Source of the DNA: Bacillota bacterium
Lineage (GTDB): Bacteria; Bacillota; Clostridia; Saccharofermentanales; Fastidiosipilaceae
Length of the DNA: 43,504 nt
Direction of reading: 5' to 3'
Assembly (NCBI GenBank): GCA_030057555.1
Contig: JASGUU010000038.1
Span: forward strand, 1 to 43,504
Below the pieces are notes generated by a model, which saw only the letters and a program-made list of their open reading frames with translations, was not told the origin of the DNA and did no database searches. Positions 1 through 43,504 of the stretch are shown in pieces. The position numbers were made by a program, and so were the translations under genes. Every line of letters begins with the position of its first letter. Position 1 is the first letter of the stretch.

Positions 1-109
1 AACCCGTCCTCGCGGACTAAGGCTCCAAGGCTATGTACCGGCTGGGCGCTACCCCTTTACCAGGTGAGGAATTTCACCTCACTATCTCCCTTGCACCGAA
101 CTGGCGCAC
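1..109 (-). mobile_element. Group II intron, 5' end (partial, runs off the left edge)
   Basis: Read on the minus strand, the sequence begins GTGCGCCAG at 109 and continues with a GTGAGG-TGAAATT-CCTCAC stem-loop. That matches the layout of a group II intron start: a GUGCGNC-like 5' end followed by a short domain I stem containing GUGAAA. The independent intron remnant at 42602-43272 has the same arrangement (GTGCGCC, then GGGG-TGAAAGT-CCCC). The reverse transcriptase and catalytic domains V/VI would lie outside the window, so whether the copy is intact is unknown. The assignment rests on motif resemblance only; another structured RNA is possible. Confidence 0.5.
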
Positions 110-221
110 GCCAAATCATTTTTTGGAAAACTCTTCGTTTTGACCAGAAACGGCCCCTTTGTGGTCAAGATCGCGAGTAATCCAAATTGTCGTTAGGATT
201 TCTCTTCGTTTTGACCATCAG
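110..221. repeat. Cluster of three family-C palindromic repeats
   Basis: The core CTCTTCGTTTTGACCA occurs at about 131-146 and 203-218. A diverged inverted copy (GTGGTCAAGATCGCGAG) lies between them at about 161-177. The inverted copy and the right-hand copy match over 16 of 22 positions, so the segment can fold into a long hairpin. A fourth copy lies at 36031-36070 in reverse orientation, behind the HAD phosphatase gene. The left copy ends exactly where the intron-like sequence begins. I see no coding potential. Confidence 0.6.
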
Positions 222-308
222 AAAGCCGCCAGCTGCTTTTCTCCCCCTGTCAGCCGTCCTCCTGGCATGCTCACCCGCTTCCCGACATTCGTGACGCGCA
301 CCCAAAGG

Positions 309-322
309 CGAACAACTGTTTG
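309..322 (+). promoter_or_regulatory. LexA (SOS) box 1 upstream of lexA
   Basis: CGAACAACTGTTTG is a near-perfect match to the Gram-positive LexA operator pattern CGAAC-N4-GTTYG. It overlaps the first bases of the -35 element and lies 23 bp centre-to-centre from box 2, so two LexA dimers could occupy the promoter. Confidence 0.7.
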
Positions 323-348
323 ACGTTAAAACGAACATATGTTAGCCT
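320..348 (+). promoter_or_regulatory. lexA promoter
   Basis: The -35 is TTGACG (320-325), followed by a 17-nt spacer and a weaker -10 TAGCCT (343-348). The spacer and both hexamers are overlaid by the two LexA boxes. A strong Shine-Dalgarno AAAGGAGG follows at 355-362. Confidence 0.65.
332..345 (+). promoter_or_regulatory. LexA (SOS) box 2 in the lexA promoter
   Basis: CGAACATATGTTAG differs from the CGAACATATGTTCG ideal by one base. It covers most of the spacer and reaches into the -10, which is the expected geometry for autorepression of lexA. Confidence 0.85.
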
Positions 349-371
349 GACCCAAAAGGAGGCATATGACC

Positions 372-1019
372 ATGGCCAGACGTTTTACCAGAGCCAATCT
401 CCAGGAGACCTCCGACCGGGTCTATCGCTTCATCGTCGACTACATCGATGAAAATGGCTATGCACCTTCGGTGCGTGACATCTGCGAAGGGGTCGGCATT
501 GGTTCGACATCGACCGTTCACGCCCACCTCAAGCGTCTGGAAGCAGATGGACGCCTCACCTACGAGGCGGGCAAGCGCCGTGCCATAACGCTGACCGAAG
601 CGGATCGCGACGAGCTCGCCGCCCGCCGCGATCAGACGCGCTTTGTTCCACTTGTCGGTACGGTCACGGCCGGCGTGCCCATCCTCGCCAGCGAATCCAT
701 CGACCGCTTTCTGCCCTTTTCCGGTGACCTCTTTCCAGAGGGTGATGACCTCTTTGTCCTGACCGTCCGCGGCGATTCCATGATTGATGCCGCGATCCTC
801 AGCGGCGACCTCGTGATCTGCCGCCAGACCACGAGCGCTCCCTGGAACAGCATCGTCGTCGCGCTCATTGGCGAGGAGGCGACGGTCAAGCGCCTCGTCC
901 GCCGTGACGGGCGTCCCTGGCTCCAGCCGGAGAACGAGAACTACGAGCCGATTGCCTTCGACCGCGAGGACTGCCAGCTACTGGGCGAGGTTGTCGGAGT
1001 AGTGAGAACGGACGTCTGA
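372..1019 (+). CDS. lexA: LexA, SOS response repressor and autoprotease
   Basis: Represses SOS genes by binding CGAAC-N4-GTTYG operators and cleaves itself when stimulated by RecA filaments. The 215-residue protein has an N-terminal winged helix-turn-helix (GYAPSVRDICEGVGI, then a recognition helix with TSTVHAHLKRLE). The C-terminal S24 peptidase fold keeps the Ala-Gly scissile bond (about residues 100-101, in TAGVP), the nucleophile Ser in GDSM (about 136) and the general-base Lys in ATVKR (about 173). The ATG at 372 is preferred over the in-frame ATG at 366 because it lies 9 nt after AAAGGAGG instead of 3. Two operators upstream predict autoregulation. The 3' end overlaps the convergent hfq gene by 42 bp. 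Confidence 0.95.
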   Translation: MARRFTRANLQETSDRVYRFIVDYIDENGYAPSVRDICEGVGIGSTSTVHAHLKRLEADGRLTYEAGKRRAITLTEADRDELAARRDQTRFVPLVGTVTAGVPILASESIDRFLPFSGDLFPEGDDLFVLTVRGDSMIDAAILSGDLVICRQTTSAPWNSIVVALIGEEATVKRLVRRDGRPWLQPENENYEPIAFDREDCQLLGEVVGVVRTDV

Positions 1020-1484
1020 GAGCAGGCGCACCGTAGCCTCATATTCCGGGAGGCTGGCCTCGAGCGTCCAGTCATCCTGACGGCTGATGCTGAGAATGCT
1101 GTTTTTGAACATCAGCCACTCTCTGTCCCCATCTTCCATAAGCAGAGTCCAGCGATCAAAGGCGCGTATCGTACCCTGCCTGATCCCTTCGTCGCGGGTG
1201 ACAATTTCCACGCGCGTCCTCTCGCGTACGCAGCGGGCCAGAAAGCGTTCCTGGACGCGGTTGGCAGGGTCGCGCCGGCGCGGCTGCTCGTCCGGCCGGT
1301 GGTTAAGGTCGGAGAAGGCCTCCTCGATCCAGTCGACAGCTTCTCCGTTCGTCCGTGAAGGAGCCATGGCCCTTCGCGTGAATTCCGTCTCGCATACATC
1401 GGCTTCGGTCTGCATGAGATAGTCCTCGCTGACACGGCTGACTTTGCGTGGGGTGACTCTGGATCGTACTCGCTTTTCTTTCAT
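978..1484 (-). CDS. hfq: Hfq-like RNA chaperone with long N- and C-terminal extensions
   Basis: Probable Sm-fold RNA-binding protein that would form a ring and help small RNAs act. At 168 residues it is about twice the usual Bacillota length (70-80). An Sm core at about 77-135 carries the Hfq landmarks: Q-x-x-FL (QERFL), an Sm1 strand with G-T-I-R-A-F-D-R-W, and an Sm2 strand. Sm2 reads FKNSI where the family has YKHAI, so the Lys is kept but the His is Asn. About 76 charged residues precede the core and about 33 follow it. The start is set by AGGAGT 9 nt upstream of ATG 1484. Its place right behind miaA, as in many bacteria, strongly supports the assignment. The 3' end overlaps lexA on the other strand. 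Confidence 0.8.
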   Translation of the reverse strand: MKEKRVRSRVTPRKVSRVSEDYLMQTEADVCETEFTRRAMAPSRTNGEAVDWIEEAFSDLNHRPDEQPRRRDPANRVQERFLARCVRERTRVEIVTRDEGIRQGTIRAFDRWTLLMEDGDREWLMFKNSILSISRQDDWTLEASLPEYEATVRLLSDVRSHYSDNLAQ

Positions 1485-1504
1485 CTGAATCTCACTCCTG
1501 ACTT

Positions 1505-1526
1505 TCGCCGCCAGGTTGTGCGGCGA
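1505..1526 (-). promoter_or_regulatory. Stem-loop in the hfq leader
   Basis: TCGCCGC and GCGGCGA pair perfectly around an 8-nt loop in the 94-bp miaA-hfq gap, just before the hfq Shine-Dalgarno (AGGAGT, about 1493-1498). There is no U-run, so this is not a classical terminator. A role in translation control or mRNA processing is only inference. Confidence 0.35.
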
Positions 1527-1578
1527 CATCCTTACGTGAATCCAGATTAGGCGGGACCTTTTCGGGCGGCAAGGGTCT

Positions 1579-2538
1579 TTAGACCTCCGTAGTGGCGGAT
1601 TTATCCATACCATAGAACGCGAGGATACGCTCGACTGAGTCCGGTCCCGGTTCTGTCAGGTGGAGTATTTCAAGTCCCTGAATTCGTTCATAACGCCTGA
1701 ACCAGGTTCGCTGCCGCCTGGCATAGCGTCGTGTGGCGATGACGAGGCGCTCTCTGGCTTCGGCCTCCGATTCGAAACCACGGAGCCAGGGGAAGAGCTC
1801 CTTGTAGCCGATGGCCTGCATGCAGGTGGCATCCTCCGGCAGATTCTGCTCGAGGAGCCAGCGGGCCTCATCCGCGAGACCTGCTGCAAACATCAGGTCG
1901 ATCCGCGCGCGGATACGGTCCTCGAGCCAGGGTCGTGTGGGATCCAGAATGACAAGCACGGCGGGCCGGGCTAGGCGGTTCGGCTGTGGCCGGGCAGCTC
2001 CCCCCTCACCTGCCAGCGCGATTTCGAGGGCGCGGATGACACGGCGGGGATTCAGCCTGTCCACGCTCTGCGCCCGCCCGGGATCGAGTTCCTCCAGGTG
2101 CCTGACGAGGGGTTCGAGTCCCTCCTCCTGCCAAATGGCATGGAGCTGTCCGCGCAGCCCGGGATCGTAGGGCAGTCCGGCATAGTCCTCGCCGGTCAGC
2201 AGCGCCTCGACATACTGGCCCGTCCCGCCGCAGAGCACAGGGGTGCGTCGCGCCGCCGCGCAGCGTCTGAAAGCTTCCCCGGCCGCCGTCACGTAATCGG
2301 CGGGCGTGAACTTTGCCGTGACCGGGACGAGATCTATGAGTTCATGGGGAATCCGGGCCCGCTCGGCTGCGGACGGCTTGGCCGTGCCGATGTCGAGTCT
2401 CTGATAGACCTGCATGCTGTCGGCGCTCAGGATTGTCCCTCCGAGACGCCGGGCGAGCGCCAGGGCGAGGGCGGACTTCCCGCTCGCGGTCGGGCCCGTG
2501 AGCGCGAGCATTTTCGGCGCGGCTGGGACGGCCGTCAT
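1579..2538 (-). CDS. miaA: tRNA dimethylallyltransferase MiaA
   Basis: Transfers a dimethylallyl group to N6 of A37 in tRNAs that read UNN codons. MiaB, encoded four genes upstream, then methylthiolates this base. The 319-residue protein has the P-loop GPTASGKS (15-22), the tRNA-recognition stretch SADSMQVYQRLDIGTAKP, GGTGQYVEALL, QAIGYKE and the C-terminal RQRTWFRR. The length is normal for the family. The start is the ATG inside the ATGA overlap with the mutL stop; longer readings into mutL lack homology. It lies in the murT-SDR-miaB-mutS-mutL-miaA-hfq operon. Confidence 0.95.
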   Translation of the reverse strand: MTAVPAAPKMLALTGPTASGKSALALALARRLGGTILSADSMQVYQRLDIGTAKPSAAERARIPHELIDLVPVTAKFTPADYVTAAGEAFRRCAAARRTPVLCGGTGQYVEALLTGEDYAGLPYDPGLRGQLHAIWQEEGLEPLVRHLEELDPGRAQSVDRLNPRRVIRALEIALAGEGGAARPQPNRLARPAVLVILDPTRPWLEDRIRARIDLMFAAGLADEARWLLEQNLPEDATCMQAIGYKELFPWLRGFESEAEARERLVIATRRYARRQRTWFRRYERIQGLEILHLTEPGPDSVERILAFYGMDKSATTEV

Positions 2539-4490
2539 CAGACGCTGCGGCGGAAACGGCGCTCGAGCTCCGCCAGACTCCCGCGGATCAGGATGGGGCG
2601 GCCATGGGGGCACTGGAAGGGCTCGGCGAGGCTGACGAGCTGCTCGAGGAGAGCCGCCACTTCCTGTTCATGGAGGTGGTCGTGGGCCTTGATCGCGGCT
2701 TTGCAGGCATGGGTGGCAAAGTTCAGCAGGCGTTCCTCGTGGCGGGTTCCCGTATCCGGTGCCGGCTGCTCCTCCTCCAGGTCGTCCAGCAGCTCGAGCA
2801 GAGACGCGACGGGCTCCGCCACCGCTGCGGCAGGAACGGCACTGAGAGAGACCTCGTTGTCCGGGCCGAATGCAAAGGCATAGCCCAGAGCCTCGAAGAG
2901 ATCGAGCCGGGCGTCCAGCACGGCGCGCCGGGCGGCCGTCAGCGACAGCGGCAGCGGGGCGAGGCAGGGCTGCCGTATCCAGATCCCTCCTCTCCCCTCT
3001 TCCGCTTCTTCCGCAGCAGCGGCGAGCAGCTGTTCGTAGAGAATCTTCTCGTGGGCGGCATGCTGATCGACGAGGAAGAAGTCATCTCCCTCTTCCAGAA
3101 TCAGGTAGGTGTCAAAGAGGACGCCGCGGAAGCGGGCCTCGAGCAGGCGGGGGAGAAGACGGTCGCGGGCCTGAAGCGTCGGCGGCTCCGTGGCGGGGCT
3201 GTCCGCGGGGGCGCCCTCATCCGCCGCGACGACGTCATGGAGCCGCAGCTGCACGGGGCGCCCGGGAGCAGGCGCATAGGACGGCTGCGGGAGCGGCGCA
3301 TGTTCGCTATCTGCTGACCTGACCCCTGCGGGCATGGATCGTGTCCCGGGGAGATCCGGCAGCTCGGGCGGCGCGGGAGTCCCGTGTTCCGCTGCCATCC
3401 GGGGCGATCCGGAGAGCGGCGGCGTGCCTGCGGCCGCAGTCGTATCTGATTCGGCAGCATCTGTTTCGGCCGCAGCGCGCTCGAGACCCGCATAGGTCAT
3501 GGCCTCGAGGGCCCCGCCGACGGCGCTGCGCACGGTGCGGTAGACCTGGCTGTCGTTCCAGAAGCGCAGTTCGAGCTTCTGGGGGTGGACGTTGACATCG
3601 ATGAGCTCGGGCGGCAGGGTCAGGTGCAGCAGGGCAAAGGGGAATTCCCCGCGCATCAGGCGCCCCTGCCAGGCATCCTCGACGGCGCGCAGCAGGGCCG
3701 GCACCTGCACCGGACGGCGGTTGATGACGAAGGTCTCCCAGCTGCGGCTGCGGCGCGTCAGGCCGGGCTCGCCGAGGAGCCCCTCGATCTGGACGATGCC
3801 GTCGGGATCGTCGTAGCGGAAGTACTGCAGACGCTTCGCGACGGCATCTCCATAGACCGCATAGGCGACACTCTCGAGGCGGTTGTCCCCGGGTGTATGC
3901 AGCTGGGTTTTGCCGTCGGCGTCAAAGCGGAAGGAGACATCGGGGCGGGCCAGAGCCAGACGGGTGACGGCATCGAGGGCACGCTGGCTCTCCGCACGGT
4001 CGCTGCGCAGGAACTTGAAGCGGGCGGGCATCTCATGGAAGAGATCCTCGACCAGGACCGTTGTCCCCTCGGGCATGCCGAGCTCGCGTTCGGCGACGAT
4101 TTCGCCGCCCGTGAGGCGGAGTTCAAAGCCGCCTGCGGCCCCCTGCTCCCGGGTCTGGAGCGTGACGCGGGCGACCGCTGCGATGGCGGGCAGAGCCTCG
4201 CCGCGGAAGCCCATGGTCGCGAGGCTGTCGAGGTCCTCGATCTGCGTGATCTTGCTGGTGGCATGGGGCTCGAAGGCCAGACGGGCGTCGGCGGCATCCA
4301 TGCCGCGGCCGTCGTCCTGTACCCGGATGGAGCGGATGCCGCCCTGCTCGAGCGCGACGCGGATGACGGTGGCGCCGGCGTCGAGGGCGTTGTCGCAGAG
4401 CTCGCGGATGACGGAGGCGGGCCGTTCGACGACCTCTCCGGCTGCGATGCGGCTCGCGGTCAGCTGGTCCAGTTTTTGAATGCGGCTCAT
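2538..4490 (-). CDS. mutL: DNA mismatch repair protein MutL (endonuclease type)
   Basis: Couples MutS mismatch recognition to strand incision. The 650-residue protein has an N-terminal GHKL ATPase with catalytic Glu (E30 in RELCDN), the Mg-binding Asn (N34), DDGRGMD and GFRGEAL. A Pro- and Ala-rich linker (about 335-440) leads to a C-terminal dimerisation and nicking domain. That domain keeps the metal-binding motif DQHA-x2-E-x4-E (DQHAAHEKILYE), the ACKAAIK motif, QCPHGRP and a terminal ERRFRR. The full motif set predicts an active endonuclease, as expected for a bacterium without MutH. The ATG overlaps the mutS stop (ATGA), and its own stop overlaps miaA in the same way. Confidence 0.96.
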   Translation of the reverse strand: MSRIQKLDQLTASRIAAGEVVERPASVIRELCDNALDAGATVIRVALEQGGIRSIRVQDDGRGMDAADARLAFEPHATSKITQIEDLDSLATMGFRGEALPAIAAVARVTLQTREQGAAGGFELRLTGGEIVAERELGMPEGTTVLVEDLFHEMPARFKFLRSDRAESQRALDAVTRLALARPDVSFRFDADGKTQLHTPGDNRLESVAYAVYGDAVAKRLQYFRYDDPDGIVQIEGLLGEPGLTRRSRSWETFVINRRPVQVPALLRAVEDAWQGRLMRGEFPFALLHLTLPPELIDVNVHPQKLELRFWNDSQVYRTVRSAVGGALEAMTYAGLERAAAETDAAESDTTAAAGTPPLSGSPRMAAEHGTPAPPELPDLPGTRSMPAGVRSADSEHAPLPQPSYAPAPGRPVQLRLHDVVAADEGAPADSPATEPPTLQARDRLLPRLLEARFRGVLFDTYLILEEGDDFFLVDQHAAHEKILYEQLLAAAAEEAEEGRGGIWIRQPCLAPLPLSLTAARRAVLDARLDLFEALGYAFAFGPDNEVSLSAVPAAAVAEPVASLLELLDDLEEEQPAPDTGTRHEERLLNFATHACKAAIKAHDHLHEQEVAALLEQLVSLAEPFQCPHGRPILIRGSLAELERRFRRSV

Positions 4491-7141
4491 GAATACTGCT
4501 CCTCGGCGAGGCGACGTGCCGCCTCCTGCAGGGCATGGAGACGGTTCAGGGCGTCGAGCGGGGTCAGTGACTCGAGGTCCAGGGCGCGCAGGTCGGCGAT
4601 CACCTGATCGTAGGCGCGCAGGGCGAGGCTCGAGCGGAAGAGATCCTGTTCGCCGGCGAGCGGCTCGCTTGCGGTGCGGCGGACGGGGCGGCCGCGGCGG
4701 CGGCCCTCTCTGGTCAGGCGCAGCATCTGCTCGCGGGCACGCTCGACGATATCGGAGGGGACACCGGCGAGGCGGGCGACCTCGATGCCGAAGCTCTCAT
4801 CGGTGCCGCCGCGCTCGATGCGGTGCAGGAAGTGGATCTCGCCGTCACGCCAGGTGATGGTTGAATGGAAGTTCACGATACCCTCGATGCTGGACTCAAG
4901 CTCGGTCAGCTCGTGGAAGTGGGTGGCAAAGAGCGTACGGCAGCCGTAGCGCACGGGATCGGCAAGGGCCTCGATCACGGCATGGGCGATGCCGAGGCCG
5001 TCGGTGGTCGACGTGCCGCGGCCGATCTCGTCGAGCAGGACGAGGGAGTCGGGTGTCGCCTGCTGCAGGATCGCGGCCGTCTCCTGCATCTCGACCATGA
5101 AGGTCGACTGGCCGCCGCCGAGGTCGTCGGAAGCACCGATGCGGGTGAAGATGCGGTCCGAGATGCCGATGCGGCAGGCGGAGGCGGGAACGAAGGAGCC
5201 CATCTGGGCGAGCAGGACGATGAGGGCGGTCTGACGCATGAAGGTGGACTTCCCGGCCATGTTGGGGCCGGTCAGGATCATCAGGCGTCCGGAGTCGCGG
5301 TCGAGATGGCAGTCATTGGGGACGAAGGCACCGGCGGGCAGCAGGCGCTCAACCACCGGATGGCGGCCGTCGCGGATGTCGATGACGCCGGAGAGGTCGA
5401 GCTCGGGGCGGCAGTAGCGCTCGCGGTCGGCGGTTTCAGCAAAAGACAGCAGCACATCGATCTCGGCCAGGGCCGCGGCCGTCTGCTGCAGCCTGGGGGA
5501 GGCACGGCGGATGTCGTCGCGGACCTGGCAGAAAAGCTCATACTCGAGATCGAGGAGGCGCTGCCGGGCACCGAAGATCCGGTCCTCGAGCTCCTTGAGC
5601 TCAGAGGTGTAGAAACGCTCCGCGTTTGCCAGTGTCTGGCGCCGGTGGTAGCGCTCCGGGACGAGGCCGAGGTTGCCGCGGCTGACCTCGATGTAGTAGC
5701 CGAAGACGCGGTTGTGGCCGACCTTGAGGTTGCGGATGCCGGTCTCTTCGCGCTCGCGCTCAGCGAGCTCGTCGAGGAGACGCTGGCCGTTCTCGGCGGC
5801 CTCGCGGAGACGGTCGACCTCGGGGTTAAAGCCCGTCGCGATGAGGTGGCCCTCGTTGAGGGCGACGGGCGCCTCGGGGTGGATGGCGCGCCCGAGGAGG
5901 TCGGCGATGTCCTCGAGCGGATCGAGGCGGGCGACGAGGTCGCCGACCAGCTCCGCTGTCTGTGACCGCTCGAGTCCGTCCAGCAGCTGTCTGAGTCCGG
6001 GCAGGTGGCCGAGGGAGCGGCAGAGGGAGAGGAGGTCGGGGGCATTCACGCGGCCCAGGGCGGCGCGGCCCGAGAGACGCTCGATGTCGTGGACCTGTCC
6101 CAGGCTGTCGGCGAGTTCACGGCGTTCGATAAAGTGCTCGAGGAAGAGCGCGACGGCCGCCTGGCGGCGTTCTATGTCGTGGAGGTTCCGCAGCGGCCGC
6201 TCGAGCCAGCGGCGCAGCAGGCGGGCGCCCATGGCCGTGCGGGTGCGGTCGATGGCCCAGAGCAGGCTGCCGCGCTTCTGGCGGTCGCGCAGGGTCTCGG
6301 TGAGCTCGAGGTTGCGGCGGGCATTGGCGTCCAGCAGGAGATGCTCCTCGCGGCGGCGCAGGCTGAGGCGGTGGAGGTGTCCCGGCACCCGGGTCTGGGT
6401 GCGCTCGATGTAGCTGAGAATGGCGGCCGCGGCCTGCGACCAGAGGGCACGGCTCGGCTCCTCGATGGCTAGCCAGGCCTCCCAGCGCCCGGTTTCAAAA
6501 TCGCTGTCGGGCAGCTGGTGGATTTCAAGCTCGAGGTCGGTGCCGATGCGCCGGGCGAGCTCGGACTGGCAGAACGTGCGGTTGCCGATGATTTCGGCGG
6601 GGCGCCAGGCGAGGATCTCGTCTGCGGCCTTCTCGGCGGTAGCGCCGGTGGCGACCCAGGCGGCCTCGAAGCGGCCGGTCGTGATGTCGACGGCGGCGAG
6701 GCCGTAGTAGTTCTCGAGCTGATAGACCGCGACAACATGGTTGTCGCTCGTCGCATCGAGCTGCCCGAGGTCGCTGATCGTGCCCGGGGTGACGACGCGG
6801 GTGACCTCGCGCGGGACGAGGCCCTTGACCGTCGCCGGATCGGCCATCTGCTCGCAGATCGCGACGCGGTACTGCTGCTGCATCAGACGGGCGAGGTAGG
6901 AGTCGACCGCGTGGTAGGGCACGCCGCACATCGGAGCGCGTTCGGCCAGGCCACATTCACGGCTGGTCAGCGTGATGTCGAGGGCGCGGGAGGCGGTGAC
7001 GGCATCCTCGAAGAAAAGCTCGTAGAAGTCGCCGAGGCGGAAAAAAAGCAGGCAGTCGGGCCAGAGCGCCTTCTGTTCGGCGTACTGGCGCATCATCGGC
7101 GACAGCTGTTCGGGGTCGATGTCAGCGAGTCTGAGGCTCAT
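4487..7141 (-). CDS. mutS: DNA mismatch repair protein MutS
   Basis: Recognises mismatches and small loops as an ATP-dependent clamp. The 884-residue protein has the domain I mismatch-reading F-x-E motif (F39/E41 in RLGDFYELFFEDA) and the connector, lever and clamp domains. The ABC-type ATPase follows, with Walker A GPNMAGKST, signature GGGQSTFMVEM and Walker B/D-loop DEIGRGTST, and then a C-terminal helix-turn-helix. The length is standard for MutS1. The start is the ATG of the ATGA overlap with miaB; a longer in-frame reading extends into miaB and is low-complexity Arg-rich sequence. It is coupled to mutL downstream. Confidence 0.97.
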   Translation of the reverse strand: MSLRLADIDPEQLSPMMRQYAEQKALWPDCLLFFRLGDFYELFFEDAVTASRALDITLTSRECGLAERAPMCGVPYHAVDSYLARLMQQQYRVAICEQMADPATVKGLVPREVTRVVTPGTISDLGQLDATSDNHVVAVYQLENYYGLAAVDITTGRFEAAWVATGATAEKAADEILAWRPAEIIGNRTFCQSELARRIGTDLELEIHQLPDSDFETGRWEAWLAIEEPSRALWSQAAAAILSYIERTQTRVPGHLHRLSLRRREEHLLLDANARRNLELTETLRDRQKRGSLLWAIDRTRTAMGARLLRRWLERPLRNLHDIERRQAAVALFLEHFIERRELADSLGQVHDIERLSGRAALGRVNAPDLLSLCRSLGHLPGLRQLLDGLERSQTAELVGDLVARLDPLEDIADLLGRAIHPEAPVALNEGHLIATGFNPEVDRLREAAENGQRLLDELAEREREETGIRNLKVGHNRVFGYYIEVSRGNLGLVPERYHRRQTLANAERFYTSELKELEDRIFGARQRLLDLEYELFCQVRDDIRRASPRLQQTAAALAEIDVLLSFAETADRERYCRPELDLSGVIDIRDGRHPVVERLLPAGAFVPNDCHLDRDSGRLMILTGPNMAGKSTFMRQTALIVLLAQMGSFVPASACRIGISDRIFTRIGASDDLGGGQSTFMVEMQETAAILQQATPDSLVLLDEIGRGTSTTDGLGIAHAVIEALADPVRYGCRTLFATHFHELTELESSIEGIVNFHSTITWRDGEIHFLHRIERGGTDESFGIEVARLAGVPSDIVERAREQMLRLTREGRRRGRPVRRTASEPLAGEQDLFRSSLALRAYDQVIADLRALDLESLTPLDALNRLHALQEAARRLAEEQYS

Positions 7142-8598
7142 GGCGCCCCCTCCCCTGCCGGCAGAACGGCGAGCGCGGTGCCGCTGGTGGAGAGCATGCG
7201 CGCCGCCTCGACGCGGACGCGGGCGAAGCGCCCTTCGAGCAGTTCGCCGGCGCGATCGCTGTCGCCGGGGTCTACGCCGCATTCACGGGCGATGGCGGGT
7301 GTCAGGGCAAAGTTGACCAGGTGGTTTGAAGAGCTGCGGCCGAGCAGGAGACCCGGCCGGTGGTCCGCGGCTCCCTCGATGAGGACGCTCAGTTCACGGC
7401 CGACGAGACGATGATTGGAGGCCTCCGAGAGGCGGTTCTGCAGGCTGAGCAGGCGGTCGAAGCGTTCGCGCATGATCTCCGGCGGGATCCGCCGGGCGAG
7501 CAGGGCGGCCGGTGTGCCATAGCGCGGTGAATACTGGAAGAGGAAGGCGCTGTCAAAGGCCACCTCCTCGACGAGGCTCAGCGTTTCGGCAAAGTCCGCC
7601 TCCGTCTCGCCGGGGAACCCGACGATGATGTCGGTGCTGAAGGCGATGTCGGGTATGCGCCGCCTGGCCTCGGCGACGATCGCGAGATAGCGCGCCCGGT
7701 CGTAGTGGCGGTTCATCTGGGCCAGCACTCTGTCGCTGCCGCTCTGCAGAGGCAGGTGCAGGTGGCGCTCAATGTTCGCGTGGCGCTCCATGACAGCGAG
7801 CATCCCGCTCGAGAGGTCACGGGGATTTGAGGTCATGAAGCGGATCCGCGGGATGCCGGTAGCTGCGACCTGTTCCAGCAGCCAGGCAAAGTCGCGCCCG
7901 GGCGGATCGGTGCTGTCCGGCCGGCGTTTGCGGTTCCAGGAATTGACGTTCTGCCCCAGCAGCATGACCTCGCCGTAGCCCTCTGAGACGAGCTGCCGCA
8001 CCTCGGCGAGTATGGCCTCGGAATCACGGCTGCGCTCGCGGCCGCGCGTGTAGGGCACGATGCAGTAGCTGCAGTAGTTGTCGCAGCCGGTCATGATGGT
8101 GACCAGGGCCCGGAAACGGCGCGCCCGGACGACGGGCAGGCCCTCGGCGATGATCCCGCTCGCCCTGTCGATCTCCCGGACCTTCCGGCCGCTCTCGAGG
8201 CGCTCGCGGAGCAGCTGCGGCAGGCGGGGGATGTCCTCGGGCCCGAAGACGAGATCGACAAAGGAGTAGCTGCGCCGTATGCGTTCCACATGTTCCTCGA
8301 TCAGGGGCATGCAGCCGCAGACGGCGACCAGCAGTTCGGGGCGGCGCTCGCGTTCCGCTTTTACGATACCGAGATGGCCGTAGAAGCGTCCGTCGGCGTT
8401 CTCGCGGATGGAACAGCTGTTCAGGATCGCGAGGTCACAGTCTTCGAGAGAAGCAGCAGGCACGAGCCCAGAGGCCTCGAGCAGCCCGGCGATGATCTCG
8501 GAATCGTGATCGTTCTGCTGGCAGCCGAAGGTGCGGATCCAGTAGCGCCGGGGACCTGCGGCGCCCTGCAGTGAGGTCTGTAATTCAGGGTTGATCAT
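7138..8598 (-). CDS. miaB: tRNA-2-methylthio-N6-dimethylallyladenosine synthase MiaB
   Basis: Radical-SAM methylthiotransferase that converts i6A37 to ms2i6A37 in tRNA. In order: an UPF0004 domain with three cluster cysteines (in TFGC, NSCSIRENA and CGCMP), the radical-SAM motif C-x3-C-x2-C (CDNYCSYC), and a C-terminal TRAM region (RLVGRELSVLIEG). At 486 residues it is typical. The start is uncertain: a TTG at 8604 follows the SDR stop immediately, and ATG 8598 is two codons later. Neither has a clear Shine-Dalgarno, so coupling to the SDR gene is likely. MiaA, which makes its substrate, is in the same operon. Confidence 0.94.
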   Translation of the reverse strand: MINPELQTSLQGAAGPRRYWIRTFGCQQNDHDSEIIAGLLEASGLVPAASLEDCDLAILNSCSIRENADGRFYGHLGIVKAERERRPELLVAVCGCMPLIEEHVERIRRSYSFVDLVFGPEDIPRLPQLLRERLESGRKVREIDRASGIIAEGLPVVRARRFRALVTIMTGCDNYCSYCIVPYTRGRERSRDSEAILAEVRQLVSEGYGEVMLLGQNVNSWNRKRRPDSTDPPGRDFAWLLEQVAATGIPRIRFMTSNPRDLSSGMLAVMERHANIERHLHLPLQSGSDRVLAQMNRHYDRARYLAIVAEARRRIPDIAFSTDIIVGFPGETEADFAETLSLVEEVAFDSAFLFQYSPRYGTPAALLARRIPPEIMRERFDRLLSLQNRLSEASNHRLVGRELSVLIEGAADHRPGLLLGRSSSNHLVNFALTPAIARECGVDPGDSDRAGELLEGRFARVRVEAARMLSTSGTALAVLPAGEGAP

Positions 8599-8604
8599 GA
8601 ACAA

Positions 8605-9351
8605 TTATGATACCACGAGCCCACCGTCGACCCCGAGCACGAGGCCGGTGACGTAGGCAGCTTCATCGCCCAGGAGCCAGGCACAGGCGGCGGCGACCTC
8701 CTCCGGGCGGCCGGGGCGGCCGAGAGGAATATTCTGGCAAAATTCGCGCATCTCGTCAGTGCTCAGGTGGGCATTCATGGCCGAGTCGATCAGTCCGGGG
8801 GCGAGACAGTTGACGCGGATGCCGGAGGGTCCGAGCTCGGCGGCCAGGGAGCGTGTAAGCGCGATGAGGGCGGCCTTCGTCGCGGCATAGGCGGCCTCGC
8901 AGGAGGCGCCGGCGCGGCCCCAGATGGAGGACAGGAGGACGATGCTGCCGCGGCGGCGGGCGAGCATCAGAGGCAGGAGTCCCTGAATGAGCCAGAGTGC
9001 GCCGGAAACGTTGGCGTCGGTGAGAGCCTGCCATTCGGCTTCGTCGAGGTCCTGAATCTGCCTGACGGAGGCGATCCCGGCCGCATAGACCAGCTGACCG
9101 GCGCGAATCTGCTCCCTCTCGAGCCAGTCGAGGACCTGCCGGCGGCTCGAGAGATCCGCCGAGACGATGTGGACGCGGGGGTCGTCCAGTTCGGCGGCGC
9201 TCAGAGCAGCGAGGATGCGTTCGGGATGGCGGTGGGCGTGGAGCCAGATATCGCTGTAGTCGCTGCCGAGGGCGGGCAGCAGGCGCCTGGTGATGGCGAG
9301 GCCGAGGTCGCCCGAAGCGCCGGCGATGAGGAGGCTGTCAGCGGCTGTCAT
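8605..9351 (-). CDS. Short-chain dehydrogenase/reductase, YmfI-like (possible EF-P 5-aminopentanone reductase)
   Basis: Classical SDR of 248 residues: a Rossmann nucleotide motif GASGDLG (11-17), Asn of NVSG (114), catalytic Ser (141/142) and Y155-x3-K159 in YAATK. It resembles FabG overall. The segment SSIWG-x2-GASCE matches my recollection of Bacillus YmfI, which reduces the 5-aminopentanone group on elongation factor P. No efp gene is in the window, so that role is family inference and a generic 3-oxoacyl reductase remains possible. The ATG overlaps the murT stop (ATGA), and the stop codon abuts the miaB start region. Confidence 0.75.
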   Translation of the reverse strand: MTAADSLLIAGASGDLGLAITRRLLPALGSDYSDIWLHAHRHPERILAALSAAELDDPRVHIVSADLSSRRQVLDWLEREQIRAGQLVYAAGIASVRQIQDLDEAEWQALTDANVSGALWLIQGLLPLMLARRRGSIVLLSSIWGRAGASCEAAYAATKAALIALTRSLAAELGPSGIRVNCLAPGLIDSAMNAHLSTDEMREFCQNIPLGRPGRPEEVAAACAWLLGDEAAYVTGLVLGVDGGLVVS

Positions 9352-10724
9352 CGCCCGGCCCCGGCTGCTGTATCAGCATGCAACTCTGCACCGTTTTCCA
9401 GCAGCTGTCGGCGCAGGGCGAAGAGGGCGGAGTAGTTGGGCAGCAGATAGATCGTGCGTTCCGGCGGGCAGAGCTCAACGAGGCGGTCGACCATGGCGAG
9501 ATCGTTTTCGGCTTCTACCGGCTCACTGTCGCCGAGCTGCGGCCGGAGCCAGTCGGCGAGGACGGTCGTCTGGCTGCCGCCGATCCCGATCGGGACCCGT
9601 GGCAGCGGGAAGCGTTCGCTGCGTACGGCGCGAACCCAGGCGGGATCGCGGCCGTCGGCGGGCTCGTTGTTGATCAGGAGGGCGAGGGCGCCGGCGTCGG
9701 GTGCGGCAGCTACGAGGGCCAGCGTCTCCTCGAGGCCGGCGGTGTTTTTGACCAGGATGAGACGGAGACGGCGGCCGCGGTAGTAGAGCGTCTCCTGACG
9801 GCCGGGTGCGGGACGGGCCGTTTCGAGGTCGCGGAGCAGATGCTCCCGGGGCAGCCGGGGCCGGGCTGAGGCCACCGCAAGCAGGGCCGCGGCCGCGTTA
9901 TAGGCGTTGTAGAGACCCGTGAGGGCGAGCCTCGCCTCTCCCCTTTTGCCGTCCCAGAGAATGTCAAGCTCCGCTGTGCCGTCCGTGCCGGCGGCTTCGC
10001 GGTGTCCGATCTCAAGATCGGGCTGCGGACGGCGGCAGTCACAGGAGCCGCAGGAAAACAGGCCCAGCTGGGCGATGGTGACGGCTTCGTATGTGAGCTT
10101 ATGGCCACAGACGGGGCAGGCGGAGGCCATGTCGGCGTCGGCAGCGGCAAGTTCCCCGGTGGCGGCGCCAAAAAACAGCGTCGGCCGCCCGCCCAGCCCC
10201 GCGAGAGGAAAGAGCTCGGGATCGTCGGCGCAGAGAATGAGGCGGGTGTCCGGGGCAGTGGCCGCTATGCCCTGGCGCAGGAGCTCACGGACAGCGGCAG
10301 GTTCCGGGAAGCGGTCGAGCTGGTCGGGGTAAATGTTGGTTACGACGACATGTGTCGGCTGGAGCGGGCCGGCCAGTTTCGCGAAGGCCGCTTCGTCCAC
10401 CTCGAGGATGGCAGGTGTGCCGGGCCGGGCCGCGAGCAGAGCGCTGGCGACACCGGAGGCGAGATTGGCACCGTAGGCGTTGGTCACGACCGTTTCCCCG
10501 GCAGCCTCGAGGAGGCGGACGATGAGGGCGGTGGTGGTGGTTTTGCCATTCGTACCGGTTATGACCATGATCTCGCGGCCTGAGGCGAGATGGGCCATGA
10601 TTCCCGGTGCGAGGCGCAGAGCGACGGCGCCGGGCAGCGTCGAGGCGGCTCTGCCCACGAGGCGTAGAAGGAAGCGGGTCAGACGGCCGGCGAGGCGGGC
10701 GAAGTGGAAGCGAAGCGGGTTCAC
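9348..10724 (-). CDS. murT: Mur ligase family protein MurT-like (lipid II amidation), no GatD neighbour
   Basis: In characterised species MurT binds the amidotransferase GatD, and together they amidate D-Glu of lipid II. This 458-residue protein has the Mur-ligase P-loop GTNGKTTT (57-64) and a zinc-ribbon insert with Cys203, Cys206, Cys225 and Cys228 (CPVCG, then CGSC). A C-terminal DUF1727 region contains NNEPADGRDPAW (352-363). As I recall, family members read D-x-S-W-[IL]-W-D at that point; here it is DPAWVRA, so the last Asp is missing. The usual gatD partner does not follow; an SDR gene does. The start is GTG with GGAG about 13 nt upstream. It opens the repair operon and is divergent from dapL. 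Confidence 0.85.
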   Translation of the reverse strand: MNPLRFHFARLAGRLTRFLLRLVGRAASTLPGAVALRLAPGIMAHLASGREIMVITGTNGKTTTTALIVRLLEAAGETVVTNAYGANLASGVASALLAARPGTPAILEVDEAAFAKLAGPLQPTHVVVTNIYPDQLDRFPEPAAVRELLRQGIAATAPDTRLILCADDPELFPLAGLGGRPTLFFGAATGELAAADADMASACPVCGHKLTYEAVTIAQLGLFSCGSCDCRRPQPDLEIGHREAAGTDGTAELDILWDGKRGEARLALTGLYNAYNAAAALLAVASARPRLPREHLLRDLETARPAPGRQETLYYRGRRLRLILVKNTAGLEETLALVAAAPDAGALALLINNEPADGRDPAWVRAVRSERFPLPRVPIGIGGSQTTVLADWLRPQLGDSEPVEAENDLAMVDRLVELCPPERTIYLLPNYSALFALRRQLLENGAELHADTAAGAGR

Positions 10725-10865
10725 GGGCGGTTCAAGTCTCCTGAATCATGCGCAAATTGGCGTGTAAAGTCGCATTATCTTAGAAATCCCGGTCCCGGAA
10801 TGCAAGGCAGCTGCCGTGTCATGCTAGACTGCTCGGGCAGCGGTCGTCGCTGCTCCGGCTTTGCC

Positions 10866-10893
10866 TATAATCAGAAACATTACAGTTGAGGAG
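10866..10893 (+). promoter_or_regulatory. dapL -10 element and ribosome binding site
   Basis: A perfect TATAAT (10866-10871) precedes GAGGAG (10888-10893), which lies 10 nt before ATG 10904. No convincing -35 is found at 17 nt (GTCGTC), so the promoter may need an activator. The leader would be short. Confidence 0.5.
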
Positions 10894-10903
10894 CACATGC
10901 ACC

Positions 10904-12109
10904 ATGATCCAGGCCAATCCCCACTACGAAGAACTTGAACGCAGCTATCTCTTCTCCGAGATCGCCCGCCGGGTGGCGAAGTGGCAGGCGGAAAACCCCA
11001 CTCTCCCCCTGCTGCGCCTCGGCATCGGTGATGTCACCGAGCCGCTCGCTCCGCCGATTGCCGCGGCCCTCGTCGCAGCGGCGAAGGAGATGGGGACACC
11101 GGAGGGATTCCACGGTTACGGCCCCGAGCAGGGCTATCCCTGGCTGCGCGAGGCCATCGCCAGGAATGATTTTCAGGCCCGCGGCTTGAACATCCAAGCC
11201 GATGAGGTTTTCGTTTCTGATGGTGCCAAGAGCGATACGGCGAATATCCTCGACATCCTCGGCCGCGATCTGACCATCGCCGTGCAGGATCCCGTCTATC
11301 CGGTCTATGTCGACACCAACGTCATGCTGGGCCGGGCCGCCGCGATCCGGCGCCTTACCGCTTCAGAGGCGAACGGTTTCCTGCCGGGTCCTGACAGCCC
11401 CGGTGCCGACAGCGATGTGATCTACCTCTGCTATCCCAACAACCCCACGGGCGTCGCCGCCGATCGCGAGCTGCTCTCGGCCTGGGTGGAACATGCACTT
11501 GCCAGAGGCTCCCTGCTGCTCTTTGACGCGGCCTACGCTGCCTTCATCCGCGACGACCGTCCGGTCTCCATCTACGAGATCCCCGGTGCCGAGCGCTGCG
11601 CCATCGAGCTGCGCAGTTTCTCGAAGACGGCCGGTTTTACGGGTCTGCGCTGCGGCTACACCGTCGTCCCGCATACGCTGGAGGCACAGGGGGCCGGTGG
11701 GCCGGTCAAGCTGCGCGATCTCTGGCTGCGGCGGCAGACGACGAAATTCAACGGCGTCGCCTACCCGGTGCAGCGGGCGGCGGAGGCGGTTTACTCGGAG
11801 GCGGGGCAGAAGGCGGTACGCCGGCAGGTGGCGGGCTATCTGGCCAACGCCGATGTGCTGCGCCGGAGCCTCGAGGCGGCTGGATACCAGGTCGCCGGCG
11901 GCCAGCATGCCCCCTATCTCTGGGTACGCGTCCAGGGCTCGTCCTGGGATGCTTTCGACGACTTCCTCGAGCGCCTCAACCTGGTCATCACGCCGGGCTC
12001 GGGCTTCGGCGCGGCGGGTGAAGGCTTCATCCGGATCAGTGCCTTCGGCTCGGCGGAGACGGTGGCCCGGGCTGCGAGGCGGCTTGAGACGGGACGCGTC
12101 GAGGGCTGA
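10904..12109 (+). CDS. dapL: LL-diaminopimelate aminotransferase DapL
   Basis: PLP-dependent fold-type I aminotransferase making LL-diaminopimelate directly from tetrahydrodipicolinate, a one-step route to lysine and peptidoglycan precursors. The 401-residue protein starts MIQANPHYEELERSYLF, the typical DapL beginning with its substrate-contacting YLF. It carries GIGDVTEPL, HGYGPEQGYPWLREAIA, CYPNNPTG and the PLP-lysine motif SFSKTAGFTGLRCG. ATG 10904 is chosen for its GAGGAG at 10-nt spacing. It stands alone on the plus strand between two minus-strand operons. Together with murT and murJ it points to a DAP-type peptidoglycan. Confidence 0.93.
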   Translation: MIQANPHYEELERSYLFSEIARRVAKWQAENPTLPLLRLGIGDVTEPLAPPIAAALVAAAKEMGTPEGFHGYGPEQGYPWLREAIARNDFQARGLNIQADEVFVSDGAKSDTANILDILGRDLTIAVQDPVYPVYVDTNVMLGRAAAIRRLTASEANGFLPGPDSPGADSDVIYLCYPNNPTGVAADRELLSAWVEHALARGSLLLFDAAYAAFIRDDRPVSIYEIPGAERCAIELRSFSKTAGFTGLRCGYTVVPHTLEAQGAGGPVKLRDLWLRRQTTKFNGVAYPVQRAAEAVYSEAGQKAVRRQVAGYLANADVLRRSLEAAGYQVAGGQHAPYLWVRVQGSSWDAFDDFLERLNLVITPGSGFGAAGEGFIRISAFGSAETVARAARRLETGRVEG

Positions 12110-12172
12110 CAGGCCCGGCGCTCCAGAATGCTGTTTGACTGCGTTACCGGATAAAAGAAGCTTCATGACGAG

Positions 12173-12208
12173 TACGACTCATGCACGACAGCTCGTATAT
12201 GAGTCGTA
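12173..12208. repeat. Perfect inverted repeat downstream of dapL
   Basis: TACGACTCAT (12173-12182) and ATGAGTCGTA (12199-12208) form a 10-bp perfect stem with a 16-nt loop, 64 bp after the dapL stop. There is no U-run on either side. It could end or protect the dapL transcript, or be a protein-binding palindrome. Confidence 0.45.
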
Positions 12209-12274
12209 TTGGTGAGCGGCAAAGTACCACTCGCAGCTGATTTGGAAGTTGTTTGTTTCAACATGCGTACGAAC

Positions 12275-12424
12275 GCAATTTTTGTCCAGCCTTGGACAAT
12301 TTTTCCGCTCCTGCCCGATTTCGGGGCACCAGCGGATTTTTTGGCCACTTTCTGGACAATTTTTCCGCTCCTGCCCGATTTCGGGGCACCAGCGCAATTT
12401 TTGTCCAGCCTTGGACAATTTTTC
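12275..12424. repeat. Family-A 60-bp tandem repeats made of two alternating palindromes
   Basis: Two and a half units of exactly 60 bp (12275-12334, 12335-12394, 12395-12424). Each full unit holds hairpin 1, TTGTCCA/TGGACAA with a 4-nt loop (12282-12299, and 12401-12418 in the half unit; one arm mutated to TTGGCCA at 12341-12347). Hairpin 2 is CGCT-CC-TGCCC / GGGCA-CC-AGCG (12306-12334 and 12366-12394), perfectly self-complementary except for a symmetric internal mismatch of CC opposite CC on this strand, GG opposite GG on the other. Because the unit is 20 codons long, reading frames stay open across it, but I see no gene signals. It lies between the 3' ends of dapL and ftsY. Confidence 0.85.
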
Positions 12425-12632
12425 GAGTTATGTCATCCCGCCTCCTTGCGGTTGCCTGATGAGGTCGTGCCACTCGGCGGGCGTGTGTTCTCGATTCAAT
12501 GGAAATCTCCCTGACGCTGTTTGTGCCAGGCTATGACAAGCAGGACATATATTGGGACATATTGGGGATGTCGAACTATAGGGGGTTAGCTCATACAACG
12601 CCGCCTGCCGCCGGCTTTGATCCCACGACTCC
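12425..12632. other. Gene-free stretch with no assignable function
   Basis: Between the family-A repeats and the ftsY terminator. It contains short direct repeats of GGACATAT (about 12542 and 12554), resembling a mobile-element end. A minus-strand open frame ends near 12428. I recognise no protein or RNA family. It is possibly a relic of an insertion. Confidence 0.3.
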
Positions 12633-12665
12633 AAAAGAGCCTGCAGACTAAAGGTCAGCAGGCTC
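12633..12665 (-). terminator. Intrinsic terminator of the acpP-rnc-smc-ftsY operon
   Basis: On the minus strand, GAGCCTGCTGAC / GTCTGCAGGCTC pairs over 12 bp with one mismatch around a CTTTA loop, followed by TTTT. It lies about 70 bp after the ftsY stop. Confidence 0.75.
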
Positions 12666-12735
12666 CTGGCCGGCACAGACGGGGCAGCTGCCCTACGCGA
12701 ATGGACCGTCGCTGCCGGTCGCCCCGGGAGAGGCG

Positions 12736-13662
12736 CTAGCCATTCCTGGGCTCCGGAAGCAGCGAGCGGGCGAAGGCTTCCGGGTCGAAGTCCATCAGAT
12801 CCTCGGCACCCTCACCGAGTCCGGCGAGCAGAATTGGGATCTCCGGCAGCGTCCAGGCAACCGCGACCGCGATGCCGCCCTTCGAGTTGCCGTCCAGCTT
12901 TGTCAGGATCAGGCCGTTGACCTCGGCCGCCTCGCTGAAGAGGCGCGCCTGCGAGAGGGCGTTCTGCCCCGTCGTGGCGTCGAGTGTCAGCAGGGTCTGG
13001 CAGAGCGCATCGGGCGCCTCACGCCCGATGATGCGGCGGATCTTCGCGAGCTCGGCCATCAGGTTCTGCTTCGTCTGCAGGCGGCCGGCGGTATCGACGA
13101 TGAGGACATCCGCACTGCGGGCCCGCGCCGCGGAAATGGCATCGAAGACGACGGCGGCGGGGTCGGCCCCGGTGGCGTGGCGGATCATGGGTGCGCCGGA
13201 GCGCTCGGACCAGACCTCAAGCTGCTCAATCGCGGCAGCGCGGAAGGTATCGGCAGCGGCGAGCAGAACCCGTTTCCCCTCCCTGCCGTAGCGCAGCGCG
13301 AGTTTGCCGGCGGTTGTGGTCTTTCCCGAACCATTGACACCCACCAGCAGGAGGATGTTGAGGCGGTCCGGGGCGAGCCTGAGCTCACGCTTTGGCCCGA
13401 GAATTTCCTGGACAGCCGCCGCCAGGCGCGCATGGACGAAGTCCTCGCGATCATTTCTCTCGCTGCGGATTGCCGCACGCACCCGGTCCATCACCTGCGT
13501 CGCCGCCGGCACGCCGAGGTCGGCCTGCACCAGCAGCATCTCCAGTTCGTCGAGCATCTCCTCATCGTAGTGTCCGAGCGCGACCTGGAGCTGGCGGATT
13601 CCCTCGGAGATGAAGTTGCGGGTCTTCTCCAGTCCCTTACGAAAACGGTTCAGTAGACTCAT
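12736..13662 (-). CDS. ftsY: Signal recognition particle receptor FtsY
   Basis: GTPase receptor that docks SRP-ribosome complexes at the membrane. The 308-residue protein is an NG domain without the long acidic A domain of enterobacteria, the usual Bacillota form. GTPase motifs: GVNGSGKT (about 108-115), DTFRAAA, DTAGR (190-194), TKLDG (254-258) and the closing GLGEGAEDLMDFDPEAF. Its ATG overlaps the smc stop (ATGA). The partner Ffh is encoded 25 kb away at 38675-40036. The operon ends at a terminator about 70 bp downstream. Confidence 0.97.
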   Translation of the reverse strand: MSLLNRFRKGLEKTRNFISEGIRQLQVALGHYDEEMLDELEMLLVQADLGVPAATQVMDRVRAAIRSERNDREDFVHARLAAAVQEILGPKRELRLAPDRLNILLLVGVNGSGKTTTAGKLALRYGREGKRVLLAAADTFRAAAIEQLEVWSERSGAPMIRHATGADPAAVVFDAISAARARSADVLIVDTAGRLQTKQNLMAELAKIRRIIGREAPDALCQTLLTLDATTGQNALSQARLFSEAAEVNGLILTKLDGNSKGGIAVAVAWTLPEIPILLAGLGEGAEDLMDFDPEAFARSLLPEPRNG

Positions 13663-16600
13663 GCCGGATCCTCCTCGTCTTCAAGTGACATCGACAGTAT
13701 GCGCGAAACGCCGCGCTCCTGCATCGTGATGCCATAGATGGTATCGGCCGCCTCCATGGTGCCGCGGCGATGTGTCACCAGAATGTACTGTGTCTGATCG
13801 GTATATTCACGAATGTAGCGGTTGAAGCGCTGGACATTGGACTCATCGAGGGCTGCCTCGATCTCGTCGAGAACACAGAACGGTGCCTGACGCAGTTTCT
13901 GTATGGCAAAGAGCAGCGCGATGGCCGCGAGACTGCGCTCCCCACCGGAGAGCAGGAGCATGTTCTGCAGGCGTTTCCCGGGTGGTGAAACCTGGATCTC
14001 GATCGCTGCCTCGAGACTGTCGCCGCCCTCCTCGAGGCGAATGTCAGCCTCTCCCCCGCCGAAGAGCTGGCGGAAGGTCTCGCGGAAATTGACGCGGATC
14101 ACGTCGAGGCGCTCCTCGAACTGCCGGCGCATCGAATCCGTCAGTTCCCGGATGACCGTCTGGAGCTGGGTCGACGCCGCCTCGATGTCGCTGCGCTCCT
14201 GGCTCAAAAATTCATAGCGGCTTTTCAAACCGGCATAGCTGTCGAGTGCCGCCAGATTGACCGGGCCCATGTCGCGCAGCCTGTTGCGGATCTCCCTGAC
14301 GCGGCGACCGGCGGCCTCGCGGTCGAAGTCTTCGCAACGGTAAGGCGCGGCGAGGTCGCGGGTCAGATCCCAGTCTGTCCAGAGCCGGTTCAGGAGGTCG
14401 TCACGCTGTTCGGCGATGCGCTCGCGACGCGCGACCAGGCGCTCCGTCTGCTGGCCCAGCTCGGCCAGCTGTTCGGTGAAGCGGCTGCGTTCGCGGTGAT
14501 AGTCGGCCTCGGCCACCCGGTTCTCCTCGAGCAACGTGTTGAGCTCGGCAATCCGGCTCTCCAGCTTCTCCATGCGGGCAAAGCTCTCCCCGCGGCGCCG
14601 TTCGGCGGCTTCCTTCTCCTTTTCCAGGGCGGCCAGGCGCCCGTCCTCGTCCTGGGCCTCGCGACGGGCCGCCTCCAGCTGCTCCTCGAGCTCGCGGCGG
14701 GCGCGGCGGGCGCGCTCAAGCGCGCTGCGGGCCTCCGCCTCGCGGTTGCGGGCGGCGAGGGCGGCGAGATCACGCTCGGCGAGGCTGTCACGGATGCGGC
14801 TGCGGGCGATGAGAAGCCCATCCTCGTGAGCCTCGGCGACGGTAATGGCCTCCTGGGCCTCGACGAGGGCCTGGCGCAGCTCTGCCTGGCGTCTGGCAGC
14901 TCCGCTCGCCTCGTGTTCGGCGCGGCTGGCGTCGGCGGCGTTGCTTTCGAGGGCGGCGGCGATCTCGGCCGTCTCAGCGGCCAGCGTCCGCCCGCGCAGC
15001 TCAAGTTCGTCACGGCGCGCCTCGAGCCGGATCAGCTCGGTGGCGGCCAGTTCACGGCGTTCGCGGCAACGGCCCAGCTCGCGCTCGGCTGCCTCGAGCT
15101 GGGCCGCACCGGAGACGGCTTCCTGACGCAGCCGGTCCAGCTCGCGGTGAGACGCGGCCAGCCCGGCTTCGGCATCGCGGATGGCGCGGCGGCGGCCGAC
15201 GAGGCCGCTGCGCGCCCCGCTCTGCTGATAGGAGCCGCCGGACATGGAGCCGCCCGGATGAAAAATGTCGCCGTCCAGCGTGACGATGCGCAGCCTCTGG
15301 CGCAGCGCGCGGGAGAGGCGGATGCCGGCCTCGCTGTCCGTGACAACGGCGATGCGCCCCAGCTGGTTCGAGATGACGGCGGCGATCTTCTCGGGATAGG
15401 AGATCAGCTCGCTCGCCAGGCCGAGATAGCCAAAGCGGCGGTGCTCCTCGAGGATGCGCTCCTCATGAGCTTCGAGACGGCGCGGCGTCATGGACTCCAG
15501 CGGCAGGAAGGTAGCCCTGCCGGCACGCTCGCGCTTCAGCCAGTCGATGAGATCGGCGGCAGTCTCCTGACGGTCGACGACGATGTACTGGGCGGCGCCG
15601 CCGAGTGCGGTTTCGATCGCCGTCTCATAATCGCGGCCAACATCGATAAGCTCGGCCAGAGTGCCGAGGACAGCGCTGCGCGGCAGGCCCGCCTGCTCGC
15701 AGTGCTGCAGCAGGCGGCGCACCGGCACGGCATAGCCGCTCATGCTGCGCTCGAGTTCACGCAGCGTATCGAGCTGGTAGGCCTTCTGGGCGAGCAGGCG
15801 TTCGTGCTGTTCGAGCCGGGCGTCGTGCTCCTGCGCTTCGGCACGCCGGCTCAGCAGCTGAGCCTCGGCCCCGGTTTCCAGATTTCTGGCCTCCTGCTCC
15901 GCCTGCCGGCTGGCCTCGAGCTTTTCCACGGCCGCGGCGATTTCCGCCTCTGCCGGTGCAACACGCTCGGCCAGAGCCTCACGGCGCGCCTCCAGCAGGG
16001 CGCGCTGGCGATCCATGACCCGGGCCTCACCCTCACGGCGGACGAGGCGCTCGAGTTCCTGATCGATCGCCTCACGCAGATGGCGCTCTTCGCTGCGGGC
16101 AACGGCGAGGGCTTTGCCTGCCGCCTCAGCCTGGCGCGTGGCCCCGGCCAGTTCCTCCTGCTCTGACGCCCGTGCGGCGGCTGCGGCCCGGGCAGCCTCC
16201 TGCTCCCTGACGAGGACGCCCGCGGCCTCGTTCACATCAGCTTCGAGCGCCGCGCGGCGCCGGTCGAGATCGGCCTCGCCGGCCAGCCTGTCCGCGCGCC
16301 TGCGCCCGAGCTGCCGCTGACGCTCGGCGAGCGTGGTGAGCTGGCGGTCAAGCTCGCGCTCGGTCTCGCGGGCGCTGCCCAGGGACTCCTGAACATCACG
16401 GCGGTTCTCCTCAAGTTCGGCGCCCGTGCGCAGGCGTTCGAGGCGCTCGAGCTCGAGAGCCTCGCGCCCGGCTTCGAGATTCCTGCGGTCGGCAGCGAAG
16501 GTCTCGAGGGTTTCGGCGAGTCCGCTGCTCTCCCTGTCCTGGTCCTCCAGCTGGCGCAGGATCAGGGCGACATCGTCGTCGCGCAGGCGTTCGCGCAGCT

Positions 16601-17249
16601 CGAGGTAGCGCTTGGCGGCCGCGGCCTGCTCGGCGATGGGTTCGAGCTGCCGCTCCAGCTCGAGCATGATGTCGCTGACTCGGGCGAGGTTGGCGCCGGT
16701 GAGCTCGAGCCTGCGTTCGGACTCCTGGCGGCGCTGGCGATACTTCTGGATGCCGGCCGCTTCCTCAAAGACGCGGCGGCGATCGTCCGAGCGGGCCGAG
16801 AGAATCTCGTCGACGCGGCCCTGCCCGATGATGGAATAGGAATCGCGGCCGAGGCCGGTGTCCATGAACAGTTCGTTGATGTCACGCAGGCGGCAGCTGC
16901 GCCGGTTGATGCGGTATTCGCTGTCACCCGAGCGATAGAGGCGGCGGCTGATCTCGACCTCGGCATAGTCGATCGGGAGATCTCCGTCGCTGTTGTCGAG
17001 CACGAGGATGACTTCGGCAAAGCCCATCGCCCGCCGCGATACGGTGCCGGAGAAGATGATGTCCTCCATGCGGCTGCCGCGCAGCTGGCGGACGGACTGC
17101 TCGCCCAGCACCCAGCGGATGGCGTCGGTGATGTTGGACTTGCCGGAGCCGTTCGGGCCGACAATCGCCGTCAGGCCACGGTTGAAACGGATCTCGGTGC
17201 GCTCCGGGAAGGATTTGAAGCCCTGCATGGTCAGCGATACGAGTCTCAT
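13659..17249 (-). CDS. smc: Chromosome segregation protein SMC
   Basis: ATP-driven loop-extruding ATPase that compacts and separates sister chromosomes. The 1196-residue protein has an N-terminal Walker A (GPNGSGKSN) and long heptad-rich coiled coils rich in Glu, Arg and Ala. The central hinge lies at about 510-680 and ends in a glycine patch (GGSMSGGSYQQSG). The C-terminal ABC signature is LLSGGERSLAAIALLFA, followed by Walker B CVLDEIEAALDESN. The length is typical. It sits in the conserved Gram-positive order rnc-smc-ftsY, with 22 bp to rnc and an ATGA overlap with ftsY. The partner genes scpA and scpB are not in the window. Confidence 0.97.
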   Translation of the reverse strand: MRLVSLTMQGFKSFPERTEIRFNRGLTAIVGPNGSGKSNITDAIRWVLGEQSVRQLRGSRMEDIIFSGTVSRRAMGFAEVILVLDNSDGDLPIDYAEVEISRRLYRSGDSEYRINRRSCRLRDINELFMDTGLGRDSYSIIGQGRVDEILSARSDDRRRVFEEAAGIQKYRQRRQESERRLELTGANLARVSDIMLELERQLEPIAEQAAAAKRYLELRERLRDDDVALILRQLEDQDRESSGLAETLETFAADRRNLEAGREALELERLERLRTGAELEENRRDVQESLGSARETERELDRQLTTLAERQRQLGRRRADRLAGEADLDRRRAALEADVNEAAGVLVREQEAARAAAAARASEQEELAGATRQAEAAGKALAVARSEERHLREAIDQELERLVRREGEARVMDRQRALLEARREALAERVAPAEAEIAAAVEKLEASRQAEQEARNLETGAEAQLLSRRAEAQEHDARLEQHERLLAQKAYQLDTLRELERSMSGYAVPVRRLLQHCEQAGLPRSAVLGTLAELIDVGRDYETAIETALGGAAQYIVVDRQETAADLIDWLKRERAGRATFLPLESMTPRRLEAHEERILEEHRRFGYLGLASELISYPEKIAAVISNQLGRIAVVTDSEAGIRLSRALRQRLRIVTLDGDIFHPGGSMSGGSYQQSGARSGLVGRRRAIRDAEAGLAASHRELDRLRQEAVSGAAQLEAAERELGRCRERRELAATELIRLEARRDELELRGRTLAAETAEIAAALESNAADASRAEHEASGAARRQAELRQALVEAQEAITVAEAHEDGLLIARSRIRDSLAERDLAALAARNREAEARSALERARRARRELEEQLEAARREAQDEDGRLAALEKEKEAAERRRGESFARMEKLESRIAELNTLLEENRVAEADYHRERSRFTEQLAELGQQTERLVARRERIAEQRDDLLNRLWTDWDLTRDLAAPYRCEDFDREAAGRRVREIRNRLRDMGPVNLAALDSYAGLKSRYEFLSQERSDIEAASTQLQTVIRELTDSMRRQFEERLDVIRVNFRETFRQLFGGGEADIRLEEGGDSLEAAIEIQVSPPGKRLQNMLLLSGGERSLAAIALLFAIQKLRQAPFCVLDEIEAALDESNVQRFNRYIREYTDQTQYILVTHRRGTMEAADTIYGITMQERGVSRILSMSLEDEEDPA

Positions 17250-17271
17250 GTCGGCTCTCTCTGCCTCCCTC

Positions 17272-18009
17272 TCAAAGCGGGTCGATCAGGCCGAGGTCGA
17301 CGAGCATCCGGGCCGCGGCCGCCTGCTGGGCCTGGCGGATCGTGCTGCCCTCGCCGCGGGCCTGCTCACAGCCGTTCTGGCGGATGGCGACCGTGAACCG
17401 GGGCTGGTGGGCGGGTCCCGTCTCGGAGATGAGATCGAAGCTCAGGGCCGCTCGTCCGGGGTCGGCCTGCTGCCATTCGAGCAGACGGCTTTTGTGGTCA
17501 TAGACCAGACGGCCGGCGACAGCGGCGGCGATGGAGGGCTCGAGCAGTCGCGCCGCCACACGGGCCGCCGTCTCCAGATCGCTGTCACGGGCTATGGCAC
17601 CGAGCAGGGCCTCGAAGGCATCGGCGAGATTCGAAGCCTTCCGCCGTCCCCCCGTACGTTCCTCACCGTGGCCGAGACGCAGCAGGGCACCAAGTCCCAG
17701 CGTTTCGGCCAGCCGGACGAGGGTGGCCTCGCAGACGACGGTGGCGCGCAGCTGGGAAAGCCTGCCCTCCGGCAGCGCCGGCTCATGTTCATAGAGAGCG
17801 TTGGCCACGGCATAGCCGAGCACGGCGTCGCCGAGGAATTCGAGCCGCTGATTGTCGGTTCCGCGCTCGGGCTGTTCGTATATCCAGGAGCGGTGGGTCA
17901 GGGCGGCCTCAAGCAGCGAACGCGAGCGAAAGTGATAGTCCAGCTCCGCTTCGAGTCCGGCGATCCGTGCGGCCGGCAGATCCTCACCGGCTCCGCTCGT
18001 CCGCGTCAC
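17272..18009 (-). CDS. rnc: Ribonuclease III
   Basis: Cleaves double-stranded RNA, including rRNA precursors. The 245-residue protein has the RNase III signature NQRLEFLGDAVL (53-64) with its catalytic Glu and Asp. The second acidic pair lies in the helix around LADAFEALLGAI, and a C-terminal double-stranded RNA binding domain begins at about residue 175. The start is GTG with a weak G-rich upstream stretch. It follows acpP across an apparent terminator (18033-18060), so read-through or an unseen promoter must supply it. Confidence 0.95.
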   Translation of the reverse strand: MTRTSGAGEDLPAARIAGLEAELDYHFRSRSLLEAALTHRSWIYEQPERGTDNQRLEFLGDAVLGYAVANALYEHEPALPEGRLSQLRATVVCEATLVRLAETLGLGALLRLGHGEERTGGRRKASNLADAFEALLGAIARDSDLETAARVAARLLEPSIAAAVAGRLVYDHKSRLLEWQQADPGRAALSFDLISETGPAHQPRFTVAIRQNGCEQARGEGSTIRQAQQAAAARMLVDLGLIDPL

Positions 18010-18032
18010 GGCAGAAGCCCCCGGCCCACGGC

Positions 18033-18060
18033 CAAGAAAGGACCACGTTGCCGTGGTCCT
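18033..18060 (-). terminator. Attenuating terminator between acpP and rnc
   Basis: AGGACCACG / CGTGGTCCT forms a perfect 9-bp stem with a GCAA tetraloop on the minus strand, followed by TTTCTT. Partial termination would give the acyl carrier protein more transcript than rnc-smc-ftsY. Confidence 0.75.
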
Positions 18061-18090
18061 CTGTCGCCCGGGAACGGGTTGAACAAGAGA

Positions 18091-18330
18091 TCAGGTGTTG
18101 TTCTTGACAAAGTCAACCGCGTCGCCGACCGTACGGATACGCTCGGCGTCCTCATCGGGAATCGAGATCCCGAACTCCTGCTCCATGGCCATGATGAGCT
18201 CTACGATATCGAGAGAATCGGCATTGAGCTCGTCAGTGAAATCGGAGTCGAGGGTGACCTCATCTGCTTCAACGCCAAGCTGCTCAACCAGAATGTCGCG
18301 AATCTTGGCAAAAACCTGTTCATCCTTCAT
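18091..18330 (-). CDS. acpP: Acyl carrier protein AcpP
   Basis: Carries fatty acyl intermediates on a phosphopantetheine arm. The 79-residue acidic protein has the attachment serine (S39) in [12 protein letters not shown] and the helix-rich ACP fold. The Shine-Dalgarno AGGAGG lies about 12 nt before the ATG. It precedes rnc-smc-ftsY, a common Gram-positive linkage, with a terminator hairpin right after it and its own candidate promoter upstream. Confidence 0.96.
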
Positions 18331-18447
18331 AGAGTGGAATACCTCCTGGTGATTTTTGTCTCCGGGCAGCCCCGCCCGGCCGGCTGGTGGTAGGATCGGC
18401 GGCTTCTGCGGCCGTCATCGGGGCATCCGATCCAAAAGTTGCATTCT

Positions 18448-18477
18448 CTTGTAACGGATGGATATGTATCTTGTCAA
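18448..18477 (-). promoter_or_regulatory. Candidate acpP promoter
   Basis: Minus strand: perfect -35 TTGACA (18477-18472), 18-nt spacer, -10 TACAAG (18453-18448). It begins 3 bp after the pgsA stop codon and leaves a leader of about 110 nt before acpP. Confidence 0.5.
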
Positions 18478-18479
18478 GT

Positions 18480-19096
18480 TCAGGACGTCCCGTCGCCCAG
18501 AACTGAACGGTTTTTCACGAAGTAGTCGAGGCCGGACCAGATGGTCATGACCACGGAGACGAGCAGGGCGAGATTGCCGAGCCAGGTCAGGATCGGGATC
18601 AGTGTCGCGGGCACTCCGGTTCCGGCCCCGGGCAGTCCCGCGAGGCCGCACTCGAGCAGGATCAGGTGCAGGGCGATCAGCTGCGTCACGGTCTTCACCT
18701 TCCCCAGCCAGCCGGCGGCGATGACGATGCCGCGCTCGGCGGCCAGCATGCGGATGCCGGAGACGCCGAATTCACGCAGCAGAACGACAATCGGGACGAT
18801 GCTCGAGATGCGGCCGCGCTCGACCAGAACGATGAAGACCGTGAGCACCAGCATCTTGTCCGCGATAGGGTCGAGAAAGGCGCCGAGTTTCGTGACCAGG
18901 CCGCGGGAGCGGGCAATATGGCCGTCGAGCCAGTCGGTCAGAGAGGCCAGGGCAAAGAGCAGCAGGGCGACGAGGGGTCCCGGCCCCGTGACAAAGGCGT
19001 TCCAGCCGGCGAAGACGTCGCCCGGGAGCGGCAGCATGAAGAGCAGGATCAGGGGCAGGATGAGGATGCGCAGCAGCGTGAGCCGGTTCGGCAGGT

Positions 19097-19100
<4 letters not shown>
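18480..19100 (-). CDS. pgsA: CDP-diacylglycerol-glycerol-3-phosphate 3-phosphatidyltransferase PgsA
   Basis: Membrane enzyme making phosphatidylglycerol phosphate from CDP-diacylglycerol and glycerol 3-phosphate. The 206-residue protein has the CDP-alcohol phosphotransferase motif D-G-x2-A-R-x8-G-x3-D-x3-D (59-81, in LDGHIARSRG and FLDPIADK) and several hydrophobic helices, including one at the N-terminus. Its ATG overlaps the rimO stop (ATGA). The cluster recA-recX-rimO-pgsA echoes the pgsA-cinA-recA neighbourhood of Bacillus. Confidence 0.94.
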
Positions 19101-20470
<1,370 letters not shown>

Positions 20471-20479
20471 GGTGTCATT

Positions 20480-21034
20480 CTAGCCCAGCCAGCGGGAGGC
20501 ATCGATCTGCCAGCGGCGCAGGACCACGAATATGTCGGAGCCCGAGAAACCTCGTCGCTCGGCCTGCCGCAGAATGCGCAGCAGCGTCGCCCGCTCCCGC
20601 AGCCATGATTCGTCCGCTGTCTCCTGTGACCCGTCTCCGTCGCGCAGTGCCAGCAGAGCCGCTCGGTGGTTCGAACGCAGCCAGTCGGCGGCGCGGATCA
20701 GGTCAGAGGACTGCATCGCGAGACAGGCGTCTATCGCCTCCACCCTGACCCCCAGACGCTCGAGACGCTGCCTGAGGGCTTCACGGGATTCCGAGCGCCT
20801 CCCCTGCCGCGCCCGGGCCACGGAGACAGCATAGGCGAGGTCATCAACATAGCCGTCCCGCTCGAGGCCGGCCATGGCTTCGCGGGCAGCCTCTTCCGTC
20901 ATGCCGCGTTCGACCAGCCAGGCGATCAGACGTCCGCTCGATGTGCGGAGACGCGACTGTCGTTCGATGACGAGGGCCCGTGCCCGGGCCTCATCGATGG
21001 CAGCGCCGGGCTCGGCGGCGGGGCCGGAGGACAT
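20480..21034 (-). CDS. recX: Regulatory protein RecX
   Basis: Modulates RecA filament activity. The 184-residue protein is built of helical triplets: an N-terminal segment with LIAWLVERGM, a central RecX core (LERDGYVDDLAYAVSVARAR) and a C-terminal part with RQAERRGFSGSDIFVVLRRW. Sequence similarity is modest, as is usual for RecX. The location immediately after recA, with an ATGA overlap, makes the call firm. It should be SOS-induced with recA. Confidence 0.88.
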   Translation of the reverse strand: MSSGPAAEPGAAIDEARARALVIERQSRLRTSSGRLIAWLVERGMTEEAAREAMAGLERDGYVDDLAYAVSVARARQGRRSESREALRQRLERLGVRVEAIDACLAMQSSDLIRAADWLRSNHRAALLALRDGDGSQETADESWLRERATLLRILRQAERRGFSGSDIFVVLRRWQIDASRWLG

Positions 21035-22182
21035 CAGAGATCGTCGAGGTTCAGCAGATCGTCATCGACATCGGGTACGTCATCATCCCCGGACGTGAAA
21101 CCGTCGTCAGCGTCGCCGGCGGGCTCGGAGCGGTGCACCTCAAAGTGCGCGGCATGCTTTTCGCGAACCTGGGCAGCGATTTCCTCGCAGATGTCCGGAT
21201 GGTCGATGAGATACTGGCGGGCCTTCTCCCTGCCCTGCGCGATGCGCTCCTCCTTATAGGAGAACCAGGAGCCGCTCTTTATGATGACATCGTGCTCGAC
21301 GGCCAGATCGAGGACGCTGCCCTCGCGCGAAATGCCCTCGCCGTAGATGAGGTCGAACTCGGCGACACGGAAGGGCGGCGCGACCTTGTTCTTCACGACG
21401 CGGACGCGGGTGCGGCTGCCGATGACGTCCTGGCCGTCGCGGATGCTCTCCGTGCGGCGCACGTCGAGGCGGACGGAGGCGTAGAACTTCAGCGCCCGGC
21501 CGCCGGTGGTGGTTTCCGGATTGCCGAACATGACCCCGATCTTCTCGCGCAGCTGGTTGATAAAGATGAGGACGGTCTGGCTGCGGTTGATGACCGGTGT
21601 CAGCTTCCGCATCGCCTGCGACATCAGACGGGCATGGAGGCCGACCGCACTGTCGCCCATCTCGCCGTCGATTTCAGCCTTTGGCACGAGGGCCGCGACG
21701 GAGTCGACGACGATGACATCGATGGCTCCGCTGCGCACCAGCGCTTCGGTGATCTCGAGGGCCTGTTCGCCGTTGTCCGGCTGTGAAACGACGAGATTGT
21801 CGATATCGACGCCGAGGCGTTCGGCATAGCTCGGGTCAAGAGCGTGCTCGGCATCGATGAAGGCGGCGAGTCCGCCCTGCCGCTGGGCCTCGGCGATGAT
21901 GTGGAGAGCCACTGTTGTCTTGCCCGAAGCTTCGGGGCCGAAGATCTCGACGATGCGGCCGCGGGGAACGCCGCCGATGCCGAGGGCGATGTCGAGGGCG
22001 AGGGCGCCGGTCGGGATCGCCTGTACATCCACCTGGTCGCTCTCGCCGAGCTTCATCACCGCGCCCTTGCCATAGGATTTCTCAATCTGGGCAAAGGCCG
22101 TCTCGAGCGCCCGTTCGCGGTCGCCCGCCTCCTGCCTGACGACGTCCTGTGACGATTTGGATCGTTTCGATGCCCTGGCCAT
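21034..22182 (-). CDS. recA: Recombinase RecA
   Basis: Forms filaments on single-stranded DNA, catalyses strand exchange and triggers LexA cleavage. The 382-residue protein has Walker A GPEASGKT (82-89), the MAW-type segment [13 protein letters not shown], loop L1 ([19 protein letters not shown]) and loop L2 ([18 protein letters not shown]). The C-terminal tail is acidic ([17 protein letters not shown]). A good Shine-Dalgarno (GGAGG) precedes the ATG. The promoter has a LexA box at the predicted transcription start. Confidence 0.98.
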
Positions 22183-22235
22183 GTATACCTCCGAAGAACT
22201 GCTTCATATTGATCTGCTTCTGTATTTTACGATGT

Positions 22236-22249
22236 CAAACATTCGTTCT
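22236..22249 (-). promoter_or_regulatory. LexA (SOS) box of recA
   Basis: Minus strand AGAACGAATGTTTG fits GAAC-RNRY-GTTY. It lies just downstream of the -10 and covers the expected transcription start, so LexA would block initiation. Confidence 0.75.
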
Positions 22250-22252
22250 TTA

Positions 22253-22281
22253 ATGATACGGGAAGCCTGTTCGGGCGTCAA
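22253..22281 (-). promoter_or_regulatory. recA promoter
   Basis: Minus strand: -35 TTGACG (22281-22276), 17-nt spacer, -10 TATCAT (22258-22253). The -35 lies within the right arm of the hairpin that spans the murJ stop codon. Confidence 0.65.
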
Positions 22282-22307
22282 GCAGCCTAAAGTCGCCGCT
22301 TGACGCC
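22274..22307 (-). repeat. Hairpin spanning the murJ stop codon and the recA -35
   Basis: GGCGTCAAGC and GCTTGACGCC form a perfect 10-bp stem with the murJ TAG in the loop. No U-run follows. The arms share the core GTCAAGC/GCTTGAC with the hairpin at 40425-40452, which also spans a stop codon and supplies a -35. Confidence 0.6.
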
Positions 22308-24023
22308 GGAATCCGCCCCGCGACGGACGAAGCCGAAGAGGGAGAGGAGGCGTTTCACGAGAGCGAGGGCTTCCTGAACACCGAGGGCAATACTCGACAG
22401 GAACCAGACCAGGAAGCCGAGGGCGACGCGCAGGGCGAGCCAGAGCAGCTGGACCAGCTTCCCTGCCGGGAAGAAGGCCGAGCGCATGGCCAGCCACTCG
22501 ACGACCAGCAGGGCGAGCAAAGTAAAGACGGCTGCCGGCACAGCGGCTGTGACGAAGGGGCGCATATCGCGGGCGCGGCCGCGTGGATGCGTGCGGCGGT
22601 ACAGGAGCTGCAGGACCACGGCGTTGATCAGGGAGGCCGATGCATAACCTAGTGAGAGGCCGCCGGTACCGAGCGGGGTAAAACGGGCGCCGAGATAGCC
22701 GAGTGTGGTCGTCAGGAACATGGAGAGCAGACTGCCGAGGAGCGGGATGCGGGTGTTGCGAATGGAGAAGAAAGCCTGGTTCGTGATGTAGACAAAGGTA
22801 TGAGTGACGATGGTCACGCTGTAGAAGAGCAGCAGGCCCGCCGTCATCTCGACGGCGGACTCGCCGTAGCTCGAGACGCGCCACTGGAACACGGCGCGGA
22901 CTATGTCCTGACGCAGGGCGAGGTAGATGACGCCAGAGGGGATGGTGAGAAAGAGGGCGCGGCGCAGCGAAGCTCCCAGGAGCTCACCCGCCTCACGATA
23001 GCGACCGGAGGCGTTGAGGGCCGAGAGAGAGGGCAGCATGACCTGGCCAACGGCGACGGCGAAGACGCCCCAGGGCAGCATCCAGAGCGTGGTGGCGTTG
23101 CGCAGGCTCGTTGTGGAACCGGCCGGCAGACCGACCGACTGGATGATGGCGTTGAGCAGGATGTTGTTGAAGGGCGGAATGGCGGAGGCGGCCAGCGTCG
23201 GCAGGGCGATGATCAGGAGACGGCGGAAGCCCGGATCCCGGTGATCGAGAGAGGGTCGGAAGTTCTGCAGCTCGCGACGGGCCAGCCCGGCCTGCAGGAG
23301 GAAGAAAACCAGAGCCGAGGCTGTGACCCCGGCGGCCACGCGGACCACGGCGTCGGCCGAAGGATGGCCGAAGACCAGCAGGCTGACGATGACACAGAGG
23401 TTGTAGACCACCGGTCCAAAGGCCGTGCGGTCGAAGCGGTTATAGGCATTCAGGACGCCGATCGAGAGGGCGGCCAGCATCATCAGATAGGTCTGGGGGA
23501 AAAGGACGCGGGTAACCTGGGTGGCGAGCGGCAGCGTTGTGGCGCTGGTCAGGGGAGCCAGCAGCAGCGGGGCCGCGATTTCGCCGACCAGAACCACCGC
23601 GAGCATGGTGACACAGGCATAGCTGATAAGGATGCTGACCGAGTGCCAGCCGCGTCTTCCCTCCCCGCGCTCCAGCGAGCCTGAGAGGGTCGGGATGATG
23701 GCGGCCTGGATCGAGCCGCCGATGAGCAGTTCGTAGACAAAGTCAGGGATCAGAAATCCCTGTATATAGGCGTCGGTCAGGTCGCCGTGGCGAAAGAGGG
23801 AGACCGCCAGGATGTCGCGGATCTGGCCGGTGAACTTCGAGAGCACCAGAGCGATCATCACGAGAACGGTATAGCCCGTCATGCGCCGGGCGCCGAGATG
23901 CTGCCGGCCGCCACGACCCGGCGCGGCACTGCCGGCAGCCCGCGGTGGCCGGATCTCGCTCGTGGGCTGGCGGCGGGCTGAGCGTGCGATCTTGAAAAGC
24001 GTCTCGCGATTGAGGCGGCTCAT
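22287..24023 (-). CDS. murJ: Lipid II flippase MurJ (MviN family)
   Basis: Integral membrane protein thought to flip the peptidoglycan precursor lipid II across the membrane. The 578-residue protein has about 14 hydrophobic helices of the MATE/MOP fold. The first (TGYTVLVMIALVLSKFTGQIRD) is followed by a family-typical DAYIQGFLIPDFVYELLIGGSIQAA region, then FPQTYLMMLAALSIGVLNAYNRF. An Arg-rich cytoplasmic N-terminal tail of about 48 residues is unusually long. The ATG overlaps the cinA stop (ATGA). It is the last gene of rnhA-nudix-ftsK-cinA-murJ. Confidence 0.93.
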   Translation of the reverse strand: MSRLNRETLFKIARSARRQPTSEIRPPRAAGSAAPGRGGRQHLGARRMTGYTVLVMIALVLSKFTGQIRDILAVSLFRHGDLTDAYIQGFLIPDFVYELLIGGSIQAAIIPTLSGSLERGEGRRGWHSVSILISYACVTMLAVVLVGEIAAPLLLAPLTSATTLPLATQVTRVLFPQTYLMMLAALSIGVLNAYNRFDRTAFGPVVYNLCVIVSLLVFGHPSADAVVRVAAGVTASALVFFLLQAGLARRELQNFRPSLDHRDPGFRRLLIIALPTLAASAIPPFNNILLNAIIQSVGLPAGSTTSLRNATTLWMLPWGVFAVAVGQVMLPSLSALNASGRYREAGELLGASLRRALFLTIPSGVIYLALRQDIVRAVFQWRVSSYGESAVEMTAGLLLFYSVTIVTHTFVYITNQAFFSIRNTRIPLLGSLLSMFLTTTLGYLGARFTPLGTGGLSLGYASASLINAVVLQLLYRRTHPRGRARDMRPFVTAAVPAAVFTLLALLVVEWLAMRSAFFPAGKLVQLLWLALRVALGFLVWFLSSIALGVQEALALVKRLLSLFGFVRRGADSGVKRRL

Positions 24024-25351
24024 ATGCTCTTCTCCCCGCTTTCTCCGGATTCCGGACCGCGCAGTCGCGCCAGCAGGGCATGGCGCAGCAGGTCGAGGCA
24101 CCGGACCACCGTAGACCCGCGGATTTTCGTGCGGTCGCCGCTCTGATCCAGCAGGCGCGCCTCTGATCCCTCAGGCGACGCGAGGGCGATCCAGACGGTG
24201 CCGACCGGCTTTCCAGGCGCTGCGCCGCCGGGGCCGGCGATGCCGCTGACCGCGAGACAGTAGTCGCTGCCGGTCCGTTCCCTGCCGCCGGCGGCCATGG
24301 CCAGAACCACCGCCTCGCTCACCGCTCCCTCTCGCTCGATCAGCTCCGGATCGACCCCGAGCAGCGAGCTTTTGAGGCGGTTGTCGTAGGCGACGATGCC
24401 GCCGCGGAAGCAGGCGGAGGCGCCCGGCAGATCGACAAAGGCGGAGGCGAGAAGACCGCCGGTACAGGACTCGGCCGTCGCCACGGTCAGGCCGTGCGCG
24501 GTCAGCAGGTCGGACACCACAGCCGCCAGTGAGCGGTCGCCGACCTCGTAGACCAGATCGCCGAAGCGGCGGCGGATCTCGGCCACCATGCGGTCGAGGG
24601 GGCCGGTATCGTTGTCGTTCCGGTCAGCAAAGTACTGCGTAGCGCGAAAGGCGACCTCGCCCGTAGAACAGTAGGAGGCCAGAGTCGGATTGGTCTGGCC
24701 GTGGATCAGGTCGGCCAGCTGCTGTTCGGCATCGCTCTCGCCGATGCCGGTGAGGCGCAGATAGACCGAGACCAGGCGCTGCCGGGAGCGCGCTTCGAGC
24801 AGCGGCCTCGCATAGCGGTCAAACATGGGACGGTTTTCGTTCGGAGGCCCGGGCAGCAGCATAATGTAGCGCACCCGGCCGTCGCGGGTCGTGGCCATCA
24901 CGGCACCGGGCGCGGTTCCGTTGTCGTTCGGCAGAACCACACCGGGATCGGGCAGCAGGGCCTGCTTGCGGTTGTTCTCCGAAACCCGGCGCCCGCGGCG
25001 CCGGAAGTAACCCTGAATGCGCTCCCATTCCGGGAGATGCAGGCGCAGCGGCACGCCGCTGACTTCGCTCGCCACCGCCATCGAGATATCGTCCTCGGTC
25101 GGGCCGAGGCCGCCCGTAACGATGACCAGATCCGCGCGTGCGACCGCCGTCTCCAGCGCCTGGCGGGCACGCACGGCATTGTCGCCGACCACGGTCTGGT
25201 AATAGGAAACGATGCCGAGCTCGGCGAGCCGCCCGGCGAGCCAGGAGGCATTTGTATTCGTGATCTGCCCCATCAGCAGCTCGGTTCCAATGGCCAGAAT
25301 CTCCGCGCTCTCAATGGCTGCCGCAGGCAGACCATCCGAATGCAGGCTCAC
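24020..25351 (-). CDS. cinA: CinA family protein (N-terminal MoaB-like domain plus nicotinamide-nucleotide amidase domain)
   Basis: Two-domain protein of 443 residues. The N-terminal COG1058 domain, related to molybdopterin-binding folds, shows [34 protein letters not shown] and LLPGPPNE. The C-terminal PncC-type domain, a nicotinamide mononucleotide deamidase in studied members, has [14 protein letters not shown] with its catalytic Ser and GIAGPGG. It starts with GTG inside a GTGA overlap with ftsK. In competent bacteria cinA is often linked to recA, and here recA lies two genes downstream. Its role would be pyridine nucleotide recycling or DNA uptake, by family only. Confidence 0.92.
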
Positions 25352-28101
25352 GGGCGTCCGCCCTCCCCGCTTCTCGCGCGCTCACGGCGCTCCTCCCATT
25401 CGGAACGCTGCAGCAGGAGCTTGCGCGGCTTGCTGCCCTCGAAGGGGCCGATGTAGCCGGCCTGCTCCATCTGGTCGATGAGCTTGCCGGCACGCGGGTA
25501 GCCGACATTCAACCGGCGCTGCAGAATCGAGACAGAGGCATGGCCAACGTCGAGGACGATGTCGACGGCATCCTCGAAAAGCTCGTCCTGATCCTCCACC
25601 ACACCGGAGTCGGCCGCATCGTCCTTCGGCGCGGTGATCTCCGCGGAGAGCTCCTCGTCGTAGCCGTCAACATTCTGTTCTTTGCACCAGGCGACGACGC
25701 GCTCAATCTCGGCTTCGGTGATATAGGCTCCCTGGCCACGGATGGGCTTGCCCACCGACTGCGGCGCATAGAGCATGTCGCCGCGGCCGAGCAGCTTCTC
25801 CGCCCCGCCCATGTCGAGGATGGTGCGGCTGTCGACCTGGCTTGACACCATAAAGGCGATGCGCGAGGGAATGTTGGCCTTGATCACGCCGGTGATGACA
25901 TCGACGGAGGGCCGCTGCGTGGCGATGACGAGATGCATGCCGGCGGCACGGGCCATGGCCGTCAGCCGGGCAATCGAATCCTCGACCTCATGGGCAGCCA
26001 GGGCCATCAGGTCGCTGAGCTCGTCGATGACGATCAGGATCAGGGGCAGCCGCTCCTCCTCATCCGGATCGATCTGCTCGTTGTAGGTCTGCATGTCGCG
26101 CACGCCCTTCGCGGCGAAAAGCTCATAGCGTCGCCCCATTTCGATGACGGCCCAGCGCAGGGTGTTGGAGGCCTTCTTCGCATCGGTGACAACGGGCGCC
26201 AGCAGATGTGGAATGCCGTTGTAGATGCTGAGTTCGACCACCTTCGGATCGATCAGCAGCATCTTGACGTCGTCGGGATGACTGCGGTAGAGGATGGAGG
26301 TCAGGATCACGTTGATGCAGACGGATTTGCCGGAGCCGGTGGCGCCCGCGATCAGCAGGTGGGGCATGCGCGTGAGATCGCACATGATCGGCGCTCCCGG
26401 AATATCACGGCCGAGCGCCACCGCCAGCGGCGACTCGGCGCGGCGGTACTCCAGCGACTCGATGAGGGGCCTGAGGCCGACAGCCGTCGTTTCCTTGTTC
26501 GGAATTTCAATGCCGATAGCCGACTTCCCCGGGATCGGGGCCTCAATGCGGACACCCGTGGCGGCGAGGCTGAGGGCTATGTCGTCCGCCAGGTTGACGA
26601 TGCGGCTGACCTTTACACCCAGACCGGGAGCGAGCTCGAAGCGCGTGATCGCGGGACCGGTCGTGATGTTGACGACCCTGGCCTCGACGCCGAAGCTGGC
26701 GAGTGTCTCCTCGAGCTTGCGTCCGACGCCGGCGATGCGGTTCTGGCTCAGTCGGTTCCGCGATTCATCCACATCACGCAGCAGCTCAATCGGCGGCAGC
26801 CGATAGGGCCGGACTTCCCGCTCTGCAAGCTCAGCGCCTGCCCTGGCGGGCGCTGCAGTCGCGGCCCCCGCGCCGCCTGCACCGGCGTCTGTCACGGCGG
26901 CAGGCCGGGGAGCGTCGGGTTCGACGATGGGCACCGCAGGTGGGCGCACCCGGTCCGCAGGCTGGGGTGGCGGCTCCTCGGTGCGCAGGAAGTCGGGGAT
27001 GGACATCGCCGCGGCCGCGGCAGCCTCACGCCCGCGGGCCGTCTGGTCGATGGTCTCGAGCCGGCTCTCAGGATTTGGGTCATAGGAGAAGATGGGAATG
27101 TCGCTGAAGAGGCGCTCTCCCTCCCCGGGTGCGGCGGGCGGCGCCGGATCGTAGAATCTGCGCTCCGCCTGGCTGGCATGGACCTTGCCGCCCTTTTCCG
27201 GTCCGACACTGTGAAAACCCGAGTCGTCGCCAACGGGCTGCTCGATGTTCGCGGCCGCGTCCAGAGCGGCCCGGCGCTCCGGATCCAGCCAGCTGCTGAC
27301 ATCGGGACCCGGCCCGGCGGGGCGGGTATCGTCGATGGTCGGCGCGAGAACCGCTGTGCCGTCGTCCGCCCCGGCGAGCCGCGGCTCAGCCGCGGCCTCC
27401 TCCGGCCAGTCTCCGGCATCGGAACCGGCGTCGCGGATCAGGCCGCGCGCTGCGCGGGCCCGCCGCGAGCCCTCGTTCACCGCCTGACCGAGCCGGCGGC
27501 CGGTCTGCTTGACAGCCGAGCGGGTACGGTCGAGGAAACGCGAGAGCGAGAGGTTGAAGATCAGGATCATTTCGGCGAGCAGCGCGGCGGCCAGAATGAC
27601 GATGGCGCCGACGGGACCGGCCACGCGCTGCAGTGCGAGGGCGATCAGGCCGCCGACGAGGCCGCCCGGAATCGTCCCCGCCGTCATGGTCGTGATGCGG
27701 CGGTCGCGGCTCAGCCGCAGCAGGAAGGAAATGGCCTTTGTCGCCTCCGTCGGTTTGCCGCCTGCGTCCAGCGCCCAGGCTTCCTTGAATGTCTCGAGGC
27801 CCAGCGTGCAGGCATGCAGAAAGGCCGCCGCGAGCAGCAGCGTGATGATGACCTGGACGCGCCTGGAGCGGGAGCGGCGGTCGCCGCCGGCGAGCAGGTA
27901 TTCGAGGGCCATGTAGAGGAAAAAGGGCGGCAGCAGATAGACCATGACGCCGAAGAGACTCATGCCGCTTCCGACCAGAAGGCGTCCCAGCACACCGGTG
28001 GCGGAGGCCGGCAGATAGAGGGCGAGGCCCAGCAGCAGGGCGATGACGATCAGGATCAGGCCTGACAGTTCGTGTCGTTTGTCGGTTTCAACTATGGGCA
28101 A
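25348..28101 (-). CDS. ftsK: DNA translocase FtsK/SpoIIIE
   Basis: Membrane-anchored motor that pumps chromosome termini through the closing septum. The 917-residue protein has an N-terminal domain with about four transmembrane helices and a Pro/Ala-rich linker (about 210-430). The motor domain has Walker [30 protein letters not shown] and [21 protein letters not shown]-terminal winged-helix gamma domain follows ([26 protein letters not shown]). I place the start at a TTG at 28101, 8 nt after GGGGAGGA, which itself overlaps the nudix stop region. An upstream in-frame TTG would overlap the nudix gene by 56 nt without homology. Confidence 0.94.
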
Positions 28102-28105
28102 AGCT

Positions 28106-28789
28106 TTATTCCTCCCCGGCTGTCCGGCGGGCGGCGGCAAAGGCCGCCTGGACCCATTCAAGGCTTGTCATACCAGTGCCGCGCATCTTCTCGGCCTGAC
28201 GGAGGATGGCCAGCAGAGTCTTGGCATCCTCGATCCCGCCTGTCACGGCGAGGCCCAGCGCCTCGTCAAAGGGCAGCCGCAGGTGCGTCAAAAACTCACC
28301 CCGGTCGGGTTTGGGCTCGCCGTCCTCTTCCGCGAGTGCTGCGAAGAGCCAGAGCCGTTCGCCGCAGTAGCCCGGTGACGGCAGGGCCGTACCGAGCGAC
28401 CAGAAGCTGAGGGCGCGGCAGCCCACCTCCTCGCCCAGCTCGCGCCGGGCGCAGTCGGCCGGGTCCTCCCCGCTCTCGAGCTTCCCCGCCGGCATCTCGG
28501 TCATCAGGCGCTCGAAGACTTTGCGATACTGTCGTACCAGCGTCACCGTGCCGTCCTCGTGCAGGGGCAGCACGGCCGCTCCGCCGCTGTGACGCAGCAG
28601 CTCGCGACGGGCGAGGCTGCCGTCCGGCAGGCGCACGGTATCCACGTCGACGGCGAAGACCCGTCCCTCAAAGGGGCGATGGCTCTCGATCGTCACCTCG
28701 CTCCAGTCCTCGAGGCGGCTCTCGCCGCGGGCGACGGCCACCTCGAGGGCGGCAGATTCCTTCTCAGTATAATTGCTCTCTGTCATCAT
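28106..28789 (-). CDS. NUDIX hydrolase (ADP-ribose pyrophosphatase-like)
   Basis: Hydrolyses nucleoside diphosphate derivatives, probably ADP-ribose. The 227-residue protein has a complete Nudix box G-x5-E-x7-REU-x-EE-x-G-U at 102-124 ([22 protein letters not shown]) and the N-terminal strand pattern seen in NudF-type enzymes ([19 protein letters not shown]). A leading 20-30 residue segment is family-poor. The substrate cannot be fixed from sequence. The ATG overlaps the rnhA stop (ATGA), and the stop codon lies within the ftsK ribosome binding region. Confidence 0.88.
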
Positions 28790-29256
28790 GACATCCCGCT
28801 TTGATGTTTGCGCACGGCCTCCACCGCCAGCTGATCGACGCGGATGTTGCGCTCGTCGTCGGCGTGGCCGCGAACCTTGTGCCAGCTGACGACGTGGGGC
28901 GCCGCCACCTGAAGCAGCTCCTCCCAGAGATCGCGGTTGGCGACCTCCTGCCCCGCGGCGTTGCGCCAGCCCCGCTTCAGCCAGTTCTCGATCCAGCCCT
29001 TCGTAAAGGCATTGACGACATAGGCGGAATCGGAATGGATCTCCACCCTGCAGGGCCGCTTGAGCAGCTTCAGAGCTTCGATCACGGCGGTCAGTTCCAT
29101 GCGGTTGTTGGTCGTCTGTGCCTCCGAACCGGAGAGCTCGCGACTGTATCTGCCCGCTTCGAGCAGCGCACCGTAGCCGCCCACGCCCGGATTTCCGGAA
29201 CAGGCCCCATCGGTGTAGATCGTGACGCGGGTCAGAGCGCCTGTTTGACCGGACAT
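28786..29256 (-). CDS. rnhA: Ribonuclease HI
   Basis: Degrades RNA in RNA-DNA hybrids. The 156-residue protein keeps all catalytic acids: D16 (YTDGACSGNPG), E54 (NNRMELTAV), D76 (HSDSAYV) and D141 (RVDQLA), and the RGHADDERN loop. ATG 29256 is set by GGAGGTGGC immediately upstream. A second, unrelated RNase H (type II, fused to YraN) is encoded at 33462-34469. Confidence 0.95.
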   Translation of the reverse strand: MSGQTGALTRVTIYTDGACSGNPGVGGYGALLEAGRYSRELSGSEAQTTNNRMELTAVIEALKLLKRPCRVEIHSDSAYVVNAFTKGWIENWLKRGWRNAAGQEVANRDLWEELLQVAAPHVVSWHKVRGHADDERNIRVDQLAVEAVRKHQSGMS

Positions 29257-29314
29257 GCCACCTCCGTCTTCTGCTCTGCGTCCGGGGACGCGATACCGTT
29301 TCGAGAACAAATAA

Positions 29315-30526
29315 TTATAACAAAGCCACACGCGTCTCCCGTGCCGCCCGGGCAACCGCCGTGGCCACCGCATCCCGGACCCGGGGATCGAAAGCCGCCG
29401 GGATGATGGACGCGGCCGAGAGCTCGTCGTCAGTGACGAGGTCGGCGATGGCGCGGGCGGCCGCGATGCGCATGGCGACGTTGATCTCACGTGCCCGCAC
29501 ATCGAGAGCGCCGCGGAAGACACCCGGGAACGCGAGGACGTTGTTGATCTGGTTCGGGAAGTCGGAGCGCCCGGTGGCGACAACGGCGGCTCCCGCCGCC
29601 AGGGCCTCGTCGGGATAGATTTCAGGGGTGGGGTTGGCGCAGGCGAAGACGATGGCGTCCCGGGCCATGGAGGCGACCATGTCCCGGCTGACAACACCGG
29701 GAGCTGAGACCCCGATCAGGACATCGGCCCCGCACATGGCTGCGGCGAGAGTGCCTGTGAGACCACGCGGGTTGCTGCGGGCGGCGATGGCTTTCTTTGC
29801 TTCATTCATGCCCCCTCGTTCGCTGTGGAGGATGCCGCTGCGGTCGCAAAGTACGAGATCCCGGGCCCCCGCCTCGAGAAGCAGAGTCGCTGTGGCAATG
29901 GCGGCCGCTCCGGCCCCGTTGATGACGATGCGGGCGTCCCCCAGCTCCTTCCCCACCACACGGAGCGCGTTGAGCAGGCCGGCCAGCGTGACGATGGCGG
30001 TTCCATGCTGATCGTCGTGGAAGACCGGTATGTCCAGCAGCTCGATCAGTCGGCGTTCGATCTCAAAACAGCGCGGTGCGGCGATGTCCTCGAGGTTGAT
30101 ACCGCCGAAGGAGGGCGCGATCTGGCGGATGGTTTCGACAATCGTGTCAACATCCTGGCTCCCGATGCAGAGAGGAAAGGCATCGACGTCGCCGAAGGCC
30201 TTGAACAGGGCGCATTTGCCCTCCATGACCGGCATCGCGGCCTCCGGACCGATGTTGCCGAGTCCGAGGACGGCCGAACCGTCCGTGACGACGAGAACGA
30301 GATTGTGCCGCCGCGTCAGGGTAAAGGAGAGGGCCGGCTCGCGATGGATGGCGAGACAGGCCTCGGCTACGCCTGGCGTATAGGCCAGGGCGAGCTCTTC
30401 CGCGTTCGACACGGGAGCACGGGAGATGACCTCGATTTTCCCTCCCCAGGCTTCGTGGGCGGCGAGGGAGAGAGCGGCATAATCGTGGCCGCCGGACCTG
30501 GGCTGTGAGGGACTGGAATCGGGCAT
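29315..30526 (-). CDS. NAD(P)-dependent malic enzyme
   Basis: Oxidatively decarboxylates malate to pyruvate. The 403-residue protein is the short bacterial type. It has an N-terminal domain with the catalytic Tyr in LAYTPGVAEAC, a general-base Lys near MEGKCALFKAFG, metal ligands in NLEDIAAPRCFEIE and FHDDQHGTA, a Rossmann NAD(P) motif (INGAGAAAIA) and FACANPTPEI. Phosphotransacetylase is not fused. AGAGGA lies 8 nt before the ATG. It is divergent from the tRNA-Trp gene and 58 bp upstream of rnhA. Confidence 0.93.
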   Translation of the reverse strand: MPDSSPSQPRSGGHDYAALSLAAHEAWGGKIEVISRAPVSNAEELALAYTPGVAEACLAIHREPALSFTLTRRHNLVLVVTDGSAVLGLGNIGPEAAMPVMEGKCALFKAFGDVDAFPLCIGSQDVDTIVETIRQIAPSFGGINLEDIAAPRCFEIERRLIELLDIPVFHDDQHGTAIVTLAGLLNALRVVGKELGDARIVINGAGAAAIATATLLLEAGARDLVLCDRSGILHSERGGMNEAKKAIAARSNPRGLTGTLAAAMCGADVLIGVSAPGVVSRDMVASMARDAIVFACANPTPEIYPDEALAAGAAVVATGRSDFPNQINNVLAFPGVFRGALDVRAREINVAMRIAAARAIADLVTDDELSAASIIPAAFDPRVRDAVATAVARAARETRVALL

Positions 30527-30588
30527 TTGCTGTTCCTCTCTGCTGGAGAATGGGTCTGGACGCTGTCGTCTATTCTAGCGCAACGCGG

Positions 30589-30617
30589 TTGACAGGCGGG
30601 CCATGCTGGCGTAAAGT
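30589..30617 (+). promoter_or_regulatory. tRNA-Trp promoter
   Basis: Perfect -35 TTGACA (30589-30594), 17-nt spacer, -10 TAAAGT (30612-30617), 13 bp before the first tRNA base. This is a convincing sigma-A promoter dedicated to the single tRNA gene. Confidence 0.8.
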
Positions 30618-30630
30618 CAGCTTTGTCTTT

Positions 30631-30705
30631 AGGGGAGTGGCTCAACGGTAGAGCAACGGTCTCCAAAACCGTCGGTTGCGTGTTCGAATCGCGTCTCCCC
30701 TGCCA
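30631..30705 (+). tRNA. tRNA-Trp (anticodon CCA)
   Basis: The full cloverleaf is visible: acceptor AGGGGAG/CTCCCCT, D stem GCTC/GAGC, anticodon stem ACGGT/ACCGT with loop CTCCAAA (anticodon CCA), T arm GCGTG-TTCGAAT-CGCGT, discriminator G and an encoded CCA end. It has its own promoter and terminator, and it is the only tRNA gene found. Confidence 0.98.
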
Positions 30706-30706
30706 T

Positions 30707-30742
30707 AAACCCGGAATCGTATGCGGTTTCGGGTTTCGTTTT
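30707..30742 (+). terminator. Intrinsic terminator of tRNA-Trp
   Basis: AAACCCGGAA (30707-30716) pairs with TTTCGGGTTT (30727-30736) over 10 positions with one mismatch, followed by CGTTTTA. Confidence 0.7.
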
Positions 30743-30973
30743 ATCCGGGATGAGGTGGGTACCAGGCGTTTGGCCGCTGTTGGCCTGGCAGCCGGCTCCT
30801 GCATATCGGCTGCGTGGGCAAAAAAACGACTTATCCACGTGAAACTGCGTATAAGCTGCATTTTTGAGCCGGTTCTGAGCAGCTTTTCAACATGTCCACG
30901 AAAAGAGTCACATAACCTGCTTTATTGCTCTTTGCATTCTCTACCCAGCCCGGAAACGCCCTGATTCGCACCA
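30743..30973. other. Gene-free stretch, nothing assignable
   Basis: Between the tRNA terminator and the terminator of the wall-protein gene. It holds a 6-bp hairpin (CCAGGC/GCCTGG, about 30764-30790) and one DnaA-box-like TTATCCACG at about 30831. I see no gene, RNA family or repeat. Confidence 0.4.
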
Positions 30974-31008
30974 CGATAAAATGAGGAGCCATGTGACCAC
31001 GGCTCCTC
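30974..31008 (-). terminator. Intrinsic terminator of the LPxTG protein gene
   Basis: On the minus strand GAGGAGCC (31008-31001) pairs with GGCTCCTC (30990-30983), extended by GTG/CAC, followed by ATTTTATC. It lies 33 bp after the stop codon. Confidence 0.7.
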
Positions 31009-31041
31009 CTGTATTCGGAATCTGAAAGATGAAGCCTGCGA

Positions 31042-32049
31042 CTACTTCTTCTGCCGCGTGATTCTTCTCGCGAGGACTGCCAGCAACACGCCGCCCGCCA
31101 GCAGGAGTATGAGAGCCAGCCACCACTGCTGACCGTCACCCCGCCCGGTTCTGGGCAGAGAGTCGGTGGACTTCGTTTCCGTTACGGGCACTGTGCCTGC
31201 GGTCTCGCTGGCCGTTGACTCAGCCACGGGATTCTGCGACGATGGCGCCTTGATCTCGATCATGGAGCGGGCTGTGCCGGTTGTGGAAACGATCTCCACC
31301 TGATGCTTGCCGACGCCGAGACTCTTCAGCCAGGCGTGCTTGAACGTAATGATCGTCGATCCTTCTCTTACATCGTAATGAGCTCTGTCTACCTCAACTC
31401 CATTAAGCCTGACACATATGAAGTCCTCGACTCTGGCATTTGAGATGAAAACAGCGGGCTCAAGAGAATCCATGAACCAGAGAGGAGTCTCCCGAATTAT
31501 CCTGATTTCCTTCAGACCGGTCGGTATGTAGATACCATCGGACAGCCCAGGTTCTGAAAGATCCGGGTAGTCGATGGAAGGTACAGGCTCGGACGGGGTC
31601 TCCCTGATCGTTGTGGGGGTGGCCTGAGATTCCTCCGGGACGATGAGGCTGTGATCAGGTTCCCAGCTGCTGTCCGGATTTGTGGGATCCGGCAAGGTGG
31701 CCGGCGCTGAATGTTCCTCTTCTGAAGTTGTCGGGTCGTTCGGGATATACTGCGAGCTTACCGAATGTGAGCCCTGGGGAGCGGTCGTAGTTGATGACTC
31801 GGGGGTCGAAGAATCGTTCGGGATATACTGCGAGCTTACCGAATGTGAGCCCTGGGGAGCAGTCGTAGTTGATGACTCAGGGGTCGATGAACCGATCGGG
31901 GAATCCGGCGAAAACCCTGGATCCTCGTTGCTGGTCTGAGCACCGCCATTGTTGGAAGGCAGTGCCAGCACTGGCTGAAAAAACGACAATACCAGTGCCA
32001 GCAGGGTCATGACAATCAGCATGGCTGCCGGCTTACATTGTTTCTTCAT
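31042..32049 (-). CDS. Sortase-anchored (LPxTG) cell wall surface protein
   Basis: A 335-residue secreted protein. It has a signal peptide (about 1-30, MKKQ then a hydrophobic core ending PVLA) and a Pro/Ser/Thr-rich stalk with two identical 26-residue repeats (about 54-79 and 80-105, PESSTTTAPQGSHSVSSQYI within each). An Ig-like X2-type domain follows at about 180-280 (LNGVEVDRAHYDVREGSTII, then LGVGKHQVEIVSTTG). The sorting signal is LPRTG (298-302), a transmembrane helix and RRITRQKK. The start is the ATG after AGGAGGT. Its binding partner is unknown. Codon and GC use look lower than in neighbouring genes, suggesting it is accessory. The right edge of the window encodes the end of a similar protein. 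Confidence 0.85.
   Translation of the reverse strand: MKKQCKPAAMLIVMTLLALVLSFFQPVLALPSNNGGAQTSNEDPGFSPDSPIGSSTPESSTTTAPQGSHSVSSQYIPNDSSTPESSTTTAPQGSHSVSSQYIPNDPTTSEEEHSAPATLPDPTNPDSSWEPDHSLIVPEESQATPTTIRETPSEPVPSIDYPDLSEPGLSDGIYIPTGLKEIRIIRETPLWFMDSLEPAVFISNARVEDFICVRLNGVEVDRAHYDVREGSTIITFKHAWLKSLGVGKHQVEIVSTTGTARSMIEIKAPSSQNPVAESTASETAGTVPVTETKSTDSLPRTGRGDGQQWWLALILLLAGGVLLAVLARRITRQKK
31736..31891 (-). repeat. Two 78-bp tandem repeats inside the LPxTG gene
   Basis: Units 31736-31813 and 31814-31891 differ at only a few bases and encode identical 26-residue stalk segments. This is a recent duplication, and copy number probably varies between strains. Confidence 0.9.
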
Positions 32050-32340
32050 ATGTATGTACCTCCTGCATGTAATTCTGCAGCTGTGCCGGACGCTGCCAAC
32101 CTGAAACAGTTCAAATACATCGAAGTCTCGATCATCGATCCTGACTGTCAACCTGAAATTATTATACATAATGTATTAATAGTCTGGGTTAACTCTCCAT
32201 TCGTCTCCAACAAATCCACAGCAGCAAATGGTCGTGCGGTGTCTCTTCGCCATGAAAGCAGATGACGCAATCTGGCGGCAGGGGTAGAATTCCGGCTGGC
32301 GTCAGTTTCCCTGCATCAAGACCCGGAAGGTTGCATATAG
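32050..32340 (-). promoter_or_regulatory. AT-rich upstream region of the LPxTG gene
   Basis: A perfect -10 TATAAT on the minus strand (32166-32161) lies in an AT-rich near-palindrome (ATTATACATAATGTATTAAT). It lacks a clear -35 at 17 nt. It would give a leader of about 105 nt. The rest (32170-32340) shows no gene; a partial family-B repeat (CCGGAAGGTTG) appears at about 32325. Confidence 0.4.
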
Positions 32341-32547
32341 ACGCGGAAGGTTGAAAAATTGAGCAGAATGGGCCTCGAGATGTGCAGAATTTCAAGTTTC
32401 CGCGCGTTATGGACGCGGAAGGTTGAAAAATTGAGCAGAATGGGCCTCAAGATGTGCAGAATTTCAAGTTTCCGCGCGTTATGGACGTGGAAGGTTGAAA
32501 AACTGAGCAGAATGGGCCTCGAGATGTGCAAAAATTCAAGTTTCCGC
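32341..32547 (-). repeat. Family-B 72-bp palindromic tandem repeats behind the AEC transporter
   Basis: Three units (32341-32412, 32413-32484, 32485-32547) are nearly identical; the third is clipped. Each can fold on the minus strand: CGCGGAA..TTGAAA pairs with TTTCAA..TTCCGCG, leaving a loop of about 30 nt. A second palindrome forms across unit borders (TTCAAGTTTCCGCG against CGCGGAAGGTTGAA). The array begins directly after the transporter stop codon, so it would be the 3' end of that mRNA. The unit is 24 codons long and frames stay open, but there is no start signal. Confidence 0.85.
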
Positions 32548-32548
32548 T

Positions 32549-33481
32549 CTAGACCACCAGCGGCACGAAGCGCTTCAGCAGCTCCATGATGAGGTAGATC
32601 GCCGGAATGAAAAGCAGCATCGAATGCACGACGGCGGCGGAGGCGAGCTGGGGATCCCGATTGTAGCGCTCGGCCAGGATGGCGCTCATGGCGGCGCTGG
32701 GCATCGTCGAGAGAATGGTGCAGAGCCAGATAACGAAAGGATCCAGTCTGAGCAGCAGAAGTATTCCGAAAAGCAGCAGGGGAACAACGAGAAGGCGCAG
32801 GAAGGAGAGCAGCCAGCAGCGCCAGTCGCGGATCAGGATGGAGAGCGGACTCTCCGCGATGAGGGCACCGACGATCAGCATGCTGAGCGGGGTCGAGAGG
32901 CTGCCGAGCATGGTGAGGGCATCGTGCAGGATCAGCGGCAGCCGTATCTGGAAGCCGAAGAGCAGCAGCATGGCGGCGGTGGCGATGTTTGCCGGCCGCA
33001 GCAGAACCGTTCGCAGACTGGTCACCGTGCCGCGGAAGAGCTTTTCGCCGGCCGTGAAGAGGGCGGTGTTGAAGAACAGCGTCATGATGGCCGCGTAGAA
33101 GAGCGCCTCCTGGCCCAGCAGGGCCGTGATCAGCGGGAAGCCCATAAAGGCGATGTTGGGGAAGGTCAGCGAGATGGTCATGACCAGCCGCTCATCCTCT
33201 GAGAAACGCGGCAGAGAACGAAAGAAGCGGTAGATGAGATAGAAGCCGATGGTGTAGTAGGCGGCTGAGAAGGCTGAAACCTGGGCCAGACGGATGAGAT
33301 CCTCTGTACGCATCTCCATGCGCGAGGCGGCGATGATGCCGGCCGGCAGGGCGATGTTGAGGATGATGGTCGAAGTCTGCTGCTGCGTTTCCTGCGGATA
33401 CAGTCCCGTACGGCGGGCCAGATAGCCGACTGCGGCGATGACAAGCAGGATGAACAGCTGGCTAAAAAGTGCGTTCGGCAC
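32549..33481 (-). CDS. AEC (auxin efflux carrier) family transporter
   Basis: Membrane transporter of 310 residues with about ten hydrophobic helices in two five-helix halves: the first opens FILLVIAAVGYLARRTGLY, the second starts near the central ILLRPANIATAAMLLLF loop. The SLTFPNIAFMGFPL motif is typical of the family, whose members export organic acids such as malate. The substrate is unknown; a malic enzyme is encoded nearby but not in the same operon. The start is a GTG at 33481 with GGGGGAGGGG 5 nt upstream, overlapping the rnhB/yraN 3' end by 20 nt. The family-B repeats follow the stop at once. Confidence 0.88.
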   Translation of the reverse strand: MPNALFSQLFILLVIAAVGYLARRTGLYPQETQQQTSTIILNIALPAGIIAASRMEMRTEDLIRLAQVSAFSAAYYTIGFYLIYRFFRSLPRFSEDERLVMTISLTFPNIAFMGFPLITALLGQEALFYAAIMTLFFNTALFTAGEKLFRGTVTSLRTVLLRPANIATAAMLLLFGFQIRLPLILHDALTMLGSLSTPLSMLIVGALIAESPLSILIRDWRCWLLSFLRLLVVPLLLFGILLLLRLDPFVIWLCTILSTMPSAAMSAILAERYNRDPQLASAAVVHSMLLFIPAIYLIMELLKRFVPLVV

Positions 33482-34469
33482 GTTGCCCCTCCCCCATTTC
33501 AATGGGTACGATGCGCAGACCGGCCACCTGGCCGTCCGTTGCGAGTTCGACCAGTGCCGCGGCAAAGACGATGCGCCGGCAGACGAAATTTTCCTGATCC
33601 CGAAGCCAGGCGAGCGCGAGGTGTTCCATGCGCCGGACCTTGTCGCCTGTCAGAGCTTCCCCGGCCCGGGCGAAGGAGCCCTCCCCGCTTCTGGCCTTCA
33701 CCTCGACGGCGAGAAGCGTCGTGCCGCGGGCGGCGATGAGATCGAGGTCCCCGATTCCCGGCTGGCTCCAGCGCCGGACGAGCACCCGCCAGCCACGCGC
33801 CTCCAGCAGATTCGCCGTATCGTCTTCCGCTCCGCTGCCGGCAAGCAGGGCCAGCCGCCGCCGGCGCCACTTGTCGAGGAAGCTGGGGCGATGAATGGCC
33901 GAGGGGCCATGTTCGTCGAGTGCCTCCCGATGGGCGGCGGTGCCGTAGCCCATGTGGCGTGCAAAACCGTACTCGGGATAGAGCGCGTCATATTCGCGCA
34001 TGCGGGCGTCGCGTGTGACCTTGGCCAGGATGGAGGCGGCCGCGATGGACTCAGAGAGGCGATCCCCATGGATGAGGGGCTCATGCGGAATATCAAGCAG
34101 TCCTGTGAGCGCGACGGCATCCGTCAGGGCGAAGTCCGCAGGCGGGTCCAGGGCAGAGATCGCCCGCACCATGCCGCGGCGGGTGGCGCCGAGGATGTTG
34201 TAGCGCTCGATCTCCTCCACGGAAATCTCGACAACCGCACAGGCATCCGCCCGCTCACGTATCTCGGCGGCGAGCTTTTCGCGGCGCTTCGCCCCGAGAC
34301 GCTTCGAGTCGTCGATGCCCTTGATGCCATGCCCTTCCGGCAGGATGCAGGCCGCCACGAGCAGCGGGCCGGCGAGCGGGCCGCGGCCCGCCTCGTCGAC
34401 ACCGCAGACGGCGCGATAGCCTGCCGCCTCGAGGCGGCGCTCATGGAGGCGCGGATCGTGGATCGTCAT
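33462..34469 (-). CDS. rnhB: Fusion protein: ribonuclease HII + YraN (UPF0102) nuclease-like domain
   Basis: One 335-residue frame holds two proteins that are normally separate. Residues 1-205 are RNase HII: D25-E26 in VDEAGRGPLAGP, a third acid near LTDAV (D117), D154 in AKVTRD, and the closing HRPSF. Residues 213-335 are a YraN domain of the PD-(D/E)xK type: an upstream acidic residue (about 215), GDLDLIA (D241/D243) and VEVK (E256, K258). Both active sites look intact. There is no stop, frameshift or new start between them. rnhB and yraN are neighbours in many Gram-positive genomes, so a deletion of the gap would explain the fusion. Its ATG overlaps the rbgA stop (ATGA). Confidence 0.93.
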   Translation of the reverse strand: MTIHDPRLHERRLEAAGYRAVCGVDEAGRGPLAGPLLVAACILPEGHGIKGIDDSKRLGAKRREKLAAEIRERADACAVVEISVEEIERYNILGATRRGMVRAISALDPPADFALTDAVALTGLLDIPHEPLIHGDRLSESIAAASILAKVTRDARMREYDALYPEYGFARHMGYGTAAHREALDEHGPSAIHRPSFLDKWRRRRLALLAGSGAEDDTANLLEARGWRVLVRRWSQPGIGDLDLIAARGTTLLAVEVKARSGEGSFARAGEALTGDKVRRMEHLALAWLRDQENFVCRRIVFAAALVELATDGQVAGLRIVPIEMGEGQRAERTF

Positions 34470-35341
34470 GGTAAAGCCCGGTCCGCGACCGTCTCCAGAC
34501 TGATGCGCCCGATGCGGCCGTCGCGCAGCTCCGTGATCAGCAGGCGGGCGAAGCGGTCGCCGTCGATGCGGCCGCCGGGGAGCACCGCACCGCGGCGGCG
34601 GGCCGCCTCCTCGTAGAGGACATAGGCATCCTCGGCCTCATCCTCGAGAGCGTCCTGCGGGAGGCGGAAGCGTCCGGCCAGCAGGGCCGGATAGCGCTCC
34701 CGCAGCAGGCGGAAGGTGGCGAAGGCGATCTCCTCGCGGTTCAGGATGTCGTCGCGGATGGCGCCCGAGGCGGCCAGAAGCAGGCGCTGACGCTCGCTGC
34801 CGAGATTGGGCCAGAGTATGCCGGGCATGTCCATCAGGGTGATGCCGCCTGTCGTGCGCACCCAGGCAGGGGCCCGGGTGACACCGGGGCGGTTCTCGAT
34901 GCGGGCGACACGGCGTCCGGCGAGAGCGTTGATCAGACTCGATTTGCCCGTATTCGGTATGCCGACGACCATGGCCCTGATGGCGCGGGCCTTGAGGCCG
35001 CGGCTGCGGGCGTGGGCGACGACCTCCGCGCCGCTCTCCTGTATGGCCTCCACCAGCCGGGGCAGGCCGCTGCGTTCCGGAATGGCGACCTCAAGGGCCG
35101 TGAGCCCGGCCTCTCTATATTGGGAAATCCACTCGGACGTGACTTCAGGATCGGCGAGGTCGGCCTTTGTCAGGGCCAGAATGACGGGCTTTCGTTCAAT
35201 GAGGGCGCGGATCTCCGGATTGCGGCTGCTTTCGGGGAGACGGGCGTCACAGGTCTCGATGACGAGATCCACCTGCTCGAGCCGTTCTCCCATCTCGCGC
35301 AGGGAACGGGCCATATGTCCGGGGTACCAGTTGATATTCAA
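34466..35341 (-). CDS. rbgA: Ribosome biogenesis GTPase RbgA (YlqF)
   Basis: Circularly permuted GTPase acting late in 50S subunit assembly. The 291-residue protein shows NINWYPGHMARSLREM at the N-terminus, G4 (TKAD) ahead of G1 (GIPNTGKSSLIN), then G3-like DMPGI, and a C-terminal helical ANTAR-like domain. The start is inferred as a TTG at 35341 with GGGAGGTG 8 nt upstream; no ATG fits. The order rplS-rbgA-rnhB is as in Bacillus. Confidence 0.93.
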   Translation of the reverse strand: MNINWYPGHMARSLREMGERLEQVDLVIETCDARLPESSRNPEIRALIERKPVILALTKADLADPEVTSEWISQYREAGLTALEVAIPERSGLPRLVEAIQESGAEVVAHARSRGLKARAIRAMVVGIPNTGKSSLINALAGRRVARIENRPGVTRAPAWVRTTGGITLMDMPGILWPNLGSERQRLLLAASGAIRDDILNREEIAFATFRLLRERYPALLAGRFRLPQDALEDEAEDAYVLYEEAARRRGAVLPGGRIDGDRFARLLITELRDGRIGRISLETVADRALP

Positions 35342-35406
35342 AAGCTGCACCTCCCTTCCCCGCCGCTGCCGGCAGCAACCTGACCATGATAGCAAACTGT
35401 GGCAGA

Positions 35407-35434
35407 CAAAAGCCCCGCCTGTACCGGCGAGGCT
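35407..35434 (-). terminator. Terminator hairpin after rplS
   Basis: Minus strand AGCCTCGCC / GGCGGGGCT pairs with one G-T, loop GGTACA, followed by TTTTG. It lies between rplS and rbgA, so rbgA and downstream genes would be partly attenuated. Confidence 0.7.
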
Positions 35435-35461
35435 TCTGTCAGTTGTGCCTGAGAGCTGACA

Positions 35462-35827
35462 TCAGTTGGTCTTTCTGGGCGGCAGCTTCTCCCTGACGCG
35501 GGCACGACGGCCGACGCGGCCGCGCAGATAGTAGAGCTTGGCGCGCCTCACACGACCCTTGCGAACCACTTCGATGTGATCGAGCTTCGGCGAATGGATC
35601 GGTACGATGCGCTCGACGCCGACGCCGTAGGACAGACGCCGCACAGTCAGGGTCTCGCTGAGCCCCTCGCCCTTGCGCGCGATGACGGTGCCTTCGAAAA
35701 CCTGAATACGCTCGCGGGCGCCTTCGGTAATACGCAGATGCAGGCGGACGGTATCGCCGATCTCAACATTCGGGTATGTATCGCGCAGCTGACTCTCTTC
35801 AACTGCCTTGATGAGATTAACATTCAT
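35462..35827 (-). CDS. rplS: 50S ribosomal protein L19
   Basis: Large-subunit protein at the 30S-50S interface. The 121-residue protein matches L19 throughout: [61 protein letters not shown], and a basic C-terminus [24 protein letters not shown] 35827 follows GAGGAGGAAGG. It has its own promoter and a structured leader. Confidence 0.98.
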
Positions 35828-35931
35828 GACTTGCCTTCCTCCTCCCTTGTCCGGATGTTCATGCCTCCCAGGGGCAGCGGACCATCCTTGATGAACCACG
35901 CAATGTTACCAGAGACGTATGAATGATGCAA
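35828..35931 (-). promoter_or_regulatory. rplS promoter and possible L19-type leader
   Basis: Candidate -35 TTGCAT (35931-35926), 17-nt spacer, -10 TAACAT (35908-35903), giving a leader of about 69 nt. In it GTCCG (35882-35878) can pair with CGGAC (35853-35849), and GGATG can pair alternatively with CATCC, just before the Shine-Dalgarno. This could be an autoregulatory L19 leader, a family known in Bacillota. I recognise only the layout, not the consensus. Confidence 0.35.
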
Positions 35932-36030
35932 AGCTTTTTTCGTACCGGGATGCACGTCAGGGGAGTCGATAAGCGGATGAGCATACCCGGAGCACGGCTG
36001 GCAAGGGGAGAAAAAGCAGCTCATGGATTC

Positions 36031-36070
36031 CTGGTGGTCAAAACGAAGAGAAATCCAAGAAGCGATTTTG
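36031..36070 (-). repeat. Family-C repeat copy behind the HAD phosphatase gene
   Basis: GGTCAAAACGAAGAG on the plus strand followed by AAATCC, AAG and GATTTTGC matches the copies at 110-221 over about 40 bp, including the flank that abuts the left intron. It lies 18 bp after the HAD stop. Next to it is a perfect 12-bp palindrome, ATTTTGCAAAAT (36065-36076). Confidence 0.65.
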
Positions 36071-36087
36071 CAAAATACCTGCTGCCC

Positions 36088-36780
36088 TCAGACGAGCCAG
36101 CTCTCAAGATCACTCAGGTCGCGGACCCAGAGATCCGGCTGCAGTGCCTCCAGTTCGGCCCGTGGCATGCGGGTCCATTCGACCACGGCGGCCGGGCAGC
36201 CAAAATTTTGCGCGCACTCCACATCGTGCACCGCATCCCCGACATACATCAGTTCCTCGGACTCGAGCACAGGCTCGCCGCGTTCCAGAAACTGACGGTT
36301 CAGCGCCTGCCAGGCGTAGCGCAGCGGCTCGGGGTCCGGCTTGTGGCATTTCGTTTCATCCGAGGATACGAGGATGCTGAAAAAGTCCTCGAGGCCGAAG
36401 GGCTCCAGCGTGCGGACGAGACCGGAAGCGACCTTTGAGGTCACGATGCCGAGCGGGATCCGGCGCGCAGTGAGCGCCTCGAGCAGCTTCCATGCGGGCA
36501 CGAAGACCGCGATGGACTCTGTCATCGCGGCGTTGTTGTAGGCCCGGTAATGACGTATGAACTTTTCTGTCAGGCCGTCTGCCCCGCGGTTGGGCAGGAC
36601 CCGAGGCACATAGGCCCTGAGCGTCAGTCCAATGCCGGCGAGTATGACGGCTTCGCCCGGCGAGGGAACGCCAAGACTCCTGAAGGCGTGTTCATAGCTC
36701 GCGATGATGTGGGGAATCGTATCGGTGATGGTTCCGTCGAGGTCGAAGAGAATGGCGCGGATGGCTTTTCTAGTCGTCAT
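36088..36780 (-). CDS. HAD family phosphatase (PpaX/phosphoglycolate phosphatase-like)
   Basis: Haloacid dehalogenase hydrolase of 230 residues with all four motifs: DLDGT (motif I nucleophile Asp), TSK (motif II), a Lys in KPDPEP (motif III) and GDAVHDVE (motif IV). A helical cap (about 22-95) follows motif I. PpaX-type pyrophosphatase and phosphoglycolate phosphatase cannot be told apart by eye. The ATG lies within the trmD 3' end (11-nt overlap). It sits between trmD and rplS, which are usually adjacent, so it is an insertion into the conserved order. Confidence 0.88.
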   Translation of the reverse strand: MTTRKAIRAILFDLDGTITDTIPHIIASYEHAFRSLGVPSPGEAVILAGIGLTLRAYVPRVLPNRGADGLTEKFIRHYRAYNNAAMTESIAVFVPAWKLLEALTARRIPLGIVTSKVASGLVRTLEPFGLEDFFSILVSSDETKCHKPDPEPLRYAWQALNRQFLERGEPVLESEELMYVGDAVHDVECAQNFGCPAAVVEWTRMPRAELEALQPDLWVRDLSDLESWLV

Positions 36781-37531
36781 GACTTCCTGTCTCCTGTCGG
36801 CGGTCTTCCATATGCTGCCAGAGCAGTGTGAGTTCCTCCTCATCGAGGTCCAGTCGGCAGAAGAGGTCCGGGCGGTATGCGAGCGTTTCGGCGAGGCCGT
36901 CGAGGCGGCGCCAGGCGGCGATGCGGGCGTGATGGCCCGAGCGCAGCACCTCCGGTACGCCCCGTCCCCGCCAGGTCTCGGGCTTCGTGTACTGGCGGCA
37001 CTCGAGCCGTCCAGCGATGTGCGATTCCTCGCGCCAGGCGCTCTCGTCCGGCAGGACACCGGGCAGCTGGCGGCTGACGGCGTCGATGAGGACCGCCGCT
37101 CCGAGTTCACCGCCGGTGAGCACGTAGTCGCCGAGGGATACGGGCTCGGCTCCGATGGCCTCGAGCACGCGCTCGTCGATGCCCTCGTAGTGGCCGCAGA
37201 TCAGGATGAGACCGGAAGCCGCGGCGAGCTCATCGACCAGGGCCTGATCGAGAACGCGGCCCTTGGGCGAGAGAACGATGCTGCGGGCGTCCGCCGGCAT
37301 CCGGCTCCTGGCACTCTGCCAGGCCTGCCAGACAGGTTCGCACTGCATCAAAAGGCCGGTGCCGCCGCCGTAGAGGCTGTCGTCGACCTTGCCATAGCGA
37401 TTGCCGGCGAAGTCGCGGATCTGAACGGTTTCGAGCTCAAAATGGCCATCGGCGAGGGCGCGGCCGGTGACGGAGCTGGCCACGATTGTTTCGATGAGTT
37501 CCGGAAAGAGAGTCAGAACAGAAATCTTCAC
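36770..37531 (-). CDS. trmD: tRNA (guanine-N1)-methyltransferase TrmD
   Basis: Makes m1G37 in tRNA, preventing +1 frameshifts. This 253-residue SPOUT enzyme has MKISVLTLFPELIE, a DDSLYGGGTGLLMQCEP loop, the trefoil-knot SAM site (ICGHYEGIDERV, then SLGDYVLTGGELGA) and the inter-domain ESHIAGRLECRQYTKPETWRG. It starts 3 bp after rimM, in the standard rpsP-khpA-rimM-trmD order. Confidence 0.97.
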   Translation of the reverse strand: MKISVLTLFPELIETIVASSVTGRALADGHFELETVQIRDFAGNRYGKVDDSLYGGGTGLLMQCEPVWQAWQSARSRMPADARSIVLSPKGRVLDQALVDELAAASGLILICGHYEGIDERVLEAIGAEPVSLGDYVLTGGELGAAVLIDAVSRQLPGVLPDESAWREESHIAGRLECRQYTKPETWRGRGVPEVLRSGHHARIAAWRRLDGLAETLAYRPDLFCRLDLDEEELTLLWQHMEDRRQETGSHDD

Positions 37532-37534
37532 GGC

Positions 37535-38092
37535 TCAGGCCCCGTAGATCTCCCAGAGACCCTCCGGCAGGCGGACCTCAATCAGGCGGCCCGCGAGATC
37601 AACGGAGATAACCGTGTCGTCGAGGACCGGGATCAGCAGGTCTTTCAGGCGCGGGCGCTGAACAACCCAGATGTCGCTGCCAACCCCCTCGATCACGTCA
37701 GTGAGCCGGCCGATTGCGCCGCGCCCGGGACAGGTGATCCGGCAGCCGAGCAGATCGGAGACATACCAGCGCCCCTCGGGGAGCGGTTCCGCCGCCTCCC
37801 GCGGCAGCGTCAGACAGCAGCCGCGCAGGGTCTCGGCCTGCTTCCGGCTGTCACAGCCCTCGATGCGTACGAGATAGCGGGAACCGGTGAAGCGCACACG
37901 GACCTCCCGCTCGCGCTCCTCAAGGCGGCCGTCCACACGGCGCAGGCGCGTGCGCCCGAGGGCCTCGAGGCGGCCCGGAATCTCCGTCAGGGAAACGGCA
38001 CGCAGCTCGCCCGCTACGCCGTGCGGCGCCGTCAGACGAGCTACGTCGAAGTACTCCAGTGGCTGCCAGGCGCGGTCGTCCCGGTTGTTCAT
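37535..38092 (-). CDS. rimM: 16S rRNA processing protein RimM
   Basis: Assists maturation of the 30S head. The 185-residue protein has an N-terminal RimM barrel (DVARLTAPHGVAGELRAVSL) and a C-terminal PRC-barrel domain (GRWYVSDLLGCRITCPGRGAIGRLTDVIEGVGSDIWVV, then LIPVLDDTVISVDLAGRLIEV). Length and operon position are normal. Confidence 0.95.
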   Translation of the reverse strand: MNNRDDRAWQPLEYFDVARLTAPHGVAGELRAVSLTEIPGRLEALGRTRLRRVDGRLEEREREVRVRFTGSRYLVRIEGCDSRKQAETLRGCCLTLPREAAEPLPEGRWYVSDLLGCRITCPGRGAIGRLTDVIEGVGSDIWVVQRPRLKDLLIPVLDDTVISVDLAGRLIEVRLPEGLWEIYGA

Positions 38093-38107
38093 GGGCCGCT
38101 GCGGTAA

Positions 38108-38359
38108 TCAGCCGACGATGTCGACCATGACCCGGCGTCCAAGACGCGAAGCCTGTGCCTTCATGATCGTGCGGATCGCTTCGGCACGGCGGCCGCCCTT
38201 GCCAATGACTTTGCCCATGTCATCCGGTGAAACCCGGATCTCGAGCAGCACGGTGTTACCCTGGTCGATCGGTGTGATGTCGATTTCTTCCGGATGGTTG
38301 ACGAGGGGCTTGACAAGGATATAAAGCAGATCCTGCATACGTTTCTCGCTGGAACTCAT
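38108..38359 (-). CDS. khpA: KH-domain RNA-binding protein KhpA (YlqC)
   Basis: Small RNA-binding protein that pairs with KhpB (Jag) in Gram-positives. The 83-residue protein is a single type II KH fold with the GxxG loop GKGG in [19 protein letters not shown]. The ATG overlaps the rpsP stop (ATGA), as expected for the rpsP-ylqC pair. Confidence 0.95.
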
Positions 38360-38601
38360 TCGATGACTCCATTGATCTTCAGCAGCTTGCGGACGGTCTC
38401 GGTCGGCTGGGCACCGCGGGCGATCCATTCTCTGGCCTGCTCTTCGTCAATGCTCCATTCGCTCGGTGTGGCGAGCGGACGATAGGTGCCGATCTCGGCG
38501 ATGAAGCGTCCGTCACGCCGCTCGCGGCCGTCGGCCACAACGACGCGGTAGTAGGGGTTCTTCTTCTTCCCCATGCGCTTGAGTCTGATTTTGACTGCCA
38601 T
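38356..38601 (-). CDS. rpsP: 30S ribosomal protein S16
   Basis: Small-subunit protein of 81 residues beginning [20 protein letters not shown] and containing [14 protein letters not shown], a clear S16. AGGAG lies 8 nt before the ATG. It is 73 bp downstream of ffh and coupled to khpA. The usual ylqD of Bacillus between ylqC and rimM is absent. Confidence 0.98.
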
Positions 38602-38674
38602 TCATTTCTCCTTCGTTCTTCACGATATATGGTAGCGAAAGCGATCCGGCTCTCCTGCCGCCCGCCTGTACCCG

Positions 38675-40036
38675 TTAAAAGGGGAAGCCGCCCATCCCGG
38701 GCAGGCCTCCGCGGCCGCGGCGGCGCCCGCGCTTCGAGCCGCCGCCGGTGAAGCTGCGCATCATTCTGGCGGTCTGCTCATACTGGTTGACGAGCTGATT
38801 GACCTGCTGCACGGTCGTTCCCGAGCCCAGGGCGATGCGCCGCCGCCGCGAGGCATTGAGCAGCTTCGGGTTCTCGCGTTCCCGGGGCGTCATCGAACGG
38901 ATGATGGCCATGTTGCGGTCCACGATGGAATCATCGACATCGGTTTCGGCGAGCTTCTTCTGATTGACACCGGGAATCATGCCGACGAGGTCACGCAGCG
39001 AGCCCATCTTCTGCACCTGTTCGAACTGCTCCAGCATGTCCTGCAGGGAGAACTGGTTCTTCTGCAGGCGCTCGAGCGTCTGCTGCGCCTTCTTTTCGTC
39101 CAGATGGCGCGAGGCCTTCTCGATCAGGCTGAGGACGTCGCCCATGCCGAGGATCCGCGAGGCCATGCGCTCGGGATCGTAGGCCTCGATGTCCTCGACG
39201 CGTTCGCCGGTGCCGATGAACTTGATCGGCTTCCCGGTCATCTTTGCGATCGACAGCGCCGCACCACCGCGGGCATCACCGTCGAGCTTGGTCATGATAT
39301 AGCCGTCGAGGCCCACCGCCTGATCGAAGGCGAGGGCGATGTTGACGGCCTCCTGGCCGATCATGGCATCGACGATCAGGAGCTTCTGCGTCGGCTTGAC
39401 AACGGCGGCGATGGCCTTCAGCTCGTCCATCAGCTCGTTGTCGACCGTCATGCGGCCGGCGGTATCAACGATCAGGACATCGCGCATGAGGTAGCGCGCC
39501 CGGGCTACGGCATTCCGCGCGATCTCGACGGCGTCGCGGTTCTGCGGTTCGGAATAGACCTCGACGCCGAGCGGCTGGGCGAGGATCTCAAGCTGCAGCG
39601 CGGCGGCCGGGCGGTGCACGTCAACCGAGGTCAAAAGCGGACGTCTGCCCGTCTCCTTCAGGTGGCGGGCGAGCTTCGCGGCCATGGTGGTCTTACCACT
39701 GCCCTGCAGACCGTAGAGCATGATGACGGTGAAGCCGGAGGGGCTCAGCGCGAGCTTGTTGTTGCCGATGCTGAGCAGGTCGACGATGGCCTCATGGACA
39801 TACTTGACCACCTGCTGGCCCGGCGTCAGGCTCTCCATGACCTCCATGCCGGCACAGCGCTCGTTGATGTCGGCTACGAGATCGCGAACGACCTGATAGT
39901 TGACGTCGGCCTCGAGCAGGGCGAGACGGATCTCACGCGTCATCGCCTTGAGATCCTGTTCGGTGACGCGGGTCCGCCCGCGCATCCGCTCCGTAATCGC
40001 CTGCAGGCGTCCGGTCAAACTCTCAAACAGAGCCAT
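38675..40036 (-). CDS. ffh: Signal recognition particle protein Ffh
   Basis: GTPase that binds signal sequences and SRP RNA and delivers ribosomes to FtsY. The 453-residue protein has an N domain, a G domain with GLQGSGKT (109-116), DVHRPAA, DTAGR and TKLDGDARGG, and a Met-rich M domain (FSLQDMLEQFEQVQKMG, then RRRRIALGSGTTVQQVNQL). The C-terminus is Gly/Arg-rich, ending GMGGFPF. A 16-bp gap with GGGGG separates it from ylxM. Confidence 0.98.
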   Translation of the reverse strand: MALFESLTGRLQAITERMRGRTRVTEQDLKAMTREIRLALLEADVNYQVVRDLVADINERCAGMEVMESLTPGQQVVKYVHEAIVDLLSIGNNKLALSPSGFTVIMLYGLQGSGKTTMAAKLARHLKETGRRPLLTSVDVHRPAAALQLEILAQPLGVEVYSEPQNRDAVEIARNAVARARYLMRDVLIVDTAGRMTVDNELMDELKAIAAVVKPTQKLLIVDAMIGQEAVNIALAFDQAVGLDGYIMTKLDGDARGGAALSIAKMTGKPIKFIGTGERVEDIEAYDPERMASRILGMGDVLSLIEKASRHLDEKKAQQTLERLQKNQFSLQDMLEQFEQVQKMGSLRDLVGMIPGVNQKKLAETDVDDSIVDRNMAIIRSMTPRERENPKLLNASRRRRIALGSGTTVQQVNQLVNQYEQTARMMRSFTGGGSKRGRRRGRGGLPGMGGFPF

Positions 40037-40051
40037 CCAATCCCCCGCTTT

Positions 40052-40396
40052 CTACTGCTCCAGTGTTTCACGCAAAGCCTGCAACTGCTCCCGCACCCCC
40101 GCGAGATCACCGGCGTCTAGCCGTTCCTCGAGGGCGTCGAGCTCCTGCTGCAGTCTGCGATGCTTCGCAGCCAGACCCAGTACGTTTTCGAACTGCTCGA
40201 GCCGCCGCCGTCCGCGTTCCGAGGCGTCATGGACCGCCTGACGGCTGATGCCCATGCGTTCGCCGATCTCACCCAGACTGAGGTCCTCATTCAGATAGAG
40301 GTCGAGCACCTCGGCGGCACGGCCCTGCAGCAGCTCCCCGTAGAGATCGAGCCGCAGTGTAAGTTCGGCATGAGACAGCGCTTCTGTTCTGGACAT
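40052..40396 (-). CDS. ylxM: YlxM family DNA-binding protein (SRP-associated)
   Basis: Sigma-70 region-4-like helix-turn-helix protein of 114 residues, always found beside ffh in Gram-positives and reported to modulate SRP in streptococci. The HTH is visible as LSLGEIGERMGISRQAVHDASERGRRRLEQ. An upstream in-frame ATG at 40405 lacks a Shine-Dalgarno and overlaps the likely -10, so ATG 40396 is preferred and may be read from a leaderless mRNA. Confidence 0.9.
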   Translation of the reverse strand: MSRTEALSHAELTLRLDLYGELLQGRAAEVLDLYLNEDLSLGEIGERMGISRQAVHDASERGRRRLEQFENVLGLAAKHRRLQQELDALEERLDAGDLAGVREQLQALRETLEQ

Positions 40397-40403
40397 GCGA
40401 GGC

Positions 40404-40433
40404 ATGCTAACAGACGGTCAGCACAGCTGTCAA
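40404..40433 (-). promoter_or_regulatory. Candidate ylxM-ffh promoter
   Basis: Minus strand: perfect -35 TTGACA (40433-40428), 18-nt spacer, -10 TAGCAT (40409-40404). Transcription would begin about 7 nt later, at or next to ATG 40396. The -35 is inside a hairpin arm. Confidence 0.45.
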
Positions 40434-40452
40434 GCTGTTTAGCTTGACAGCT
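40425..40452 (-). repeat. Perfect hairpin spanning the MFS gene stop codon
   Basis: AGCTGTCAAGCT and AGCTTGACAGCT form a perfect 12-bp stem around a 4-nt loop, with the MFS stop TAA at its centre. No U-run follows. The core GTCAAGC/GCTTGAC is shared with the hairpin at the murJ-recA junction. Confidence 0.75.
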
Positions 40453-41710
40453 CCGGAGCCCGCTCCACTGTACGCCGACGCGGGATGTTGAAGGCCACCA
40501 TGGCGTTGATCAGCGAGAGCGCCGCCGCGCTGAAGAAGACATACTGCGGACCCACTGTCGTCCAGATCCAGCCGCTCGCGAGCGCCATGGTGATGGAGAC
40601 CACATGGTCCATGGCCTGCCCGGTGGAGAGAGCGGGGGCGATATCCTCGGCTGAGATGGCGATGGAGCGCAGATACATGGCATGAACCATGGCCAGCTGC
40701 ATCGACAGGCGGTCGAGGACGAAGAGGGCACAGGTCAGGAAGAAGGCCCAGCCGCTCTTCAGCAGCCAGCCGCCGATGAAGCCGGCCGCCAGCAGTCCAA
40801 AGCAGATGTAGACGATGATGAAGGTAAAGGCCTCGATAAAGACAAGGACACGGATGCCGAGCCGGTCCAGCATCTGACCTACCAGGGGCACGAAGAAGAT
40901 GCTGATGCCGCTGCTGATGAGGGCGAGCAGGGCCAGCGTGTCCGCCCCCTGATCGAGAAGGGTGATGAGAATCCAGGGGGCGAAAACCGCCATGATCTGC
41001 TTCTGCACGCCGTGCATCGTCTGCAGGACATAGTAGAAGCGATACTCGCGGCGGAAGACGAAGCGTGGTCGCTTGAGCGCGGCTTTTGTGTCGGCGGGTT
41101 TCGAAGTATCTGCATTGTGGTAGGTGCGCTCGAGAGCCAGCAGGAGGAGCATGGCCACGGCGATGCCGGCAGCGCCGATCAGGAAGACGACCTTGACCTC
41201 GGTCTGAAAGCTGAACCAGCCGCGGTTGAAGCCGAGAAAGACCAGCAGAGAGACCAGCATGCCGGCTGCGGTGGAAACGGCCTTGAAACGTGAGAACAGG
41301 GTCCCGGCGCGGCTCTCGTCGCTGATCAGGCTCATGCCGATGCTGCTGTCGAGCGGAAACCAGAGATGCATGCCGGTAGAATGAATGAAGAGGAAGATCA
41401 GCATGATGGCAAAGGGCGGAGTCACAAAGCCCAGAACCAGCAGGCCGAAGAGCATCAGCACGGTGGCGACGACACCCATGCGCCGATTGCCGAGGCCCGT
41501 CAGGACAGAAACCAGAACGACGGTGAGGACACCGGGAAGTTCCCGGGGCAGCTCGATCAGGCCGCGCTGCAGGGCATCGATGGCATAGACCTCGCGCAGA
41601 TAGTTGGCCAGAATGCCATCGAAGAAACCGTTCCCGACCGCAATGGCGGCGAGAATGCCGCAGAAAAGAAGCAGCCTGCGCTGCCTGAGATTCTTCGTGT
41701 CCTGGCTCAT
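40439..41710 (-). CDS. MFS transporter
   Basis: Major facilitator protein of 423 residues with about 12 hydrophobic helices and a cytoplasmic central loop (about residues 195-225, ending KRPRFVFRREYRF). The loop between helices 2 and 3 is weak (GLGNRRMG). The opening RRLLLFCGILAAIAVGNGFFDGILANYL and the HSTGMHLWFPLDSSIGMSL segment recur in uncharacterised Bacillota MFS proteins. The substrate is unknown. GGGGAC precedes the ATG. It is a single gene just upstream of the ylxM-ffh operon. Confidence 0.88.
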   Translation of the reverse strand: MSQDTKNLRQRRLLLFCGILAAIAVGNGFFDGILANYLREVYAIDALQRGLIELPRELPGVLTVVLVSVLTGLGNRRMGVVATVLMLFGLLVLGFVTPPFAIMLIFLFIHSTGMHLWFPLDSSIGMSLISDESRAGTLFSRFKAVSTAAGMLVSLLVFLGFNRGWFSFQTEVKVVFLIGAAGIAVAMLLLLALERTYHNADTSKPADTKAALKRPRFVFRREYRFYYVLQTMHGVQKQIMAVFAPWILITLLDQGADTLALLALISSGISIFFVPLVGQMLDRLGIRVLVFIEAFTFIIVYICFGLLAAGFIGGWLLKSGWAFFLTCALFVLDRLSMQLAMVHAMYLRSIAISAEDIAPALSTGQAMDHVVSITMALASGWIWTTVGPQYVFFSAAALSLINAMVAFNIPRRRTVERAPELSS

Positions 41711-41807
41711 GTCCCCTACCCCAATACTGCTGTCTGTCTTTGTAAGCTCCCCGTTATGATACGGTATTTTGCCGATTTGGGAGCAAGCTGTCTGTATTCA
41801 GGAGCTG

Positions 41808-42601
41808 TCAAAACAAAGCAATGACAGCTTTCGCGCGGGCGGTTCCGTCGTCGGAAAGGACGAAGCTGCCATGATTGCCGATATTGATCATGCCCTGCTG
41901 CTCAGCGTACTGAATGCCCAGCGCCAGAGCAGACTGTACATTATTGCCCAGACGGGTGTAGCCCAGTTTTTTTGCCGCTTCGCGATACAGATCCTCCTTT
42001 TCCATGCTGATCTGCTCGTGAAGGACAAGACAAATGGCATTGGCTACTTCCTGTACCGGAACATCTCGGACATCTCTGTAACTGTGGTCCTCGCCACTGG
42101 CACGTATACCAGCATAGTCAGTGGATTTTGATCCTCTCTCCAGTAAAACAGTTCGTTCTCCTGTTTCGTGACCTGGAGATTCATTTTCTTAAGTATGCTG
42201 TTCAGACGTCTCTGAATACGCCCGCCTGCGCGAGCAATGCCACAGCTTTGTACCACCTGTCGCATGAGCAGAGAGCGACTGACCGGTGCCACTGTGGCTA
42301 TCACCGCAGCTGTTTTTTCCCGAATAAGCTGCTCATGATGGATCTTAACGAATTCTTCGGGCGACACAACTGTCACGGGAATGCTGGCAGCCTCATAAGG
42401 CGGCACAGTTTTCAGTGGAGCGGACGCGATTTCAGCCGAAAGCATGGCGGCAGGACTGCTCTCGGGTTCTGGCGCAGCTTCAACGGCTGTCGTGACTTCC
42501 GGCTCGGGTATCGCGATATTACTTTGCACATCCTGAAGCTTCTGGAGGATACGTGTCAGTTCGCGATCACGGTTATCCCACCAGTCCATGCTCCAGACGC
42601 G
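41808..42601 (-). pseudogene. C-terminal remnant of a large DUF3320-type helicase, frameshifted
   Basis: Homology starts abruptly at RVWSMDWWDNRDRELTRIL (about 42601), which resembles the nuclease-like module near the end of DUF4011/DUF3320 superfamily-1 helicases. It runs through an Ala/Pro/Glu linker and a DUF3320-like winged domain (IARAGGRIQRRLNSILKKM). The frame ends at a stop at 42044. The expected continuation DVPVQEVANAICLVLHEQ then appears in another frame and runs to 41808 (KAVIALF). The shift lies at about 42065-42080, inside a GATGT direct repeat. The helicase motor domains are missing and replaced by intron sequence. Family naming is from memory of these motifs. Confidence 0.75.
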
Positions 42602-43272
42602 CGGTCTATCACGGTCGGGATGCCCACAGTGCTCTGGTTTTGCCGTTTTCCTTCGGGATTCGCACCCGGCGCGCCTTTGTTGGCTTTCACGCGTTTGAGC
42701 GCCCGTGTCAGGTTTTCCCACGTCAGGATCTCCTCCAGCATTCCTTCTTCCTGCTTCGCGTCGTTGGTGGTATCCGTTTGGACCATCCTTCGTGACTCGC
42801 ACACTCCTGCCGTCCCTTCCCGTTCCGCGGTCTGTTCTGGCAGCAAGTCCCACATCGTGAGTTGGCTGTGTTTTATCTTGTCACTTCCGATAGTCGTCAT
42901 TGACCTCCACCTCATCTGGTTCGGCCTTCACGTAACTTCTCCCGCTACTATGACCTCTGCTAACTTCTCATAGTTCGTTGTTACTGCTTGTTCGCCTATG
43001 AGACCTCCCGGGTAAGGTGCTTCATCTTTCTGTCCATTTACCTGCTGCATTTACACTCTCGGTTCCGGGTGACTTTCGGGTTTGACTTGTCATGCAGTCT
43101 TGCCCACCTCGATGTGCCTGATGCAGTTCGTGTCCCTCAGGCCGGACTTGTGCCTTGGGCTTCCTTCAGATTCCGCCTCGCGACAGACACCCTTGCCCTT
43201 GGCTTGCACTTGGTCGTCACCTACCCGTGCAGGGGACTTTCACCCCCATATGAAGCGCCATGCCCGGCGCAC
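42602..43272 (-). mobile_element. Truncated group II intron remnant inserted behind a terminator
   Basis: Minus strand starts GTGCGCCGGGCATGG at 43272, followed by GGGGGTGAAAGTCCCC and a long structured domain I region with no gene of its own. The intron-encoded protein begins near 42900 and stops being recognisable after about 100 residues. The element ends at about 42602, where helicase sequence takes over, so domains II-VI are absent and it cannot splice. Insertion a few bases past an 11-bp terminator stem is the hallmark of bacterial class C introns. Confidence 0.8.
42605..42900 (-). pseudogene. Gutted group II intron reverse transcriptase/maturase ORF
   Basis: The frame reads LTWENLTRALKRVKANKGAPG, the conserved start of group II intron RTs. 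It then jumps through about ten residues (ANPEGKRQNQ) to STVGIPTVIDR, a motif that in intact proteins lies about 60 residues further on. The YADD catalytic region, maturase X domain and endonuclease are all missing. It represents an internal deletion plus a 3' truncation. Confidence 0.8.
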
Positions 43273-43274
43273 AC

Positions 43275-43307
43275 AGAGAAGGGGCTGTCTCGTTTTGAGA
43301 CAGCCCC
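43275..43307 (-). terminator. Strong terminator stem of the right-edge LPxTG gene
   Basis: GGGGCTGTCTC / GAGACAGCCCC pairs perfectly over 11 bp, loop of 5. On the minus strand it is followed by TTCTCTGT and then the intron start, so the usual U-run appears interrupted by the insertion. Confidence 0.85.
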
Positions 43308-43345
43308 TGCATCAATTCAGATCTCATCCTGCAGTCGAACCAGAT

Positions 43346-43504
43346 TTATTTTTTCTGGCTCAGCATCCTCTTCCTGAGCAGCACAAACAGCAATCCGCCT
43401 GTAGACAGGAGCAGCAGCGCCAGCCATGGATAGCCTCCACTGTTCGTTCCTGTTTTCGGAACGGTGTCGGCTGTACTTGGCTGTGTTGTCTCTTCGCTTG
43501 GCTC
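43346..43504 (-). CDS. Sortase-anchored cell wall protein, C-terminus only (partial)
   Basis: The last 52 residues of a protein whose start lies beyond the right edge. It has a Glu/Thr/Pro-rich stalk (EPSEETTQPSTADT), the sortase motif VPKTG, a hydrophobic helix (WLALLLLSTGGLLFVLL) and the basic tail RKRMLSQKK. It resembles the anchor of the LPxTG protein at 31042-32049. It ends 38 bp before the terminator stem. Confidence 0.85.
   Translation of the reverse strand, partial: EPSEETTQPSTADTVPKTGTNSGGYPWLALLLLSTGGLLFVLLRKRMLSQKK

Follow-up and report, generated by a model that had tools for sequence, protein, structure and literature searches.

Interrupted-stem inverted repeats in tandem past an AEC transporter gene: one locus of a probable genus-specific, BIME/REPIN-like intergenic family

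The window, by which we mean the whole stretch of 43,504 nucleotides that was analysed, carries a gene for an AEC-type membrane transporter on the minus strand (32549..33565; Pfam Mem_trans PF03547, E=1.8e-33). Its stop codon (32549-32551) abuts a tandem array. Tandem Repeats Finder places the array at 32336-32547, with a period of 72, 2.9 copies and 95% matches. In a repeat search the copies start at 32336, 32408 and 32480, and identity to the first copy is 97% for the second and 89% for the third. The three 72-bp tandem units occupy 32336-32407, 32408-32479 and 32480-32551, and the repeat proper stops at 32547. The repeat finders, the open reading frame and its Pfam match bear out the three-unit array that the first-pass annotation had described next to the transporter stop codon. 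Other features of the window include an open frame with RNase HII and UPF0102 domains at 33462-34469 and, near the contig end, group II intron domains on the minus strand at 42923-43187 (Rfam RF01998, RF02001).

At the base level, the array consists of inverted arms, R and F, which alternate and are separated by an inner linker X of 11 nt and an outer linker s of 15 nt. The R arms, of the GCGGAA-NN-TTGAAA... type as read on the sequence, lie at 32343..32365, 32415..32437 and 32487..32509. The F arms (TGTGCA...TTTCAA-NN-TTCCGC) lie at 32381..32403, 32453..32475 and 32525..32547, the last of them ending 1 bp short of the AEC stop codon. A partial R-arm remnant, CCCGGAAGGTTGCA, is found at 32322..32335. 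The 72-bp unit of the first-pass annotation corresponds to R-s-F. Tight hairpins are formed by an F arm, 11 nt and the R arm that follows (F1 and R2 at 32381..32437, with the centre dinucleotide unpaired; F2 and R3 at 32453..32509).

Units had been predicted to fold on their own as well as across their borders, and both kinds of fold are found. Single 72-nt units starting at 32336, 32408 and 32480 give z-scores of -2.8, -2.7 and -2.0 on the plus strand and -3.0, -3.3 and -0.55 on the minus strand, so that five of the six single-unit folds lie below shuffles and one, that of unit 32480 on the minus strand, is no better than shuffles. The 63-nt hairpins across unit borders reach z-scores of -4.8 to -6.0 (four folds in the window), and the entire array folds with a z-score of -6.2 on the minus strand. 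Plus-strand energies are -19.2 to -22.9 kcal/mol within units, and -23.3 and -24.0 kcal/mol across borders.

The host genome is a 2.9 Mb MAG of 90 contigs with 96% completeness. Allowing up to 3 mismatches, it contains 82 hairpins of the pattern TTCAANNTTCCG-N13-CGGAANNTTGAA; the reversed-pattern control gives 0. Together with the folds, these counts place the array far beyond chance and show that it is not limited to the AEC locus; the family is multi-copy and palindromic, as had been proposed. In the stretches taken, the 82 hairpins and one more with 4 mismatches (83 in total) are grouped in 27 arrays, 22 of which hold at least two hairpins. The count of copies is probably too low, since six arrays (on C30, C71, C58, C73, C41 and C83) are found no more than about 500 bp from the end of a contig. 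A covariance-model search of the host genome scored 150 of 1368 candidates, and the pattern-match count of 82 is used here instead. Low-scoring BLAST matches of 14 and 17 nt inside genes of L055 and L056 are not hairpin copies. A search of the window, L036, L044 and L114 arrays against Rfam gives nothing at the gathering score.

The geometry of the arrays is strict. The arms are inverted and 23 nt long, with F reading TGTGCANNNTTTCAANNTTCCGC and R its inverse. The inner linker X measures 11 nt in a short form and 91-92 nt in a long form, and the outer linker s 13-16 nt. All 56 steps from hairpin to hairpin are 70-72 (71 in 46 cases, 72 in 8 and 70 in 2), and in the first set of loci the step from arm to arm is 26 in 64 of 66 hairpins. 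Genome-wide the usual unit is F-X-R, since 24 of the 27 arrays begin with F at the left and close with R at the right. The window array is the sole case with R and F as outer arms, and the remaining two arrays are bounded by two F arms and by two R arms, respectively. Units are homogeneous within a locus, with a mean identity of 87% within arrays (132 pairs) versus 71% between arrays (3189 pairs, best orientation), though a few unit pairs drawn from separate arrays reach 97%.

None of the 27 arrays of the host genome lies inside a predicted gene. Twenty adjoin at least one gene 3' end, four lie between two 5' ends, and three near contig ends show a 5' end only. Copies are thus neither scattered within coding regions nor confined to the AEC locus, and the intergenic, mostly 3' position proposed in the first-pass annotation holds. 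For the 22 arrays with both neighbours known, the genes are convergent in 7 cases, codirectional in 11 and divergent in 4. When gaps with at least two arms are compared with those without arms, the host genome has 7 convergent, 14 codirectional and 5 divergent gaps versus 13, 41 and 23 (chi-square p=0.4), and a sister species (G009) has 13, 10 and 1 versus 3, 8 and 5 (p=0.02). Convergent gaps are enriched when both species are pooled (20/50 with arms versus 16/93 without; Fisher p=0.004), but not significantly in the host genome alone (Fisher p=0.27). In codirectional gaps the repeats are closer to the upstream stop codon in 12 of 14 cases in the host and 7 of 10 in the sister. The orientation of the array to the adjacent gene is mixed: among 11 arrays that could be judged, 4 are in the same orientation, 5 in the opposite one and 2 are unclear. 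The flanking genes are ordinary, and no transposase family is matched among 30 flanking proteins (Pfam, E<=1e-8). Gene calls come from a codon-usage script, which missed at least one open reading frame, at 31042-32169 of the window. Its product, predicted to be secreted, contains a 78-bp repeat twice in frame and, at the C-terminus, an LPRTG motif, which we take to resemble an anchor motif. Together with 7o5b (B. subtilis) as the best PDB match of Ffh, this motif makes Bacillota the probable phylum of the host.

In the sister species, whose genome was the one other of the genus to be searched, the family has a different form. Its genome contains one short-form hairpin, compared with 82 in the host, and 153 arms (79+74; control 0), which mostly read TTTCGC where the window reads TTCCGC. 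Sister stretches were taken from the contigs of 100 exact arms out of the 153, a choice that favours well-kept copies; in these stretches 36 of the 42 long F-R pairs enclose a core of 91-92 nt. Between long-form units R and F are 14-16 nt apart, and the period is about 153. The core (for example in L131:2087-2223, and in other G009 copies) contains nested inverted TGCATAAATATTCA-like boxes. The host genome has six long-form pairs.

Beyond these two genomes the family was not recovered. Two of the 148 genomes in an order-wide search match, both from this genus, and the family was not found in 10 genomes of other genera in the same bacterial family. As the order-wide search used stricter filters, with 36 candidates a genome, and the covariance-model search of the host scored 150 of its 1368 candidates, weak relatives could be missed. 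Viral contigs give 0 matches for both patterns, and plasmids and phages give none. A wider pattern scan, from which records close to the window may have been missing, picked out four contigs, from Acidobacteria, Spirochaetaceae, Armatimonadetes and Chloroflexi MAGs; on reading the sequences we judged them to be unrelated palindromes. A literature search made without the organism name, which is weak evidence, found no report of these repeat sequences; the main text of PMC12306157 (RepRanger) names neither RAYT nor tandem repeats. In the genomes sampled, the repeat family is restricted to one genus.

The window family is accompanied by others of like design. A 60-bp palindromic family (window 12269-12424) has 58 BLAST matches in the host and at least 115 in the sister; four further genomes of the bacterial family give no match. 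A second 71-bp palindromic family (window 100-260, CCAAAT...TTTTGACCA, with an inverted copy at window 36004-36071) has at least 124 and at least 150, respectively, and none in 10 genomes of other genera. An 82-bp palindromic family (L040:4329-4498) has 7 BLAST matches in the host and at least 146 in the sister, and by eye shares a TTTGCACA...TGAGCAAAATTT part with the window family. In all three, as judged by eye, a GC-rich tight hairpin alternates with an AT-rich imperfect one. BLAST and inspection therefore agree with the earlier proposal that one genome holds several families of this kind. Hairpins at L051:3995-4070 and L052:3970-4085 have by eye a like inner part (TTGAAAAATTGAGCA...) and another, TTATACAC-like, outer stem, a combination whose sequence suggests module swapping.

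Occupation of gene ends differs between the two species. Orthologues in the sister were sought for 13 of 18 chosen proteins, one of which had no close orthologue, leaving 12 3' flanks. Own and sister proteins are 82-97% identical in 11 of the 12 matched segments. All 12 compared flanks bear an array in the host genome, and the counts of re-occupation cover only such flanks: in the sister, two carry a long form (FmdE and ClpC), one a degenerate copy (adenylyltransferase), six another palindromic family (NUDIX, sulfatase, MatE, GH31, SufB and GH109), and three (AEC, MocA and MFS) show no recognised palindromic repeat within about 520 bp. Assignments to the 82-bp and 60-bp families are backed by BLAST, and those at NUDIX and SufB were made by eye.

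The pairing between arms follows a distinct pattern. Arms pair through the conserved 6-mers TGTGCA, TTTCAA and TTCCGC, and the 3- and 2-base blocks between these are mostly unpaired. In the tight hairpins of the host genome the centre dinucleotide varies (CC, GG, GC, GT and rarer ones). It is equal between arms in none of the 27 host arrays, where permutations give a mean of 6.9 (p=1e-4). Pairing between arms is also lower than in shuffled combinations (77.5 versus 83.0%, on 35 units; each of 500 shuffles reached at least the observed value). This anti-covariation rules out covariation as support for an RNA structure.

The perfection of the hairpins depends on loop length. None of 194 short-loop pairs (79+60+4+51, both species) has both mismatch blocks closed, versus 6 of 48 long-loop pairs. 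The difference gives Fisher p=5e-5 pooled and 0.007 within the sister, values that are optimistic because pairs within one array are not independent. The six pairs with both blocks closed are all among the 42 long-loop pairs of the sister; since all six long-loop pairs of the host are imperfect too (0/6), the contrast rests on the sister. Of 51 short-loop pairs of the sister, 15 have the same centre dinucleotide in both arms, and the 3-nt block then differs. An unbroken stem of at least 16 bp is found in none of the 194 short-loop pairs versus 8 of the 48 long-loop pairs, all 8 being among the 42 of the sister. In the tight hairpins of the host no unbroken stem exceeds 9 bp, and no short-loop pair has one longer than 15 bp.

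Two explanations for conserved mismatches have been put forward for REP elements. In PMC3733652, mismatched REP pairs are suggested to escape the nuclease SbcCD, and the minimum stem is cited as between 8 and 16 bp. According to PMC8266576, TnpA-REP needs two conserved mismatches in E. coli REPs, which points to recognition instead. Because the mismatched bases vary here and some long-loop pairs have no mismatches, we favour the nuclease reading over recognition. Against it, 12 of 51 sister short-loop stems are unbroken over 12-15 bp, inside the range cited for SbcCD.

The first-pass annotation had named a linked REP-associated transposase as something to look for. Such a link is not supported: the RAYT domain (Y1_Tnp, PF01797) has 0 matches in the host's own 96%-complete genome, and the sister contains one broken remnant. 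In a control search the same domain is matched in 5 of 14 named genomes. The remnant, of an IS200/Y1 transposase, lies at L164:1501-1734, between arrays of a 76-bp GTTGTGTCAG family and of a 60-bp family. The arms themselves differ from REPs as well. Folded alone, 7 of 8 exact arms reach 0 to -0.4 kcal/mol, on a par with shuffles; the other, an R arm of L036, reaches -2.7 with a z-score of -2.0. Stretches offset a little from the arms behave similarly. Within 6 nt outside the hairpins, GTAG is found at 1 and CGTC at 1 of 166 hairpin ends. On the features tested, the array is not a member of a RAYT-linked REP family.

The stability of the hairpins, seen in the folds of the window array, and the position of the arrays at gene 3' ends would fit bidirectional transcription terminators or 3' mRNA stabilisers that are kept for their function, a reading that we consider unlikely. 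The mark of an intrinsic terminator is a GC hairpin with a T run straight after it. Terminator-like sites exceed shuffles at the L035 array (5 versus 1.6) and are present at two hairpins of the L036 array and at one short stem in the L034 array, and a sister family at L164 looks by eye like tandem intrinsic terminators. However, such sites are absent from six of the nine arrays scanned (window, L031, L039, L041, L044 and L045). A longer terminator-like hairpin lies between stop codon and array at ClpC (12 pairs, readable by eye in the sister too) and at the sulfatase gene (17 pairs). The arrays are not conserved at orthologous gene ends, and the mixed orientation of the elements to the gene also counts against this function. 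Some hairpins may terminate transcription, but in appearance the arrays do not match the terminators usual for the adjoining genes. With spacer orientation to the gene mixed, a strand-specific RNA is likewise unlikely.

The long form raises another possibility, namely that the family is a MITE, non-autonomous, related to a DDE transposon and bounded by terminal inverted repeats of 23 bp; the long form of 137-138 bp would then be the mobile one and the 71-bp form a deletion derivative amplified in tandem. Sister long forms do have the order F-core-R, as terminal inverted repeats would, with perfect 23-bp ends in 4 of 42, and 11 long-form copies are single, without further arms beside them. Yet no target-site duplication is seen by eye in the 11 single copies, and flanks are too diverged for an empty-site alignment. 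The 30 flanking proteins scanned include no transposase Pfam match (E<=1e-8), nor an autonomous partner sharing these ends. For MITEs, moreover, an arrangement in tandem with linkers of fixed length is unusual. We regard this origin as improbable.

The conserved 6-mers could alternatively mark tandem DNA-binding sites for a chromosomal protein, with a role of the gyrase, IHF or ArgR type. The TGCATAAATATTCA-like boxes of the long-form core presumably resemble the ArgR box, which would favour such a role. An M20 peptidase is one of 10 genes scanned beside the host's own long forms, and an amino acid kinase gene lies beside one short-form hairpin; both protein families include arginine enzymes. 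The core is lost from the short form, however, the other named genes beside the host's long forms are unrelated to arginine, and turnover is fast, which makes a binding-site function very unlikely in our judgement.

The switch between two pairings that the first-pass annotation envisaged, with units pairing alone or across borders to toggle the AEC mRNA, is extremely improbable: both pairings exist, but they are similar in energy, the arms show anti-covariation, orientation to the gene is mixed, no 71-bp array is found within about 520 bp after the AEC gene of the sister, and the same repeat adjoins unrelated genes. A role in AEC expression is unnecessary to explain the array. Of the earlier interpretation as a whole, the multi-copy, palindromic nature, the 3'-end bias and the several families stand; the linked REP transposase does not, and the RNA switch is weak.

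We conclude that the array is probably one locus of a genus-specific, non-autonomous, BIME/REPIN-like intergenic repeat that is tolerated past gene ends. Copies would colonise further intergenic sites at the DNA level, probably in the form of single-stranded hairpins, and would then expand locally through unequal exchange or slippage. They would persist mostly past stop codons, because insertions there may do least harm. Perfect short-loop palindromes would be lost, since hairpin nucleases such as SbcCD would cut them, and arm pairs with interrupted stems would persist. Neither an insertion event nor a target duplication nor a mobilising enzyme was identified across the two genomes compared and the 30 flanking proteins scanned. 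More tentatively, gene 3' ends in this genus may be seeded and re-seeded, by a system independent of RAYT, with several palindromic families of the same design, which are swapped at the same site between species, with cleavage by a hairpin nuclease limiting stem length; we see this wider reading as a possibility, and a minority one.

BIME-like repeats are of an ordinary kind. What is unusual is the setting: there are several families, they turn over fast, hairpin perfection contrasts between loop lengths, and no intact RAYT domain was found. REP/BIME dynamics are usually ascribed to RAYT transposases; here, in what is probably a Bacillota genus, dense BIME-like arrays occur all the same. In addition, short- and long-loop arms of one family constitute a natural test of the suggestion, made in PMC3733652, that mismatched pairs persist by escaping hairpin nucleases.

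As in BIME-2/REP arrays of E. coli and other bacteria (PMC2817692, PMC8266576), short inverted units alternate with regular spacing, in tandem and between genes, and are species-specific; the copy number here is high in one species (82 versus 1 short-form hairpin, and 2 of 148 genomes). E. coli REPs keep two stem mismatches, much like the mismatch-bearing arms described here (same sources). Each REP, however, is itself palindromic, usually with GTAG, whereas here the arms pair mainly with each other. The bases at the mismatch also vary, so that what seems to be kept is the mismatch as such and not a fixed bulge.

REPINs, as characterised in PMC3116915, likewise combine two inverted arms and a linker into one hairpin unit, and some form tandem clusters of near-identical units. 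They differ in being RAYT-associated and mostly singlets, whereas 22 of the 27 loci here have at least two hairpins. In GTAG/CGTC REP heterodimers the arms of a pair often differ, as they do here, and PMC3733652 reports that no dedicated transposase was found for CGTC REPs. Those heterodimers differ in sequences and tags; the repeats described here allow a comparison of short- with long-loop pairs inside a single family. BOX and SPRITE elements of Streptococcus pneumoniae, as described in PMC3049150, are similarly modular or tandem and enriched between convergent genes, and SPRITE has no clear transposase. By the same description, BOX is set apart by its tandem boxB modules, which are not alternating inverted arms. 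Neisserial intergenic mosaic elements, also mentioned in PMC3049150, resemble the present arrays in being composite intergenic repeats.
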